Origin: Micromonospora sp. WMMD812
Lineage (GTDB): Bacteria > Actinomycetota > Actinomycetes > Mycobacteriales > Micromonosporaceae
Reading direction: 5' to 3'
Assembly: GCF_027497215.1 (NCBI RefSeq)
Contig: NZ_CP114904.1
Span: 62,001-126,000, forward strand
Length of the DNA stretch: 64,000 nucleotides
In this document: in pieces, positions 1 through 64,000 of the stretch
Layout of the letters: each line of letters opens with the position of its first letter
Position numbering within the stretch: position 1 is the first letter of the stretch
Notes under the pieces: generated by a model
What the model was told of the DNA's origin: nothing
Database searches by the model: none
The model's input: only the letters and a program-made list of their open reading frames with translations
Program-made: the position numbers and the translations under genes

Positions 1-755
1 CCGGGGTCGTTGCCGCCGGTGAAGTCCCGGATCGCGACGAGGTGTCCGGCGAAGTCGGGGTGGCTGGCGTCGATGCCGGTGTCCAGCACGCCGACGGTGA
101 CGCCGGTGCCGTCGAACCCGGCCTGCCAGGCCGCCGGGGCGCCGATCTGGGGCACGCTGCGGTCCAGGGTGACCCGGCGCTTGCCGTCGAGCCAGACGTG
201 GGTGACTCCGGCGGCGAGCGAACGCGCGGACGGCGTGCCGCCGGTGAGCGAGGACCAGAGTCTGACCCGGTCGTCCCGGTCCGCCCGCACGGCCAGCGCG
301 TGGGCGGCGGGCAGGTCGGCGTGCACCCGGGCGCCGCCGGCGGCGGACCGCGCCTGGGCCGCACCGTTCTCCGGGTACGCGACCAGCAGTGGCAGGTCGG
401 CCGTCCGGTCGTCGTAGCCGAGCTCGCCGAGCGCGGTGAGGTCGAACAGCCGCTGGTCGAGCTTCCCGTCGCGCAGCAGTGGCAGCGCGTCGACCGGGAC
501 GACGTACTGGTGGCCGCCCTCCCGGCTGGTCACGAACCGCATTCCCGCCCGCCCCGGTCCCCGCTGGATCGTCGGGTTGCCGTCCGCGTCCAGCGACACC
601 TGATCCCCGGTGATCAACGTGAAGGTGCCGCCCGGTCGGGAAACCGGCACCTCCGGCTTCTCCCGCGCGCCCGCTGGGGAAGCCGTCAGGCCCGTCGCGG
701 CCAGCGCGGTCGCGAGCACTGCGGCTGTCAGGGCGCGTCGTTGCCGTCGTCGCAC
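1..755 (-). CDS. Secreted S8 (subtilisin-like) serine protease, 5' part only
   Basis: N-terminal 251 residues of a secreted subtilase; the rest lies beyond the left edge of the window. The GTG at 755 is chosen because GGAGAGG sits just upstream and because it begins a clear Sec signal peptide (basic MRRRQRRAL, hydrophobic stretch to about residue 28, then SPAGA). A propeptide-like region follows. Near residue 219 the peptidase domain begins, with the motif VGVLDTGID holding the catalytic Asp (about residue 225) followed by SHPDF. The catalytic His and Ser are outside the window, so activity cannot be judged. The family degrades proteins outside the cell. The gene diverges from the sigma-factor gene across a CRP-like palindrome. 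Confidence 0.88.
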   Translation of the reverse strand, partial: MRRRQRRALTAAVLATALAATGLTASPAGAREKPEVPVSRPGGTFTLITGDQVSLDADGNPTIQRGPGRAGMRFVTSREGGHQYVVPVDALPLLRDGKLDQRLFDLTALGELGYDDRTADLPLLVAYPENGAAQARSAAGGARVHADLPAAHALAVRADRDDRVRLWSSLTGGTPSARSLAAGVTHVWLDGKRRVTLDRSVPQIGAPAAWQAGFDGTGVTVGVLDTGIDASHPDFAGHLVAIRDFTGGNDP

Positions 756-832
756 ATCGTCCTCTCCGCCACGGGCCTCTCCCGGGTCGGCACGATGACG
801 CCTGGTTCGCGCGGCGGGTTGATCGTCCTGGG

Positions 833-848
833 TGTGATGGCGGTCACA
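833..848. promoter_or_regulatory. CRP-type palindrome TGTGA-N6-TCACA
   Basis: The 16 bases TGTGATGGCGGTCACA match the CRP/FNR-family consensus TGTGA-N6-TCACA in every arm position. The site lies in the 183-base gap between the divergent protease (minus) and sigma factor (plus) genes, about 80 bases from the protease start and 90 from the sigma start. A cAMP-responsive Crp, which actinomycetes encode, could therefore act on either gene. Which promoter it controls cannot be told from sequence. Confidence 0.6.
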
Positions 849-938
849 TTCTCGGACCGCGCGGGTGGGGTCGGCCATCCCTGCCGGGTTGCATGCGGCG
901 GTGAGCAGGGGACAAGGCTTCGAGGGGGCACCGGTCGC

Positions 939-1439
939 ATGCGTGACGCCGAGGAGTTCGACGCCCTCTACGCGGCCTGCGCGGGCCGGATCGTGGGTCA
1001 TGTCTATCTGCTGACCGGCAACCTCAACGAGGCGGAGGACGCCGTCGCCGAGGCGTTCACGCGGGCCTGGCAGCGCTGGGGGACGGTGCGGGAGGCGGAC
1101 AGCCCCGAGGCGTGGGTCCGCCGGGTCGCCTCGCGAGCCGCGGTGAGCAGCTGGCGCAAGGCGCTCAACCGGATGCGCGCGCACCACCGGGCCGCCGTCG
1201 ACCAGAGCGTGCCCGGCCTCAACGAGGACCACGTCGCCCTGCTGCAGGCGCTGCGGCGGCTGAGCGCCGACGAACGCCGCGCCGTCGTGCTGCACCACCT
1301 GAACGATCTCAGCGTCGCCGAGGTGGCGGCCGAGATGCAGCGGCCCGTCGGGACCGTCAAGACGTACCTGGCCCGCGGCCGGAGAGCGATGGCCGGGATG
1401 TTGACCGAGGCGCACCAGGAGGGGGCCTCCCATGGCTGA
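939..1439 (+). CDS. RNA polymerase sigma factor, ECF/SigE-like
   Basis: A 166-residue sigma-70 family factor with only regions 2 and 4, the ECF layout. Region 2 lies at about residues 5-75 (DALYAACAGRIVGHVYLLTGNLNEAEDAVAEAF, with the WVRRVASR segment after it). Region 4 is at about 105-160 with the helix-turn-helix LSVAEVAAEMQRPVGTVKTYLARGR. The ATG at 939 is chosen because the conserved region 2 starts directly after it; the frame stays open upstream but carries no domain. The stop overlaps the start of the next gene by 8 bases, so the two are translationally coupled. It probably directs RNA polymerase to a small regulon including its own operon (inference). Confidence 0.85.
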   Translation: MRDAEEFDALYAACAGRIVGHVYLLTGNLNEAEDAVAEAFTRAWQRWGTVREADSPEAWVRRVASRAAVSSWRKALNRMRAHHRAAVDQSVPGLNEDHVALLQALRRLSADERRAVVLHHLNDLSVAEVAAEMQRPVGTVKTYLARGRRAMAGMLTEAHQEGASHG

Positions 1440-2172
1440 TCCGCGCGACGACCTCACGGCCATCGCCGACGGGGTCCGCCGAGTCACGACGCTGCCTGCC
1501 GCGCAGACCCTGCGCGACCGCGGCGACCGGCGCCGGCGGCGTCGGGTGGCGGTGACCGGCGCGGGCCTGGCCGTACTGGTCGTGGCCGCCGGGGCCACCC
1601 TGCTGCCGGCGCGGGACCGGGTCGAGACGCCGGGCCGCGGCATCGGGCCGGCGGGCGCGGTACCGGCGTCGGTCGCCCCGTCCGTGACCGCCTCGGCGGG
1701 ACCGCAGGAGATCCTCGGCGGCGGGCGGCAGGTCCAGATCCTGGTGCCCGGCTCGGGTGCGGCCGCGCTGGCGGTCGGCCGTGACGACGACCAGGTGCGG
1801 GCCACCACCGAGCGGGACGTCGACGACCGGTCGCTGTGGGTCCTCCGCCCCCAGGGGGACGCGTTCCAGATCGTGCTCGCGAGTCCGCGTGGCGGGCGCG
1901 AGGTCTGCATGACCGTCGTGCACGACGCCGCGCCGGGCAGCGTCCGTGCCCGCGAGTGCGACCCGGCCGCGCCGGCGCAGCGTTACCGGATCGAGCGGGT
2001 CGCTGACGGGAGCTACTCGATCTTCCAGGGGAAGCGCTACGTCCAGGTGGTCGACGGCACCAACGCCCTGGTCCCCGACCTGCCCGAGGCCCTCACGACG
2101 ACGTACGAGTTCGCGGACCGTGGTCCGGCCACCGTGGCGGGTCCGGGCGGGGGGAGCAGCCCCACCCGTTGA
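1432..2172 (+). CDS. Membrane-anchored sigma-factor partner with ricin-like outer domain
   Basis: A 246-residue protein coupled to the sigma gene by an 8-base overlap. The cytoplasmic N-terminus (about 1-36) is charged, one transmembrane helix spans about 38-58 (VAVTGAGLAVLVVAAGATLL), a low-complexity linker follows, and the extracytoplasmic part runs from about 100 to 246. That outer part has pairs of Cys and short repeated strands (QRYRIERVADGSYSIF, KRYVQVVDG) resembling a beta-trefoil ricin fold, though the match is weak. Position and topology suggest it modulates the sigma factor, but I see no HXXXCXXC zinc anti-sigma motif, so an anti-sigma role is inference from context only. Confidence 0.6.
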   Translation: MADPRDDLTAIADGVRRVTTLPAAQTLRDRGDRRRRRRVAVTGAGLAVLVVAAGATLLPARDRVETPGRGIGPAGAVPASVAPSVTASAGPQEILGGGRQVQILVPGSGAAALAVGRDDDQVRATTERDVDDRSLWVLRPQGDAFQIVLASPRGGREVCMTVVHDAAPGSVRARECDPAAPAQRYRIERVADGSYSIFQGKRYVQVVDGTNALVPDLPEALTTTYEFADRGPATVAGPGGGSSPTR

Positions 2173-2192
2173 CCAGCGGGGCCCGGGCTCGA

Positions 2193-2223
2193 CCCCCTCG
2201 CCCGGCGATGCCGGGCGGGGGGC
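2193..2223 (+). terminator. Hairpin terminator after the sigma/membrane-protein pair
   Basis: An inverted repeat starts 20 bases after the stop codon. Arms of 13-14 bases (2193-2206 and 2210-2223) enclose a 3-base GAT loop with a single G-T wobble. There is no T-run, which is normal for actinomycete terminators. Confidence 0.6.
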
Positions 2224-2249
2224 CGTCAATAGTGACAGCCGTCGAAGTA

Positions 2250-2278
2250 TTGACGCGTCCGTAGCACGTCAGTAACCT
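2250..2278 (+). promoter_or_regulatory. Promoter of the GH87 gene
   Basis: TTGACG (2250-2255), a 17-base spacer, then TAACCT (2273-2278) gives a good primary-sigma promoter in an AT-richer stretch. Transcription would begin near 2285, leaving a 5' leader of about 240 bases before the ATG at 2528. The leader holds the shared element described at 2277-2309. Confidence 0.55.
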
Positions 2279-2309
2279 TTGGTCAACGCCATGCAAGATC
2301 TCGACAAAG
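2277..2309 (+). promoter_or_regulatory. Shared element overlapping the GH87 transcription start
   Basis: In the sense direction this reads CTTTGGTCAACGCCATGCA, then AGATC, then TCGACAAAG. The same blocks in the same order occur upstream of the laccase operon (19552-19594, minus), with an 8-10 base longer gap before TCGACAAA. Here it lies directly after the -10 box, the usual place for a repressor site. The cognate regulator is unknown. Confidence 0.5.
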
Positions 2310-2527
2310 ACGTGCTTGATTCCTTGCACCGGTCTGCAAAGTCGCGAGTGGCCGCCTCTTCGGCGGCCTTTCTCCCTATTGCCACCCCCGCTCCTCGGCC
2401 CCCGGCACCGGACCGGCGCGGGTCCGAAACGCCGACCCTGCCGCGCCACCGCACACTCCACCCGCCGCGCGCCCCCACCCCGTGGCCATGCCACCCGCGG
2501 CACCGTCCCCCGACGACAAGGACAGCG

Positions 2528-5500
2528 ATGAGACGAACCAATCTGCTCAGGATGATGGCGGCGACACTCGCGGCCACGATGATCGTCACGGCAGGGTCGG
2601 CAGCCGTCGCGAACGCCGCCGGCACCCCCGGCCCGGCCGGCGCCACCGCCGCGACGAGCCCCGCCAACGCCCCGGCGGCCACGAACCTCGCCCAGGGGCG
2701 CCCGACCCAGGAGAGCGGCCACGCGGACGTCTACGACTCGTCGAAGGTCGTCGACGGCAACGCGGGCAGCTACTGGGAGAGCGTCAACAACTCCTTCCCC
2801 GGCTGGGTGCAGGTCGACCTCGGCTCGTCGCAGGCCGTCAACCAGGTCGTGCTCAAGCTGCCGACCGCCGGCTGGCCGACGCGTACGCAGACCCTGAGCG
2901 TGCAGGGCAGCGCCAACGGATCGTCGTTCAGCAACCTGGTCGGGCCGCAGACCTACACCTTCAATCCCACGACCGGCAGCACGGTCACCATCACCTTCAA
3001 CCAGACCTCCACCCGCTACCTGCGGATCACCGTCACGGCCAACAGCGGCTGGCCGGCCGGGCAACTCTCCGAACTCGAGGTCTACGGCAGCGGCGGCGGC
3101 ACACCGGACACCACCGCGCCGAGCGTGCCGGGCAACCTCTCCTACACCCAGTCGGGCACCACGATCACCCTCAACTGGGTCGCGTCGACCGACAACCCGG
3201 GCGGCAGCGGCATCGCCGGTTACGACATCTACCGCAACGGCGCGTTCCTCCAGTCCATCGGGAACGTCACCACCTTCAACGACACCCAGCCGGCCACCGC
3301 GACGGTCTCGTACCACGTGCGGGCCCGTGACGTCGCGGGCAACGTCTCCGGCAACAGCAACACGGTGACCCGGACCGGCAGCGGTGACACCATCGCGCCG
3401 AGCGTCCCGGGCACGCTGTCGCACAGCACGTCGGGCAGCACGATTACGCTCACCTGGGGCGCCTCCACCGACTCCGGCGGCAGCGGCCTGGCCGGCTACA
3501 ACGTCTACCGCAATGGCGGCCTCGTCGCGACGCTGGGCACCGTCCTCACGTACCAGGACACCCAGCCCGCGACGGCGACCGTCTCGTACCACGTCCGCGC
3601 CCGCGACGGCGCCGGCAATCTCTCCGGCAACAGCAACACCGTCACCCGGACCGGCACGACGCCCCCCGCCTGCACCAACGTGGCGCAGGGCAAGACCATG
3701 ACGGCGAGCGGCTCCACGTTCACCTACACCCCGGAGAAGGCGAACGACGGGCAGGTCGGCACCTACTGGGAAGGCGCCCCGAGCTACCCGCAGAACCTGA
3801 CCGTGGCGCTCGGCGCGAACCACTCGATCACGGCCGTCACCGTCAAACTGAACCCCGACCCGGCCTGGGGCACCCGCAACCAGACCATCCAGATCCTCGG
3901 CCGCGACCAGGCCTCGTCGACGTACGCCAACCTGGTGTCGGCGGCGAGCTACCAGTTCGTCCAGGGCAACAACGTGGTGAGCATCCCGGTCACCGCGACC
4001 ACCGCCGACGTCCAGCTGCGGTTCACCGCCAACACCGGCGCCCCGTCGGGCCAGGTGGCCGAGCTGGAGGTGTGCGGCACCCCCGCGCCCAACCCCGACC
4101 TGGTGATCGGCTCGACGACCTGGTCGCCCGCGTCGCCCAACGAAGCCACTCCGGTCACCCTTTCGGCCGTGGTCCAGAACATCGGCTCGGCCGCCGCCGG
4201 CGCCACCACGGTGAACTTCAGCCTGGCGGGCACGGTCGTCGGCAGCGCCGCGGTGGGCGCGCTGAACGCCGGTGGCTCCACCACCGTCTCGTTCAACGCC
4301 GGAACCCGGCCGATGGGCAGCTACAGCGTCACGGCGGTGGTCGACCCGACGAACACGATCGTCGAGCAGAACAACGGCAACAACAGCTTCACCGCGGCCT
4401 CGCCGCTGGTGGTCGCGCAGGCCCCGGGTCCCGACCTGCAGGTGCTCGGCATCACCTCCAACCCGCCGAACCCGGCCGTCGGGGCGTCCGTCACCTTCAC
4501 CGTGGCGGTCCGCAACCGTGGTACCACCGCGACCGGCGTCACCACGGTCACCCGACTGGCGGTGGGCGGCACCACGCTCAACACCAACACCGCGTCGATC
4601 GCCGCCGGCACCACGGTCAACGTGGCCATCACCGGGAGTTGGACGGCTACCAGCGGCGGCGCCACCATCACCGCCACCGCCGACGCGACCAACACGGTCG
4701 CCGAGACCAACGAGACCAACAACACGTTCACCCAGTCGATCGTGGTCGGGCGTGGGGCGGCGGTCCCGTACGTCTCCTACGAGGCGGAAGCCGCCCGCTA
4801 CCAGGGCGTGCTGCTGGAGACCGACCCGCTGCGCACCTTCGGGCACACCAACTTCGCCACCGAGTCCTCCGGCCGCAAGTCGGTCCGGCTGAACAGCACC
4901 GGCCAGTTCGTCGAGTTCACCTCGACCAACGCCGCGAACTCCATCGTGGTGCGCAACTCCATCCCGGACGCGCCGGGTGGTGGCGGCATCGAGGCGACGA
5001 TCAGCCTCTACATCAACGACACCTTCTCGCGGAAGCTGACGCTGTCGTCGCGGCACAGTTGGCTCTACGGCAACACCGACGGGCCGGAGGCGCTCACCAA
5101 CACCCCGCAGGCCGACGCCCGGCGGTTGTTCGACGAGTCGAACGCCCTGCTGGCGCAGTCCTACCCGGCCGGTACCCGGTTCAAGCTCCAGCGCGACACG
5201 GGCGACTCGGCCTCGTTCTACATCATCGACACGATCGACCTGGAGCAGGTGGCGCCACCGGCGAGCCAGCCGGCGGGGTGCACCTCCATCACGGCGTACG
5301 GTGCGGTCCCGAACGATGGGCTCGACGACACCGCCGCCATCCAGCGGGCGGTGACCGACGACCAGAACGGAGTCATCGGATGCGTCTGGATCCCGGCCGG
5401 ACAGTGGCGGCAGGAGCAGAAGATCCTCACCGACGACCCGCTGAACCGCGGTCCGCACAACCAGGTGGGCATCAGCAACGTGACGATCCGGGGCGCCGGG

Positions 5501-6499
5501 ATGTGGCACTCCCAGCTCTACACGCTGACCGAGCCGCAGAACGTGGTCGGCGGCATCAACCACCCGCACGAAGGTAACTTCGGCTTCGACATCGACAGGA
5601 ACACCGAGATCTCCGACATCGCGATCTTCGGCTCGGGCCGGATCCGTGGTGGCGACGGCAACGCCGAGGGCGGGGTGGGCCTCAACGGCCGGTTCGGGCC
5701 GGGCACCCGGATCAGCAACGTCTGGATCGAGCACGCCAACGTGGGTGTCTGGGTCGGCCGGGACTACGACAACATCCCCGAGCTCTGGGGCCCGGCCGAC
5801 GGGCTGCAGTTCAGCGGCATGCGGATCCGCAACACCTACGCCGACGGCATCAACTTCAGCAACGGCACGCGGAACTCGCGGGTGTTCAACTCGTCCTTCC
5901 GCAACACCGGCGACGACGCGCTGGCGGTCTGGGCCAACCCGTACGTCAAGGACCGGAACGTGGACATCGCCCACGACAACCACTTCGTCAACAACACCAT
6001 CCAACTGCCCTGGCGCGCGAACGGCATCGCCATCTACGGCGGCTACGACAACTCGATCGAGAACAACCTGGTCTACGACACCATGAACTACCCCGGCATC
6101 ATGCTGGCCACCGACCATGACCCGCTGCCCTTCTCCGGGCAGACGCTGATCGCCAACAACGGCCTCTACCGGACCGGTGGCGCCTTCTGGAACGAGGACC
6201 AGGAGTTCGGCGCCATCACGATCTTCCCGGCGACCCGGGACATCTTCGGGGTCGCCATCAGGGACACCGAGATCTCCGACTCGACCTACGACGGCATCCA
6301 GTTCAAGAACGGCGGCGGCAACGTCCCGAACGTCGCCATCACCAACGTACGCATCGACAAGTCCAACAACGGCGCCGGCATCCTGGCCATGGGCGGCGCC
6401 CGGGGCAGCGCGACCCTGAACAACGTGACCATCACCAACTCGGCCGACGGCAACATCGTGATCCAACCGGGGTCGCAGTTCGTGATCAGCGGAAGCTGA
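2528..6499 (+). CDS. Secreted multidomain alpha-1,3-glucanase (mycodextranase, GH87-type)
   Basis: A 1323-residue exported enzyme. The ATG at 2528 is chosen because a signal peptide follows at once (MRRTNLLRM..., cleavage near ANAAGT, about residue 34). Domains in order: discoidin/F5-8C-like module (about 45-185), two fibronectin type III domains (192-280, 284-375), a second discoidin-like module (378-515), two CARDB Ig-like domains (521-625, 632-735), a CBM6/35-like module (745-915), and a right-handed beta-helix catalytic domain (918-1323). The catalytic part has NDGLDDTAAIQ, GAGMWHSQLYT and NTGDDALAVW, the Asp-rich signature I associate with GH87. Members cut alpha-1,3-glucans such as fungal wall glucan or bacterial mutan. 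The binding modules suggest an insoluble target. It is monocistronic, with its own promoter and a shared upstream element. Confidence 0.82.
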   Translation: MRRTNLLRMMAATLAATMIVTAGSAAVANAAGTPGPAGATAATSPANAPAATNLAQGRPTQESGHADVYDSSKVVDGNAGSYWESVNNSFPGWVQVDLGSSQAVNQVVLKLPTAGWPTRTQTLSVQGSANGSSFSNLVGPQTYTFNPTTGSTVTITFNQTSTRYLRITVTANSGWPAGQLSELEVYGSGGGTPDTTAPSVPGNLSYTQSGTTITLNWVASTDNPGGSGIAGYDIYRNGAFLQSIGNVTTFNDTQPATATVSYHVRARDVAGNVSGNSNTVTRTGSGDTIAPSVPGTLSHSTSGSTITLTWGASTDSGGSGLAGYNVYRNGGLVATLGTVLTYQDTQPATATVSYHVRARDGAGNLSGNSNTVTRTGTTPPACTNVAQGKTMTASGSTFTYTPEKANDGQVGTYWEGAPSYPQNLTVALGANHSITAVTVKLNPDPAWGTRNQTIQILGRDQASSTYANLVSAASYQFVQGNNVVSIPVTATTADVQLRFTANTGAPSGQVAELEVCGTPAPNPDLVIGSTTWSPASPNEATPVTLSAVVQNIGSAAAGATTVNFSLAGTVVGSAAVGALNAGGSTTVSFNAGTRPMGSYSVTAVVDPTNTIVEQNNGNNSFTAASPLVVAQAPGPDLQVLGITSNPPNPAVGASVTFTVAVRNRGTTATGVTTVTRLAVGGTTLNTNTASIAAGTTVNVAITGSWTATSGGATITATADATNTVAETNETNNTFTQSIVVGRGAAVPYVSYEAEAARYQGVLLETDPLRTFGHTNFATESSGRKSVRLNSTGQFVEFTSTNAANSIVVRNSIPDAPGGGGIEATISLYINDTFSRKLTLSSRHSWLYGNTDGPEALTNTPQADARRLFDESNALLAQSYPAGTRFKLQRDTGDSASFYIIDTIDLEQVAPPASQPAGCTSITAYGAVPNDGLDDTAAIQRAVTDDQNGVIGCVWIPAGQWRQEQKILTDDPLNRGPHNQVGISNVTIRGAGMWHSQLYTLTEPQNVVGGINHPHEGNFGFDIDRNTEISDIAIFGSGRIRGGDGNAEGGVGLNGRFGPGTRISNVWIEHANVGVWVGRDYDNIPELWGPADGLQFSGMRIRNTYADGINFSNGTRNSRVFNSSFRNTGDDALAVWANPYVKDRNVDIAHDNHFVNNTIQLPWRANGIAIYGGYDNSIENNLVYDTMNYPGIMLATDHDPLPFSGQTLIANNGLYRTGGAFWNEDQEFGAITIFPATRDIFGVAIRDTEISDSTYDGIQFKNGGGNVPNVAITNVRIDKSNNGAGILAMGGARGSATLNNVTITNSADGNIVIQPGSQFVISGS

Positions 6500-6551
6500 C
6501 GCGGCACGACGGCCGCCCCCACGGAACTGCCCGTTGCGCGGCCGTCCCGAC

Positions 6552-6612
6552 GGACCAGCCATGTGACGTGCTCCCGGCGACCACCGAGGGCGCACGCTCA
6601 CCTGGCTGGTCC
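6552..6612. terminator. Long-spaced inverted repeat downstream of GH87
   Basis: GGACCAGCCA at 6552-6561 and its exact complement TGGCTGGTCC at 6603-6612 are separated by 41 bases, 50-110 bases after the GH87 stop. It may be a terminator with a branched loop or a protein site. The spacing is longer than usual for a simple terminator. The rest of 6500-6781 is GC-rich with no gene that I can support. Confidence 0.35.
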
Positions 6613-6781
6613 CGTGCCCGCCGCCGACGTCCGGCCGGACCGGGGATGCCGGCCGCGGGCCCGGCCGGACCGGCCGTGTACGCGTGGTGTCGACGGCCGC
6701 GTCGGAGGGTGACCGACCGGCCGATCTAGGGCACAATTGCCAACGTTGCTGGGCGACAGTGGACGAGCCGGGAGGTGCCCG

Positions 6782-7963
6782 ATGCGGCGTCGCGGCCGAC
6801 GACTCGCTCAGCTGGCCGTGCGCGCACTGCTCCTGATCACCGGCACGACGGTGACCTGGGGCATGTACGAGGCGATCAAGGGCGAGGCCGCCCAGGCCGT
6901 CGAGAGACCTCGCCCGGGCATTCTCGGCACCCTGCTCGCTGACGCCGGCGCGGTGGTCGGCGGGATCCTCCCGTCTCCGCCGGCCCCGGTCGCGCCGACC
7001 ACGATCGACCGGGGACCTGACGAGCCCCGACGCCCTGCCGAGACCGGCCGACCTGCCGAGACCCGCGGACCTGACCAGGCCCGGAAGGTCCACGGACCAG
7101 AGTCCGGAGTCGCGGGGGCGACCGGCACGCGGAGCCCTCAGCGTGCCACGCCACAGGCGGCGGCGGCACGGCCGCCTGTCGACCTGACAGCCGCGACGGC
7201 CCACGTCGGCGGCCGCCCTGCTGACGGTCCCGGTGCTGGTCGAGCCGAACGAGTGGCGGCGCGCGCGATCGCCGCGCCGTCCGGGCCCCCCACGGTGGAC
7301 CGGGCGGCCGGTCGAGGGTTGGCCGACGTCGTCGAGGCCGTCGCGCCGGTGACGCGTCCGGTCGTGGACGCCGCGGTGCGGGCGATCGCCGGAACGGGCC
7401 TGCTCCCACCGGTCGCGGCCGCTGTCCGGCCGGTGGTCGAGCCGATCGTCGGGTCGCTGTCGCCGGTCCTCACCCCGGTGCTCGGGCTGACGCGACCGAT
7501 CCTCGACAACCCGGCGCCGCCGGTGGTGTCGCCGGGCCAGCCGGTCACCCCGACCGGCGAGCCGGTCCCACCACCCGGGCCCGAGGCCGTGCCGGTCGCC
7601 ACCACGCCCGGGACCGCCGAGCGGGTCCCACCCCGAGCGGCGATCCGGACGCACCGACCGGCCGTCTCGTCCGCGCCGGACCAGACCGTGGCGGCGACGC
7701 AACGGGTCGGCGCCGAGCGGGCAGCTGATGCCGCTGCCCGCGCGAGTCGTGGCTCCGCGGGTGGTGGCACCCTCTCCGGTGGCCTCACGCCGGCCACCCT
7801 CGGCAGCGCCGCCGGCTCCGCGTCCGCTGGCACCGCCACGGCGGTGGTCGCCGACGTGTCGCCGCACCTGTGGACGCCACGTCTGTCACCCCAGGGCTGC
7901 GCTCCACCTCGGTGCGGGGTGCTCACCGGGCGACCGCTGCAGCCCGACACCAGACCTGCCTGA
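6782..7963 (+). CDS. Secreted Pro/Ala/Val-rich protein of unknown function
   Basis: 393 residues with no domain I recognise. The ATG at 6782 has a good GGGAGGTG ribosome site 6 bases upstream and opens a signal-peptide-like segment (MRRRGRRLAQ, then hydrophobic LAVRALLLITGTTVTWGMYEA). The mature part is low complexity, rich in Pro, Ala, Val and Arg. It contains a central run of short degenerate repeats around residues 180-240 (VEAVAPVTRPVVDAAVRA, VAAAVRPVVEPIVG, LTPVLGLTRPIL). The single Cys pair is near the C-terminus. It resembles the many unstructured wall-associated proteins of Micromonosporaceae, but the function is unknown. Third-position GC supports real coding. Confidence 0.55.
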   Translation: MRRRGRRLAQLAVRALLLITGTTVTWGMYEAIKGEAAQAVERPRPGILGTLLADAGAVVGGILPSPPAPVAPTTIDRGPDEPRRPAETGRPAETRGPDQARKVHGPESGVAGATGTRSPQRATPQAAAARPPVDLTAATAHVGGRPADGPGAGRAERVAARAIAAPSGPPTVDRAAGRGLADVVEAVAPVTRPVVDAAVRAIAGTGLLPPVAAAVRPVVEPIVGSLSPVLTPVLGLTRPILDNPAPPVVSPGQPVTPTGEPVPPPGPEAVPVATTPGTAERVPPRAAIRTHRPAVSSAPDQTVAATQRVGAERAADAAARASRGSAGGGTLSGGLTPATLGSAAGSASAGTATAVVADVSPHLWTPRLSPQGCAPPRCGVLTGRPLQPDTRPA

Positions 7964-8258
7964 CCTCACGTTTGGCGGCACCCGCTGCCGGTACGGCTCG
8001 GCCGACGGCGTGAGCCGCCCCGTCGAGCAGCCGCTCGGCCGGCCTCCCCGCCGACCCGCGGGGACCGGCATCGCCGTGGCGGCGCCAACTCGTCGACCGC
8101 CGAGCGGCGTCGTGCGCCGACGCCTGAAACGTGCGGCCACGGCCGACCCAACGACACGTCCGCCTCAGCGGTGGGCTACTGACCTGACCCGCACCGCGTC
8201 GCCCGGTGGAACGGACCGCACCGTCGACCGGGCCCCCGCCCATCCATGGGAGTCTCCT

Positions 8259-8921
8259 ATGCCAGGTGTTTCGCACACAGTCCGCGCCCGGTGGTGCGAC
8301 AGCGGCCATGTCGCCGGCCTCGTCGCCGAGTCCCTGCACGCCTCGCCGGTCGGCGCGTGGCTCGTGCCCGACGGTGACCAGCGACGAGCCGTGCTCTCCG
8401 CGGTGACCCGAATCTGGGTCGACCACGCGCTCCTGTTCGGCGAGGTCTTCCTCCTCGCCGACCGCTCCGCCGCCGCCGTCTGGTTCCATCGCTACCGGCC
8501 CATTCCGCCGCCGGCCAGCTACCACCACCGGCTCACCGCCGTCTGCGGCGACCACCTCGACCGCTTCCGCCGCCTGGACCGACTTCTCACGGTCCGCCGT
8601 CCGACCGAAGCGCACAACCACCTGGCATTCCTCGCGGTCCAACCGGCCGCCTGGCACGCCGCCCGCACCGCTGGCCTGCTCGCCCGCTGCCTCGTACGGA
8701 TGGATCGCCTCGCGCTTCCGGCCTACGCGGAGGTCGCGACCGCCGCCGAGGCCGCCCTCTATGCCCGGCACGGATACGTCGCCCGCGAGCCCTTCGCCCT
8801 CCCCGACGGCACCACGATCCACCCGCTGTGGCGTCGACCGGCGGCGCAGCCGCAGGCCACGCGAACGCGGCCGACCCGTCGGCGGCCGGCCGGGCAGGAG
8901 AGGCCAGCGATGGCGCCGTGA
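8259..8921 (+). CDS. GNAT-family N-acetyltransferase with a degenerate CoA loop
   Basis: 220 residues. The ATG at 8259 follows GGGAGTCTCCT. The layout is that of actinomycete GNAT proteins: a helical first half, then the beta-4 strand HLAFLAVQPAAW, and a C-terminal LPAYAEVATAAEAALYARHGY block, the usual neighbour-strand and alpha-4 segment. The acetyl-CoA-binding motif (normally R/Q-x-x-G-x-G/A) reads WHAARTAG and lacks most of its glycines, so catalytic competence is doubtful. The C-terminal tail of about 30 residues is basic and Arg/Pro-rich. The substrate is unknown. It stands alone: the 295 bases before it (7964-8258) show no feature I can support. Confidence 0.65.
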   Translation: MPGVSHTVRARWCDSGHVAGLVAESLHASPVGAWLVPDGDQRRAVLSAVTRIWVDHALLFGEVFLLADRSAAAVWFHRYRPIPPPASYHHRLTAVCGDHLDRFRRLDRLLTVRRPTEAHNHLAFLAVQPAAWHAARTAGLLARCLVRMDRLALPAYAEVATAAEAALYARHGYVAREPFALPDGTTIHPLWRRPAAQPQATRTRPTRRRPAGQERPAMAP

Positions 8922-8994
8922 GCGACGGCCGGTGGGATCCGGTCGGGTGAGCCGTACCCCCGGTGGGTCGCCCTCCGGGCGCCCGATGCCGGCT

Positions 8995-9318
8995 TCAGTG
9001 GGACAGGGCCTTCTCCAGCTCCGCCTTGGACATCGAGGAGCGGCCCTTGATGCCACGCTTCTTCGCCTCGTTGTACAGCTGCTCCTTGGTGCGCCCCTGC
9101 GCGCCGCGGTGCGAGCGCTTGCCGCCGCGATGCCCGGACGAGACGTCGTCGAGGGAGGAGCGGCTCGCGGTGCGGGCCTCGCCCGAGCGGGCTCGCTCCT
9201 TGTTGACGGTCCGGGCGGCGATCTCCTCGGCCCGGCCGGTGGAGGCGCCGCGCTTCTTCGCGCTCGCCTTGATGTGCTCGTACTGCCGCTCCCTCTTCGG
9301 GCTGGACCCTGCGGGCAT
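8995..9318 (-). CDS. Small basic protein with C-terminal Rho-N/SAP-like helix pair
   Basis: 107 residues, strongly basic, rich in Lys, Arg and Ser. The ATG at 9318 has GGAGG 6 bases upstream. The N-terminal half (KRERQYEHIKASAKKRGASTGRAEEIAARTVNKERAR) matches a small actinobacterial family often labelled plasmid stabilisation protein. The C-terminal 35 residues (RTKEQLYNEAKKRGIKGRSSMSKAELEKALSH) have the two-helix pattern of a Rho-N/SAP-like nucleic-acid-binding motif. It probably binds DNA or RNA. The stabilisation label is an inherited name that nothing here supports, and there is no toxin partner beside it. Confidence 0.65.
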   Translation of the reverse strand: MPAGSSPKRERQYEHIKASAKKRGASTGRAEEIAARTVNKERARSGEARTASRSSLDDVSSGHRGGKRSHRGAQGRTKEQLYNEAKKRGIKGRSSMSKAELEKALSH

Positions 9319-9496
9319 CGCTTGCCTCCCGGTGACGTGGGGACACCCGGCGCGTCCAGTGCGCACCGTTCGGGCGCACCGTCGGCCGGCTCGTCGGCGC
9401 TGACGCGACAGTGGGCAAGATGCCCTGCGCCCCGGGAGGCGAAACGCGTGGTCGGGGAGCGGCCGTAGGTGGCCGGTCCGGACCCGCCGGCGCGGC

Positions 9497-10264
9497 CTAC
9501 CGCTGCCAGGCCTCGATGGCGCGGACGGCCTCGCGGGCGACCCGATCCAGGACGGCGGGGCTACCGCTCGTGCCCTCCCACCCCTGGTCGTCGAGGACGG
9601 TCGCCACCCCGTCGACGCGGATCACCGCTATCTGGCTGGTCGCGTCGCCGCCGGTGCGCTCCCCGTCCGGGTGTGCCTGCGGCCAGGTCCGGGTCAGCAG
9701 CACCGCCTCGTCGCCGACGCCGGGCAGGGGCCGGCTCTCGACGGTGACGGATTCGCCCGCCCGGACGTAGGACGGGCACGCCTCGACGGAATCGCGAACC
9801 CGTCGCACGTAGTCCGCGGCACCCTCGCCGGCGAAGGTGAAGATCGTCTGGTGGATCATGCCCTGCGGCACGTAGGTGGGGTCGTCACCGGGCTGCTTGT
9901 AGGTGACCGTCATCGAGGCGCTCGCGGTCACCTGCCGGCCGCCGGTGCCGAACTCGTTGCCGCACAGCTTCGGCAGGGCCTGCTCGGTGGGCGTCGCCCG
10001 TCGGGGCATCTTCCGCAGCTCCGGTGGCAGCTCGACGAAGGCGGACGTGGGGATGACCACCTTCGCGTCGCCCGTGGGGGAGGGCCGGTCCGACGGGCTC
10101 GACGATGCCGCCGCGGTCGTCGGTGACGTGGCCGACGGGGCCGGATCGGTCCCGTCCTCACCAGCGCCACATCCGCCGGAGAGCGTCAGGGCCGCGAGCA
10201 GCGGCAGGGACAGCACGCTCGCCGTCCGGCCGCGGGCGCTCGGGTGTCGGGTGCGGTTGCGCAT
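9497..10264 (-). CDS. Probable lipoprotein with extracytoplasmic sensor-like domain
   Basis: 255 residues. Two ATGs lie close together (10270 and 10264); the second has better spacing from GAGG. The N-terminus is basic, followed by SVLSLPLLAALTLSGGC, a signal peptide with a Cys suitable for lipidation, although the lipobox is imperfect. A Ser/Thr/Pro linker (about 30-60) precedes a globular part of about 190 residues with two Cys (LCGNEF, EACPSYV). This resembles the PknH-type sensor or lipoprotein domains of actinomycetes. No enzymatic motif was seen. The 307 bases upstream (10265-10571) contain no gene or clear regulatory motif. Confidence 0.6.
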   Translation of the reverse strand: MRNRTRHPSARGRTASVLSLPLLAALTLSGGCGAGEDGTDPAPSATSPTTAAASSSPSDRPSPTGDAKVVIPTSAFVELPPELRKMPRRATPTEQALPKLCGNEFGTGGRQVTASASMTVTYKQPGDDPTYVPQGMIHQTIFTFAGEGAADYVRRVRDSVEACPSYVRAGESVTVESRPLPGVGDEAVLLTRTWPQAHPDGERTGGDATSQIAVIRVDGVATVLDDQGWEGTSGSPAVLDRVAREAVRAIEAWQR

Positions 10265-10571
10265 CGTCATCCCTCGTCTCTGCCGGCGCCGCTCAAGTTC
10301 CCTGCCACGAACCGACCGAAACGACCAGGGTCCGCGGCCGTGGCGACGACGCTGTCCCTCCGCGTTGAGCGGTCCCGCGATCGGGGCCACTCCGCCTGAC
10401 CGACGGTCACCTCCCGGTGACCGCGTCGCCATTCGACCACGACGTCGCGGTCGCCAGGGTTAACCTCGCCGCGTCGGGACGGTGGGAGGGTCGGAGGCGG
10501 GGACCCGACGGACCGGGGACCGGCGAGCGCCGACTGAGACCCGAGCCGCCCGCCCCGGCCGTCGGCGCCGA

Positions 10572-10877
10572 TCAGGTCGCGTCGGGGCGCGGGGTGAGGC
10601 CGAGCACGGCGCACGACTCGCGATACATGCGGGCCGCCTCGGCGCGGACCTGACGGCGTTCGGTGAGTGGGGCGCGGAACGGTATCCGGACCGGTACCGG
10701 GGCGCCGTCCACGGTGGCGACGAAATCCATGCCGGCCGCGTCCATGCCGGACATCGTCGCGGCCGTGGCGTCCGGCCGGCCCCCCAGGCCCTGGCAGATC
10801 ACCCGGCAGTCGTCCGCGTGGTCCCCGTTCATGTGCCGCATGATCGCGGCGACCACGTCGGGGGTGAACGGCGTCAC
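10572..10877 (-). CDS. DUF2470 protein (heme-utilisation associated)
   Basis: 101 residues with the DUF2470 pattern (VVAAIMRHMNGDHADDCRVICQGLGG, then AAGMDFVATVDG). The GTG start at 10877 overlaps the TGA of the heme oxygenase gene by four bases (GTGA), so the two are co-translated. In HugZ-type heme-degrading proteins this domain is fused to a split-barrel; here it stands alone beside a canonical heme oxygenase. A role in heme handling is inferred from this pairing and from the shared iron box. The His of NGDHADD is a candidate heme or iron ligand. Confidence 0.75.
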   Translation of the reverse strand: MTPFTPDVVAAIMRHMNGDHADDCRVICQGLGGRPDATAATMSGMDAAGMDFVATVDGAPVPVRIPFRAPLTERRQVRAEAARMYRESCAVLGLTPRPDAT

Positions 10878-11521
10878 GACGCGTCCGTCGGCTGCGGCAG
10901 GACGGTGCGGCCCAGCTCGTCCACCATCGCGGTGTTCAGCCGGTAGGCGTGCGACACCTCGTCCAGGAAGCGGTCCTGGTCGACGGCGTCCCACGGCGCC
11001 TCGTCGAGCAGCTTCCGGTAGCGCTGCTTGAACGATCGGGGATCCACGCCGGGGAAGGTGTAGAAGCTGGTGCCGTCCTCGCCGAGGCCGTACGAGCGGT
11101 GCAGTGCCCGGCGCATGATCTGGCCGCCGGAGAGGTCACCCAGATACCTGGTGTAGTGGTGCGCGACGAATCCCAGGGGCCAGGTGAAGGCCACCTCCCG
11201 GAGGCGCTGCCGGTATTCCGAGGTCGCTTCGCCCGGTCCGGTCCTGGTCTGCCAGTCCGGTCCGATCAGGTGCCTCAGGTCGGCCGCGAGCGCCGGCAGC
11301 CGGTGCAGCTCGTCGAAGACGAACCGGCCGGCGACGGGGTCGTCCCGCATCGCCTCGGCGGCCTGCTCGAGCGTCTCGTACACGAAGTAGAGCTGCCCGG
11401 CGAGCGCCGCGTAGCCGGCGCGGTCGAGGCGCCCGGCCAGCAGTGCGTCGAAGTAACCCGTGCCCTGCGCCGTCGCGTGGTCGGCCCGGGTGAACTCTCG
11501 CAGCCTCGTCGCGAATCCCAC
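10874..11521 (-). CDS. hmuO: Heme oxygenase (biliverdin-producing)
   Basis: 215 residues, the normal length for bacterial HmuO-type heme oxygenases. The reaction is heme + O2 + reductant to biliverdin + CO + Fe2+. The proximal heme ligand is His15 in RADHATAQ, and the distal helix has the diagnostic GDLSGGQ motif. The GTG start at 11521 has GGAGGT 6 bases upstream. It is first in a two-gene operon with the DUF2470 gene and lies behind a DtxR/IdeR-type palindrome, so expression should rise when iron is scarce. No heme-uptake transporter is next to it; the siderophore system 8 kb away carries the same kind of box. Confidence 0.93.
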   Translation of the reverse strand: MGFATRLREFTRADHATAQGTGYFDALLAGRLDRAGYAALAGQLYFVYETLEQAAEAMRDDPVAGRFVFDELHRLPALAADLRHLIGPDWQTRTGPGEATSEYRQRLREVAFTWPLGFVAHHYTRYLGDLSGGQIMRRALHRSYGLGEDGTSFYTFPGVDPRSFKQRYRKLLDEAPWDAVDQDRFLDEVSHAYRLNTAMVDELGRTVLPQPTDAS

Positions 11522-11535
11522 GGCACACCTCCGTT

Positions 11536-11551
11536 CTTAGGTAACCCTAAG
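11536..11551 (-). promoter_or_regulatory. IdeR/DtxR iron box upstream of heme oxygenase
   Basis: CTTAGGTAACCCTAAG has perfect 6-base arms (CTTAGG/CCTAAG) and fits the core of the DtxR/IdeR consensus TTAGGTTAGSCTAACCTAA. It sits 15 bases upstream of the heme oxygenase start, where iron-loaded IdeR would block transcription. Confidence 0.75.
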
Positions 11552-11650
11552 CTGATGGTGGCGCGGGGGGAACCGGCGGAACGGATGATCCACGTGAGCC
11601 GGCCGCCGGGCCACGGGCTGGCTCGCCCGTGGCCCGGCGGACAGCGCGTC

Positions 11651-12628
11651 CTAGAGGCCGGCGTCGCCGGCCGCCGCGGCCTCCTGCACCGCCGAGGTAC
11701 GGCGGGCCTGTGCCCGCTGCTCTCCGGCGTCCTCCCGGTCCGGGGCCGCCGCGATCCGGGCCGACCGGGCGTTCGCGCCGGCCTGCTCACCGGTCACGCC
11801 ACCGCGGATCCGGTTGTTCGCCGCGACCTGGGCGACCGGGTTGTTGGACGTCACGGTCAACCGGCCGTCGATGATGTTGTCGTCGACGGTGACACCGCCG
11901 GTGGTGTTGGTGATGCTGACGTCCCGACCCCAGTAGCCGCCCGACGCGCAGCCGTCGAGGACGCCGTTCGGGCCCACCTGCACACCGCCCAGGTTGCCGG
12001 AGAAGGTTGCCTGACCGCGGACCGCGCTGCCGCACACCACGCTGCCGGTGGTGCTGTTGAGCACCGACAGCGTGCCGTCGACGAACGAGTCGTGCACGTC
12101 GGTGTAGTAGGTGCCGGTGCTGCTGACGTTGCGCTCCACCTGCGTGCCGCGGTCCAGCCGGACCTCGCCGGCCTGGACGTTGACGTGCCCGGCGATCGTC
12201 GACCCCTCCACGAACAGGAAGCTGTCGACGGTCGCGGAGCCCTTCGGCCGCACCGTCACCGTGCCGGCCGTGGCGTCCTTGAGGAAGGCGCCGTACCCAC
12301 CGGCGGCCAGGACCACCTGGCCGCCGATGGTCGTGTCGGTGGCGTCCAGGTAGCCGTCCGCGGCGACACGTACCTCGCCGCTGACCCGTCCACCGGAGAC
12401 GACCAGGTTGCCGCCGGCGGCGACGCTGACGTTTCCGGTGATCGTGGTGCCGGTGAGCGCGCAGGACTCGCCGGCCGGGACGTACAGATCGTTGGGCACC
12501 GTCACGGCACCGCCGGTGCCGATGCAGTAGGTGACCAGGTCGGCGTGTGCGCTGGGCGCCACGGCCAGCACCGAGACGGCGACGACGGCGCTCACGGTGG
12601 CCAGCTTGGCGACGGTACGTCTGGGCAT
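11651..12628 (-). CDS. Secreted beta-helix/bactofilin-like repeat protein
   Basis: 325 residues; last gene of the laccase operon, 32 bases after the cupredoxin gene. The ATG at 12628 has GGGAG upstream and begins a signal peptide (MPRRTVAKLATV... SAHADLV). The mature protein consists of repeats of about 20 residues of the form GNVSVAAGGNLVVSGG, GEVRVAADGYLDATD, GQVVLAAGGYGAFL, as in polymer-forming beta-solenoids (bactofilin style). The last 60 residues are Ala/Arg-rich. A few Cys are present near the start and at about residues 210-240. No catalytic residues were seen. By analogy it could be a surface scaffold for the operon's other secreted proteins, but that is inference. Confidence 0.6.
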   Translation of the reverse strand: MPRRTVAKLATVSAVVAVSVLAVAPSAHADLVTYCIGTGGAVTVPNDLYVPAGESCALTGTTITGNVSVAAGGNLVVSGGRVSGEVRVAADGYLDATDTTIGGQVVLAAGGYGAFLKDATAGTVTVRPKGSATVDSFLFVEGSTIAGHVNVQAGEVRLDRGTQVERNVSSTGTYYTDVHDSFVDGTLSVLNSTTGSVVCGSAVRGQATFSGNLGGVQVGPNGVLDGCASGGYWGRDVSITNTTGGVTVDDNIIDGRLTVTSNNPVAQVAANNRIRGGVTGEQAGANARSARIAAAPDREDAGEQRAQARRTSAVQEAAAAGDAGL

Positions 12629-12660
12629 CGCTGTACTCCCTGTCGATGAGGTTCGATGAC

Positions 12661-14466
12661 TCATGCGCCGACGTCCGATCGGGCCGCGGCCCGGACGATG
12701 GCGCCCTGCTGGCGCTTGGTCAGCGTGCCGCCGCTCACGAGCGCGGCGGTGACCGTCTCGACGTGCCGGACGAAGGCGGCGTGCCCCGGGTAGTCGGCGT
12801 GTTCGTCGATCAGGTCGTTGATGGTGCAGCCGTTGCCGGTGTCGGCGTTGGCCACCCCGGTGTCGTCACCGTCGATGATCACCGTGTCCCGGCTGTCCGA
12901 GCCGGGGCAGGCGTCGGAGCCGTCGACGACCACGGTGAACGTCGTCGTCTGTTCGGCGGAGGTGTTCCCGGCGGTGTCGGTGGCCCGGTACCGCAGGGTG
13001 TGCGCGCCGGCGGCCTGGACGCCGACCGGACCGGTGTACGCGGTCCAGGCGCCGGTGTCGAGGGCGTACTCGATGGACGTGACGCCCGATTCCGCGTCGG
13101 TGGCCGTGACGGTCACAGTGGCGCGGCCGATGTACGCCCCGTTCTCGTCCTGGTCGCCCGTGATCGTGGCGGTGGCCACGGGCGGGGTGGTGTCCTCGGC
13201 CGGCGGGGGGACGACGGTGAACGTCGTCGACTGTTCGGCGGAGGTGTTCCCGGCGGTGTCGGTGGCCCGGTACCGCAGGGTGTGCGCGCCGGCGGCCTGG
13301 ACGCCGACCGGACCGGTGTACGCGGTCCAGGCGCCGGTGTCGAGGGCGTACTCGATGGACGTGACGCCCGATTCGGCGTCGGTGGCCGTGACGGTCACGG
13401 TGGCGCGGCCGATGTACGCCCCGTTCTCGTCCTGGTCGCCCGCGACCGTGGCGGTGGCCACGGGCGGAGTGGTGTCCTCGGGTGTTGCGGCGACGACGGT
13501 GAAGTGGGCCATCTGCTCCGCCGAGGTGTTCCCGGCGACGTCGGTGGCCCGGTAGTGCAGCATGTGCATCCCGACGTCGTCGACCACGACCGGTGCGGTG
13601 TACGTGGTGAAGGCCGCCCCGTCCAGCGAGTACTCGATCGTCGCGACCCCGGACTGGGCGTCGTTGGCGGTCAGCGTGGCGGTGGCCGTACCGATGTAGT
13701 TGCCGTCGCCGTCCCGGTCGCCTGCGATGTCGGCCGTGACCGTCGGCGCGGTGGTGTCCTCCTCGCCCGGCTCGACGATCCGGAACGACACCGAGCCGAC
13801 CGCGCTGGTGTTGCCGGCCTGGTCGGTGGCGCGGAACTGCACCGAGTGGTCACCGATCGCGGTGACCTGCACCGGGGCGGTGTACGGCTGGAAGCTGGTG
13901 TCGTCGATCTGGTACTCGACGGTGTCCACGCCCGACCCGGCGTCGGTGGCGGTGACGGTCACCGTGGCCGCGCCGACGTAGTTGCCGTCCTGGTCCTGGT
14001 CGCCCGCCACGCTGGCGGAGACCTCGGGTGGCGTGGTGTCGCCACCTCCGCCGTCGGTGACCACCAGTTCGCCGACCATCTGGCCGTGACCGGGAATCGA
14101 GCAGAAGTAGCGGTAACGGCCTGGTGTCAGGGTCACGGTCGCCTGGTGCCGCCCGTCGTTCGCGTCGAACGGGCTGGCCAGGATGTTCAGCGTGACGTCG
14201 TGGTTGTAGCCCTCCGTGCTGGTGTCGAAGGTCAGCGTGTGCGGCATCCCGGTGGTGTTGCCGGTCGCCGCGCTGTTCTCCCAGATGATCGTGGTCTCGC
14301 CGGCCACCGCCTGGGTGGGCGCGGACTTGTAGCGGGTGATGTCGTCGTCGGCGGTCCAGGTCAGCACCTGCGCCGCCGCCCGCGGGGCGGCGGACGCGGG
14401 TGCCGTGGCCGACGGGAGCACCGCGAGCAGGAGCACCGCCAGCGCGGCCGTCAGTCTTCGGGTCAT
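12661..14466 (-). CDS. Secreted cupredoxin with four Ig-like repeats and a C-terminal module
   Basis: 601 residues. A signal peptide (1-27) is followed by a plastocyanin-like cupredoxin domain (about 33-137) with a complete type-1 copper set: His76 (GMPHTL), Cys122, His127 and Met130 (FCSIPGHGQM). Four Ig-like 'chitobiase/OmpL47-type' repeats follow (about 145-525), each with TVTVTATDAxSGV and HTLRYRATDxAGNTS. The last two are almost identical in DNA as well. The C-terminal 75 residues (from about 527) form a module that recurs in the next protein upstream in the operon. The start lies 8 bases after the ThuA/dehydrogenase gene, so the two are tightly coupled. Probable role: extracellular one-electron carrier. 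The electron partners (dehydrogenase, laccase) are inferred from the operon. Confidence 0.85.
   Translation of the reverse strand: MTRRLTAALAVLLLAVLPSATAPASAAPRAAAQVLTWTADDDITRYKSAPTQAVAGETTIIWENSAATGNTTGMPHTLTFDTSTEGYNHDVTLNILASPFDANDGRHQATVTLTPGRYRYFCSIPGHGQMVGELVVTDGGGGDTTPPEVSASVAGDQDQDGNYVGAATVTVTATDAGSGVDTVEYQIDDTSFQPYTAPVQVTAIGDHSVQFRATDQAGNTSAVGSVSFRIVEPGEEDTTAPTVTADIAGDRDGDGNYIGTATATLTANDAQSGVATIEYSLDGAAFTTYTAPVVVDDVGMHMLHYRATDVAGNTSAEQMAHFTVVAATPEDTTPPVATATVAGDQDENGAYIGRATVTVTATDAESGVTSIEYALDTGAWTAYTGPVGVQAAGAHTLRYRATDTAGNTSAEQSTTFTVVPPPAEDTTPPVATATITGDQDENGAYIGRATVTVTATDAESGVTSIEYALDTGAWTAYTGPVGVQAAGAHTLRYRATDTAGNTSAEQTTTFTVVVDGSDACPGSDSRDTVIIDGDDTGVANADTGNGCTINDLIDEHADYPGHAAFVRHVETVTAALVSGGTLTKRQQGAIVRAAARSDVGA
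12932..13477. repeat. Two near-identical tandem repeats of about 264 bp inside the cupredoxin gene
   Basis: 12932-13195 and 13214-13477 are direct repeats with a 282-base period (94 codons) and only a handful of differences. They encode Ig-like repeats 3 and 4. The other two repeats in the gene are much more diverged. This points to a recent internal duplication, or to gene conversion keeping the pair alike. Confidence 0.85.
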
Positions 14467-14474
14467 GGTCGCTC

Positions 14475-17400
14475 CTAGAGATCCCGCACGCGGATGTTGC
14501 GGAACTCGATCAGGTCGTTGTCACCGTGGTTCTGCAGCCCGACGAAGCCGCGGAGGAACTGCCGCAGATCGGTCGGCGGGTCACCGGCGCGGGAGGACTG
14601 CTTGCCCGGCGTGTTGTCGAACTCGTTGATCACCACTCCGTTGCGGATGATCGTGTAGTGCTGGCCGACCGCCCGGATCTCGTAGTCGTTCCACTGGTCC
14701 TTCGGGGTGACGCCGGCCTGGGCGAGCGGCACCGGGTCGAAGTTGTAGACCGAACCGGTCTTCTGCGGCTCGCCGGTCTCACCGTCGTAGATCTGGATCT
14801 CGTGCCCGCAGTAGATGGCCACCCACGCGGGTGAGGTCCGGGCCGATCCGACGGTGCCGCAGCTGCCGGGCGGGCGCTGGTCCAGCGGGATCCGCGGGTC
14901 CGGGAACCGGATGAAGACGCCGCTGTTGGCCCGGCCGGTGTCCGGCGCGATGTCGCGGAACTGCAGCTTCAGCGAGAAGTCGCCGAGTTCCTTGGTGTGC
15001 CAGAGCATGCCCAGGCCGCCGCTGGAGCGCAGTGACCCGTCAGGCTGGATGCCGAACTGCCCGGACGGGGCCTGCTGCCAGCCGCGCAGCGACTCGGCGG
15101 TGCCGTCGAAGAGCGGCTCGTACCCGGTGTGCCCGCCTCGGCCGATGTCGGACGCGGCGGCCAGCCGGGTCAACGTGCCCGCTTCGCGGCCGGTGAGCAG
15201 GCCGTCGCCCTGCAGCGCGCGGGCGACCGCGGTGACGTGTCGCACGAAGCTGTCGTGGTCGGGCCAGGTGCTCTCGTCGTCGATCAGGTCGTTGGCGGTG
15301 CAGCCCTGCCCGACCGTACGGCTGGGCACCCCGGTGTCGGTGTCGCCGAGCCACACCGTGTCCCGGCCGTCCGGCGCCGCGCAGCCCACCGTGACGGTGG
15401 TCTGCACCGTCGCCGTCTGTCCGTCGGCGTAGGTGACGGTCAGCTTCGCGGTGTAGGTGCCGACCCGGGCGTACGTGTGGCGCGGGTTCGCCTCGGTCGA
15501 CGTGGCGCCGTCGCCGAACTCCCACCGGTGGCTGACGCCGCCGGAGCGGGAGCCGGTGAACGCGATGGTCAGCGGCTTGTTCTGGACGGCCACCGACGTC
15601 GCGGCCGGCGCCGGGGTGGGCGCGCCACCGGTGTAGGTGATCCGGATCAACTTCTGGTTGGGGTGCAGGCTGAAGAAGCCGCCGCCGTAGTCCAGCAGGT
15701 AGAGCGCGCCGTCCGGGCCGAACTTGGCGTCCATCCAGCTCTGCAGCCGGGTGTCCCCGCTGCCGCTCGGGATGATCGCCCGCAGCGACTCGGCGTACAC
15801 CGGCGGGGCCGCCTGCGGCACGCCGGCCGGGTCGACGGTCACCGCGACGCGGTTGTTGGCGTTCGACTGGTCGCCGATGAACCACTTGTCGTCCCAGTAC
15901 GCCGGCCAGGCCACGGTGCTGTTCGGGTCGACCCGGTCCCGGTGGTAGGTCGGACCGGACATGATGGCCTGGCCGCCGCCGCGCAGGTAGGGCTGGGTGT
16001 AGGTGGCGTCGGCGGCGACGTAGGTCGGGAGTCCGCTGCCGTCGGCGCGCTTCGGGAAGATCGGGCCGCCGCCGTCGGGGGAGTACCAGATCATGTTGTC
16101 CCGGGCCGGTGGGATGTTCACCAGGCCGGTGTTGCGCGGCGACTCGTTCTTCAGGTTGTCGCAGTCGTACCAGCCGGTCAGCACCGTCGCGTCGGTGTTG
16201 CTGCGGTCACGGTAGGGCTGCCGGTTGCCCATGCAGTACGGCCAGCCGTGGTTGCCGGCCGAGGTGATGATGGTCGCCGTCTCGTACTTGGCCGGGCCGA
16301 GGGTCGGGCTGGGCGACGAGGCGTCCGGGCCCACCCATCCGGCGGTCAGCCACTGGCGCTCCGGGTCGATCTGCAGGCGGGCGATGTTGCGGACGCCCAT
16401 CACGTAGATCTCCGGCCGGGTCTTCTCGGTGCCCGGCGGGAACAGGTTGCCCTCCGGGATGGTGTACGTGCCGTCCGGCTCGGGGTGGATCCGGATGATC
16501 TTGCCGGCCAGGTCGTTGGTGTTGCCCGAGGTCCGGCGCGCGTCCTGGAACGAGATCCCCTGGTACTCCTGGGTCCAGTTGTTGCCGGAGTAGCCCTGCG
16601 ACCCCTCGGACGAGTTGTTGTCTCCGGAACCCACGTACAGGTTGCCCTTGTCGTCGAAGGCCATCCCGCCGCCGGCGTGGCAGCAGCTGTGGATCTGCAC
16701 CGGGAACTGCAGCAGGTCCTTGCGGGTGGCCTGGTCGATGGTCTGCGCCTCGCGGTCGTAGGTGAACCGGGAGATGGTGCGCTGCCCGACCCGCTGCACC
16801 CGGTCGATCGACTCGTGCGGCATCCAGTAGACGTAGAGCCAGCCGTTATTCGCGAACGCGGGGTCCGGCACGATGCCGAGCAGGCCCTCCTCGTTCTTCA
16901 CCAGTTCGGAGCCGCTGCCCCGGTTGCCCATCACCTCGAGCGTGGTGAGCAGCTTGACCTGCTTGGTCTGCGGGTCCCAGGAGTGGACGGTGCCGCAGCC
17001 CAGGCCGACGTTCGGGTTGTTCCAGTCGGCGATCGGGCCGGTCGGGCAGGCCGCCTTGCCGACGTAGAAGACCGTGCCGTCCGGCGCGATGGTGAGACCG
17101 TGCGGCTCGCCGATCTGGTCCAGCTGCCCGGTCTGGTTGGCCGCGGTCAGCCGCTCCACCTTGTAGTTCGCCGCGATCGTGGCCTGGCAGTCGCCGCGCA
17201 GCCGCCCGGTGGTCCAGTTGAGGGCGCCGGCCAGGTGCGTACGGAACGCGTCCTCGCCGTAGCTGCCCTCGGTGTGGCCCATGCCGGTGTAGAACGACCG
17301 GCCGCCGTCGTAGTCCCGGCACCAGGACACCGGGTGGAACGGGCCGTTGGCGCCCGGTCCCGGGTTGTAGTGCCGCTCCTCGACCTGGGCGAGCGTGTGC

Positions 17401-18407
17401 ACGGTGCCGATCGGGCTCGGGTCCCAGTTGTCCCAGCGGTCCGAGCGGGTGAGCGTCATCGGCAGCGACGCCGTGGCCGGGTGGTTGCGGTCCAGGATGT
17501 TGACCACCGTCTGGTTCACCGGGGGCAGTTCGGGGGCGGTGGTGCTGCCGGTGAACAGCCGCAGGTCGGCGAGTTGGGTCAGCGGCTCGCCGCTGTTCGC
17601 GGTGACGTTCAGCCGGAAGTGCCGGAACTCCTGCGGGGTGGCGATGTCGAACCGGCGGGTCTGGAACCGCTCCGCGAAGCTCTGGCCGGTCCGCCGGTCC
17701 ACGTCGGACCAGGTCTGCCCGTCGGCCGAGCCCTGCAGCGTCCAGTCCTTCGGGTCCCGGCCGGGGGAGTCGTTGGCCGAGGTGAGGGCGTATCCGGTGA
17801 TGCGCTTCGGCGCGCTCAGCTCGTACGCCACCCACGCCGTCGGGGAGCGCGCGAGCCACTTGGTGTTGGCGTCGCCGTCGGTCAGCTTCTCCTTGGTCTC
17901 GTTCGGCGGGTTCTCGCCCGAGGCGGTCACCCGGGCCACGGGCTCGGCGACCGGGATGGCGCCGGCCGGTCGGGTGCCGATCAGCCCGGTGAACCAGGTG
18001 GAGTCGACCTGCGCGCGGGCGGCGTCGGCGATGCCGACGAACCCGCCGCCGGACTTCATGTAGGTCTGCAACGCCGTTTCCTGCTCACGGTTGAGCGTGG
18101 CGCCGGTCGCGGAGAGGAACACCACGCTGCGGTACGCCGCGAGCCCGGCCGTGGTGAACACGGCCGGGTCGGTGGACTCCGTGACGTCGATGTCGTGGTC
18201 CGCGGCGAGATCCTTGATCTCCGCCGTCGCGCGGGCCACCGGGTCGTCCTGCTCGGCCGCGGGGCCGTGGAAGACGAGGACCTTGATCGGGTCCGGTGGT
18301 GCCGCCTTCGGCGCGGCCGCCGGCGCGGCGGCCATCGCCGCCGAGGCCGGCAGGAGTGTGGCGATCGCCGCGATCGTGGCGAGGGTTCGTCGTACGTTTC
18401 TGGTCAT
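14475..18407 (-). CDS. Secreted ThuA / sugar-dehydrogenase propeller / PKD / DUF1080 fusion
   Basis: 1310 residues. The ATG at 18407 is preceded by GGAGGG and opens a signal peptide ending near AAMAAA. Domains in order: ThuA-like fold (about 40-155 and 290-402) split by a discoidin/F5-8C module (157-287); glucose/sorbosone-dehydrogenase type beta-propeller (about 416-927, with EPHGLTIAPDG, HSCCHAGGGMAFD, LAGKIIRIHPEPDG, FGPDGALYLLDYG); PKD domain (935-1005, EFGDGATSTEANPRHTY); a module of about 80 residues shared with the cupredoxin protein (1007-1090); and a C-terminal DUF1080/3-keto-disaccharide-hydrolase lectin-like domain (1095-1310). It probably oxidises sugars at the cell surface, perhaps cleaving the 3-keto product with the DUF1080 part. 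Cofactor and substrate are not visible. It lies between laccase (20-base gap) and cupredoxin (8-base gap). Confidence 0.85.
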   Translation of the reverse strand: MTRNVRRTLATIAAIATLLPASAAMAAAPAAAPKAAPPDPIKVLVFHGPAAEQDDPVARATAEIKDLAADHDIDVTESTDPAVFTTAGLAAYRSVVFLSATGATLNREQETALQTYMKSGGGFVGIADAARAQVDSTWFTGLIGTRPAGAIPVAEPVARVTASGENPPNETKEKLTDGDANTKWLARSPTAWVAYELSAPKRITGYALTSANDSPGRDPKDWTLQGSADGQTWSDVDRRTGQSFAERFQTRRFDIATPQEFRHFRLNVTANSGEPLTQLADLRLFTGSTTAPELPPVNQTVVNILDRNHPATASLPMTLTRSDRWDNWDPSPIGTVHTLAQVEERHYNPGPGANGPFHPVSWCRDYDGGRSFYTGMGHTEGSYGEDAFRTHLAGALNWTTGRLRGDCQATIAANYKVERLTAANQTGQLDQIGEPHGLTIAPDGTVFYVGKAACPTGPIADWNNPNVGLGCGTVHSWDPQTKQVKLLTTLEVMGNRGSGSELVKNEEGLLGIVPDPAFANNGWLYVYWMPHESIDRVQRVGQRTISRFTYDREAQTIDQATRKDLLQFPVQIHSCCHAGGGMAFDDKGNLYVGSGDNNSSEGSQGYSGNNWTQEYQGISFQDARRTSGNTNDLAGKIIRIHPEPDGTYTIPEGNLFPPGTEKTRPEIYVMGVRNIARLQIDPERQWLTAGWVGPDASSPSPTLGPAKYETATIITSAGNHGWPYCMGNRQPYRDRSNTDATVLTGWYDCDNLKNESPRNTGLVNIPPARDNMIWYSPDGGGPIFPKRADGSGLPTYVAADATYTQPYLRGGGQAIMSGPTYHRDRVDPNSTVAWPAYWDDKWFIGDQSNANNRVAVTVDPAGVPQAAPPVYAESLRAIIPSGSGDTRLQSWMDAKFGPDGALYLLDYGGGFFSLHPNQKLIRITYTGGAPTPAPAATSVAVQNKPLTIAFTGSRSGGVSHRWEFGDGATSTEANPRHTYARVGTYTAKLTVTYADGQTATVQTTVTVGCAAPDGRDTVWLGDTDTGVPSRTVGQGCTANDLIDDESTWPDHDSFVRHVTAVARALQGDGLLTGREAGTLTRLAAASDIGRGGHTGYEPLFDGTAESLRGWQQAPSGQFGIQPDGSLRSSGGLGMLWHTKELGDFSLKLQFRDIAPDTGRANSGVFIRFPDPRIPLDQRPPGSCGTVGSARTSPAWVAIYCGHEIQIYDGETGEPQKTGSVYNFDPVPLAQAGVTPKDQWNDYEIRAVGQHYTIIRNGVVINEFDNTPGKQSSRAGDPPTDLRQFLRGFVGLQNHGDNDLIEFRNIRVRDL

Positions 18408-18427
18408 CCCCGTGCACCCTCCTTCAG

Positions 18428-19432
18428 TCAGCTGCCGTGCTGGTGGGTGTGGCCTTGGAACCGGTGGATCGCCTCCTCCGCGCCGGGCGGCATGCTGCCG
18501 TCGGCGTTGCGCACCAGGAAGAGCCCGACCATGCCGCCGTCGGAGTGGGACTGCACGTGGCAGTGGTACATCCACGCCCCGGGCCCGACGCCCTCGCCGG
18601 CCAGCACCTGGAAGCCGAACGAGCTGCCCGGGTTGAGGTCCTTGTTGTCGATCACGTGGCTCGGGTCGCTCGGGCCCTCGAGCATCCCGGTGCGGTTGTC
18701 CGCCCACCGGTGCGCGTGCAGGTGGAAGGTGTGGAAGAGGCTGCCGTGCCCGATCGCGATCCACTCCACCCGCTGGCCCAGGTTCGCCTCGAACATCGGG
18801 GTGTCCGGGGCCATCCTGTTGTTGATCAGCATGTCGTTGAACACGACGGTGAACTGCTTCTCCGGCAGGATGTCGCCGCGGCGCCGGACGATCAGCGCGC
18901 CGTACAGCCCCTTGGCCACCCCGGCGCTGCCGTGGTCGGTGCCCATCGAGTGGTCGTGGTAGTGCCAGTAGCCGGCGCTGCCTGGCATGAAGCGCCGACC
19001 CGCCGCGGCGAACATCTCCCGGGAGCGCCACACGTACGTCCGGGTCTCGCCGGGGTTGTTGAACGAGGCGTTGAGCGGGCTGCCGTCCGAGTCGGTGCTG
19101 TAGTCCACCCCGTGCGGGTGGATGGACAGTCGCTGGTTGGTGGTGTTGACCAGGGTGATCTCGAGCGTGTCGCCCTCGTACATCTCCAGCACCGGACCCG
19201 GCACGGTGGCCTGGCCGGGTGCCAGGCCGTACCCGAACAGCCCGCCGGGCAGCTGCTCGGCGTAGAGGGTGATGCGCTTCGTGGCGCCGGTGCCGGCCCG
19301 CGCCGGACTCCCGGCGAACGGGTTGCCGACCGTGGGCGCGGCCACGCCCAGCGCTCCGGCGGCCAGCACGCTGGTGGTCATCAGGGATCTGCGGGACAGG
19401 TGGCGGGGGGAGCCGACAGCATGGTCGTCCAT
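18428..19432 (-). CDS. Two-domain small laccase (multicopper oxidase)
   Basis: 334 residues, the length and layout of the Streptomyces small laccase (SLAC). All copper motifs are present: HPHG (His105, His107), WHYHDH (His157, His159), HTFHLH (His234, His237, His239) and HCH...H....M (His290, Cys291, His292, His296, Met301). The T1 copper therefore has a Met axial ligand, and the trinuclear site forms between subunits of a trimer in this family. A twin-arginine signal (SRRSLMTTSVLAAGALG) exports the folded enzyme. The C-terminal tail is His-rich (HRFQGHTHQHGS). The ATG at 19432 follows GGAG. First gene of a four-gene operon; it would reduce O2 to water with electrons from phenols or, by inference, the operon's cupredoxin. 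Confidence 0.93.
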   Translation of the reverse strand: MDDHAVGSPRHLSRRSLMTTSVLAAGALGVAAPTVGNPFAGSPARAGTGATKRITLYAEQLPGGLFGYGLAPGQATVPGPVLEMYEGDTLEITLVNTTNQRLSIHPHGVDYSTDSDGSPLNASFNNPGETRTYVWRSREMFAAAGRRFMPGSAGYWHYHDHSMGTDHGSAGVAKGLYGALIVRRRGDILPEKQFTVVFNDMLINNRMAPDTPMFEANLGQRVEWIAIGHGSLFHTFHLHAHRWADNRTGMLEGPSDPSHVIDNKDLNPGSSFGFQVLAGEGVGPGAWMYHCHVQSHSDGGMVGLFLVRNADGSMPPGAEEAIHRFQGHTHQHGS

Positions 19433-19551
19433 GGAACTCCGTTCACGCCCGAGCAGGTCGCGACAGGGCAGGGTGCGGCGACCGTCGACAGCAGGAGTCG
19501 GCCCCCACGCGTCCGTGACCTCGTCGCGGACTTCTCTCGGATGAGTCAGAA

Positions 19552-19594
19552 CTTTTGTCGAACGACGAAAATCTATGTATGGCATTGACGAAAG
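19552..19594 (-). promoter_or_regulatory. Shared element and promoter region of the laccase operon
   Basis: Read on the minus strand: CTTTCGTCAATGCCATACA, then TAGATTTTCG, then TCGTTCGACAAAAG. It matches the element at 2277-2309 upstream of the GH87 gene block for block. TTTACT, a 17-base spacer and TAGATT overlap it as a plausible promoter. TTTTGTCG and CGACGAAAA (19553-19571) also form an imperfect palindrome. The whole segment is conspicuously AT-rich compared with its surroundings. The leader to the laccase ATG is about 120-150 bases. Confidence 0.5.
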
Positions 19595-19855
19595 TAAAGA
19601 TCTGCTTACGAAAAGACCGGCTCTTGCCAGGGACGCGGTGGCGTGATCAGCAGGTTGCGGTCGCGCCCTGGCGGAGGCAAAGGGCGGCGCCCGCGTGCGA
19701 GACGGACGAGAGGCGTCGCGCGCGGCGCCCGCGGTTCGCCGACGTCGCGGCGCGACGTCGGCGTCAGCCTGCCGTCGGTCTGGCGGAATTGTGGCAAGCG
19801 TCGGTCAGCGAAGCAGCCGGCCGCGTTCGGCCGGACCCCGAAGGCTCTCCGGTGT

Positions 19856-19874
19856 TTAGGTTAGGCTAACCTGC
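19856..19874 (+). promoter_or_regulatory. IdeR/DtxR iron box before the ABC exporter genes
   Basis: TTAGGTTAGGCTAACCT (19856-19872) reproduces the left 17 of 19 positions of the IdeR consensus. It lies 32 bases before the GTG of the first ABC gene. Iron-replete repression of the downstream genes is the expected consequence. Confidence 0.85.
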
Positions 19875-19905
19875 CCCTGATCCACGGGGAGGGGCGCACA
19901 CGGTC

Positions 19906-21627
19906 GTGGCGGACGACGAGATCACCACCGGCAGCGTGCTGCGCCGCGCCCTGCGCCGCCAGCGTGGCCGGGTGCTGGCCGGCATCGTGCTGCTCTGCCT
20001 CCACCAGGCCACCGAGGCGCTCGTCCCGGTCGCCATCGGCGTCGTCATCGACCGTGCCGTCGCCACCGGGGACGTCCGTACGCTGCTGCTCTCCCTCGCC
20101 GGTCTCGCCATCCTCTTCACCGTCCTCGCCTTCGCCTACCGGACCGGCGCACGTCACGCGTACGCCGCCGTCGAACGGGAGGCGCACCTCTCGCGGGTCG
20201 AGATCGCCGGGCGGGCTCTCGACCCGCGCGGACACCGGTCGGGCCTGCGCGACGGTGAGCTGCTCGCCGTCACCGCCTCCGACGCGGAGCTGTCCGCGCT
20301 GGTCGTACGGGTCGCCGGGCTCACCGCGGCGGCGTTCACCGCCCTGCTCGTCGCCGCCGTCGCGCTACTCATCGTCGACATCCCGCTCGGGCTCGGCGTG
20401 CTCGTCGGCGTACCCCTGGTGGTCCTCGCCCTGCACCGCATGGCGCCGCTGCTCACCCGACGCGGCGCCGCACAGCAGGAAGCGCTCGCCGTCACCACCG
20501 CGCTCGCCGTCGACCTCGTCGCCGGCCTCCGCGTGCTGCGCGGCATCGGCGCCCAGGACCACGCGGCACGCCGCTACGCGGGCGCCAGCCGGCACGCCCT
20601 CGACGTGACGCTGCGCGCCGCCACCACCAAGGGGCTGCACCTCGGGCTCACCACCACCGTCAACGGTCTCTTCCTCGCGGCGGTCGCCGGCGTCGCCGGC
20701 TGGCTCGCACTACAGGGCCGGCTCACCATCGGCGAACTCGTCGCCGTCGTCGGGCTCGCCCAGTTCGTCGCCGAGCCGGTGCAGACGCTCGGATACTGCG
20801 TACAGCTGTTCGCCATGGCCCGGGCCTCCGCGGGACGGGTCGCGCGGGTCCTCGGCGCCCCGCCGCTCATCCGGCCGGGCACCGCCGGCCCGCCGGCCCC
20901 GAGCCCGTCCCGGCTCGCCCTCGACGCGGTCACCTACGCCGGGCTCGACGGAGTCTGCCTGCAGGTCCGGGCCGGTGAGGTCCTGGGCGTGCTCGCCTAC
21001 GATCCCGCCGAGGCCGAGGCGCTGGTCGCGCTGCTGTCCGCCCGCGTGTCCCGGGACGACTACCAGGGGACGCTGTACGTCGACGGCGTGCCCGCCGACG
21101 AGCTGCACATCGACGCCATCCGCAGCACGCTGTTGGTCGAGCCGCACGACGTGGCGTTGTTCGAAGGGACGCTGCGCGCCAATCTCGCCGCCGGGGCGGA
21201 GGTCGAGGGAACCGAGGTCGAGGAGAAGGTCCTCCGCGACGCGGTGCGGGCCGCCGCGGCCGAGGACGTGCTCGCCGCGCACCCGGACGGCATCGACCGC
21301 GTGCTCACCGAGCGGGCAGCCAACCTGTCCGGCGGGCAGCGGCAGCGAGTCGGGCTCGCCCGGGCCCTTCTCGCCGACCCGCCGGTGCTGGTGCTGCACG
21401 ACCCCACCACGGCCGTCGACGCGGTGACCGAGGCGCTGCTCGCCGACGGGGTGGCCGCCGCCCGCGCGAGCGCCGCCCGCGGCACGGTGGTCATCACCCA
21501 CAGCCCCGCCCTGCTGCGGGTCACCCATCGGGTCGTCGTGATCGACCGCGGCCGCGTCGTCGCCGAGGGCTCCCACGAGCACCTCCTCGCCAGCGACGCC
21601 CGCTACCGGGAGGAGGTACTGCGGTGA
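19906..21627 (+). CDS. ABC exporter half-transporter with a degenerate ATP site
   Basis: 573 residues: a type IV exporter membrane domain (about 1-310, six hydrophobic helices) and a nucleotide-binding domain (about 325-573). The Walker A position reads VLAYDPAEAEALVAL, with no GxxGxGKS/T. The Q-loop has Glu for Gln (LVEPHDVALF), and the residue after the Walker B Asp is Pro instead of the catalytic Glu (VLVLHDPTTAVD). The LSGGQ signature and H-loop (ITHS) are intact. It can therefore supply only the signature half of an active site. The GTG start is kept; the next gene overlaps by four bases, which fits an obligate heterodimer. Iron-box control suggests siderophore export, or import of an Irt type (inference). 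Confidence 0.85.
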   Translation: MADDEITTGSVLRRALRRQRGRVLAGIVLLCLHQATEALVPVAIGVVIDRAVATGDVRTLLLSLAGLAILFTVLAFAYRTGARHAYAAVEREAHLSRVEIAGRALDPRGHRSGLRDGELLAVTASDAELSALVVRVAGLTAAAFTALLVAAVALLIVDIPLGLGVLVGVPLVVLALHRMAPLLTRRGAAQQEALAVTTALAVDLVAGLRVLRGIGAQDHAARRYAGASRHALDVTLRAATTKGLHLGLTTTVNGLFLAAVAGVAGWLALQGRLTIGELVAVVGLAQFVAEPVQTLGYCVQLFAMARASAGRVARVLGAPPLIRPGTAGPPAPSPSRLALDAVTYAGLDGVCLQVRAGEVLGVLAYDPAEAEALVALLSARVSRDDYQGTLYVDGVPADELHIDAIRSTLLVEPHDVALFEGTLRANLAAGAEVEGTEVEEKVLRDAVRAAAAEDVLAAHPDGIDRVLTERAANLSGGQRQRVGLARALLADPPVLVLHDPTTAVDAVTEALLADGVAAARASAARGTVVITHSPALLRVTHRVVVIDRGRVVAEGSHEHLLASDARYREEVLR

Positions 21628-23531
21628 CCGACGAACCCGGCCCGAACGTCGTCCAATCCCGGCAGTTGCTGCCCACGGCCACCGCCCGACAGACCTGGGC
21701 CGCGCTGCGGGCCGAGTTCGCCCGGCTGCCCGGGCTCAGTGTCGCCGCGGGCGCGTTGCTGGTCGCCGCCGCCGCGAGCGGACTCGTCGCCCCCTGGGTG
21801 CTCGGCCGGCTCGTCGACGACGTCATCGCCGGCTCCACCACGTCACGGATCGTGTCCTGGGCGAGCGTGATCGCGGGCGCCGCGGTGCTCGGCGGCGTCC
21901 TCACCGCGGCCGGGGCCGCGGTCGCCGCGCGGCTCGGCGAGACCGTGCTGGCGCGACTGCGGGAGCGGGTCCTCGACCGTGCCCTGCACCTCCCGTCCGC
22001 CACGCTGGAACGCGCCGGGACCGGCGACCTGGTGGCCCGGGCCGGCGACGACGTGGCGGTGGTGACGAACGTGATCGCCAGCAGCGGTCCCGCCTTCCTC
22101 GGCGCGCTGCTGTCCATCGTGCTGACCGCGGCCGGGCTCTTCGCCCTCGACTGGCGGCTCGGTCTCGCCGGGCTCGCCGCGGCGCCGGCGTACGCGTTGG
22201 CTCTGCGCTGGTACCTGGCGCGCTCGGTCCCGTACTACGCGCGGGAGCGGGTGGCGGTCGGAGAACGGGCCCAGGCGATGGCCGGGGCGCTGCGCGGCGC
22301 GGCGACCGTGCGCGCCTACCGGCTGGAGGACGCCCACGTGGCCCGGATCGCCGAGCGCTCGGCCGTGGCCCGGGACCTGTCGTTGGAGATCTTCAACCTC
22401 TTCACCCGGTTCGGGCTGCGCATCAACCGGGCGGAGTTCGTCGGGCTCGCCGCGGTGCTGCTCGCCGGGTTCCTGCTGGTCCGCGACGACCTCGCCACCG
22501 TGGGAGCGGCCACCACCGCCGCGCTGTTCTTCCACCGGCTCTTCAACCCCATCGGCCTGCTGCTGTTCGAGTCGGACTCCGTGCTGCAGGCCGGGGCGAG
22601 CCTCGCCCGGCTCGTCGGCGTCACGTCCCTGCCCACCGCCGCGCCCGCGGGCGACGGCGAGCAGCCTCGTCAAGGCCGGCCAACGGCCGGGCGGGTCGAG
22701 CCGGGGGCGCTGGAGGTGGTCGTCACCCGCCACCGCTACGACGACGGACCCGTCGTGCTGCGGGACCTCGCACTCCGTCTCGCCCCCGGGGAACGCGTCG
22801 CGCTCGTCGGCGCGAGCGGGGCCGGCAAGAGCACGGTCGCCGGCATCAGCGCCGGCATCATCACCCCCACCGACGGATCGGTGTCGCTGCGCGGTGTGCC
22901 GCTGGCCGACCTCGGCGAACATCGCGTCCGTCGCGAGATCGCGCTGATCAGCCAGGAGGTGCACGTCTTCGCCGGGTCACTCGGCGACGACCTGCGCCTG
23001 GCCGACCCGGACGCCACCGACGCTCAGCTCACCGCCGCCCTCGACCTGGTCGGCGCCACGGCCTGGCTCCGCACCCTGCCCGACGGCCTCGCCACGGACG
23101 TGGGGGAGGGCGGCAAGCAGCTCACCGCCGCCCAGGCCCAGCACCTCGCCCTGGCGCGCCTCGTCCTCGCCGACCCCGTCGTCGCCGTCCTCGACGAGGC
23201 CACCGCCGAGGCCGGCAGCGCCGGTGCCCGCGACCTCGACCGTGCCGCCCTGGCCGCCACCGAGGGGCGCACCACGCTGATCGTCGCCCACCGGCTCAGC
23301 CAGGCGGCCACGGCGGACCGCATCGTGGTCCTGGAGCACGGCCGCGTCGTGGAGCAGGGCACGCACGGCGAACTGCTGGCGGCCGGAGGCCGCTACAGCG
23401 ACCTGTGGCGTTCGTGGCGCACGCCGGATCCGGTGGTCCCGAGGGGACGAGACGGCGAGGAGGGTCTCGGCGACTCCCCAGTGGAGATGTCCGGCCTCCG
23501 CGCTTCCGGACCCGGACCCGCCACCACCTGA
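21624..23531 (+). CDS. ABC exporter half-transporter with the functional Walker A/B
   Basis: 635 residues: a six-helix exporter domain (about 30-340) and an NBD (about 365-600). Walker A is intact (GASGAGKST), as are the Q-loop (LISQEVHVF), Walker B with catalytic Glu (VVAVLDEAT) and the H-loop (VAHR). The signature is degenerate: LTAAQ replaces LSGGQ. These gains and losses mirror those of the partner gene upstream, so the pair can form exactly one consensus ATP site. The start overlaps the partner's stop (ATGA-like, four bases). The C-terminal 40 residues are a charged tail. Substrate unknown; iron-box control upstream points to a siderophore. Confidence 0.87.
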   Translation: MTDEPGPNVVQSRQLLPTATARQTWAALRAEFARLPGLSVAAGALLVAAAASGLVAPWVLGRLVDDVIAGSTTSRIVSWASVIAGAAVLGGVLTAAGAAVAARLGETVLARLRERVLDRALHLPSATLERAGTGDLVARAGDDVAVVTNVIASSGPAFLGALLSIVLTAAGLFALDWRLGLAGLAAAPAYALALRWYLARSVPYYARERVAVGERAQAMAGALRGAATVRAYRLEDAHVARIAERSAVARDLSLEIFNLFTRFGLRINRAEFVGLAAVLLAGFLLVRDDLATVGAATTAALFFHRLFNPIGLLLFESDSVLQAGASLARLVGVTSLPTAAPAGDGEQPRQGRPTAGRVEPGALEVVVTRHRYDDGPVVLRDLALRLAPGERVALVGASGAGKSTVAGISAGIITPTDGSVSLRGVPLADLGEHRVRREIALISQEVHVFAGSLGDDLRLADPDATDAQLTAALDLVGATAWLRTLPDGLATDVGEGGKQLTAAQAQHLALARLVLADPVVAVLDEATAEAGSAGARDLDRAALAATEGRTTLIVAHRLSQAATADRIVVLEHGRVVEQGTHGELLAAGGRYSDLWRSWRTPDPVVPRGRDGEEGLGDSPVEMSGLRASGPGPATT

Positions 23532-23596
23532 CGGGACGCCCGAACGGCGGGGTGCGGTGAGGCTGATCATGCCATCTAGCCAACGGGCGCAACTTT

Positions 23597-23613
23597 GTTT
23601 AGCCTAACCTAAC
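23597..23613 (+). promoter_or_regulatory. IdeR/DtxR iron box before the siderophore-binding protein gene
   Basis: GTTTAGCCTAACCTAAC carries a perfect right half of the IdeR consensus (GCCTAACCTAA) and a weaker left half. It is 49 bases upstream of the ATG at 23662. It gives the uptake genes their own iron-responsive promoter, separate from the exporter pair. Confidence 0.75.
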
Positions 23614-23661
23614 TCTCGGCCGTGACACCGGCCCCGACATCGAGAAACGGAAGACCTCACC

Positions 23662-24666
23662 ATGCGCGCGTGGCGTCCGATCCTGGCAGTGGCGGTGCTC
23701 AGCGCCATGCTCGCCGGCTGCGGCAACAACTCCGAGACCGGCGACAAGGCTTCCGCCGCTGGCCCCTGGTCGTTCAGCGACGGGTCCGGTCAGGTCGTCA
23801 AGGCGGACAAGACCCCCACCCGGATCATCGCGCACGCCGGCGAGGCCGCCGCGCTGATGTCCTTCGGCATCAAGCCCGTGGGGATCTACGCGGACGAGCC
23901 GGTCAAGACCGACCCCAACCTGAAGAACCTCGACCTCAGCGGGATCGAGGTCCTCGGCGAGGAGTGGGGCAAGATCGACGTGGAGAAGGCGGCCTCACTG
24001 CGGCCGGACCTGATCGTCGGGGACTGGTGGCCCGTCGAGAAGGCGCACAGCGGCATGGAGGAAGGCGTCGACGAGAAGAGCAAGAAGCTCGCCGAACTCG
24101 CCCCCGTCGTCGGCGTCGCGCAGGGCAAGTCGATCGCCGAACTGGCCGAGGGGTACGAGTCCCTGGCCAAGAGCCTCGGCGCCGATGTGGACAACCCGCA
24201 GATCGCCGCGAACAAGAAGCGCTTCGAGGAGGCGGTCACCGCCTTCAAGGCGGCCGTCGCGGGCAAGCCCGGACTCACCGTCGCGGCCATGTCGCCGGCT
24301 GACGACAAGTTGTACGTGGCCAACCCCGCGTACGCCCCCGAGCTGCTGGACCTGCAGAGCTGGGGCCTGAAGGTGATCAACCCCGACAAGCCGGACCCGA
24401 GCTTCGCCTACTGGGAGAACCTCAGCTGGGAGAACGCGGACAAGTACCAGCCCGACCTGATCCTCTGGGACGGCCGCTCCTTCACCCCCACCGCGAACGC
24501 GGACTGGGGCAAGAAGCAGCCGACCTGGTTCAAGATCAAGGCAGCCAAGGCCGGTGCCGCCGTCTCTTGGCCGGCGTTCTGGCTGCACACGTACGGCGAC
24601 TTCGCCACCGAGCTGGACAAGCTGACCGAGGCGGTCAAGGCCGCGGATCCGAATGTCGGCAACTAG
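23662..24666 (+). CDS. Iron-siderophore ABC transporter, substrate-binding lipoprotein
   Basis: 334 residues. The signal peptide ends in a lipobox (AMLAGC, Cys at about residue 20), so the mature protein is tethered to the membrane. The FecB/FepB-type fold is seen from residue 45 on: PTRIIAHAGEAAALMSFGIKPVGIY in the first lobe, LRPDLIVGDWW at its end, then a long connecting helix (NKKRFEEAVTAFKAAVAGK) and the second lobe. It captures ferric siderophore outside the cell and hands it to the permeases encoded next. The last 14 bases overlap the first permease gene. No siderophore biosynthesis genes lie nearby, so the ligand may be made elsewhere in the genome or by other species. Confidence 0.9.
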   Translation: MRAWRPILAVAVLSAMLAGCGNNSETGDKASAAGPWSFSDGSGQVVKADKTPTRIIAHAGEAAALMSFGIKPVGIYADEPVKTDPNLKNLDLSGIEVLGEEWGKIDVEKAASLRPDLIVGDWWPVEKAHSGMEEGVDEKSKKLAELAPVVGVAQGKSIAELAEGYESLAKSLGADVDNPQIAANKKRFEEAVTAFKAAVAGKPGLTVAAMSPADDKLYVANPAYAPELLDLQSWGLKVINPDKPDPSFAYWENLSWENADKYQPDLILWDGRSFTPTANADWGKKQPTWFKIKAAKAGAAVSWPAFWLHTYGDFATELDKLTEAVKAADPNVGN

Positions 24667-25705
24667 CCCGTCCGCGACGCGCACCTCGACGCAGGGCCTG
24701 CGGCGAGCCTCCGCCCTCGGGCCGGGGCTCGCCGTGCTCGGCGCGATCCTCGCCCTCGTCGCGTTCCTGAGCGTGACGATGGGCTCCCGCTCCATCGGCC
24801 TGTCCGAGGTGCTGCACGCCCTCGGCAGCCTGGACAGCGACGGCTCCATCGGCAGCACGATCACGCTGGAACTGCGCGTGCCCCGCACCCTGCTCGGCAT
24901 CCTGGTCGGCGCCGCGCTCGGCGTCGCCGGGGCGATCCTGCAGGGCGTGACCCGCAACCCGCTCGCCGACGCCGGCATCATGGGCATCAACTCGGGCGCG
25001 GCCGCGTTCGTGGTCTTCGCCATCACCGTGCTCGGCCTGCGCGGCGTCAACGTCTACGTCTGGTTCGCGTTCGTCGGCGCGACCGCCGCCCTCGCGCTGG
25101 TGTACGCGATCGCGTCGTTGGGCCGGGAGGGTGCCACGCCGGTCAAGCTGGCCCTCGCCGGCGCGGCCGTCACCGCCGGCCTAACCTCGGTGACGACCGG
25201 GATCGTCATGACGAACGTGGACGCGCTCAACGAGCTGCGGTTCTGGCAGGTGGGTTCGCTCGCCGGCCGCTACACCCCGATCCTGACCGGGGTCGCGCCG
25301 TTCCTGCTGCTCGGCCTCGCCGCCGCGCTGACCTTCGGCCGTGCCCTCAACGGCCTCGCGCTCGGCGAGGACGTGGCCCGTGGTCTCGGCCAGCACGTCA
25401 CCCGCACCCGCGTCGCCGCCTTCGCCGTGGTCGCGGTGCTCGCCGGCGCGGCGACCGCCGCCTGCGGACCGATCATCTTCATCGGGCTCGTCGTGCCGCA
25501 CCTGGCCAGGTTCATCTGCGGCCCCGACTACCGGTGGATCCTGCCGTACTCGATGCTGCTGGCCCCGATCGTGCTGCTGCTCGCCGACGTGCTCGGCCGG
25601 GTCGTCGGCGCGCCCGACGAACTGCAGGTCGGCGTGGTCCTCGGCGTGATCGGCGCGCCCGCGTTCGTGGCCGTCGTCCGCTACGCCCGGCTGTCGGAGG
25701 TGTGA
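24653..25705 (+). CDS. Iron-siderophore ABC permease (FecCD family) 1
   Basis: 350 residues with about nine to ten hydrophobic helices, typical of FecCD permeases. Family hallmarks: PRTLLGILVGAALGVAGAILQGVTRNPLADAGIMGINSGAA near residues 80-125 and the coupling/cytoplasmic stretch GPIIFIGLVVPHLARFICGPDYRWILPYS near 275-305. The N-terminus is hydrophilic. It forms the membrane channel with the next gene's product. The start lies inside the binding-protein gene (14-base overlap). Confidence 0.92.
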   Translation: MSATSPSATRTSTQGLRRASALGPGLAVLGAILALVAFLSVTMGSRSIGLSEVLHALGSLDSDGSIGSTITLELRVPRTLLGILVGAALGVAGAILQGVTRNPLADAGIMGINSGAAAFVVFAITVLGLRGVNVYVWFAFVGATAALALVYAIASLGREGATPVKLALAGAAVTAGLTSVTTGIVMTNVDALNELRFWQVGSLAGRYTPILTGVAPFLLLGLAAALTFGRALNGLALGEDVARGLGQHVTRTRVAAFAVVAVLAGAATAACGPIIFIGLVVPHLARFICGPDYRWILPYSMLLAPIVLLLADVLGRVVGAPDELQVGVVLGVIGAPAFVAVVRYARLSEV

Positions 25706-25709
25706 GCCG

Positions 25710-26783
25710 ATGACCACGACGACGACCACGACGGACGCGACCACCGCCGCGCGCGACGTGGCGGCGGCGCTGCGCGGCAACCGGCGGCGACGCGCCGCCC
25801 GCACCGTCACGGTGACCGTCGGCCTCACCCTGGCCGTGGCCGCGCTCTTCGTGCTCACCATGATGGTCGGCAGCTTCCGCATCGGCGCCGGCGAGGTCAT
25901 CGCCTCGGTGCTGCACCTGTCCGACAACCCCAGCGTCGACTTCGTCGTCCGCGGCCTGCGGCTGCCGACGGCCGCCTCCGCCCTGGCGGTCGGCCTCGCG
26001 TTGGGCGCCTCCGGAACGATCTTCCAGCAGCTGCTCCGCAACCCGCTCGCCTCCCCGGACTTCGTCGGCATCACGTCCGGAGCCGGGCTCGCCGCCGTCA
26101 CCGGCATCGTGGTCCTGCACGTCGGCGGACTCGCCGTCAGCGGGCTCGCCCTCGCCGGCGCACTGGTCGCGGCCCTGCTGATGTATCTGCTGGCCTGGCG
26201 CGACGGCGTCAGCGGCTACCGCTTCATCCTCATCGGCATCGGGGTGGCCGTCTTCTTCGACGGGCTGGTCGGCTACGTGCTCACCCGGGCGCAGCTCTCC
26301 GAGGCGCGACAGGCCGCGCACTGGCTCACCGGCTCCGTGGGGCAGGCCAGCACCACCGAGCTTCGTCTGCTCGTCGGCGCCCTGGTCGTCCTGCTGCCCG
26401 TCGCGATGCTGCTCCAGCGACCGCTGCGAACCCTGGAACTCGGCGACGACGCCGCCCGCACCCTGGGCACGAGGACGGAGCTCAGCCGCGCCGCGCTCCT
26501 CGCCACCGGGATCGTGCTGGTCGCCCTCGCGGTGTCCGTGGCCGGCCCCATCGTCTTCGTCGCCCTCGTCGCCGGACCGGTCGCCAACCGGCTCCTCGGC
26601 CCCGCCGCCGGCGGAATCCTCCCCGCCGCGCTGGTCGGCGCCGTGCTGCTGCTCCTCGCCGACCTCGTCGCCGTGCACCTGCTGCCCACACCGCTGCCCA
26701 CCGGCGTGGTGACCGGCGCGGTCGGTGCCCCCTACCTGCTGTGGCTGCTGGCCACCACCAACCGGCAAGGAGCGGGCGGATGA
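25710..26783 (+). CDS. Iron-siderophore ABC permease (FecCD family) 2
   Basis: 357 residues, paralogous to the preceding permease. It has LRLPTAASALAVGLALGASGTIFQQLLRNPLASPDFVGITSGAG (about residues 85-130) and a second conserved part with VAGPIVFVALVAGPVANRLLGPA (about 275-300); the usual VxHxxR loop is changed to VAGPVANR here. The Thr-rich start MTTTTTTTDATT is low complexity, so the true start may be a few codons downstream. It lies 4 bases after the first permease gene, and its stop overlaps the ATPase start (ATGA). Confidence 0.91.
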   Translation: MTTTTTTTDATTAARDVAAALRGNRRRRAARTVTVTVGLTLAVAALFVLTMMVGSFRIGAGEVIASVLHLSDNPSVDFVVRGLRLPTAASALAVGLALGASGTIFQQLLRNPLASPDFVGITSGAGLAAVTGIVVLHVGGLAVSGLALAGALVAALLMYLLAWRDGVSGYRFILIGIGVAVFFDGLVGYVLTRAQLSEARQAAHWLTGSVGQASTTELRLLVGALVVLLPVAMLLQRPLRTLELGDDAARTLGTRTELSRAALLATGIVLVALAVSVAGPIVFVALVAGPVANRLLGPAAGGILPAALVGAVLLLLADLVAVHLLPTPLPTGVVTGAVGAPYLLWLLATTNRQGAGG

Positions 26784-27553
26784 CCCGAATGCGCACCGAG
26801 GCCCTCACCCTCGGGTACGACGACCGCAGCATCGTCACCAACCTCGACGTCGCGATACCCGACGGCATGATCACGGCGATCGTCGGCGCCAATGCCTGCG
26901 GAAAGTCCACCCTGCTCCGCGGGCTGGCCCGGCTGCTCGCCCCGCGCGGCGGCGCCGTCTACCTCGACGGCAGGGCCCTCGCCGACCTGCGCACCCTCGA
27001 CGTCGCCAAGGTCCTCGGGCTGCTCCCACAGACCCCCATCGCGCCCGACGGCATCACGGTCGCCGACCTCGTCTCCCGTGGCCGTTACCCCCACCAGGGC
27101 TGGTTCCGCCGCTGGACCGAGCACGACCACGAGGCGGTCGCCCGGGCCCTGGACGCCACCGGCACCGCGGACCTGATCAACCGCCCGATCCGGGAGCTCT
27201 CCGGTGGGCAGCGCCAGCGTGTCTGGATCGCCATGACCCTGGCCCAGGACACCGACCTGCTGCTGCTCGACGAGCCGACCACCTATCTCGACATCAACCA
27301 CCAGGTCGAACTGCTGCGACTGCTGCGCACGCTGAACGCCGAGTCCGGCAAGACCATCGTCGTCGTCCTGCACGACCTCAACCTCGCCTGCCGCTTCTGC
27401 GACCACCTCATCGCGATGTCGGAGGGCGCCATCGTCGCCGAGGGCGCCCCCACCGACGTGGTGACCGCCGAACTGGTCGAGAAGGTGTTCGGTCTCAGCT
27501 GTCTCGTCATCCCGGACCCGATCGCCGGCACGCCGATGATCGTCCCCGCCTGA
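26780..27553 (+). CDS. Iron-siderophore ABC transporter ATPase (FecE/FepC type)
   Basis: 257 residues, standard for the family. Walker A is GANACGKST, the signature is LSGGQRQRVWIAMTLAQD, Walker B is LLLLDEPTTYLD and the H-loop is VVLHDLN. The ATG at 26780 overlaps the permease stop by four bases; upstream in-frame starts would only extend into the permease gene. It completes a binding protein-permease-permease-ATPase importer, driven from the iron box at 23597. Transcription probably ends in the short gap before the convergent TetR gene. Confidence 0.94.
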   Translation: MTRMRTEALTLGYDDRSIVTNLDVAIPDGMITAIVGANACGKSTLLRGLARLLAPRGGAVYLDGRALADLRTLDVAKVLGLLPQTPIAPDGITVADLVSRGRYPHQGWFRRWTEHDHEAVARALDATGTADLINRPIRELSGGQRQRVWIAMTLAQDTDLLLLDEPTTYLDINHQVELLRLLRTLNAESGKTIVVVLHDLNLACRFCDHLIAMSEGAIVAEGAPTDVVTAELVEKVFGLSCLVIPDPIAGTPMIVPA

Positions 27554-27598
27554 ACCACACCGTTTCGCGACCTCGCGCGCTCGATCTCGACGGGACGG

Positions 27599-28246
27599 TC
27601 AGCGCCGCACGGCGGGTGGGCGCGGCGTGTGCTCCAGGTGGCGGTGCAGATACTCCCGCGCCAGCCGTTTCGCCGCACACAGAAGGCGATCGTCGCCGGC
27701 CGGGTGCCGCCGGAAGGCCAGGATGACCAGCCGGTCGAACGCCGCGACGGCGATGCGCAGCGTGCGGCGCAGGTGCGGGGTGTCGGCGACGTCGAAGCGT
27801 ACGACCAGGGCGCGGGCGAGGCGGTCGCCGATGATGCTCGGGTCCGCATCGTCGGCGTACGCGCCCCCCACCTCGTGCTGCTGGATGACGCGCAGGGCGG
27901 GAAGCCGGCCGTGCAGGGCGATCGACTCGTCCAGCGCCGCCTCGACGACGTCCCACCACGACGTCGGGCGAGTGCGGACGAGCGCCTGGTCAAGGCGCCG
28001 CAGGTAGGTCTCCACGCCGCGGAGCCGCACCGCCTCCAGGATCGCGCGCGTGTCCGGGAACACCTGGTAGAGCGAGCCGATCGGTAGGCCGGCGCGGCCG
28101 GCGATCACGGTCATGGACAACCGGTCGTAGTCGATCTCGCCGATCAGCTCGGCGCACGCGTCGAGGATGCGCCGCGCATGGTGGCCGCCGCGGCCCTGCG
28201 CCGGCGGTCGGAGTGGGGACGCTGTTCCGATCGGTGGAGTCGGCAC
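27599..28246 (-). CDS. TetR/AcrR-family transcriptional regulator
   Basis: 215 residues. The GTG at 28246 has GAGGAG 5 bases upstream. The DNA-binding domain is at about residues 20-68 (RRILDACAELIGEIDYDRLSMTVIAGRAGLPIGSLYQVFPDTRAILEAV), the usual TetR helix-turn-helix. The C-terminal ligand domain is helical and specific to this protein. It is convergent with the siderophore ATPase gene and has no divergent partner, so its target is unclear. The nearest candidate is itself. Confidence 0.85.
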   Translation of the reverse strand: MPTPPIGTASPLRPPAQGRGGHHARRILDACAELIGEIDYDRLSMTVIAGRAGLPIGSLYQVFPDTRAILEAVRLRGVETYLRRLDQALVRTRPTSWWDVVEAALDESIALHGRLPALRVIQQHEVGGAYADDADPSIIGDRLARALVVRFDVADTPHLRRTLRIAVAAFDRLVILAFRRHPAGDDRLLCAAKRLAREYLHRHLEHTPRPPAVRR

Positions 28247-28358
28247 CGGTCTCCTCGGTCCATCGCATCGACGGTTGTCGCGCCACTGCTGGCACCTGCT
28301 CAACGAACCGCCGCGCCACGGGTAGCGGGGCAGACCGACGAGTCCGGGACGACACGAC

Positions 28359-28392
28359 GCGGGCGCGCCGGCCGATGAGCCGGCGCGCCCGC
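28359..28392 (-). terminator. Terminator of the ThuA-ricin gene
   Basis: A perfect 14-base stem (28359-28372 with 28379-28392) around a 6-base CGATGA loop, 21 bases past the stop codon at 28414. Very GC-rich, no T-run. Confidence 0.8.
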
Positions 28393-28413
28393 GTTCCGGA
28401 GCGGACGGGGGGT

Positions 28414-29709
28414 CTACCGCGGCAGGAGTCGGAACGACTGTGCGGCGCTGCCGTTGCAGCTGTACTGCACCAGCTGGACGCTGTCGGCGGTGGAGCCGCC
28501 CGGTACGTCCAGGCACTTGCCGCTGAGCCGGTTGACCAGCCGGTAGTAGCCGTCGGCCTCCGGTACCGCCTGCCACTGCTGGTTGTTTCCGCCGCTGTAG
28601 GTCCAGAGCTGGATCGGCGCGTTGTCGGCGGTGGACACGTTCGTCACGTCGAGAGCGCGGGCGCTGTTGTTGCGGTTGTTCACCCGAACGTGGCCGCCGC
28701 TGGTGGGCTGGAACTGGTACTGCTGGGCGTAGGTCGTGTTGCAGGCGTACTGCTGGATCGCGGTGCCGTTGGCGGTGCCGGCGGCCCGAGCGTCGACGCA
28801 CTTGCCGCTGCCCCGGTTGACCAGGCTGTACCAGGCGGTCGGGGAGATCGGGTCGGAGGGCGGGGGAGTGCCGCCACCGCCGCCGAGCCACAGCAGTCCG
28901 TCGATGAGGAAGTGGTTCTGCACCTCACTGGCGAATGTGGACGACAGCGGCACGTCGTTGTCGTAGTCCATGGCGTTGTGGCCGAAGTTCGCGTACAGCA
29001 TCTTGTAGCCGGTGTTGGTCCACATGATCGGGTAGTAGCCGCTGTACCAGGTCTGGTTCGGGTCGGTGCCGAGGGGGAAGCTGCTCGGGTCGACCGAGGC
29101 GAGGATGGTGATGTTCGGGTTGGTCCGCAGGTCGCGGCTCCAGCTGTACCACTCGCTCACCGACGAGGTGAAGGTGGCGGGCAGGCGGACGGTGGACGGG
29201 TGGGTCCGGTTCTCGACCCGCAGTACCGCGGTGGTCGGCCCCCAGGTGTTGGACTGGAACGCGCCGGTGCCGAGGAACTGGTTGTGGTACCAGTCCCAGC
29301 CGCCGGGGTTGGTGGTGAACGCGGAGACGTGGAAGCCGAGCCACGCGCCACCGCCCCGCATGTACTGCTCGAACGCCGGGCGCTGGGCAGCCGGCGGCAG
29401 GTCGTCGAGGAAGATCACCACCTGGTACTGGGCCAGGTTGGCGGCGTTCAGCCGACTCCAGTCGTTGGTCGCGGTGTAGGAGAAGTTGTGCTGCGCGGCG
29501 ATCTGCGGGAACCACTGGTTGGCTTCCCGGACGAAGCTGATGTGGGCCGGGTCCCAGGTGCCGTTGTAGAAGGCGATCACGTTGAAGGCGGGGGCCGCGG
29601 CCCGGGCGTTGCCGTGGGCGGGCGGGGCGAAGACGGTCACCAGCGCCAGGCAGAGCGCGAGGAACTGGGCCACCCTTCGGGTCACGGTGCGGCGGGTGCG
29701 GGCGATCAT
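28414..29709 (-). CDS. Secreted ThuA-domain protein with ricin-type (CBM13) lectin domain
   Basis: 431 residues. The ATG at 29709 begins a signal peptide (MIARTRRTVTRRVAQFLALCLALVTVFAPPAHG). The ThuA-like glutamine-amidotransferase fold is at about 40-285 (FNVIAFYNGTWDPAHISFVREAN, VVIFLDDLPPAAQRPAFEQYM, GGGAWLGFHVSA). A Pro/Ser linker follows, then a ricin B beta-trefoil at about 300-431 with repeated GKCLDV and Q-x-W-type motifs (NNQQWQ). ThuA proteins are linked to 3-keto-sugar metabolism (trehalose in rhizobia); here a carbohydrate-binding role on the cell surface is likely, but the reaction is unknown. The gene has its own consensus promoter. It is the second ThuA protein of the window, the other being in the laccase operon. 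Confidence 0.85.
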   Translation of the reverse strand: MIARTRRTVTRRVAQFLALCLALVTVFAPPAHGNARAAAPAFNVIAFYNGTWDPAHISFVREANQWFPQIAAQHNFSYTATNDWSRLNAANLAQYQVVIFLDDLPPAAQRPAFEQYMRGGGAWLGFHVSAFTTNPGGWDWYHNQFLGTGAFQSNTWGPTTAVLRVENRTHPSTVRLPATFTSSVSEWYSWSRDLRTNPNITILASVDPSSFPLGTDPNQTWYSGYYPIMWTNTGYKMLYANFGHNAMDYDNDVPLSSTFASEVQNHFLIDGLLWLGGGGGTPPPSDPISPTAWYSLVNRGSGKCVDARAAGTANGTAIQQYACNTTYAQQYQFQPTSGGHVRVNNRNNSARALDVTNVSTADNAPIQLWTYSGGNNQQWQAVPEADGYYRLVNRLSGKCLDVPGGSTADSVQLVQYSCNGSAAQSFRLLPR

Positions 29710-29773
29710 GGCGCGTCCTCTCCGTGTCGTCGCGTCGGCGGGGGCGTCCGGCTGCGGCGCGGCGATCGATGAG

Positions 29774-29802
29774 ACGCTATGTCTGACGGGAACTTGTGTC
29801 AA
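29774..29802 (-). promoter_or_regulatory. Consensus promoter of the ThuA-ricin gene
   Basis: On the minus strand: TTGACA (29797-29802), a 17-base spacer, TAGCGT (29774-29779). The upstream stretch 29803-29890 is the most AT-rich of the neighbourhood. It contains a near-palindrome around CGATATCG (29843-29856) and a TTAGGCAACTTACGAG segment, which could be operator sites for a sugar-responsive repressor (inference). Confidence 0.7.
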
Positions 29803-29993
29803 TATCGGACTTAAGCGAATTAGGCAACTTACGAGCCTTGTGGCGATATCGCGACTAACTGTAATGAACCTTTACCAATAGTCGCACCGCGCCGTCCTGC
29901 TCCGCAACGGCGTCGCCGCCCGTGGCGTCGGTCCACCGTGGTGACACGGTTCCTGGGGGCATGCCAGCCGTCCGCGCCAGCGGTGGCTCACGG

Positions 29994-30335
29994 TCAAGCC
30001 GGAGGGCCGCCGAGCCCGATCTCGTTGCCGTCCGGATCCCGGTAGGTGATCTTGCGCACGCCGTTCTCGTACGTCTCCCGCTTCGCCGGTTCGACTCCCC
30101 GCTCAGCGGCCTGGGCGACGCGCGAGTCGAGGTCGTCGACGAAGACGGTGTGCATGGCGTGGCCGGCGTGCTCGGGCCGGTGCTCGATGTAGATCCAGCG
30201 ATGCTCGGCGAGTTCCCACACGGCCTCCGTGTCGTTCGGAAAGAACGACGGTGGCGAGCCGAGCAGCCGTTCGTACCAGGCCAGCGCCGCCGGGTAGTCG
30301 CTCACGGCGATTCCGGCGAACAGGTCGACGGCCAT
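29994..30335 (-). CDS. VOC-family (glyoxalase/bleomycin-resistance fold) protein
   Basis: 113 residues with the paired beta-alpha-beta-beta-beta units of the VOC superfamily: FAGIAVSDYPAALAWYERLLG at the start, HAMHTVFVDDLDSRVAQAAERGV in the middle, and KITYRDPDGNEIGLGG at the end, where the last Glu is the usual metal ligand position. The other metal ligands are not obvious. The substrate is unknown; members bind small molecules or detoxify metabolites. It stands alone. Confidence 0.85.
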   Translation of the reverse strand: MAVDLFAGIAVSDYPAALAWYERLLGSPPSFFPNDTEAVWELAEHRWIYIEHRPEHAGHAMHTVFVDDLDSRVAQAAERGVEPAKRETYENGVRKITYRDPDGNEIGLGGPPA

Positions 30336-30384
30336 GCCGCCATATTACTTGATCAATATTCCAGGGGTTCGCCCGACACTCGTC

Positions 30385-31020
30385 CTAGATCTGGAGCGGT
30401 ACCCAGGCCGCGGCGACCGCTCCGCGGTCCCGCGCACGTCGGAGCCGACGCGACGGCGGTGGCGGTTCCTGCCGCTCGTCGCCCACGCCGTAGACGGCCA
30501 GCACCTTGTCGTGCGCGATGGCCGCGGTCGTCCACTCTGGGGGGATCTCCGCGACCCCTCGCGCGAACGTCTGGCCCGTCGGGTCGTGCAGCGCCAGGCC
30601 CATCGGGTGTACCCGAACCACCCATCGCGCGCTCTCGGGGAGTGCCGTCGCCGCCAGCCACCGGGGCAACCCCATCAGCACCGCCGACTCGACCTGTGCC
30701 TCACACTGCATCCCGGCCAGGGTCTGCACCATCTCCCCGGCGACCGGCTCGAACCACGCCACCGCGACCACCGTCGGCGAGCCGTCGGGGCTCGGCTCGG
30801 CGGCCTGCTCCCGGTCGGCGGACGAACGACCGAGCAGCGTCTCGCCGCTGTCGAGCCACACGTGCAGCCGCTCCCGAAGGCGGGCCGTCGCGGTGTCCGC
30901 CACGGCGAGCATCCAGGCGTCACTGATCTCGTCGCGCCCGTACGCCGGCTTCGGCCGGCTGTCGCGCGCGTCGCTGCTCCCCACGCTTCCGGATACCACA
31001 GGCAGTAATCTATCCGCCAC
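30385..31020 (-). CDS. Hypothetical soluble protein
   Basis: 211 residues, no signal peptide or membrane helix, no family I recognise. The composition is that of a folded cytoplasmic protein (regular Trp, Leu and Val; several predicted strands around VVAVAWFEPVAGEMVQTLAGMQ and RWVVRVHPMGLALHDPTG). The C-terminus is Arg/Pro-rich. The start is uncertain: GTG at 31020 is the longest choice, with no clear ribosome site. It is divergent from the methyltransferase gene; the 127 bases between hold no motif that I can name. Confidence 0.5.
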   Translation of the reverse strand: MADRLLPVVSGSVGSSDARDSRPKPAYGRDEISDAWMLAVADTATARLRERLHVWLDSGETLLGRSSADREQAAEPSPDGSPTVVAVAWFEPVAGEMVQTLAGMQCEAQVESAVLMGLPRWLAATALPESARWVVRVHPMGLALHDPTGQTFARGVAEIPPEWTTAAIAHDKVLAVYGVGDERQEPPPPSRRLRRARDRGAVAAAWVPLQI

Positions 31021-31147
31021 ATCGAGGCATGTCTGCGGTTAGCGGTAACACCCCGTACAGTCCAGTCGACGGTGAGTCGGTACGCGGTGCGGTGGACCGA
31101 TCCGCCGACGACGTGACCGGAGCCACCTCGAAAGGTGCGACCAGTGT

Positions 31148-31804
31148 GTGAGCAGAGCCCAGCCGCTGCACGGCCTCGGCCGCGGCCCGGCTGGTGACGT
31201 CGTGAGATGCACGTCGCCGATGCCGCCCTCGAGTCTCGTTGGTGGCGAACCCGGCCCGGCCCGGCGCCAACCGGCTCGGGCGACCGGGGCCACCCACCGG
31301 CAGCGGTGGGCGGTGGAGACGATGGCCGTCGCACCGCACGACAGACTGCTGGAGATCGGGTGCGGTGGGGGTGTGGCGGTCTCACTGGTCGCCCCGCTGC
31401 TCACCACCGGCACCATCGTCGCGATCGATCGCGCGGCGACGATGGTACGGCTCGCCACGGAACGCAACGCCAGCCACATCAGCGCCGGCCGGGCCGAGAT
31501 CCGACGTGGTGATTTCGAGTCCGTCGAGCTTCCGGCCGGCCACTTCACCAAGATCTTCGCCGTGAACGTCAGCCTGTTCTGGCTCGGCGCGGCGGCACCG
31601 CGGATCGACCGCATGCGGAGGCTGCTGGCTCCGGGTGGCGTGCTCCACGTGTTCGGCGAGCGACCCGCGTCCGCGACCGCCACCGCGAACCTCGTGTCCA
31701 CCGAACGCCTGCTCCGGGCGCACGGGTTCGAGACCACGACCTCGGTCGCGACTCGCGGGCGGGGGAGGGTGCTCACCAGCGTCACCGGCACGTTGACGTC
31801 GTGA
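31148..31804 (+). CDS. Class I SAM-dependent methyltransferase
   Basis: Up to 218 residues. The Rossmann core is clear: motif I LLEIGCGGGVAVSLVAPLL, acidic motif II IVAIDRAATMV, and the post-I segment IRRGDFESVELPAGHFTKIFAVNVSLFW. Sequence before the core (about 50 residues) looks poorly conserved. An ATG at 31220 would give a shorter 194-residue protein that still contains the whole fold, so the start is uncertain. It resembles small methyltransferases acting on small molecules, but the substrate is unknown. It lies upstream of furA without an obvious functional link. Confidence 0.75.
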   Translation: MSRAQPLHGLGRGPAGDVVRCTSPMPPSSLVGGEPGPARRQPARATGATHRQRWAVETMAVAPHDRLLEIGCGGGVAVSLVAPLLTTGTIVAIDRAATMVRLATERNASHISAGRAEIRRGDFESVELPAGHFTKIFAVNVSLFWLGAAAPRIDRMRRLLAPGGVLHVFGERPASATATANLVSTERLLRAHGFETTTSVATRGRGRVLTSVTGTLTS

Positions 31805-31937
31805 CCGGTGCCGGCACCCGTCGCGCGTTGGTCTCCTGACCGTCCGGTGATCCGCTTTTCGACTGGTTTGTCGCGCGGGTCGGATCGCGACGGCCGGCGC
31901 GCATACCGTGGCCCAGGTCCACGGTGATGTTCAGCCC

Positions 31938-31960
31938 ATATTCTTGACTCGTTCCAGAAA
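31938..31960 (+). promoter_or_regulatory. FurA operator/promoter of furA-katG
   Basis: ATATTCTTGACTCGTTCC followed by AGAAA closely matches the FurA-binding promoter region known from mycobacterial furA-katG operons (TTGACT...TTCCAGAAA). It ends 18 bases before the furA GTG. Autorepression of furA-katG, relieved by peroxide, is the expected mode. Confidence 0.7.
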
Positions 31961-31978
31961 GCGGGCGAGACTTCGCTC

Positions 31979-32410
31979 GTGGCCACGCCCCTGGACTTCC
32001 AGCGGATGCTGCGCGGGGCCGCGTTGCGCGTGACCCGTCCACGGGTGGCGGTGCTGAACGCGGTGCACGCGCATCCGCACGCCGACACGGAATCGATCAT
32101 CCGTGCCGTGCGCGGGAAGCTTCCCGACGTGTCCCACCAGGCCGTGTACAACTCGCTGCACGCGCTGACGGCAGCGGGTCTGGTGCGGCGCATCCAACCT
32201 TCCGGCTCCGTGGCTCGCTACGAGTCGCGGATCGGCGACAACCACCATCACGTCGTCTGCCGATCCTGCGGGGTCATCGCCGATGTCGACTGCGCCACCG
32301 GCGAGGCGCCCTGCCTGACCCCGTCCGACGACAGCGGCTTCTCGATCGACGAGGCCGAGGTCACCTACTGGGGTCTGTGCCCCGACTGTTCCACCGCAGG
32401 CAAGTCCTGA
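31979..32410 (+). CDS. furA: FurA-type Fur-family peroxide/iron regulator
   Basis: 143 residues. The winged-helix DNA-binding part is at about 8-85 ([51 protein letters not shown]). Metal-site residues follow: [11 protein letters not shown] (His cluster and the first CxxC) and CPDC at the C-terminus (the second CxxC, structural zinc). The start is a GTG at 31979 behind GCGGGCGAG. The position directly before katG is the defining actinobacterial arrangement. It should repress itself and katG, with release on oxidation. Confidence 0.93.
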
Positions 32411-34678
<2,268 letters not shown>

Positions 34679-34687
34679 TCCGCGGCC

Positions 34688-34720
34688 GGTGGGGGGTGTC
34701 GCGCCGCGGCATCCCCCACC
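34688..34720 (+). terminator. Terminator of furA-katG
   Basis: GGTGGGGGGTG (34688-34698) pairs with CATCCCCCACC (34710-34720), 11 base pairs with one G-T wobble, 9 bases after the katG stop. Confidence 0.7.
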
Positions 34721-34807
34721 GCCCCGCGCCCGGCGAGTCCGGTGTCGTGTGACCTGGCCAGGCCGCCCGTGGGCGCGCACCTCGACTGGCGCGCCTATGA
34801 TCCGGTG

Positions 34808-35719
34808 GTGTTCGATTCGCGCCATATCAGGACGTTTCACGAGGTGGTTCGGACCCAGTCGTACTCGGCGGCGGCGCAGGCCCTGGGATACACCCAACCC
34901 GCGATCACCCAGCAGATGAAGGCCCTGGAGCGCGAGGTCGGCACGCCGCTGTTCACCCGGGTCGGGCGGCGGCTGCGGCTGACCGAGGCCGGTGAGACGC
35001 TGGCGCGCCACACGGACAGCATCCTCGACAGCATGTCCGTGGCACGGGAACAGATGGCCGCGATAGCCCGGCTGCGTACCGGCCGGGTTCGCGTGTGCGC
35101 GTTTCCCAGCGCCAACGCGACGCTGGTCCCCGAGGCCATGGCGCTGCTGGCCGTCGACCATCCGGGGATCCGGGTGGAGCTGCTCGAGGACGAGCCGCCC
35201 GACTCGCTCCGTCGGGTGGTGCAGGGCGAGACCGACCTCACGCTGGCCTTCACCTATCCCGGGCTCCACGAGGAGGTGCCGGAGGAACTGGTCGAGGTCC
35301 CGCTGCTGGAGGACCAACTCACGGTCCTGCTGCCGGCCGGCCATCCGATGGCAAGGCGCCGCGCGGTGAGGCTCGCCGATCTCGCCGAGGAGCGCTGGAT
35401 CGCGGGTTGCCTGCGATGCCGGACGAACTTCCTGCACGAATGCGCCCAACTCGGGTTCACGCCCGACATCGTGTTCACCACCGACGACAACCTCGCGGTG
35501 CAGTCGCTGGTCGCGCAGGGCCTCGGCGTCGCGATGATGCCCGGGCTCACCCTCTCCTTCCTCCGCCGGGACAAGGTCCGGGGGCGTCCCCTCTCGCCTG
35601 CCTCGCGACGCCGGGTGTCCGCCTACGTCCTGCGCGAGCACCTGCGCATCCCCGCCACCGCCCGGGTGCTGGAGGCGCTCGCGGCGGTGTCCCGACGACG
35701 GGCCGACCTCGCCGGGTGA
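34808..35719 (+). CDS. LysR-family regulator, CysL/YeiE-like
   Basis: 303 residues. The helix-turn-helix is at about 1-60 (IRTFHEVVRTQSYSAAAQALGYTQPAITQQMKALEREVGTPLFTR) with a standard LysR effector domain after residue 90. A Cys pair (AGCLRCRTNF, about residue 200) may respond to redox or thiols. The start chosen is the GTG at 34808: a TATGAT box ends exactly six bases before it, the pattern of leaderless actinobacterial genes. The in-frame start at 34742 would only add non-conserved residues. The genes downstream (cysteine dioxygenase, YeiH-type exporter) suggest it controls sulfur amino-acid breakdown. Confidence 0.82.
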   Translation: MFDSRHIRTFHEVVRTQSYSAAAQALGYTQPAITQQMKALEREVGTPLFTRVGRRLRLTEAGETLARHTDSILDSMSVAREQMAAIARLRTGRVRVCAFPSANATLVPEAMALLAVDHPGIRVELLEDEPPDSLRRVVQGETDLTLAFTYPGLHEEVPEELVEVPLLEDQLTVLLPAGHPMARRRAVRLADLAEERWIAGCLRCRTNFLHECAQLGFTPDIVFTTDDNLAVQSLVAQGLGVAMMPGLTLSFLRRDKVRGRPLSPASRRRVSAYVLREHLRIPATARVLEALAAVSRRRADLAG

Positions 35720-35816
35720 GTGGCCCGCCTTCCGCACCGCAGCCGCGATCCGCGGCGGTCCGCGGCGCCCGCAGGCCGCGCTCGACGGCGGTCGGCGAGG
35801 CTCATCCATAAGCGTT

Positions 35817-35836
35817 CCTTTGGGATCGCCCAAAGG
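35817..35836. promoter_or_regulatory. Palindrome before the cysteine dioxygenase gene
   Basis: CCTTTGGGATCGCCCAAAGG, perfect 8-base arms around ATCG, 44 bases upstream of the dioxygenase ATG. Its position between the LysR gene and its probable target makes it the candidate LysR site. It is preceded by the AT-rich ATAAGCG. Confidence 0.55.
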
Positions 35837-35879
35837 ACTGTTGTTGGACGTGATACGTCGGAGCGGCCAGGCTGGGGTC

Positions 35880-36440
35880 ATGACCACTCCGGCCCCGGTC
35901 GTCGCCGCCACCACCCGTCGCCTCGCCCAGCTGGTCGAGGAGGTGCGGGACGTGGTGGACCGCGGGCTGCCGCCGGACCTGACCGCGTACCTGGTGGGGG
36001 AGCGACTCGCCCCGCACCTGGGCGCGTCCGACCTGCTCACACCGCAGCAGTACGAAGGTGACCCGGACCACTACCGGCAGCACCTCTTGCACGCGGAGCG
36101 TGACGGCGCGTTCTCGATCGTGGCGCTGGTCTGGCTCCCCGGGCAGCGCACCGCGATCCACGACCACGTCGCCTGGTGCGTCACCGGGGTGCACCAGGGC
36201 GAGGAGCACGAGCGGCGCTTCCGCCTGGTCTCCGACGGCACCGCCGCCCGGCTCGTCGCGACGCAGGACGTCGTCAACCGGCAGGGCGAGGTGTGCGGCT
36301 TCGCCCCGCCCGGCGACATCCACCGGGTCTGGAACGGGGGCGACGGCAAGGCCGTGTCCCTGCACATCTACGGAGCGGACATCTCCCGCCTCGGGTCCAG
36401 TGTCCGCCGGGTGTACGAGCAGCGGACCGACGAGTCGTGA
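35880..36440 (+). CDS. Cysteine dioxygenase family protein (cupin)
   Basis: 186 residues. The cupin core has QRTAIHDHVAWCVTGVHQGEEHERRF, supplying two of the iron-binding His residues, and a distal His in PPGDIHRVWNGG. Expected reaction: L-cysteine + O2 to cysteine sulfinate, which then yields sulfite. The ATG at 35880 is chosen because the conserved region begins just after. The stop overlaps the GTG of the next gene (GTGA), so the dioxygenase and exporter are coupled. Bacterial relatives include other thiol dioxygenases, so the exact thiol is not certain. Confidence 0.85.
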   Translation: MTTPAPVVAATTRRLAQLVEEVRDVVDRGLPPDLTAYLVGERLAPHLGASDLLTPQQYEGDPDHYRQHLLHAERDGAFSIVALVWLPGQRTAIHDHVAWCVTGVHQGEEHERRFRLVSDGTAARLVATQDVVNRQGEVCGFAPPGDIHRVWNGGDGKAVSLHIYGADISRLGSSVRRVYEQRTDES

Positions 36441-37621
36441 CGGGTTCGCCGGGTGCCGGTGCGGCGCTGATCAGGGCGACCCGCAGCGGACTCCTCCCGG
36501 GATCCCCCGCGCGGACCGGCGACGGCGATCGCCCCGGCCGGGCCGGCGACGGCCGTACGGGCGTCACGCCCCGGCCGGGCCGGGCGTGGATCCCGGGCGC
36601 CGGCACGGGTGTCCTGCCCGGGCTGATCCTCGCGGCCGTGGGGGCCGCCGGCGCCTGGGCGGTGCACTGGGCACTGCCCGCCGTCCCGGCGCTGACCGCG
36701 GCAATCGTGCTCGGCATCACCGCCGCCCACCTGCCCCGGGTCCGTGACCGGGTGCGAGGTGTGGCCCGACCAGGTCTGAGCGTCGCGGGCAAGCGGTTGA
36801 TGCGGATCGGCATCGTGCTGCTCGGGCTCAAGCTGAGCGTGCAGGACGTCCGCGCGCTTGGGTGGCCGACCATGCTGATGGTGGTCGCGGTGGTGGCCGC
36901 GACGTTCGCCGGCACGTGGTGGCTGGGGCGTCGTCTCGGCCTGCCCGGCGACCAGCCGCTGCTGATCGCCGCCGGTTACTCGATCTGCGGCGCCTCCGCG
37001 ATCGGCGCGGTCAGCGCGGCGACGGGCAGCGACGAGGAGGACGCCGCGTCCTCGGTCGCCCTGGTAACGCTCTGCGGCACGCTGGCCATCGCCGTGCTCC
37101 CGCTGCTGCAACACCCGCTCGGGCTCGACGACGCGCAGTTCGGACGCTGGGTCGGGGCGAGCGTGCACGACGTGGGGCAGGTCGTCGCCGCCGCGCAGAC
37201 CGCCAGCCCGGCGGCCCTCGGCGACGCCGTCCTGGTCAAGCTGATGCGGGTGGCGCTGCTCGCCCCACTGGTCGCCGTGGTGGTGCTTGGCCTGCGGCGG
37301 CGGGCGTCCGGCACGGGCCCGAACGGGCCGGGCGCGGCCGGCGGTCAGCCCGGCCGGAGGCCGTCGCCGGTGCCCCTGTTCGTCGTCGGCTTCCTCGTCA
37401 TGATCGGGCTGCGCAGCACCGGCTGGCTGCCCGAGGGCGTGCTCGCCGGCACCGGCCTGACGCAGGAGATCCTGCTCTCCGCGGCGCTGTTCGGACTCGG
37501 CAGCGCGGTGCACCTGCCCACGCTGGCCCGCACCGGCGGGCGGGCCGCTGCCCTGGGCCTGGGTTCCTGGGCGGTCGTCGCCGGGGTGTCGTACGCGGGC
37601 GTGCTCCTGACGACGTCCTGA
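36437..37621 (+). CDS. YeiH/UPF0324-family membrane transporter, putative sulfite or sulfate exporter
   Basis: 394 residues. After a hydrophilic N-terminal 55 residues come about ten hydrophobic helices. The family signature is visible: GLKLSVQDVRALG, LLIAAGYSICGASAIGAVSAATGSDEEDAASSVALVT and GASVHDVGQVVAAA. The coupling to cysteine dioxygenase (4-base overlap) and the upstream LysR gene suggest it exports sulfite or a related sulfur oxyanion formed during cysteine oxidation. The family's substrate is not firmly settled. Confidence 0.85.
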   Translation: MTGSPGAGAALIRATRSGLLPGSPARTGDGDRPGRAGDGRTGVTPRPGRAWIPGAGTGVLPGLILAAVGAAGAWAVHWALPAVPALTAAIVLGITAAHLPRVRDRVRGVARPGLSVAGKRLMRIGIVLLGLKLSVQDVRALGWPTMLMVVAVVAATFAGTWWLGRRLGLPGDQPLLIAAGYSICGASAIGAVSAATGSDEEDAASSVALVTLCGTLAIAVLPLLQHPLGLDDAQFGRWVGASVHDVGQVVAAAQTASPAALGDAVLVKLMRVALLAPLVAVVVLGLRRRASGTGPNGPGAAGGQPGRRPSPVPLFVVGFLVMIGLRSTGWLPEGVLAGTGLTQEILLSAALFGLGSAVHLPTLARTGGRAAALGLGSWAVVAGVSYAGVLLTTS

Positions 37622-37662
37622 CCTCCGGCAACCCGCGGCTGGCGCTACCGCCGGCGCGCGAC

Positions 37663-38676
37663 TCAACCGCGGGGGAGACCCCGGGCGGCCAGTTCGGTGG
37701 GGATCAGCAGGTTGCGCGGTGCGGAACGGTCGCCCTCGATCCGGCGGAAGAGCAGTTCGGCGGCCCTACGCGCCAGCCTGCGGGTGTCGTACGCGATCAC
37801 CGTGAGCGGATGCGGCAGCAGCCGGGCCACGTCGAAGTCGTCGAAACCGAGCAGGGCGGCGTCGCTGCCGCGCCGGTGGAGTTCCTCCACCGCCCCGAGC
37901 GTGATCCGGTTGTTGAGGCCGAAGAAGGCGGTCGGCGGGTCGGGCTGGTCGAGTAGTTCACCGACGACCCGGGCCGCGGTCGCCGGATCCCGGACGCCGT
38001 CGCGGACCAGCCGGTCGTCGTACGCCACGCCGGCCGCCGCCAGCGCCTCCCGCGCTCCGGCGAGCCGTTCCCGCATGGTGTAGACGCTGGTCGAGTCGAG
38101 CAGGATGGCGACCCGCCGGTGCCCCTCCCCGAGCAGGCGGTCGATCCCGTTCCGGGCACCTCCCCGGTTGTCGAGCAGCACGGTGTCGGCGGGCAGCCCG
38201 CCGGCGGGCCGGTCGAGGAAGACCACCGGGGTCCCGAGTTCCACCTCCGCCTCCAGGAACGAGTGGTCGGTGCCGGCCGGGACCACGAGGAGGCCGTCGA
38301 CCCGGCGGGCACAGAGATCGCTCAGGATTTCCTGCTCCCGGGACGGATCCTCCTCGGAGCTACCGATGATCAGCATCGTGTCGTGGGCGCGGGCGACCTC
38401 GGCGACGGTGCCGGCGATGGCGGCGTAGAACGGGTTGGCGATCTCCTCGATGAGCAGGCCGATCGTGGCGGTGGTCTGGCCGGAGCGCAGCGAACTCGCC
38501 AGGTGGTTGCGGCGGAAGCCCAGCTCGGCGGCGGCGGCCAGAACCCGCTCGGCCAGCTCCGGCTGCACGTGGGGCGCCTTGTTCACGACCCGGGAGACCG
38601 TCTTCAGGCTCACCCCGGCCAGGGCGGCCACGTCCACCATGGTGGGTCGTTTCGCGCGGGTGAGGTCGCTGGTCAC
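37663..38676 (-). CDS. LacI-family transcriptional repressor
   Basis: 337 residues. The LacI helix-turn-helix and hinge are at about residues 10-62 (TMVDVAALAGVSLKTVSRVVNKAPHVQPELAERVLAAAAELGFRRNHLASSLRSG), followed by a periplasmic-binding-protein-like effector domain. The start is the GTG at 38676. It is divergent from the GH2 gene, with a perfect CG-centred palindrome typical of LacI operators in the gap. The ligand is probably a sugar released by the GH2 enzyme or taken up by the importer at 44-48 kb, whose promoter carries the same operator word. Confidence 0.93.
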   Translation of the reverse strand: MTSDLTRAKRPTMVDVAALAGVSLKTVSRVVNKAPHVQPELAERVLAAAAELGFRRNHLASSLRSGQTTATIGLLIEEIANPFYAAIAGTVAEVARAHDTMLIIGSSEEDPSREQEILSDLCARRVDGLLVVPAGTDHSFLEAEVELGTPVVFLDRPAGGLPADTVLLDNRGGARNGIDRLLGEGHRRVAILLDSTSVYTMRERLAGAREALAAAGVAYDDRLVRDGVRDPATAARVVGELLDQPDPPTAFFGLNNRITLGAVEELHRRGSDAALLGFDDFDVARLLPHPLTVIAYDTRRLARRAAELLFRRIEGDRSAPRNLLIPTELAARGLPRG

Positions 38677-38843
38677 GCGAGAACCTTACCGCCGGCCGGG
38701 TGATCCTCCGCGACTCGTCGACGCCGTCCCGCCGGCCGTCGTCGCCATCGACGATCTGCACGAAGACGCGCGCCGTTCGCGCCCGCTGCGCCGTTGCGGC
38801 CGGAAACTCACCGCGACTTCGGCAGCACGTCGGACACGAAGTC

Positions 38844-38888
38844 TTGACACGTCTGACACCTCTCGCGACGATCTGACAACGTTGTCAG
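38844..38888 (+). promoter_or_regulatory. GH2 promoter with LacI operator CTGACAACGTTGTCAG
   Basis: TTGACA (38844-38849), 17 bases, GACGAT (38867-38872), then the perfect 16-base palindrome CTGACAACGTTGTCAG (38873-38888) directly after the -10 box. The CG centre and position fit repression by the divergently encoded LacI protein. The 12-base core GACAACGTTGTC recurs at 48601-48612. Confidence 0.75.
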
Positions 38889-38906
38889 TTTGCCCGGGAG
38901 GCATGA

Positions 38907-41900
38907 ATGCCCGAGTCGCCGTCCGTATCGCGCCGCACCTTCCTGTCCACCGGGGCCACACTTCTCGCGTCGTTCGGCGTGACCGCGGTCCTGCCGGACG
39001 CCATCGCGTCCGCGGCCCCCGCGACGACGCCGCCGCCCACCGACCTCGCCCGGTACCGGCCGGTGGCGGTCTCCTCGACGGACTACGCGCCGACGCCCGC
39101 CGCGTTCGCCGTGGACGGGCTGCCGCAGGTCGGCGTGCGGGGCAGTGGGTGGCGGGCCGCCCCCGGCGGTCCGCAGTGGATCTCGGTGGACCTGCAGGCC
39201 CTGTGCCGTGTCGAGGCGGTCACCCTGGTCTTCGAGGCCACGCTCGCCGACGGGCCGTTCGACGGCGACTACACGCACACCGACGGTGACGAGATCCTGT
39301 CCAGCGCCGCGGTCGCGTACCGGATCGAGGTCTCCTCGGACGGGCACACCTGGCGGTCGGTCCACGAGACCGGCGACGGCCTGGGCGGCGTCCAGGCGAT
39401 CCGGCTGCCCGAGCCGGTCGACGCCCGCTGGGTCCGGATGACCGCCACCAAGCGGTCGAACAGCAACCCGGTCGGGCTCAACGGTTTCCAGGTCTACGGC
39501 ACCGCCCTCGGCACGCGCCCGGCGGCCGAGGGTTGGACCAGTTGGGAGCGCGGTAACACCCGGCCCGTACCCGAGCTGAGAGTCGCCGCCGACGGCAGCG
39601 TGCCGCTCGAGTCCGGCTGGGCCCTGACGATGGACGACTTCGCCGGCGGCGCCGACGGCGCCGTCCTGTCCTCTCCCGGCGTCGACGTACGCGACTGGCT
39701 GCCCGCGACCGTGCCGGGCACCGTACTGGGCACCCTCGTCGAGCGGGGGTACCTGCCCGACCCGGTCTCCGGCTTCAACAACCTGCGCATCCCCGAGGCG
39801 CTGTCCCGGCACAGCTGGTGGTACCGGCGGGCGCTGCGGCTGCCCCGGGGCCTGGACACCTCGCCCGGCCGCCACGTCTGGCTCGAATTCGACGGCATCA
39901 ACCACGAGGCCACCACCTGGGTCAACGGCAAGCAGGTCGGCGCCGTCGCGCACCCGTTCGCCCGGGCCGCCTACGACATCACCGACGCCCTGGCCGGCCA
40001 CTCCGAGCACGTCGTCGCCGTCCGGGTCACCCCGATGCCGCACCCCGGCACGCCCGGCGACAAGGGCACCGACGGCCGCACCTTCCTCCAGTCGGCCAAC
40101 CACTACCTCGACGCGCCGACCTACCTGGCCGTGTCGGGCTGGGACTGGATGCCCGCCGTCCGCGACCGCGTCAGCGGCCTCTGGGACCACGTGCGGCTGC
40201 GCAGCACCGGCGCCGCGGTGGTCGGCGACCCGTACGTGAAGACCATGCTGCCGAAGCTGCCGGACACCCGCTCGGCCGAGGTCACCATCGCCGTGCCGGT
40301 GCGCAACGCCGCCGACACCGCCACCACGGTGACCGTCCGCGCGCAGTTCGACAAGGTCAAGGTCGAGCAGACGGTGACCGTGCCGGCCCGCGGGACCACC
40401 ACCGTCGCGTTCGCCCCGGACCGGTTCCGCGCGCTGCGGCTGACCGAGCCCAGGCTCTGGTGGCCCAACGGCTACGGCGAACCCCACCTCCACGACCTCG
40501 CGATCACCGCCACCGTCCAGGGCCGGATCAGCGACCGGCGCGGCGTCCGCTTCGGCATCCGGGAGTTCGGCTACGACTGGCACCAGCCGATCCAGATCTC
40601 GCCGCCCGGCACGCCTCCGCTGGAGTTCGTCGGCGGCGCGGCGACCCAGACGGTCACCTTCGACCGGCGGCGTGCCCGGCACGTCCGCATCCAGGGCGGC
40701 CAGCGCGCGACCGGCTGGGGCATCTCGATGTGGTCGCTGTCGGTCGCCGACGGCGACGGCGCCGACCTGGCCCGGGGCCGCACCGCCAGCGCCTCCTCGG
40801 CGGAGAACGACAGCAACGTCGCCGGCAACGTCGTCGACGGCGACCCGGGCACCCGCTGGGCGTCGAAGTACGAGGACGACCAGTGGATCCAGGTCGACCT
40901 CGGCGCCGCCGTCGACTTCGACCGTGTCACCGTCGTCTGGGAGCAGGCGTACGCGCTCGACTACCGCGTCCAGGTCTCCGACGACGGGGACACCTGGACC
41001 GACGTGACGTCGGTCAGCAACGAGACCCCGCTCGGCAGCCGGGCGACCCAGGTCGAGACCTTCCCCGCGCAGACCGCCCGGCACCTGCGCATCCAGGCCG
41101 GCACCCGGGCCACCTCGTGGGGTGTCTCGATGTGGACGCTCTCCGTGCGGCGGCAGGCCCAGCCGGACGTCGACCTGGCCCTGCATGCCACCGCGACCGC
41201 CTCGTCCTCCGACGGCGACTCGAACGGCCCGGACCGGGCCGTCGACGGCAACCCGCGTACCCGCTGGTCGTCGAAGTACGAGGACGACCAGTGGATCCAG
41301 GTCGACCTGGGCGCGCCGGTCACCTTCGACCAGGTCAGCATCGTCTGGGAACAGGCCTACGCCCGGGAGTTCGTCATCCAGGTCTCCGACGACGGGCAGC
41401 GATGGACCGACGTCAAGTCGGTCAGCAACAAGATCACCGAACTCAAGATCACCGTCAACGGGGTGCCGGTCTTCGCCCGGGGCGGCAACTGGGGCTGGGA
41501 CGAGCTGCTGCGCCGCGTGCTGCCGGACCGGCTCGCCGACACCGTCGAGATGCACCGCGACATGAACTTCACGATGATCCGCAATTGGCTCGGCAGCAGC
41601 AACCGCGAGGAGCTGTACCGGGCCTGCGACGAGCAGGGCATCCTGGTCTGGAACGACTTCTGGCAGGCCGGCCAGTTCCTGCCCGACCCGCCCGGCTACG
41701 TCGACATCGCCGCCGACACGATCCGCCGGTTCCGCCACCATCCGAGCATCGTCGTGTGGTGCGGGGCGAACGAGGGCGACCCGCCGCCGATCGTCAACGC
41801 GGGGCTCGCGCGGGCCGTCGCCGACGAGCACCCGGAGATCCTCTACATCCCCAACTCCGCGGCCGGCATCGTCAGCGGACGCGGGCCGTACCACTGGGTC

Positions 41901-42938
41901 GACCCGGCGACGTACGTCGACAACACGATCTACGAGGCCGACTCCTTCGGCTTCCACACCGAGATCGGCATGCCGGTCGTGTCGGTCGTCGAAAGCATGC
42001 GCAACCTCGTCGGCGACCAACCGGAGTGGCCGATCAGCGAGGTGTGGAACCACCACGACTGGTCGACCATCGGCAACCAACGGGTCGGCACCTACCAGGC
42101 GGCGATCGACGCCCGGCTCGGCGAGTCCGGCTCGCTGGAGGAGTTCGCCACCCGGGCGCAGTTCGTCAACTACGAGAGCCACCGCGCGATGTTCGAGGCG
42201 TGGAACGCCAACCTGTGGCAGGACGCGACCGGCCTGCTGCTGTGGATGTCGCACCCGGCCTGGCACAGCACCGTCTGGCAGACGTACGACTACGACCTCG
42301 ACGTGAACGGCGCCTACTTCGGCTCCCGCAAGGCCTGCGAGCCGCTGCACGTCCAGGCCGACCCCGGCACCTGGCGGGTCCGGGCGGTCAACCACACCGC
42401 CGCCGCCCTCACCGGCGCCACCGTCACCGCCCGCCGGTACGATCTCCGGGGCCGTCCGCTGGGCGCGTCCCAGCGCCAGCGGGTGACCGTCGCGCCCTCG
42501 TCCACCTCGACCGCGTTCGCGCTCGCCGCGCCGGACGGGGCCGGGCTGCACCTGATCCGGCTGGAGCTGCGGGACAGCCGCGACCGGCTGCTGTCGGAGA
42601 ACACCTACTGGCGGTACGGAGCCGCCGAGGAGATGCGGGCGCTCAACGACCTGGCGCCGAGCCGGCTGTCGACGAAGACCGGCGCCGTACGCTCCACCGC
42701 CGGCCGGGCCACGGTGGTCACGACCGTACGCAACACCGGTGACAGCGTCGCCGCGCTGGTCCGCTTGAGCGTCCGTGACTCCGAGGGCAACCGGGTCCTG
42801 CCCGCCCGCTACGACGACAACTACTTCTGGCTCCTGCCGGGCGAGGAGCGTCGGGTGGGCATCTCCTGGCCGGAGCGGCCGCACACGCCGCGGCAGGTCC
42901 GGGTGACGGCGCGGGCGTACAACTCGGCCGGTCACTAG
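38907..42938 (+). CDS. Secreted GH2 exo-glycosidase (exo-beta-glucosaminidase/mannosidase-like) with inserted discoidin modules
   Basis: 1343 residues. A twin-arginine signal (SRRTFLSTGATLLASFG) leads to a discoidin/F5-8C-like module (about 40-200) and the GH2 sugar-binding and Ig-like domains (about 215-555). At about 560-840, where the TIM barrel should start, discoidin sequence is inserted; the barrel resumes with VNGVPVFARGGNWGWDELL (about 848). Catalytic residues look intact: acid/base Glu956 in WCGANEGD and nucleophile Glu1019 in FHTEIG. C-terminal Ig-like domains close the protein. It resembles actinomycete exo-beta-D-glucosaminidases, but mannosidase or another exo-activity is possible. 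The ATG at 38907 has GGGAGG 5 bases upstream. Controlled by the LacI operator just before it. Confidence 0.85.
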   Translation: MPESPSVSRRTFLSTGATLLASFGVTAVLPDAIASAAPATTPPPTDLARYRPVAVSSTDYAPTPAAFAVDGLPQVGVRGSGWRAAPGGPQWISVDLQALCRVEAVTLVFEATLADGPFDGDYTHTDGDEILSSAAVAYRIEVSSDGHTWRSVHETGDGLGGVQAIRLPEPVDARWVRMTATKRSNSNPVGLNGFQVYGTALGTRPAAEGWTSWERGNTRPVPELRVAADGSVPLESGWALTMDDFAGGADGAVLSSPGVDVRDWLPATVPGTVLGTLVERGYLPDPVSGFNNLRIPEALSRHSWWYRRALRLPRGLDTSPGRHVWLEFDGINHEATTWVNGKQVGAVAHPFARAAYDITDALAGHSEHVVAVRVTPMPHPGTPGDKGTDGRTFLQSANHYLDAPTYLAVSGWDWMPAVRDRVSGLWDHVRLRSTGAAVVGDPYVKTMLPKLPDTRSAEVTIAVPVRNAADTATTVTVRAQFDKVKVEQTVTVPARGTTTVAFAPDRFRALRLTEPRLWWPNGYGEPHLHDLAITATVQGRISDRRGVRFGIREFGYDWHQPIQISPPGTPPLEFVGGAATQTVTFDRRRARHVRIQGGQRATGWGISMWSLSVADGDGADLARGRTASASSAENDSNVAGNVVDGDPGTRWASKYEDDQWIQVDLGAAVDFDRVTVVWEQAYALDYRVQVSDDGDTWTDVTSVSNETPLGSRATQVETFPAQTARHLRIQAGTRATSWGVSMWTLSVRRQAQPDVDLALHATATASSSDGDSNGPDRAVDGNPRTRWSSKYEDDQWIQVDLGAPVTFDQVSIVWEQAYAREFVIQVSDDGQRWTDVKSVSNKITELKITVNGVPVFARGGNWGWDELLRRVLPDRLADTVEMHRDMNFTMIRNWLGSSNREELYRACDEQGILVWNDFWQAGQFLPDPPGYVDIAADTIRRFRHHPSIVVWCGANEGDPPPIVNAGLARAVADEHPEILYIPNSAAGIVSGRGPYHWVDPATYVDNTIYEADSFGFHTEIGMPVVSVVESMRNLVGDQPEWPISEVWNHHDWSTIGNQRVGTYQAAIDARLGESGSLEEFATRAQFVNYESHRAMFEAWNANLWQDATGLLLWMSHPAWHSTVWQTYDYDLDVNGAYFGSRKACEPLHVQADPGTWRVRAVNHTAAALTGATVTARRYDLRGRPLGASQRQRVTVAPSSTSTAFALAAPDGAGLHLIRLELRDSRDRLLSENTYWRYGAAEEMRALNDLAPSRLSTKTGAVRSTAGRATVVTTVRNTGDSVAALVRLSVRDSEGNRVLPARYDDNYFWLLPGEERRVGISWPERPHTPRQVRVTARAYNSAGH
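40862..41310. repeat. Direct DNA repeat within the inserted discoidin modules
   Basis: About 38 bases encoding SKYEDDQWIQVDLG occur at about 40862-40899 and again at about 41273-41310 with almost no change (411-base period, 137 codons). The stretches beside them are also similar. This marks a tandem duplication of one discoidin module. Confidence 0.75.
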
Positions 42939-42949
42939 CCCGGCGATCG

Positions 42950-42981
42950 CCCGCGGCCACCGGCGACCCGGTGACCGCGGG
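42950..42981. terminator. Bidirectional terminator between GH2 and ROK genes
   Basis: A 14-base stem (42950-42963 with 42968-42981, one mismatch) around CGAC, 12 bases after the GH2 stop and 56 bases from the convergent ROK stop. Confidence 0.75.
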
Positions 42982-43037
42982 CGCCGTCGCGGCCGGCCGC
43001 GCACCGGCCGGCCGCCCACGCCGCCCCGTCGTGCGGG

Positions 43038-44279
43038 TCAGCCCGGGACGCCGACGTTGAGCGGGTCGGCCAGCAGGCGCTCGAAGGCAAGTTCGGCGGC
43101 GCCGATCAGGGCGGCGTCACAGCCGAGCGCCGCCGTGCGCAACTGCACCTGCGGCCAGGACGTGGGCAGCGCCAGCTCGTCCAGGCGGCGGCGCACCGTG
43201 TCCGACGCGGCGGCGTAGATGTCCCGCAGGGAGCCGCCGAGCACTACGGCGTCCGGGTTGATGATGTTGATCAGATTGGCCACGCCGAAGCCGAGCCACT
43301 CGGCGACCTTGTGGACGGCGGCCTGGGCGGTGGGTTCGCCGTCCGCGGCCGCGCGAAGGACCTCGAGGGCCGCGCCCGACGCTCCCGGCTCCCGGCCGGC
43401 GTGCCGCAGCAACGCCTCCTCGCCGATCTCGGTGACCCAGCAGCCGCGGGAGCCGCACCAGCACGGCCGGCCGTCGGGGTTGACGACCATGTGGCCCACC
43501 TTGCCACTGTGTCCCCGGTGGCCGACGACGAGCCGGCCGTCGATGATGAGTCCGGCGCTGACGCCGAGGTCGCCGTGCAGGTACACGAGATTGCCGCTGC
43601 CGGCGCCCGCGCCGCGGATGTGTTCCGCGAGGCCGGCGATGTCGGCGAGGTCGCCGGCCAGGAACGCCGGGCCGGCGCCGAACTCCGCCTCGAACGCGCC
43701 GCGGAGCGTCTCGTCAGGCCCACTGAAGCGGATCCGTCCGTCGCCGTCGCGGGCGGTGTCGGCCACGGCGACCGCCCCGCCCACGCAGAGCCCGTCGACT
43801 TCGACGTCGCGTTCCATCTCACGGACGAGGTCGGCGAGCGGGCCGACGGCGTCGACGGCGGACATTCCGCCGGGGCGGACGGTCTCGCGCAGGTCGAGGA
43901 TGCGGCCGCCGAGGCCGATGCGGGCGGCCCGTAGCCGCTCCGCCTCGATGCTGAGCGCCCGCGTGTAGACCCCTCCGGAGCGGGGGCTCACCACGAGCGA
44001 GGGGCGGCCGGCGCGGCGGGCGGTGCTGGGCGCCACCTCCTCGGTGACGAGGCCGGCGGCGACGAGGTCGCCGGCGAGCGCGCCGATGGTGCTGCGGTTG
44101 AGGCCGAGCCGGCTGGTCAGCTCGGCCCGGGTGGTCGGGCCGTGCACGTGGACGTAGCGCAGCACGGCGCCGAGGTTCTGCCGGCGGATCTCCTCCTGGC
44201 TGGCGCCGGGCGCCGTGGGCGCCGGGGAGTCCAGGGTCGGGCGGGCACGGGGGAGGCCGGACAGCGTGGGTTGCACCAT
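43038..44279 (-). CDS. ROK-family transcriptional regulator
   Basis: 413 residues. The N-terminal winged helix is at about 30-90 (RRQNLGAVLRYVHVHGPTTRAELTSRLGLNRSTIGALAGDLVAAGLV); the ROK sugar-kinase-like domain follows. The zinc motif is complete (CWCGSRGCW, about residue 270, preceded by GHMVVNPDG). Last in line behind the sugar ABC transporter, but separated from it by a strong hairpin, so it is probably expressed by read-through or from its own promoter. It likely senses the transported sugar. Confidence 0.9.
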   Translation of the reverse strand: MVQPTLSGLPRARPTLDSPAPTAPGASQEEIRRQNLGAVLRYVHVHGPTTRAELTSRLGLNRSTIGALAGDLVAAGLVTEEVAPSTARRAGRPSLVVSPRSGGVYTRALSIEAERLRAARIGLGGRILDLRETVRPGGMSAVDAVGPLADLVREMERDVEVDGLCVGGAVAVADTARDGDGRIRFSGPDETLRGAFEAEFGAGPAFLAGDLADIAGLAEHIRGAGAGSGNLVYLHGDLGVSAGLIIDGRLVVGHRGHSGKVGHMVVNPDGRPCWCGSRGCWVTEIGEEALLRHAGREPGASGAALEVLRAAADGEPTAQAAVHKVAEWLGFGVANLINIINPDAVVLGGSLRDIYAAASDTVRRRLDELALPTSWPQVQLRTAALGCDAALIGAAELAFERLLADPLNVGVPG

Positions 44280-44335
44280 GGTCGGCCTCCTCTCGTCTGG
44301 TGTTGTCCGGATGACTGGACGGAGCGCCAGACGAA

Positions 44336-44365
44336 GTCGGGTCCCGGAGGAATCCGGGACCCGAC
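44336..44365 (-). terminator. Strong hairpin between sugar-binding protein and ROK genes
   Basis: A perfect 12-base stem (44336-44347 with 44354-44365) around AGGAAT, 24 bases after the binding-protein stop. It should end or attenuate the transporter transcript, keeping the regulator low relative to the transporter. Confidence 0.8.
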
Positions 44366-44388
44366 GTCGTTCTGACTACCCCCGCTGC

Positions 44389-45489
44389 TTACTTGGTGAG
44401 CGGCGAGAGCTTCGGGTCGTTGGCGTACGCCTCGGCCGCGTTGGCCTTGGTGACGGCGACCGGCGGGAGCAGGTAGGTGTCGACGACCTTGACACCGTTG
44501 TTGTACGACTTGGTGTCGTTCACCTGCGGGGTGTTACCGGCCTGCAGGGCCTTGACCATCTCGATGGTCTGCTTGACCAGGTTGCGGGTGTCCTTGTTGA
44601 TGGTCATGTACTGCTCGCCAGCCATGATCGACTTGACCGACTCGACCTCGGAGTCCTGGCCGCTGACGACCGGGACCGGCTTGCCGGCGCCCTTGACCGA
44701 GGTGATGATCGCCCGGGCGAGGGTGTCGTTCGGGGAGAGGACGCCGTCCAGCTCCTTGTTGCCGTAGGTCGAGGTCAGCAGCTGGTCCATGCGGGCCTGC
44801 GCACCCTCGGCCTTCCAGCCTTGGATGGCGGTCTGCTTCACGTCGGTCTGCTTCGAGGCGACGACCACGTTGCCCTTGTCGATCTCCGGCTTCAGCACGT
44901 CCATCGCGCCGTCGAAGAAGACCTTGGCGTTGTTGTCGTCCGGCGAGCCGGAGAAGAGCTCGATGTTGTACGGGCCGTTCGGCTTCTTGGCCTTCATGCC
45001 GTCCAGCAGGGCCTGGCCCTGGAGCTGGCCGACCTTGAAGTTGTCGAACGCGACGTAATAGTCGAGGTCCGGCGTGTTGGTGATCAGCCGGTCGTACGCG
45101 ATGACCTTCGCGCCGGCCTCGTGCGCCGCGGCGACCTGGGTCGACAGCTGCGCGGCGTCGGTCGCGCCGATGACGATGACCTTGGCGCCCTTGGTGACCA
45201 TGGCGGTGATCTGGGCCTGCTGGTCGGCGACCGTGGTCGACGCGCCCGCGTACTGCACGTCGCTCTGGAAGCCGGCCTCCTTGAGGCCGTTGGTGAACAG
45301 GTCGCCCGCGAGGACCCAGTTCTCCGACGTCTTGGCCGGGAGGGCCACACCGATCAGAGAGTTGGCCGGGAAGCCCTTGGCCTCGGAGCCCGAGCCGCTG
45401 GTGCCCTCGTCACGGCCGGAGCCGCAGGCGGTGAGGGCAAGCGCCGCGATGGCGCCAACGGCCACCGCCTTGCCGATGATGTTGCGCAT
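44389..45489 (-). CDS. chvE: Multiple-monosaccharide ABC transporter, substrate-binding lipoprotein (ChvE-like)
   Basis: 366 residues. The signal peptide ends in a lipobox (ALALTACGSG, Cys at about residue 22). The mature part has the two-lobe sugar-binding fold of the ChvE/xylose group: LIGVALPAKTSENWVLAGDLFTNGLKEAGF, VIVIGATDAAQLSTQVAAAHEAGAKVIAYDRLI, VVSGQDSEVESVKSIMAGEQYMTINKDTR. It binds monosaccharides outside the membrane and delivers them to the permease encoded upstream in the operon. 48 bases separate the two genes, with a GAAAGG ribosome site. Terminated by the hairpin at 44336. Confidence 0.92.
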   Translation of the reverse strand: MRNIIGKAVAVGAIAALALTACGSGRDEGTSGSGSEAKGFPANSLIGVALPAKTSENWVLAGDLFTNGLKEAGFQSDVQYAGASTTVADQQAQITAMVTKGAKVIVIGATDAAQLSTQVAAAHEAGAKVIAYDRLITNTPDLDYYVAFDNFKVGQLQGQALLDGMKAKKPNGPYNIELFSGSPDDNNAKVFFDGAMDVLKPEIDKGNVVVASKQTDVKQTAIQGWKAEGAQARMDQLLTSTYGNKELDGVLSPNDTLARAIITSVKGAGKPVPVVSGQDSEVESVKSIMAGEQYMTINKDTRNLVKQTIEMVKALQAGNTPQVNDTKSYNNGVKVVDTYLLPPVAVTKANAAEAYANDPKLSPLTK

Positions 45490-45537
45490 GAGAGATGCGT
45501 GCCTTTCTCGGGTGGTGATTGAGGGGAGTGGTCGGCG

Positions 45538-46836
45538 TCAGCCGGCCACCGGTGCCTTGGCGGGCTCGCGGTCCGCGTCGGACGTCGGAGGTGGTGCGGC
45601 CGGGGTGTCCCGGCGGAACGAGCGGGTGATGCTCCCGATGACCGAGAAGCGTCCCTGCCGCTTGTTGTAGACGTCGAGGGCGACGGCCAGCAGCAGCACC
45701 AGGCCCTTGATGATCTGGACCCGGTCGGTGCCGACACCCATCAGCTGCAGGCCGTTGTTGAGCACGGCCATGACCAGACCGCCGACGATCGAGCCGCTGA
45801 TGGTGCCGATGCCGCCGGAGACGGCCGCGCCGCCGATGAAGACCGCGGCGATGGCGTCCAGCTCCCAGCCGTTGCCGTCCTGCGGACCGGAGGCCGCCGA
45901 ACGGGCCACGAAGATCATGCCGGCCAGCGCGGCCAGGACGGACATGTTCATCATGACGTAGAAGTTGACCCGCTTGAGCTTCACGCCGGACAGCTCCGCC
46001 GCACGGGCGTTGCCACCCAGCGCGTAGATGTGCCGGCCGCCCGCGGTGTTGCGGGTGTAGAACGAGTACGCGAGCACCAGCGCGACCAGGATGATGCCGG
46101 ACACCGGGAAGCTGGTGCCGACGCGGCCGCTGGCGAAACGGAGCGAGACGAAGACGAGCACACCGACCATGACCGCCATCCGCAGGATGGAGATCCACAT
46201 CGGGATCGGGTCGGCGTTCATGTCCCGGCGGGTCTTGCGGGCCTGGAGCTCCCGCCACACCACCGCGACGCAGCCCGCGAGGCCGAGCAGCAGCGTGAGG
46301 TTGTTGTAGCCGGTGTTCGGCCCGACCTCGGGCAGGAAGCCGGAGCCGATCACCCGGAAGCCCTCCGGCACCGGGATGGTGTTCGCGTTACCGATGAACT
46401 GGTTGCCGCCGCGGAAGAGCAGCATGCCCGCCAGGGTGACGATGAACGCCGGCACCCCGATGTAGGCGACCCAGAAGCCCTGCCAGGCGCCGATGATCGC
46501 GCCGATGGCGAGGCCGAAGATGATGGCCACCGGCCAGGGCAGGTCCCACTCGGCCATCGCCTTGGCGACCAGGATGCCGGTGATGGCGGCGACCGAGCCG
46601 ACCGAGAGGTCGATGTGCCCGGCGACGATCACCATCAGCATGCCGATGGCCAGGATCAGGATGTACGAGTTCTGCTGGAAGAGCGCGATCAGGTTGTCCG
46701 ACCGCAGCGTCAGCCCGTCCGTCAGGATCTGGAACAGGACGACGATCGCGACCAGCGTGAAGATCATCCCGAACTGGCGGGCGTTGGAGGTGGTTCCTCC
46801 GAAGAGGTTCTTCTGGAGTTCCTTCAGTCGGCTCAT
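45538..46836 (-). CDS. mmsB: Multiple-monosaccharide ABC transporter permease
   Basis: 432 residues with about ten hydrophobic helices. The sugar-permease coupling region [28 protein letters not shown] is at about 80-110, and the second signature [30 protein letters not shown] is at about 270-300. Its start overlaps the ATPase stop by four bases. The C-terminal 40 residues are hydrophilic. Confidence 0.94.
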
Positions 46837-48380
46837 CGTGTCTGCATCTTCTTAGTCGAGGTCATCAGCTTCAGGAGGGTTTCCGGGTCCGCGTCCTGGC
46901 GGGCGACTTCGCCGGTGATGGTGCCTTCGGACACCGTGTAGATGCGGTCGCAGAGACCGATCAGCTCAGGCAGCTCCGAGGAGATGACGATGACGCCCTT
47001 CCCCTGGTCCGCAAGCCGCTGGATGATGCCATAGATCTCGTACTTGGCACCAACGTCGATACCCCGCGTCGGCTCGTCGAGGATCAGCAGGTCCGGGTCC
47101 GTGAACATCCACTTCGCCAGGACGACCTTCTGCTGGTTGCCGCCGGAGAGCTTGTTGACGCCCTCGTCGACCGTCGGGGCCTTGATCCGCAGGTCCCGGC
47201 GGTACGCCTCGGCCGCCCGGTACTCCTCGACCTCGTCGAGCACACCGTGGTGCGTGATCTTCGACAACTTCGCCGCCACCGTCGACGTCTTGATGTCGTC
47301 GAGCAGGTTGAGGCCGATCGCCTTGCGGTCCTCGCTGACGTACGCGAGCCCGTTGGCGATCGCGTCCGCCACCGACTTCAGGACGATCTCCTTGCCGTCC
47401 TTGTGCACCGTGCCGGACTCGTACACGCCGTACGAGCGACCGAACACACTCATGGCCAGCTCGGTGCGACCGGCGCCCATGAGGCCGGCGAAGCCGACGA
47501 TCTCGCCGCGGCGTACGACGAAGTTCGAGTGCTTGGCGACCAGCCGCTCGGCGGAGATCGGGTGCCGGACGGTCCAGTCCCGGACCTCGAAGAAGACCTC
47601 ACCGATCTTCGGGGTGTGGTCCGGGAACCGGCTGTGCAGCTCCCGACCGACCATGCCCCGCACGATCCGGTCCTCGTCGACGCCGTCGGCCCTGACGTCC
47701 AGCGTCTCGACGGTCCGGCCGTCGCGCAGGATGGTGATCCGGTCGGCGATCGCCTCGATCTCGTTCAGCTTGTGCGAGATGATGATCGAGGTGATGCCGC
47801 GCTCACGGAAGCCGCGCAGCAGGTCGAGCAGGTGCCGCGAGTCCTCCTCGTTCAGCGCGGCGGTCGGCTCGTCCAGGATGAGCAGCTTGACGTCCTTGGC
47901 GAAGGCCTTGGCGATCTCCACCAGCTGCTGCTTGCCGACACCGATGTCCTTGATCAGGGTGTCCGGGTCCTCTTCGAGGCCGACCCGGGCCATCAGGTCC
48001 AGGGCCATCCGGTTCGCGGCCTTCCAGTCGATCGCGCCCCGCTTGCGCGGCTCGTTGCCGAGGAAGATGTTCTCGGTGATCGACATGTGCGGGATCAGCG
48101 CGAGCTCCTGGTGGATGATCACGATGCCCGCGTGCTCGCTGCTCCGGATGTCCGAGAAGCGGCTTTCCGCGTTCTGGTAGACGATGTCGCCGTCGTAGCT
48201 GCCGTACGGGTAGACCCCGCTGAGCACCTTCATCAGCGTGGACTTGCCCGCACCGTTCTCGCCGCAGATGGCGTGGATCTCGCCGGCGCGCACCACGAGG
48301 TTGACGTCGGAGAGAGCCTTGACTCCGGGGAACTCCTTGGTGATGGATCGCATCTCCAGGAGGATCGGCGCGTCGTTCAT
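46833..48380 (-). CDS. mmsA: Multiple-monosaccharide ABC transporter ATPase (double NBD)
   Basis: 515 residues with two fused ATPase halves. Half 1 has Walker [10 protein letters not shown] and Walker [12 protein letters not shown], with signature [14 protein letters not shown] instead of LSGGQ. Half 2 has a degenerate Walker A (GLMGAGRTE) but a good signature ([15 protein letters not shown]) and Walker [13 protein letters not shown]. This split of functions is normal for sugar importers of the RbsA/XylG type. The ATG at 48380 is chosen because conserved sequence starts there; an upstream frame adds nothing recognisable. First gene of the transporter operon, with a leader of about 140 bases below the operator region at 48526-48632. 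Confidence 0.94.
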
Positions 48381-48525
48381 CGTTGGCGCCACCTTGCCAA
48401 CGTCATGGGATGCCTCCGTGAGGGGATGGGTCCAGCACCGGATGGGTTTTGTTGTGTACGGCAACGTATTGCGAACAGAACTTCATCCGCAAGTGAGGAA
48501 GCCAACATTTCCGTAACAACCCGGC

Positions 48526-48632
48526 AATATAGACGTTGTCCGCTGCGGTCCGTGTCGCCTTCGCACGCCACGTCCGGTTTCTCCTCATCGGTCGACACGG
48601 GACAACGTTGTCTTGCCAGGGTCTGACATTGT
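48526..48632. promoter_or_regulatory. Cluster of GACAAC-type operators between mmsA and the M23 gene
   Basis: The full palindrome GACAACGTTGTC lies at 48601-48612, identical to the core of the LacI operator before GH2. A half copy (ACGTTGTC, 48533-48540) abuts TATATT on the minus strand (48526-48531), a likely -10 of the mmsA operon. A third, shorter palindrome GACATTGTC (48624-48632) ends just before the M23 start codon. Co-repression of both divergent units by the 37.7 kb LacI protein or a homologue is likely. Confidence 0.65.
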
Positions 48633-48633
48633 C

Positions 48634-49293
48634 GTGGCGGTGACCACTGGCCGTTCGACCAGCCCCCACTCCGACCATCGCCCCAGGCGTCGTATCCTCC
48701 GGATCGTCGGCGTGCTCGGCGTGCTCGGCGCGCTCGCCGTCCTCGTGGCCGTCGTCGTGACCGTCGTGCCGCTGCTGCGCCCCCCGGGTCCCCGTCCGCT
48801 CTTCCAACTCCCCGTCGCCTGCGGCGAGACCTGGCAGCTCGGCACCTACCCCGGCCACGACGACTACGACGTCGACCTGTTCCCCACCGAGGGCGAGGCG
48901 TGGGGGAGGCCCGTGCTGGCCTCGTACGCCGGCGAGGTCACCGAGGCGGGCATCAACGGCTCGCTGGGCGGCCGTACCCCGGAGGACCCGGACGGCCCGC
49001 GCGGCCGTGGCGGCGGCTACTGGGTGAAGATCGACCACGGCGGCCGGTGGGAGACGCAGTACCTCCACCTGCTCGAACCGCCACTGGTGCGGGTCGGCCA
49101 GCGGGTCGCGCAGGGCGAGCAGATCGGGAGGGTGGGCAGCACCGGCAACTCCGGCGCGCCCCACCTGCACTACGAACAGCGCCGCGGCTGGGACAAGGTC
49201 GAGACCCACTTCGACGGCGAGCCGTCGGGCATCACGCACGACGACCGGGAGTACACCGTCACGCGGACGAGCAACAACTGCGCCGCCGGGTGA
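48634..49293 (+). CDS. Membrane-anchored M23-family peptidase-like protein
   Basis: About 219 residues. The start is taken as the GTG at 48634; the GTG at 48640 is also possible. A cytoplasmic basic segment (RPRRRILRIV) is followed by one transmembrane helix (about 24-50), leaving the enzyme outside. The LytM/M23 fold follows: YPGHDDYDVDLF supplies the first His and Asp ligands, and YLHLLEPPLVRVGQRVAQGEQIGRVGSTGNSGAPHLHYE the catalytic His and the HxH metal motif. The family cuts peptidoglycan peptide bridges. Divergence from a sugar importer and shared operators are unusual for such an enzyme. A target other than its own wall (other bacteria's peptidoglycan) is possible but unproven. Confidence 0.82.
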   Translation: MAVTTGRSTSPHSDHRPRRRILRIVGVLGVLGALAVLVAVVVTVVPLLRPPGPRPLFQLPVACGETWQLGTYPGHDDYDVDLFPTEGEAWGRPVLASYAGEVTEAGINGSLGGRTPEDPDGPRGRGGGYWVKIDHGGRWETQYLHLLEPPLVRVGQRVAQGEQIGRVGSTGNSGAPHLHYEQRRGWDKVETHFDGEPSGITHDDREYTVTRTSNNCAAG

Positions 49294-49402
49294 CCGGGGC
49301 CGGGGGCCACCAGGTGCCGGTCAGCCGGCCGGATGTCCCTCCGCGAACGGACCCGTCCGGACGCGCCCCGGGGGTCGCCCGCCCCGTCGACGCCGACGAG
49401 GA

Positions 49403-50560
49403 TCACCCCGGCGGGGGATTCCGGTGGGCGGTCGCGACGATGGCCGCCCGCAGGCTGGTGAGGGCGTGGTTCCGTGCACCGGCCAGCGCGGGTTCGTCGG
49501 TCAGTGCCGCCGCGCGGACCGGCACCGGCCGGCGGGCGCGGCCGAGGGCCGCGCCGATGGCGTCGATCAGCAGCGGGTGGCCGCCCCACGGACCGCCGAT
49601 GACCACGATCGTCGGGTCGGTGAGCGCGACGACCGCGGCCAGGACGCCGCAGACCGCGTCGGCCACCGTCGCGCGGACGGCCGTCGCCCGCGCGTCGGCG
49701 GCGGTGGTCGCCGCGAGGAGACGGTCGACGTCGACGGCCGTCGAGCCGGCCCGGCGCAGGCCGAGGTGGCCGAACACCTCGATGAAGGCGGTCGCCTCGC
49801 CCTTCGGGCCGGTGGTGACCACGTGCGCGATCTCGCCGGCGATGCCGTGGTGGCCGCGTCGCACGTCGCCGTCGGTGACGACGGCGCAACCCAGTCCTTC
49901 ACCGAGGTGGAGGTAGGCGAAGTCGTCGAGGCCCTCCGCTCCGGGGCCCGCGCGCTCGGCCCGCGCGGCCCAGTTCACGTCGTTGTCGACGACGACCGGC
50001 CCGGCGACGTGCGGCGCGAGGATCTCGACCGGATCGAGCTCGCCGACGAGGAAGGGCGCGTCGGGCAGGTGGACGAGCCGGCCGGTGGCGCGGTGCACCG
50101 GGTCGGCGGCACTGACGACGGCGACGCGCGGTGCCGCGCCGACGGCCTCGCGGATCTCGACGACCGCCGCCCGCAGCGCGGCGGCGACCTGGGTGGGGCG
50201 GGCCGGCCGGCTGATCGTCCGCGCCGTCCGCGCCAGCACGTCGCCGTAGGGGTCCACCACCTCGGCCCGGACGCCCTCGGGTGCGATGCTCACCGCCAGC
50301 GCGGTGCCGGCGTCGGCGGTGAGGGCGTAGTACGACCCCACGCGACCCCGGCCGCGGCCGCCCGGCGTCCGCTCGCCGGTGTCCGCCACCAGGCCGCGTT
50401 CGGTCAGCCGGCGCACGCTCTCGCCCGCGGTGGGTCTCGAGATGCCGGTCCGCGTCGCCAGCTCCGCGCGGGTCAGCCGCCGGTGCCGCATGAGTGCGCG
50501 CAGCACGTGCTCGTCGGTCAGTGACCGCACCAGCTCCAGCGACGGCTTGGCGGGATCCAC
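49403..50560 (-). CDS. ROK-family regulator lacking the zinc motif
   Basis: 385 residues. The winged helix is at about 15-65 (RALMRHRRLTRAELATRTGISRPTAGESVRRLTERGLV), with the ROK domain from about 85 on. The usual CxCGxxGC zinc cluster is absent: the corresponding stretch is GEIAHVVTTGPKGEATAF, so ligand binding or folding must differ from classical ROK proteins. The GTG start at 50560 lies exactly six bases after a TAGAAT box, so the message is probably leaderless. That -10 box is inside a 25-base imperfect palindrome, giving autorepression. It is divergent from the DUF1479 gene. Confidence 0.88.
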   Translation of the reverse strand: MDPAKPSLELVRSLTDEHVLRALMRHRRLTRAELATRTGISRPTAGESVRRLTERGLVADTGERTPGGRGRGRVGSYYALTADAGTALAVSIAPEGVRAEVVDPYGDVLARTARTISRPARPTQVAAALRAAVVEIREAVGAAPRVAVVSAADPVHRATGRLVHLPDAPFLVGELDPVEILAPHVAGPVVVDNDVNWAARAERAGPGAEGLDDFAYLHLGEGLGCAVVTDGDVRRGHHGIAGEIAHVVTTGPKGEATAFIEVFGHLGLRRAGSTAVDVDRLLAATTAADARATAVRATVADAVCGVLAAVVALTDPTIVVIGGPWGGHPLLIDAIGAALGRARRPVPVRAAALTDEPALAGARNHALTSLRAAIVATAHRNPPPG

Positions 50561-50566
50561 GCCGCG

Positions 50567-50611
50567 ATTCTAGTCAGGGCCCTTGTCTAGAAGGGGGAGC
50601 GCCCCTACAGT
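50567..50611. promoter_or_regulatory. Operator and divergent promoters between ROK and DUF1479 genes
   Basis: A 25-base palindrome with two mismatched pairs spans 50568-50592 (TTCTAGTCAG at one end, TTGTCTAGAA at the other). It covers the ROK -10 box (TAGAAT, minus, 50567-50572) and the -35 of the plus-strand promoter TTGTCT (50583-50588), 17 bases, TACAGT (50606-50611). One bound regulator would shut off both genes. A further copy of the half-site, CTGACTAGAA, sits at 50628-50637 in the DUF1479 ribosome-site region. Confidence 0.65.
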
Positions 50612-50646
50612 CGATTCAAGAAGAGAGCTGACTAGAAGGAGCCGCC

Positions 50647-51936
50647 GTGTCAGCCCCCGCCGTGCCCGCCACCAGTCCGTTGCCCGCCCTGCCGCATTGG
50701 GAGCAGACCCCGACCGACCTGCCGGCCGCGATCCGCGAGGTCAAGGCCGCGCTGCGCGCCCGCATCGCCGCCTCCGGCCGTACGGTCGAGGAGGTCTTCG
50801 CCGTCGTCGAGCGCCGCGTCCAGGCCGCTGTCGACGAGATCACCGCCGCCCGGGCGCGGGGTGAGGCGATCTGGCCCGCCATCGACTACGCCGACATCGC
50901 CGCCGGCACCGTGCCCGCCGCGCAGGTCGCGTTGCTGCGCCGGCGCGGGTGCCTCGTCGTGCGCGGGCACTTCGACCGCGACCAGGCCCTGCGCTGGGAC
51001 CGCGAGATCGTCGACTACGTCGACGGCAACCGGTTCTTCGAGAACTACCGCGGGCCCGGCGACGACTTCTTCGGCAGCGTCGGCTCCAAGCCCGAGATCT
51101 ACCCCATCTACTGGTCGCCGGCGCAGATGCAGGCCCGCCAGAGCGACCGGATGGCCCGGGTCCAGGCGTTCCTCAACAGCCAGTGGACGCACGAGTCCGA
51201 CGGGGTGCGGTGGTTCGACCCCGACCGCGACTCGCTCTACCCCGACCGCATCCGCCGGCGCCCCGAGGGCGCCGACTCCAACGGCCTCGGCACCCACCTC
51301 GACCCCGGCACCCTCGACCTGTGGATGACCGAGGCCTACCAGAGGGCCTTCCGGCGCCTGTTCGACGGCACCGTCGAGCAGTACGACCCGTGGGACGCCG
51401 CGCACCGCACCGCCGGGCCGCAGTACCCGGGCAGCACCATGTGCTCCGCCTTCCGCACCTTCCAGGGCTGGACGGCCCTGTCCGACATGGACCACGATCA
51501 GGGTGTCCTGCACTCCGTCCCGATCCCCGAGGCCATGGCGTACCTGATGCTGCGGCCGCTGCTGAGCGACGTGCCCGACGACGACATGTGCGGTGTGACC
51601 GTCAACCAGGTGTTCCCGGCCAGCGAGCGGTGGCACCCGCTGCTGATGCGGGCCCTCACCGGCATCCCCGACGGCGACTCCGTCTGGTGGCACTGCGACA
51701 TGATCCACAGTGTCGCGCCGGTCCGGAACCAGAAGGGCTGGGGCAACGTGATGTACATCCCCGCAGCGCCCTGGTGCCCCCGCAACGAGGCGTACGCGGC
51801 GACCGTGCGGGAAGCCTTCCGCACCGGCTCCAGCCCCGGCGACTTCCCCGCCGAGCACTACGAGCGCGCCTGGCCCGACCGCTTCCAGCCCGACCAGCTC
51901 AACGACACCGGCCGCCGCGGCCTCGGCCTGGCCTGA
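50647..51936 (+). CDS. DUF1479 (YbiU-type) putative Fe(II)/2-oxoglutarate dioxygenase
   Basis: 429 residues, the normal length of DUF1479 proteins. Iron-site candidates in a double-stranded beta-helix: His-x-Asp in THLDPGTLDLW (about residue 217) and a distal His in WWHCDMIHSVAP (about residue 360), followed by the Arg of APVRNQKGWGNVMYIPAAPW that could bind 2-oxoglutarate. The GTG at 50647 has AGAAGGAG 5 bases upstream; that site overlaps a CTGACTAGAA word. It probably oxidises a small molecule; the substrate is unknown. Controlled with the divergent ROK gene. Confidence 0.85.
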   Translation: MSAPAVPATSPLPALPHWEQTPTDLPAAIREVKAALRARIAASGRTVEEVFAVVERRVQAAVDEITAARARGEAIWPAIDYADIAAGTVPAAQVALLRRRGCLVVRGHFDRDQALRWDREIVDYVDGNRFFENYRGPGDDFFGSVGSKPEIYPIYWSPAQMQARQSDRMARVQAFLNSQWTHESDGVRWFDPDRDSLYPDRIRRRPEGADSNGLGTHLDPGTLDLWMTEAYQRAFRRLFDGTVEQYDPWDAAHRTAGPQYPGSTMCSAFRTFQGWTALSDMDHDQGVLHSVPIPEAMAYLMLRPLLSDVPDDDMCGVTVNQVFPASERWHPLLMRALTGIPDGDSVWWHCDMIHSVAPVRNQKGWGNVMYIPAAPWCPRNEAYAATVREAFRTGSSPGDFPAEHYERAWPDRFQPDQLNDTGRRGLGLA

Positions 51937-51977
51937 GCCCTCGCGTCGACCCCGCCCGACAAGCCGCACGGGTGCTG

Positions 51978-52009
51978 CGGGTCGCCGCCGGAGAACCGGC
52001 GGCGACCCG
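51978..52009. terminator. Bidirectional terminator between DUF1479 and lyase genes
   Basis: A perfect 14-base stem (51978-51991 with 51996-52009) around AGAA, between two convergent stop codons (51936 and 52020). Confidence 0.85.
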
Positions 52010-52019
52010 TACCGCGGGG

Positions 52020-53627
52020 TCAGTTCGGGTTGTCGCCGTGGGTCAACGTCTCCCAGGCGACGAAGAGGTTGTTGCTGCCGGCCGGGCGCTGTTGTGCCGT
52101 GAGGGTCTGGGTGTTGGTCATCGCGTTGCCCAGGCGGTTCGCCAACGCGTTGTAGCCGACCTCGGTGATCGGGCCGAGGCCCCGGGTGAGGCTGCCGCCG
52201 CACAGCCAGGGGGGCGCCGGCTCGCCGAGCTGGTATCGGGAGTGGAAGCCGAGGGCGTGCCGCAGCCGCTCACCGACCTGCGGGTACAGGTCCTGTCCCT
52301 GGATGCGGGAGGTCTCCGCGACGTGGGAGATGGCGGAGATGCCGTACCCGGTGTGGGTGAAGTCGCGGCAGGTCTCCTGGGCGAGGCCGGCGACGAACGT
52401 GGACTGCCCGTGCCAGTAGTTGATGATCTCGCTGCTGGTGTCCAGGCCGCTGCCGGGCGTCGTGTACGGCAGCGCCCCGTCGCTGGGCAGGTAGACGAAC
52501 GCGCGGGTCCGGGTGAGGAAGCGGGCGACCGCCGAGTCGTAGGCGGCCCGGTCCTCGAGGAACACGGTGATGCCGACGGCGGCCTCCATCATGGTCAGTT
52601 CCCAGTTGCCGTTGCTGTTCGAGCCGTTGCGGACCATTGGCAGGTAGACGGTGCGGAGCATGGTGGCGAAGCGGCTGGCGTTGGGCCAGCTGGCGTACGT
52701 GTAGCGGATGATCTCGGCCGCCCGCGGCCAGACCGAGCCGGCCCACCCCGTCTGCAACGGCGCGTTGCTGCCGGTGTGCGCGGTGATCGTGGCGGACCAC
52801 GCGTCCATGATCTGGATCGCCTTCTGGGCGTACCGGGCGTCTCCGGTGACGTACCAGGCGAGCGCGTCGGTGTACGCGGCGATCGCGTCCTCACGTTCGT
52901 CGGTGCAGCCGTGGTTGGGGTTGGAGTAGGAGCCGCACTCGACGACCGACCGGGGCGCCGGGGTCCGGGACAGGGAGGCGTATCGGCTGCTCATCATCTG
53001 GTTGAAGGCCGACGTCCAGGGCTGCGCGCCGGCCTGCACCCGGCCGCGGACGAAGTCGAGCTGGCCGCGACTGACCAGCACCCCGGGGTGGGTGAAGCCG
53101 CCCGACGGGGGAGGGGTGCCGCCGCTGGGCAGGGTCCAGGCCTGGTTCGCGGCGCCGGTGCAGGTCCAGATCTGCAGGGGGGTGCCGTCGGCGGAGCTGG
53201 GGCCGGTCGCGTCGAGGCACTTGCCCGAGTTGGCGTTCACCAGCTGCCCGCCGGTGGACGACCACCGTTGCGCCGCGGTGCCGTTGCAGTCGTAGATCTG
53301 CACCCGGGTGCCGTTGGCCGTGCCGGCGGCCGCCACGTCGAGGCACTTGCCGAGAGCCCGGATCATGCCGTCGTCGGCGACCGTCCACTGCTGCGCGGTG
53401 CTGCCGTTGCAGGCGTACAGCTGCACCTGCGTGCCGTTGGCGGGGCTCGCCGCGGCCACGTCGACGCACTTGCCGCCGTACCCGGTGATGGCGCCGACGG
53501 CGGCCGCGGCCGCCGCGTGGACGCCGACCATCAGGCTCGCCGGCAGGGCGAGAACGGCCGCGGTGAGTGCGGCGGCCAACCGGGTGCGGGGGCGGCGGGG
53601 AGCGACCCCGGCCGTTCGTCGCGCCAT
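52020..53627 (-). CDS. Secreted alginate-lyase-family enzyme with ricin-type lectin domain
   Basis: 535 residues. Signal peptide 1-40 (basic, then LAAALTAAVLALPASLMVG). A ricin B beta-trefoil follows at about 45-165 with three GKCLDV/GKCVDV repeats and QQW/QRW motifs. After a Pro/Ser linker comes an alpha/alpha-barrel of the alginate-lyase family at about 180-520 (HPGVLVSRGQLDFVRGRVQAG, AAEIIRYTYASWP, NSNGNWELTMMEAAVGITVFLEDR, YWHGQSTFVAGLAQETCRDFTHTGYGI). The Asn-rich NGNWE and the His of YWHGQ and DFTHTGYG are likely catalytic. The uronic-acid polymer it cuts cannot be told from sequence. Promoter lies in the AT-rich 53745-53815 stretch. Confidence 0.85.
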   Translation of the reverse strand: MARRTAGVAPRRPRTRLAAALTAAVLALPASLMVGVHAAAAAAVGAITGYGGKCVDVAAASPANGTQVQLYACNGSTAQQWTVADDGMIRALGKCLDVAAAGTANGTRVQIYDCNGTAAQRWSSTGGQLVNANSGKCLDATGPSSADGTPLQIWTCTGAANQAWTLPSGGTPPPSGGFTHPGVLVSRGQLDFVRGRVQAGAQPWTSAFNQMMSSRYASLSRTPAPRSVVECGSYSNPNHGCTDEREDAIAAYTDALAWYVTGDARYAQKAIQIMDAWSATITAHTGSNAPLQTGWAGSVWPRAAEIIRYTYASWPNASRFATMLRTVYLPMVRNGSNSNGNWELTMMEAAVGITVFLEDRAAYDSAVARFLTRTRAFVYLPSDGALPYTTPGSGLDTSSEIINYWHGQSTFVAGLAQETCRDFTHTGYGISAISHVAETSRIQGQDLYPQVGERLRHALGFHSRYQLGEPAPPWLCGGSLTRGLGPITEVGYNALANRLGNAMTNTQTLTAQQRPAGSNNLFVAWETLTHGDNPN

Positions 53628-53878
53628 GTCCTGGTCCTTTCCACCACGGGAGGCGGTAGGTCGGGACTCCGCCGGAGGTGGGCACGCCGGTCACCGGCGT
53701 CGCCGTGGCGGGGGCGCCGGTCGTCGGTGGTTGAGGCCTGCCCGGTGCGGCGGATCCAAATTGTAAAGTGTGTTAATCATTGCAGGGATGACCATCGATA
53801 TCAATCGCTGACTCGTCGGCGCGGGCAGTCCACGACGGAGCCTCCGCGGCCGGCGTCGGGTGACCGACGTGCCGGCCC

Positions 53879-53927
53879 GGATTCGGCGCCCGGTGCCGCC
53901 GGCGCCGACGCCCGTGCCGCCGAATCC
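53879..53927 (-). terminator. Terminator of the AlaRS-like gene
   Basis: GGATTCGGCG (53879-53888) pairs with CGCCGAATCC (53918-53927), with further GC-rich pairing inside, 10 bases after the stop codon at 53937. The rest of the 309-base gap (53628-53936) holds the AT-rich promoter region of the lyase gene. Confidence 0.6.
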
Positions 53928-53936
53928 GGCACCCGG

Positions 53937-55109
53937 TCACCGCGTCTCGACCAGCAACCCGTCGACGAGGTCGCGCGGCAGTCCGTGGGTGTCGTGCAGG
54001 TAGCGGTAGTCCTCCTCGCTGAGCGGCCCCCGCGACCGGTACCGGGAGACGACGGGGCGGCCGCGCCGCAGCAGCCCGCGGAACCGCCGCTCCTCGTCGA
54101 GGAGCAGACCCCGCAGCTCACCGACGTCGGTGCCCTGCCCGAAGCGGTCGAGCGTCCGCGTGAACGGCTCGTCCGGCAGGTCGGACAGGCTCCGCGACGG
54201 GTCGTCCCGCCACAGGATCGTCAGCGTCCGCCGGACCAGCCGGCGCAGCACGTAACCGCGTCCCGTGTTCGACGGGCGTACCCCGTCGCCGAGGACGACC
54301 ACACTGGAGCGGAGGTGGTCACAGACGCGACGCAGCGACTCCTCGTCCAGGTGCCAGAGGCCGCTGACGGTACGGAACCAGGGACGGAGGCCGTCGCCCT
54401 CGAAGACCGACCGACCGCCCCGCAGCACCATCTCCATGCGCTCCAGCCCCATGCCGGTATCGACGTTGTGCTGCCGCAACGGCGACAGGTGGCCGTCGTC
54501 GTGACGGTGGTAGCGCATCTGCACGTGGTTCCACACCTCCATCCACCGCCCGTCGGTGCCGGGGGTGCCGGTCGGTGGGGTGTCGCCGGTCCAGACGAAG
54601 ATCTCCGAGTCGGGTCCGCACGGCCCGGTCGGGCCGTTCGACCACCAGTTCTCCGGTCCGGTCAACTCCACCGGCACGCCGAGCTCCCGCCAGACCTCCA
54701 GCGAACCGGTGTCCGGCCCGACCTGCTCGTCGCCGCCGAACACGGTGGCGTGCAGGCGGTCGGAGTCGATGCCGAAGCCCTCCCGGAGCAGGTCGTAGCC
54801 CCAGCGCAGGCTCCGCGGGCCGTCGTAGTCACCCAGCGACCAGGACCCGAGCATCTGGAAGACGGTCAGGTGGGTGGGGTCGCCGACCTCGTCCAGGTCG
54901 GTGGTGCGCAGGCAGCGCTGGACGTTGACCAGCCGCCGGCCCAGCGGGTGGGGCCGCCCCTCCAGGTACGGGGTCAGCGGATGCATCCCGGAGGTCGTGA
55001 ACAGCACCGGATCGTCCGGTGGCCGGACCAGTGAGCTCTCCGGCAGGAGCAGGTGACCGCGCTCCCGGTAGAAGTCGACGAACGTCCCGATGATCTTCTC
55101 GGGTGTCAT
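53937..55109 (-). CDS. Alanyl-tRNA-synthetase-like protein without editing and C-Ala domains
   Basis: 390 residues, under half the length of a housekeeping AlaRS. The class II catalytic core is well kept: FYRERGHLLLPESSLV, LFTTSGMHPLTPYLEG, motif 2 around VNVQRCLRTTDLDEVGDPTHLTVFQMLGSWSLGDY, TGPCGPDSEIF, EVWNHVQMRYHR and motif 3 DTGMGLERMEMVL. A short helical tRNA-recognition-like region follows (YVLRRLVRRTLTIL). The editing domain with its HxxxH zinc site and the C-terminal oligomerisation domain are both absent, and the protein ends at a clean stop with a terminator. It may charge tRNA or a carrier with alanine, or be a resistant or regulatory paralogue. Start at 55109; a CTGACTAGAA word lies 12 bases upstream. 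Confidence 0.85.
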   Translation of the reverse strand: MTPEKIIGTFVDFYRERGHLLLPESSLVRPPDDPVLFTTSGMHPLTPYLEGRPHPLGRRLVNVQRCLRTTDLDEVGDPTHLTVFQMLGSWSLGDYDGPRSLRWGYDLLREGFGIDSDRLHATVFGGDEQVGPDTGSLEVWRELGVPVELTGPENWWSNGPTGPCGPDSEIFVWTGDTPPTGTPGTDGRWMEVWNHVQMRYHRHDDGHLSPLRQHNVDTGMGLERMEMVLRGGRSVFEGDGLRPWFRTVSGLWHLDEESLRRVCDHLRSSVVVLGDGVRPSNTGRGYVLRRLVRRTLTILWRDDPSRSLSDLPDEPFTRTLDRFGQGTDVGELRGLLLDEERRFRGLLRRGRPVVSRYRSRGPLSEEDYRYLHDTHGLPRDLVDGLLVETR

Positions 55110-55120
55110 GGTGAGGGCCT

Positions 55121-55130
55121 TTCTAGTCAG
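55121..55130 (-). promoter_or_regulatory. CTGACTAGAA site before the AlaRS-like gene
   Basis: On the minus strand CTGACTAGAA (then AGG, the ribosome site) ends 11 bases before the ATG. The 10-mer is identical to words at 50568-50577 and 50628-50637, the operator region of the ROK/DUF1479 pair. Confidence 0.5.
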
Positions 55131-55183
55131 GGATGACCGGAAAGGTCCGCGGGGCGCGGGGCGGAGCAGAGAGGACGAACGGC

Positions 55184-55210
55184 GCCGGCGGACCGTTTCC
55201 GGTCGCCGGC
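55184..55210 (-). terminator. GAAA-capped hairpin in the leader of the AlaRS-like gene
   Basis: On the minus strand GCCGGCGACCG pairs with CGGTCCGCCGGC (one bulged base) around a GAAA tetraloop. It begins 13 bases after the stop of the alanine-rich mini-ORF and ends 74 bases before the AlaRS-like start. Placed like an attenuator; no T-run. Confidence 0.5.
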
Positions 55211-55223
55211 GGGAAGAAGGAGG

Positions 55224-55292
55224 TCAGGCGGCGGCGACCGTCGAGCACGTAGCTCGCGCGGCCGCGACGGCGGACAGCCTGGTGATCTCCAT
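55224..55292 (-). CDS. Alanine-rich putative leader peptide (22 residues)
   Basis: A 22-codon frame starting MEITRLSAVAAARA and ending in three Ala codons before TGA; eight of 22 residues are Ala. It has no ribosome site, but a TACAGT box ends exactly six bases before the ATG, as in leaderless actinobacterial mini-ORFs. The downstream gene is an alanyl-tRNA-synthetase homologue, with a hairpin in between. This fits ribosome-mediated attenuation by charged tRNA-Ala. Alanine codons are common in GC-rich DNA, so chance is a real alternative. Confidence 0.35.
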   Translation of the reverse strand: MEITRLSAVAAARATCSTVAAA

Positions 55293-55428
55293 GAGTGCAC
55301 TGTATCTCGCCCCGGCGCCGACGCCCACCGCGTTCACGGGCCGGACGGGCCGGGGCCGCGCCGGGCCGGTTCGAGGCGGGGCCGTGCCCGGACCGCCGGG
55401 GGCGGGGCGGGGCGGGGCGAGAACGGAA

Positions 55429-55460
55429 ACGGCCCCTGGCGCGGGTGCGCCAGGGGCCGT
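55429..55460 (-). terminator. Terminator of the phytase-like gene
   Basis: A perfect 14-base stem (55429-55442 with 55447-55460) around GGGT, 12 bases after the stop codon at 55472. Confidence 0.85.
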
Positions 55461-55471
55461 CCGTCGGCGGC

Positions 55472-57730
55472 CTACCGCAGGCCGGGTACGTCGATGACGA
55501 TCAGCTCGGTGTCGTCCGCGCGACCCGGGATGCGCCCGTCGTTGCCGGGGAAGTTGTTGTCGTTGGCGACGAGCACCCGGTCACCGCCGAGCGGCAGGAC
55601 CGACTCGACCGACTGGAGCGGGAACGAGAACAGCGGGCCGACGCCGTACTCGCCCGGGCGGGCCGGAGTGGAGACGCCCTTCGGGTCGGCGATCCGCATC
55701 AGGTCGACGGCGATGCGCCGGATCAGGTAACCGTCCTTGCCGACCTCGTCGAGGTCGGCCACGACGAGGCGCTTGACCAGCGACTGCCGGCCCATGCCGT
55801 TGTCCCGCTCGATCAGCAGCAGCCGCCGGCCGTCGAGCACGGCCGCGTCACCGACCAGCAGGGACGGGTCGTCGACCCGGAACGACCAGGTGCGGCCGGT
55901 GTACCGGTTGGCCCGGACGTCGAACTCGTAGACCACCCGGCGCCGTTGGTCGGGGTCGTTGACCTGGGCGCCCTCGAGGATCGGGTAGAGGGTCCAGCCG
56001 TCCTCGCTGGTGGCCATCGCCTCGAAGCCGTTGCTGGCGCGCAGGGTCGGGGTCTCACCCGGCGCGAGGTCCGGCGACTGCGGCGACTTCGTCCCGTCGG
56101 GCAGCGGGATCGGCGCCTGGAGCACCTTGCCGGTGCGGTCGGTGCGCACCAGGTACGGCCCGAACTCGTCACCGATCCACAGGTCACCGCGCGCGTCCCG
56201 GGCCAGCGACTCGATGTCGAAGTCCGCGCCGGTCAGCAGCCGGCCCCGGGTGTTGCCGTTGACGATCGGGAACGGCACCTTGTGGTCGGGGTCGCGGAAG
56301 TCGAGGTGCCCGAGGATCTTCACCGTGTGGCTGCCGTACCTCGGCTCGATCTCGTACGCCCGCAGCAGGAAGTCGGCCGAGTTGGTCTTCGCACCGAAGC
56401 CGTTGTCCGGCATGGCGAGCAGCCGGTTGCCGGACCGGTCGCCGGCGCGGGCCGGGATCACCGCGGAGAAGCCGGGAATGGGCTGGCCGGGGAACGGCGG
56501 CGTGATCCCGTTGACCGGAGTCGGCGCGAGCTGCGTGCCGGAGACCGGACCGGGCTGGTACGCCGTCGCCGACAGCAGCGCCCGGTCCTTCAGGGTGACC
56601 TCGGGCCGCAGCTTCACCGACAGCGCGTACACCCGGGTGGTCTGCGTCGCGCTGCCGTTGTCGTCGGAGATCAGGTACAGCTCGCGACGGCCGCCGGGCA
56701 GGTCACGGCCGAGCGCGGCGCCCTCGATGTTGTCCAGCAGCGGGTTCGGCTGCGGCTGCTTGGTGGTCGCGCCGGACGGCGGGCAGTCGGCGATGTCGAC
56801 CAGCAACTCCTTGCCGAGCCAGGAGCGCGGGTCGGTCACCGTCGACAGCGACGGCACGGCGGAGACGTCGGTCGCGCCGGTCGCGGAGACGCGGTACACG
56901 CGGACGGTGTTGCCGACCCCGGCGGTGAAGCCCCGCTCCACGGCGAGCAGCTGGTCGTCGCCGAGCGCGATCAGCTCGACCAGACCCAGGTTGGGGTCGG
57001 TGCGGTACGCGTACTGTGCGGTGGGCGTGTAGGCGCCGCCCTCGCGGCCGGCGTACCGGATGATCCGCTGCAGGCCCCGGCCGGCGGCGTCGCGGCCGTC
57101 CGCGGACAGCGGGCCCTCCATGCCGGCGAAGAGCACCCGATGGTCCGGGGTGGTGGTCAGCGCCTCGAAGGTCTGGTTGACCGCGGCCTCACCGGCCGGC
57201 GTCACCTGGAACCGGGCCGGCACCGGCAGCGACGCGATCTCCCGGCCGTCGGAGAGCCGGAACCGCCGGATGGACGGCTCCCGCTCCGAGCTGGCCAGGA
57301 CGGTGCTGCCGCCGCGCTCGGCGACCAAGCCCTCACCGTCGAAGTCCACGCCGGTGTACGGCGTGCCGTCCGGCCGGGTGAGCACGGTGACGTCGCGGAC
57401 GTCCACGTCGACTCCGCGCCGGTCGGCGTCCAGGTCCAGCTCGTACACGCGGGCCGGCGTGGTGCCGATGTTGTCCACCAGCGCCAGGGCGCGCTCGGGA
57501 CGGGCGAACGCCAGCGCGGACAGGCCGCCGACCGGGTTGCCCCGGAAGGTGGTCTTGTCGAGGTCGTCGGAGAAGCTGAGCAGCGACGCGTCTGGCGCGC
57601 AGCTCGCGCCGGTGACGGGGTGCCCCGGGGTCGGGTGCGTGGGGTAGCCGAGCGCTGGCGCCGCGGCGAGCAGCGAGATCACCGCCGCCGCGGGCGCGAT
57701 CGCCCGAGCCCGGATGGAAGTCGTACCCAT
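55472..57730 (-). CDS. Secreted esterase-like activity of phytase family protein
   Basis: 752 residues with a signal peptide (MGTTSIRARAIAPAAAVISLLAAAPALG). Beta-propeller-like repeats fill the mature part, with the family's typical segments FDGEGLVAERGGSTVLASSEREPSIRRF in the first half and DIESLARDARGDLWIGDEFGPYLVRTDRTGKVL plus SNGFEAMATSEDGWTLYPILEGA in the second. These suggest two related propellers. Many acidic residues could bind calcium. Members are exported and are thought to hydrolyse phosphate or other esters. Actual activity is not established for most. It stands alone with its own terminator. Confidence 0.82.
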   Translation of the reverse strand: MGTTSIRARAIAPAAAVISLLAAAPALGYPTHPTPGHPVTGASCAPDASLLSFSDDLDKTTFRGNPVGGLSALAFARPERALALVDNIGTTPARVYELDLDADRRGVDVDVRDVTVLTRPDGTPYTGVDFDGEGLVAERGGSTVLASSEREPSIRRFRLSDGREIASLPVPARFQVTPAGEAAVNQTFEALTTTPDHRVLFAGMEGPLSADGRDAAGRGLQRIIRYAGREGGAYTPTAQYAYRTDPNLGLVELIALGDDQLLAVERGFTAGVGNTVRVYRVSATGATDVSAVPSLSTVTDPRSWLGKELLVDIADCPPSGATTKQPQPNPLLDNIEGAALGRDLPGGRRELYLISDDNGSATQTTRVYALSVKLRPEVTLKDRALLSATAYQPGPVSGTQLAPTPVNGITPPFPGQPIPGFSAVIPARAGDRSGNRLLAMPDNGFGAKTNSADFLLRAYEIEPRYGSHTVKILGHLDFRDPDHKVPFPIVNGNTRGRLLTGADFDIESLARDARGDLWIGDEFGPYLVRTDRTGKVLQAPIPLPDGTKSPQSPDLAPGETPTLRASNGFEAMATSEDGWTLYPILEGAQVNDPDQRRRVVYEFDVRANRYTGRTWSFRVDDPSLLVGDAAVLDGRRLLLIERDNGMGRQSLVKRLVVADLDEVGKDGYLIRRIAVDLMRIADPKGVSTPARPGEYGVGPLFSFPLQSVESVLPLGGDRVLVANDNNFPGNDGRIPGRADDTELIVIDVPGLR

Positions 57731-57856
57731 GTTGCCTCCAGCATCTGTCGGCGGCCGTTACCGCCCGGCCGATGCAAACCCCCGCCGCCCGCCACAGTGG
57801 AACCCTCGACGGAACGCCGCATGAACACCCCGTGCACGATGGCCGTGTGTTGACGG

Positions 57857-58279
57857 TCATGGATGCATGCGGGCGCCCTTGAGCACCTTGTCCACCACCG
57901 TTCGCGGGCCGTGCAGGGCCAACCCGACCAGGTCGAGCTTTTCCCGGCCCACCGCCGCGACGGCCGCGCGGTTGTCCCGGTCGTTGCCGGTGGTGAACAA
58001 CTCCTGCGTGAAGATCGACATGTGCAGTCCGCGGGCGAGGGCGCGCGAGTGCGCACCGGCCAGCGTGGACCGGTCGCCCGCGAAGACCAGCACCGGCTGG
58101 CGGAACATCGGCAGGTACCGGGTCCCGTCCGCGTCGCGGTACTCCTCGCCCAGCAGTCTCGGCTCGGCGTTCGCGACGCCGCTGACCAGGAAGGCTGTGA
58201 CGTTCAGCCGCTGCCAGGTGGCCAGGTCGTCCCGGAGCAGGACGGCGATCTTGGTGGGGAAACGGATCGGTTCGGTCAT
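57857..58279 (-). CDS. DUF2000 family protein
   Basis: 140 residues matching DUF2000: FPTKIAVLLRDDLATWQRLNVTAFLVSGV at the start, MFRQPVLVFAGDRSTLAGAHSRALARGL in the middle, DLVGLALHGPRTVVDKVLKGARMHP at the end. The ATG at 58279 is preferred over the one 30 bases upstream because conservation begins there. The function is unknown; it is frequently found next to an AraC regulator, as here (divergent, 50 bases apart). Confidence 0.85.
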   Translation of the reverse strand: MTEPIRFPTKIAVLLRDDLATWQRLNVTAFLVSGVANAEPRLLGEEYRDADGTRYLPMFRQPVLVFAGDRSTLAGAHSRALARGLHMSIFTQELFTTGNDRDNRAAVAAVGREKLDLVGLALHGPRTVVDKVLKGARMHP

Positions 58280-58317
58280 GCCCTCGAACCTGCCCGATCC
58301 GGCATCCACCGGTCTTG

Positions 58318-58323
58318 TACGTT
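58318..58323 (+). promoter_or_regulatory. Leaderless -10 box of the AraC gene
   Basis: TACGTT ends exactly six bases before the GTG at 58330. There is no Shine-Dalgarno sequence. The same spacing is seen at the LysR gene, the second ROK gene and the leader peptide. Confidence 0.5.
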
Positions 58324-58329
58324 CTTAGC

Positions 58330-59148
58330 GTGGCCATCGGGCCGGCGGGTTCGCACGTCAGCGCGTGGCGACCCGCCGTGGCCGGGGTCGCCGAGGTCTT
58401 CCACGCCCATTTCGTGGACCACGCGTACCCGTCGCACACGCACGACGTCTGGACGCTGCTCATCGTCGACGACGGCGCGGTCCGCTACGACCTCGACCGG
58501 CACCGGCACGGCGCGCTGCGCACGTCGGTCACGCTGCTGCCGCCGCACGTGCCGCACGACGGCCGTGCCGCCACCCGGACCGGCTTCCGCAAACGCGTCC
58601 TGTACCTCGACGCCGCGGTGCTCGACGCCGAGTTGGGCGGCCGGGCGGTCGACCAGCCGAGCCTGGCCGATCCGCAGTTGCGGCACCGGATCCACCAGCT
58701 CCACCAGGTGCTCGTCCGGCGCGGCGACGAGTTCGAGGCGGACAGCCGACTCGCGTTCATCCTGGAGCGGCTCGGCCGGCACCTGCGCCGGCAGCCCCCC
58801 GCCGGCGTCGCGCCGCCACCGCACGGGCTCGCCGCGCGGCTACGTGAGCTGCTGGACACCCGCACGGCCGAGGGCATCACGCTCGCCGAGGCGGCCGGGA
58901 TGCTCCACGCCCACCCCACCCACCTGGTCCGTACGTTCACCCGTGCGCACGGCCTGCCGCCGCACGCATACCTGACCGGCCGCCGGATCGAGCTGGCGCG
59001 CCGCCTGCTCCTCGCCGGGCAGCGTCCCGCCGAGGTCGCCGCCGCGGCCGGGTTCTTCGACCAGGCGCACCTGACCCGCCACTTCCGGCGACACCTCGGC
59101 GTCGGGCCGGCCCGCTACGCCCGACCCGGCCCCTCGCCGCGGAGCTGA
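58330..59148 (+). CDS. AraC-family transcriptional regulator
   Basis: 272 residues. An N-terminal cupin sensor domain (about 15-110, with [19 protein letters not shown] and [12 protein letters not shown]) is followed by two AraC helix-turn-helix motifs at about 165-265 ([46 protein letters not shown] and [33 protein letters not shown]). It probably controls the divergent DUF2000 gene and itself. The GTG at 58330 fits a leaderless transcript. Confidence 0.9.
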
Positions 59149-59321
59149 GCGGCATCCGGGCGAAGCGGGAGCCCCGCCCCGAGTCCGGACCTAGCATCGG
59201 GGGAGAGCGGCCGGCGCGTCAGCGGCCGACCGGTTCCGACGGCGACCGGCCGCAGGCGCCCGGGCTTCGACCCGCCCGCCGCCGTCCGCTCGCGAGCGTC
59301 TCGACCAGGGGGGAGCACCGG

Positions 59322-60143
59322 ATGAGCTTCATCACGACCGAGGACGGCACCGACATCTACTACAAGGACTGGGGTGAGGGCCCGGTCGTGACGTTCTCCC
59401 ACGGCTGGCCGCTGAGCGCGGACGCCTGGGACGGGCAGATGCTCTTCCTCGTCCAGAACGGGTTCCGGGTGGTCGCCCACGACCGCCGCGGTCACGGCCG
59501 ATCGAGCCAGGCTCGCGGCCGCAACGACATGGACGGGTACGCCGACGACCTGGCCGCGGTCATCGAGGCGCTCGACCTGCGCGACGCCACCCTGGTGGGC
59601 CACTCGACCGGCGGCGGCGAGGTCGCCCGGTACATCGGTCGCCACGGCACCGGTCGGGTCGCCAAGGCCGTCCTGATTTCGGCGGTACCGCCGATCATGG
59701 TGCAGAGCCCGGACAATCCGGAGGGGCTGCCGATCAGCGTCTTCGACGAGCTGCGCGCCAACCTGTTCGCCGACCGGTCGCAGTTCTACCAGGACCTGGC
59801 GCAGATGTTCTACGGCGCCAACCGGCCGGGGGCGAAGGTCTCGAAGGGCATCCTCGACCAGTTCTGGCTGTGGAGCATGCAGGCCGGTCTGCTGAACGCG
59901 TACGAGAGCATCAAGGCGTTCTCCGAGACGGACTTCCGGGACGACCTGGCGAAATTCGACATCCCGACGCTGGTGCTGCACGGCGAGGACGACCAGATCG
60001 TCCCGGTCAAGGACTCGGCACACAAGACCGCCCAACTGGTCGCGAACGCCCAGGAGATCTACTATCCGGGCGCGCCGCACGGCGTCACGTCGACCATGCA
60101 GGATCAGGTCAACAAGGACCTGCTCGCGTTCCTGCGGGGCTGA
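59322..60143 (+). CDS. Alpha/beta hydrolase, cofactor-free haloperoxidase/esterase type
   Basis: 273 residues, matching the 'non-heme chloroperoxidase' group. The catalytic triad is visible: Ser in GHSTGG (about residue 95), Asp in [10 protein letters not shown] (about 225) and His in PGAPHG (about 252). The oxyanion-hole segment is [12 protein letters not shown]. The true activity is usually ester hydrolysis; peroxidase activity is a side reaction in this family. The ATG at 59322 follows GGGGAG. It is convergent with the MmyB-type regulator gene, 20 bases away. Confidence 0.92.
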
Positions 60144-60163
60144 CCGGACCCGTCGCCGCCGGC

Positions 60164-60997
60164 TCAGATCTGCTGGGCGCCGATGACGGAGAGCAGCCGG
60201 AGCTTCTCGTCGCTCTCCGTCCCGGGCGCGGCGGTGAAGACCATCAGCGTCTGCGACTGGTCGGGATCCACCAGGGTCTGGCAGTGCAGCTCCAGCGCAC
60301 CGACCTCCGGGTGCCGGAAGTGCTTGGGCGGGCAGAACGCGCCCTGGACCGGATGCTCCCGCCACAGCCGCGCGAACTCCGGGCTGGCGGCCAGCAGGGC
60401 CTCGACGATGGCGGCGGCCCGAGAGCCGCGGCCGTCCCGGGTGTACGCCGCGTGCAGGTGCGCGGCGATGAGCCGGCTCTGCGTCGGGTGGTCCTCCTCC
60501 GGGTGCAGCCGCCGTGCTTGCGGGTCGGTGAACCAGCGGTAGTGCACGCTGCGGGCCAGCCCGCTGTGCCGGGTCTCGTCGCCGAGCAGGGCGACCGCCG
60601 GCCCGGTCTGCGCCAGGGTCTCGCCGAGGTGGTTCACCACCTGGGCCGGGGTGTCCTGAAGGCGGTCCAGGATCCGCATCATCCCGGGGTTGACGTGATC
60701 GGCCCGCACGGCGTGATGCGGGACGGCGTGTCCGGCGAGCTGGAACAGGTGGTCCCGCTCGGCCAGCGAGAGCCGCAGGCCACGGGCCAGCGCGGCCAGC
60801 ATCTGCTCGGACGGGTGCGGGCCGCGCTGCTGCTCGATGCGGCTGTAGTAGTCGGTGGACATGCCGCTGAGCGCGGCGACCTCCTCGCGACGCAGCCCGC
60901 CGGTGCGCCGCCGCCGGCCCCGGGGCAGGCCCACGTCCTCCGGCTGGAGCGCTTCCCGCCGGGTACGCAGGAAGCTGGCGAGTTGGGCGCGGTCCAT
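60164..60997 (-). CDS. XRE-family regulator with MmyB-type ligand domain
   Basis: 277 residues. The ATG at 60997 has AAGGAGG 6 bases upstream. The helix-turn-helix is at about 10-85 (RRRRTGGLRREEVAALSGMSTDYYSRIEQQRGPHPSEQMLAALARGL), followed by the MmyB-like PAS-type domain (FTDPQARRLHPEEDH, PVQGAFCPPKHFRHPEVGALELHCQTL). Relatives often control a neighbouring oxidoreductase; the aldehyde dehydrogenase gene just upstream or the alpha/beta hydrolase are candidates. The 279 bases before it show no feature I can support. Confidence 0.9.
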   Translation of the reverse strand: MDRAQLASFLRTRREALQPEDVGLPRGRRRRTGGLRREEVAALSGMSTDYYSRIEQQRGPHPSEQMLAALARGLRLSLAERDHLFQLAGHAVPHHAVRADHVNPGMMRILDRLQDTPAQVVNHLGETLAQTGPAVALLGDETRHSGLARSVHYRWFTDPQARRLHPEEDHPTQSRLIAAHLHAAYTRDGRGSRAAAIVEALLAASPEFARLWREHPVQGAFCPPKHFRHPEVGALELHCQTLVDPDQSQTLMVFTAAPGTESDEKLRLLSVIGAQQI

Positions 60998-61276
60998 GGT
61001 CTTCCTCCTTGCACCGGACGGTGTGCACCGGGCGGCGGGTCGGCGGGTGCCCGCATGTCGGACAACCGGTGGCACCGGCCCGGTGTTCCGCCGGCCGGTC
61101 CAGCGTGGCGCGGTCGCCGGGGATGAGCCAGGGACGGTCGGTCCGGGGATCCCCCGCCGCCCCGCCGGCACCATCACCCCCGACCGCATCAGCGGCCCCG
61201 TCGGCGTCAGCGGCCCCGCCGGCATCACCGGCGGAACGCCCCGGCCCGACGGCGCGGGCCGGGGCTTCCGCCGCAC

Positions 61277-62701
61277 TCAGCGCTGGATGGACTTAATCTC
61301 CAGGAACTCCTCCAGGCCGAAGCGGCCGAACTCGCGGCCATTGCCGGACTGCCGGTAGCCACCGAACGGGGCCAGTGGGTTCCAGTGGCCGCCGTTGACG
61401 TCGACCTGCCCCGCCCGCAGCCGCCGGGCGACGGCGAGGGCGTGCCCCGGCTCACCGAACACGCCGCTGGTGAGCCCGTACTCGGTGCCGTTGGCGATGG
61501 CGACCGCCTCCTCCTCGTCCGCGTACGGGATGATCGTCAGCACCGGGCCGAAGATCTCCTCCTGGGCGATCGCGGACCGGGGGTCGACGTCGGCGAAGAT
61601 CGTCGGCCGGACGTAGGCGCCCTTCTCCAGGCCCGCCGGGCGGCCCGGGCCACCGAACACCAGCCGCGCGCCGTCGGCGAGGCCCCGCTCGATGTATCCG
61701 TCGACCTTCTGCCGGTGCGCCTCGTAGGCCATCGGACCGATCCGGGTCGCCTCGTCGGTCGGGTCGCCCACGGTGTACTGCTTGGCCGCCTCGACGGCCA
61801 GCGCGACAACCTCCTCCTGGCGTGCCGCCGGCACCAGCATCCGCGGCCACGCGCCGCAGACCTGGCCGCCGTTCGTGAACGCCATCGTCACGCCGGTGGC
61901 GACCGCCTGTGGCAGGTCCGCGTCGTCGAGGATGATGTTCGCGCCCTTTCCGCCCAGCTCCAACGCCACCCGCTTGACCGTCGCGGCGGCCACCGCGCCG
62001 ATGCGCCGGCCGGCCCGCGTGGAGCCGGTGAACGAGATCATGTCGATGCCCGGGTGGGCGGAGATGGCCTCACCGACAACCGCGCCGGTGCCGTACACGA
62101 CGTTGAACACGCCGGCCGGCAGGCCCGCCTCGGCGGTGATCTCGGCCAGGATCCGCGCGGTCAGCGGGGCGTTCTCGGACGGCTTGAAGACCATGGTGTT
62201 CCCGGCGAGCAGCGCGGGCGCCAGCTTGGACACGACCTGCTGGAGCGGGAAGTTCCACGGGGTGATCGCGGCGACGACGCCGATCGGCTCGCGGACGACC
62301 AGCGAGTTGCCGATCTCCTCGGTCCAGGGGAACGTGTCGGCGAGGCCCACGAACGACTCGATCACCGCCGCCGGGAAACCGACCTGGGCGGTGCGGGACA
62401 GGCTGATCGGAGCGCCCATCTCGGCGGTGATCGCCGCCGCGATCTCCTCCGTGCGGGCGGCGAGGCCCGCGGCGACGGAGCGCAGCACGGCGGCCCGCTC
62501 GGCCGGGGTGGTCGCCGTCCAGGACGGGAGGGCGGCGCGGGCGGCGGCGACGGCCCGGTCGACGTCGGCGGCGGTCCCGGCCGGCGTCTCGGCGACGTGG
62601 TCACCGGTCGCGGGGTTGACGACGGGAAGGGTGCCGGCGGAGCCGGCGACGGTCTCGCCACCGATCCAGTGGCCGGTGGCGGTGAAGGTTGACGTGGTCA
62701 T
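61277..62701 (-). CDS. Aldehyde dehydrogenase (NAD(P)+-dependent)
   Basis: 474 residues, full length. It has the GFPAAVIESF and NFPLQQVVSKLAPALLAGNTMVFKPSENAPLTA cofactor-binding segments, the general-base Glu in ALELGGKGANI and the catalytic Cys in NGGQVCGAWPRML. The C-terminal segment EEIFGPVLTIIPY is standard. The ATG at 62701 is chosen because the conserved part begins there (MTTSTFTATGHWIGGE). The substrate aldehyde is unknown. It lies behind no clear operator. Confidence 0.94.
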   Translation of the reverse strand: MTTSTFTATGHWIGGETVAGSAGTLPVVNPATGDHVAETPAGTAADVDRAVAAARAALPSWTATTPAERAAVLRSVAAGLAARTEEIAAAITAEMGAPISLSRTAQVGFPAAVIESFVGLADTFPWTEEIGNSLVVREPIGVVAAITPWNFPLQQVVSKLAPALLAGNTMVFKPSENAPLTARILAEITAEAGLPAGVFNVVYGTGAVVGEAISAHPGIDMISFTGSTRAGRRIGAVAAATVKRVALELGGKGANIILDDADLPQAVATGVTMAFTNGGQVCGAWPRMLVPAARQEEVVALAVEAAKQYTVGDPTDEATRIGPMAYEAHRQKVDGYIERGLADGARLVFGGPGRPAGLEKGAYVRPTIFADVDPRSAIAQEEIFGPVLTIIPYADEEEAVAIANGTEYGLTSGVFGEPGHALAVARRLRAGQVDVNGGHWNPLAPFGGYRQSGNGREFGRFGLEEFLEIKSIQR

Positions 62702-62809
62702 GGACCGACCGTGGCACCGGCGCCGTACCCCATCCAGGCGCAACGTATCCGGGACTCGGCAGTCCCTGGCTGAGCCGTCGCCGGTCTTGACGACCTTGCC
62801 GCCCGACGG

Positions 62810-63559
62810 TCAGAGCGGTCGCCCCTTCGCGTCGTGGGCGACGATGCCGTCCAACTCCACCCCGGGGGGCAGCGCCTTCGGGTCGAACCAGAAGATCACC
62901 ACGTCCGCGTCCGTGCTCCACCTGGCCAGTCGGGCGGCGACCTTCCGGCCGTCGACGGTGCCGACGATCCGGGTGGCCCGCCCCACGAAGTACCCGAACG
63001 CGGGCACCGGGCTGCGGGTCGCGGCACCGCCCGACTGGTCGTAGCCGATCTGGTGGAAGCCGGCCCGCCGGTCCGACCCCTCGACGTCGTTGATCAGGTA
63101 GTCCGAGGTCAGCTCCCCGCCGGGGGCGCGGCGCCCGGCGACCAGCCCGATCGTCACCCGGGGGGCGTGGGGCAGGTCGACGGGGACGAAGTAGAGCACC
63201 CGCTCGTCGCCGGCGGCGTACCGGATGCCGGTCTCCACCACCTCGCCGACCGGCTGCGGGCGTGGCTCCCACCGGGTCGTGGTGGGCAGCGGGGTGGGCG
63301 ACCCGGTGGCCGGGCCGGCGGACGCGGTGGCGCCGAGGCCCGGTTGCGGCGCCGGATCCGGCGGGCCGGCCAGCCGCACGCCCACCGCGACACCGCCGAC
63401 GACCACCGCCACCGACAGCGCCGCCGCCCCGCCCCCGGCCAGTCGCCGCCGCCGGCGCAGGCGGCGGCCCTCGCGCATGATCGTGCCCAGGTCGAGGACG
63501 TTCCCGTCGGTCCGTTCGGTCGCCCGCATGGCCTGGCGGAGCTGCTCCACCTCGTTCAT
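62810..63559 (-). CDS. Membrane-anchored partner of a SigE-type sigma factor
   Basis: 249 residues. The cytoplasmic N-terminus (1-38) ends in a run of Arg residues. One transmembrane helix is at about 39-62 (LAGGGAAALSVAVVVGGVAVGV), then a Pro/Thr linker and an outer domain of about 150 residues with no known fold. The start overlaps the sigma-factor stop (ATGA), so the two are coupled. This arrangement repeats that at 939-2172. A role in sigma-factor control is likely from context only. Confidence 0.7.
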   Translation of the reverse strand: MNEVEQLRQAMRATERTDGNVLDLGTIMREGRRLRRRRRLAGGGAAALSVAVVVGGVAVGVRLAGPPDPAPQPGLGATASAGPATGSPTPLPTTTRWEPRPQPVGEVVETGIRYAAGDERVLYFVPVDLPHAPRVTIGLVAGRRAPGGELTSDYLINDVEGSDRRAGFHQIGYDQSGGAATRSPVPAFGYFVGRATRIVGTVDGRKVAARLARWSTDADVVIFWFDPKALPPGVELDGIVAHDAKGRPL

Positions 63560-64000
63560 CGGCGCGTCCCGTGGGTCTCCGGCTCCGCGACGCCGGCGGC
63601 GCGCAGCTTCCCCAGGGCGCGGGAACCGGTGCTCTTGACCGTGCCGACCGAGACGTCGAGTTCGCGGGCCACCTGCGCCTCCGGAAGGTCGAAGTAGTAG
63701 CGCAGCACGACGATGGCGCGCTCGCGCGGGCTGAGCGTGCCGAGGATGGCGAGCAACCAGCGCCGGGTGGCGACCTCGTCCGCGACGTCGCCACGCCGCT
63801 GCTCCGGGAGGTCGTCGCTCGGGTACTCCCGGATGGGGCGTCGCCAGCTGTCGACGAGATGGTTGACCAGGACCGTCCGGGCGTACCCGTAGGCGTCGTT
63901 GTCCCGGACCCGGGACCACGCCGCGTAGGTGCGGACCAGCGCGGTCTGCGCCGCGTCCTCCGCCAGGTGGTGGTCGCCGGTCATCAGGAAGGCGGCGTGC
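63556..64000 (-). CDS. SigE-family RNA polymerase sigma factor, 5' end outside window
   Basis: The last 147 residues are present and the frame is open to the right edge. Region 2 is partly visible (FLMTGDHHLAEDAAQTALVRTYAAWSRVRDNDAYGYARTVLVNHLVD), and region 4 is complete (LSPRERAIVVLRYYFDLPEAQVARELDVSVGTVKSTGSRALGKLR). This sequence style is that of the actinobacterial SigE/SigM-like ECF group. Its stop overlaps the start of the membrane partner gene. Confidence 0.9.
   Translation of the reverse strand, partial: HAAFLMTGDHHLAEDAAQTALVRTYAAWSRVRDNDAYGYARTVLVNHLVDSWRRPIREYPSDDLPEQRRGDVADEVATRRWLLAILGTLSPRERAIVVLRYYFDLPEAQVARELDVSVGTVKSTGSRALGKLRAAGVAEPETHGTRR

Follow-up and report, generated by a model that had tools for sequence, protein, structure and literature searches.

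The region described here lies in a window of 64,000 nucleotides, positions 62001-126000 of the single 7.13-Mb contig of Micromonospora sp. WMMD812 (NZ_CP114904.1). Four genes on the minus strand, separated by gaps of 20, 8 and 32 bases, encode a small laccase, a large multidomain protein built around a GSDH propeller (the GSDH protein), a cupredoxin protein and a beta-solenoid protein. Their features are as follows, with coordinates counted from the first letter of the window:

18428..19432, minus strand: two-domain small laccase (SLAC type), 334 aa (Pfam; solved-chain match; ligand motifs)
14475..18407, minus strand: predicted secreted protein with ThuA, F5/8C insert, GSDH propeller, PKD, X domain and DUF1080, 1310 aa
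17583..17930, minus strand: F5/8 type C (discoidin) domain inside the ThuA domain, aa 160-275 (Pfam; PDB match)
15633..17195, minus strand: GSDH propeller core, aa 405-925, with an HSCCH motif at aa 573-577
15132..15386, minus strand: X domain copy 1, aa 1008-1092 of the GSDH protein
14484..15125, minus strand: DUF1080 / 3-keto-disaccharide hydrolase domain, aa 1095-1308 of the GSDH protein (E 1.4e-35)
12661..14466, minus strand: predicted secreted cupredoxin protein, 601 aa, with four OmpL47-type repeats (Pfam; ligand alignment)
12667..12909, minus strand: X domain copy 2, C-terminus of the cupredoxin protein (49% identity, E 4.5e-20)
11651..12628, minus strand: predicted secreted beta-solenoid protein, 325 aa, with a C-terminal helix (model; family survey)
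19551..19595, minus strand: promoter-like element ACTTTCGT-N30-CAAAAGT upstream of the laccase

A preliminary description of this DNA had reported the same four genes, with the same spacing and with an export signal on each product. The gene order and gaps were confirmed, and all four N-termini are hydrophobic and export-like by prediction, with a Tat-like SRRSLM in the laccase leader. Neither a later membrane-like stretch (simple hydropathy scan) nor an LPxTG-like motif was found in the four proteins. The domain assignments of that description were also borne out. The laccase has Cu-oxidase_2/3 domains by Pfam and a near full-length match to solved SLACs; ThuA, GSDH, PKD and 3-keto-disaccharide hydrolase domains do occur in one protein; the type-1 cupredoxin has a full copper-ligand set and a Pfam copper-binding match; and the fourth protein is a beta-solenoid in the structure model (pLDDT 85.7). 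The F5/8C insert in ThuA, the OmpL47-type repeats, the X domain and the loss of a ThuA motif histidine are features beyond those noted earlier.

The closest solved chain to the laccase is 3t9w (E 7.4e-134), and the leading matches of known structure are laccases of the small or two-domain type. The HxH, HxH, HxxHxH and HCHxxxH...M copper motifs are intact in 31/31 aligned family laccases. By its sequence, the enzyme is a member of the two-domain small laccases (SLAC), the group to which S. coelicolor SCO6712 and Catenuloplanes CjSL belong. The laccase of a Streptomyces-type locus (L154) aligns with 3cg8, the S. coelicolor SLAC, with 615 bits over 306 residues; it is a close homologue, and probably the orthologue, of that enzyme. 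The laccase of an Amycolatopsis operon (L133) gave no match to 3t9w in one search at a 1e-130 threshold, and 3t9w is not claimed as the product of such a locus. The other locus type has WWYHDH in place of WHYHDH. A missing T3 ligand was considered there and rejected, because the ligands are the HDH pair, as in the fungal motif WYHSH.

In the GSDH protein, the ThuA domain (PF06283) is matched in two stretches that flank the F5/8C insert, and the insert has a PDB match to the discoidin-like part of a GH92 mannosidase. The GFRH and HAASD-type motifs of the ThuA paralogues in the same genome (L001-L003) are lost in the window protein, so that this ThuA domain is probably non-catalytic. The histidine of the HAASD-type motif is missing in 11/11 family sequences of the window layout and is kept in 19/20 others. 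In a wider set (L036-L065 and L073-L178, duplicates included, with 9/130 loci unparsed), it is absent in 58/58 parsed solenoid-bearing loci and kept in 32/63 parsed others. The loss tracks the presence of the solenoid gene and may reflect one ancestral event. Elsewhere in the window, a second ThuA protein (28414-29802) is fused to a ricin-type lectin domain, and a large protein (2279-6499) carries alpha-1,3-glucanase catalytic, CARDB and discoidin domains.

The DUF1080 domain of the GSDH protein is full-length (PF06439, profile 1-187 of 187). By sequence profile it reaches only 3imm, 3s5q and, weakly, 3h3l in the PDB; its fold matches include 3osd (BT2157), 8rr2 (a 3-keto-glycoside eliminase/hydratase) and 8tda. 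As modelled, this part of the protein has the fold of solved 3-keto-glycoside eliminase/hydratase structures. DUF1080 was found in 130/130 stretches holding the GSDH protein, and depending on the lineage it is carried by the GSDH protein, the cupredoxin protein or both. Such swapping of a domain between two proteins is typical of proteins that act together in a single process. The X domain occurs in only two copies in the genome (E<=0.001), one in each of these same two proteins. In PMC9007349, which deals with the LacABC and DUF1080 lactose/3-keto-glycoside pathway and BT2157, a sugar dehydrogenase is likewise encoded near DUF1080. The LacABC dehydrogenase described there is membrane-bound, whereas the present locus encodes a predicted secreted propeller protein together with a cupredoxin and a laccase.

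The cupredoxin protein consists of the cupredoxin, the four OmpL47-type repeats and the X domain, in that order. Its Pfam Copper-bind match is narrowly above the cut-off (23.2 vs 21.2 bits), and the protein has no PDB sequence match. The T1 Cu ligands H76, C122, H127 and M130 are invariant in 127/127 cupredoxins, a set comprising 126 loci of 130 searched plus the window, with some loci duplicates. The fourth protein has no Pfam or NCBIfam family at E<=0.01. It is modelled as regular short strands stacked into coils over about residues 31-285, followed by the C-terminal helix. Foldseek returned no PDB match at E<=0.001; its highest-ranked hits are beta-helix lyases and further solenoids, most of them with TM-scores (normalised by query length) between 0.14 and 0.34. 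An enzymatic role was rejected, and no function is claimed for the solenoid because of this lack of a match at E<=0.001 and the low TM-scores.

Conservation of the gene set was surveyed in 81 genomes of the family. The small laccase (E<=1e-50) is present in 30/81, with 32 matches, and the full-length ThuA/GSDH/DUF1080 protein is found in the same 30 genomes; a 31st genome (G005, 69% complete) holds only fragments of the latter. The laccase, GSDH and cupredoxin genes are adjacent in 29/30 genomes. In the exception (G008), a diverged ThuA-GSDH gene is found near the laccase and cupredoxin, with the full-length GSDH gene on another contig. Besides that of G008, the layouts are: laccase, GSDH protein, cupredoxin, solenoid (11 genomes); cupredoxin protein, laccase-like oxidase, GSDH protein (17 genomes); and GSDH protein, cupredoxin, laccase (G053). 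The cupredoxin protein of the 17-genome layout carries a DUF1080-type match at its end; this match is strong in 16 and weaker in L053. Extra copies account for two of the 32 laccase matches (G053:C6:52978 and G072:C3), both located apart from the full-length GSDH gene.

The solenoid gene is distributed more narrowly. At >=66% identity it is present in 11/81 family genomes, always with the other three genes, and it is absent from 19/30 family locus genomes. Matches at E<=0.001 extend to 25/81 genomes; ten of the 25 are weak and partial, and four that were inspected (29-38% identity) have none of the other three genes nearby. Judged by this distribution, the solenoid is a lineage-specific add-on of one sub-lineage.

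The gene arrangement recurs across many actinomycete genera, beyond what chance would give, and the conservation in relatives on which the preliminary description depended is present. A survey of named genomes yielded 410 confirmed relatives of the GSDH protein, and the best 80 were kept; these include Micromonospora, Actinoplanes, Dactylosporangium, Virgisporangium, Saccharothrix, Umezawaea, Kibdelosporangium, Amycolatopsis, Actinophytocola, Prauserella, Streptomyces and others. Both the laccase and the cupredoxin were found in 79/80 fetched stretches (up to 10 kb each side). The remaining one (L145) is on a contig that starts 12 bases before the match, and its 9 kb of downstream sequence holds neither gene. 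One record titled Rhodococcus rhodnii (L112) has the locus length and layout of Kibdelosporangium persicum (L111) and may be mislabelled.

A class sample of 148 genomes contained 22 with a small laccase (E<=1e-50) and 21 with the GSDH protein (E<=1e-150). The GSDH protein lies beside a small laccase in all 21 genomes that have it, and the 22nd genome (G096) has laccases and no GSDH protein at E<=1e-150. Eight of the 31 laccase matches in this sample lie outside a GSDH locus, six of them beside a cupredoxin only. In the f19 group of six genomes, inferred to be Streptomyces, the laccase and a shorter ThuA-GSDH gene are divergently arranged, the latter followed by cupredoxin and DUF1080; two such loci that were traced (L154 and L158) encode an 827-831-aa ThuA-GSDH protein and a 758-763-aa cupredoxin-DUF1080 fusion. 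Four loci from named Streptomyces genomes (L128, L132, L136 and L141) have the full-length GSDH protein beside the laccase, with the cupredoxin gene divergent. Tandem small-laccase pairs divergent from a cupredoxin gene, with no GSDH gene in the fetched stretch, were seen at L160, L162 and L164. Laccase, GSDH protein and cupredoxin occur together in 128 of 136 pooled loci, a pool with some duplicates and one 3-kb piece of the window genome (L173). The distance correlations between loci (Mantel r 0.51 to 0.66) are descriptive only, since they include the effects of common descent and of duplicate loci, such as L036 and L073, which come from one contig.

The GSDH propeller fold is indicated by Pfam, PDB profile alignment, structure model and fold matches; several stretches of the propeller model fall below pLDDT 50. 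HHIP, a binding protein, is a relative of the same fold. Profile alignment to the Acinetobacter sGDH places His577 on the catalytic His144, Arg673-Asn674 on Arg228-Asn229 and Gly704-Pro705 on the Ca ligands, and each is kept in 17/17 sequences. Cys575-Cys576, directly before the catalytic-type histidine (window 16677-16685, aa 575-577), is also invariant in 17/17. A vicinal cysteine pair before the histidine is seen as well in the ThuA-GSDH paralogues L001 and L002 of the same genome. The basic PQQ clamp of sGDH comprises Arg408, Arg406 and Lys377, with Arg408 as a PQQ contact. The invariant Met892 (17/17) aligns with Arg408 in a stretch that scores only -3.2 bits (1.4 bits against 2ism). Replacement of the PQQ-contact arginine of characterised enzymes by methionine is likely and not firm, because the alignment there is marginal.

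PqqE was detected over the cut-off in 12/81 family genomes, but in just 1/30 with the locus (G053) and in 1/20 further locus genomes (G153). With PqqE in only 2/50 locus genomes and absent over the cut-off from 48/50, the window genome included, production of PQQ by the host cell appears unlikely for most hosts. Uptake of external PQQ is possible, as the title of 3das records a Streptomyces coelicolor aldose dehydrogenase crystallised with PQQ. The propeller differs from the PQQ-dependent aldose sugar dehydrogenases and GSDH enzymes (3das, 2g8s, 3a9g and sGDH) in the apparent methionine at the Arg408 position, in the vicinal cysteine pair, in its fusion to ThuA, PKD and DUF1080, and in hosts of which 48/50 lack PqqE. 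The cofactor findings speak against the easy form of the proposed electron chain. A further point of comparison is offered by the AA12 pyranose dehydrogenases, which are partners of copper LPMOs; the Coprinopsis enzyme is cytochrome-linked, and we know of no laccase or DUF1080 protein associated with them. These enzymes have a PQQ-type propeller of the same fold (6h7t, 6jt5) and are fungal, whereas the present locus is bacterial.

Conservation, domain swapping and the shared X domain give strong support to one functional set, and the proteins almost certainly form a real, secreted functional unit. It has been proposed here that this is a co-inherited copper-redox module attacking extracellular glycosides or glycans, in which the full electron path is plausible, at somewhat below an even chance. 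The propeller, with scavenged PQQ or another cofactor, would oxidise a sugar hydroxyl. Electrons would pass from the propeller to the type-1 cupredoxin and on to the laccase, which would reduce O2, while DUF1080 would cleave or hydrate the resulting 3-keto sugar. The shared X domain may bring the GSDH and cupredoxin proteins to one place, and the solenoid and OmpL47 repeats may be scaffold or surface parts. This unproven hypothesis explains most simply why two intact copper proteins, a PQQ-type propeller and a keto-sugar-type domain are kept together. Of the earlier proposal, the functional secreted set and the copper motifs (31/31 and 127/127) stand; the proposed chain agrees with these conserved copper sites, and its detail is weakened by the apparent arginine loss in its marginal alignment, the rarity of PqqE, the ThuA motif loss and the 19/30 locus genomes without the solenoid. 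Also counted against the chain are the contig split in G008, the absence of the GSDH protein in G096, the 8/31 laccases outside a GSDH locus, the fold shared with HHIP, the stretches of the propeller model below pLDDT 50 and the cupredoxin's lack of a PDB match. In a more specific form, the small laccase of actinobacteria would serve as terminal oxidase for a secreted chain from sugar through propeller, cupredoxin and laccase to O2, with DUF1080 breaking the oxidised glycoside, and the chain might use an unusual cofactor, or the vicinal cysteine pair beside the catalytic histidine as a relay. This form is possible but rather doubtful.

Upstream of the laccase, a promoter-like element with inverted ACTTTCG / CGAAAGT arms occurs in 24/80 sequences (the window and 23 others; strict regex). 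The window form has a single match in the genome, and the reversed control gave 0. A sigma-70 scan returned 0 promoter-like sites, and terminator-like sites numbered 3 vs 2.7 expected. Iron-box-like palindromes, with 2-3 mismatches to the consensus, lie at 19856-19874, before a divergent ABC exporter pair, and at 23594-23612, before a periplasmic-binding-protein/FecCD uptake operon. By eye, a similar TTAGGGTTACCTAAG is present upstream of a heme oxygenase gene. Iron regulation of the laccase operon was rejected because the 19856-19874 site is nearer to the divergent ABC gene (start 19906) and because heme oxygenase is not a conserved neighbour, being found in 0/37 family stretches (L036-L072) and 0/80 named loci.

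Three other explanations of the gene set were weighed. The two iron-box-like sites and the nearby heme oxygenase and FecCD uptake genes would suit a role in metal handling, with the laccase as a ferroxidase or copper-detoxifying oxidase tied to iron-related neighbours. This is very improbable: the same heme oxygenase counts speak against it, and the GSDH and DUF1080 domains would have no evident part. A targeted phenol oxidase, in which the laccase would oxidise phenolics (lignin, humic phenols) with the cupredoxin as a mediator, is a more serious candidate. The GSDH propeller, discoidin, PKD and DUF1080 would then only bind carbohydrate, placing the oxidase on plant polymers. Oxidation of phenolics by small laccases (PMC3918160) and their activity on lignin (PMC10108450) are reported. 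The apparent loss of the PQQ-contact arginine, the rarity of PqqE and the loss of the ThuA motif histidine also fit non-catalytic roles. Set against this, the CCH motif, Arg-Asn and Gly-Pro are invariant in 17/17, which is more than binding would seem to need, and DUF1080 is present in every one of the 130 stretches with the GSDH protein. On balance, this explanation is conceivable and somewhat doubtful.

The laccase may instead belong to a hyphal surface or developmental module, cross-linking an extracellular matrix of glycan or protein on hyphae or spores, with the solenoid, OmpL47 and X domains as structural parts. The laccase-like EpoA of S. griseus is reportedly tied to morphogenesis, the hosts are largely filamentous actinomycetes, and the solenoid has no significant PDB match. 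As the sugar-chemistry domains are retained, such a role is considered unlikely.

The preliminary description had named no known system with this gene set, and none appears among the literature matches listed. No paper among these matches joins a small laccase with ThuA, GSDH or DUF1080, and absence from the literature is unproven. Passages of PMC9007349, PMC12705666, PMC10108450, PMC3918160, PMC8612252, PMC10628242, PMC7036934 and PMC8236229 do not link small laccases to these partners. SLACs are treated as stand-alone enzymes, with conserved partners unmentioned, in passages of PMC12705666, PMC10108450, PMC3918160, PMC7036934 and PMC8236229. The module is real and is undescribed in the literature searched.

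Across several actinomycete families, the small laccase gene has as conserved neighbours a gene with a GSDH propeller, one for a cupredoxin, and a DUF1080 domain. This suggests that the small laccase works in an extracellular sugar-oxidising team and not alone. For about twenty years small laccases have been investigated mainly as phenol oxidases of applied interest, and on our reading there is no agreement on their role in nature; with the laccase kept beside these partners, direct tests of its native substrate and electron donor become feasible. If the proposed electron path is true, the locus would encode a new type of extracellular glycan-oxidising system, a respiratory-like chain of copper proteins outside the cell in Gram-positive bacteria, and would provide a natural partner set for laccase technology.
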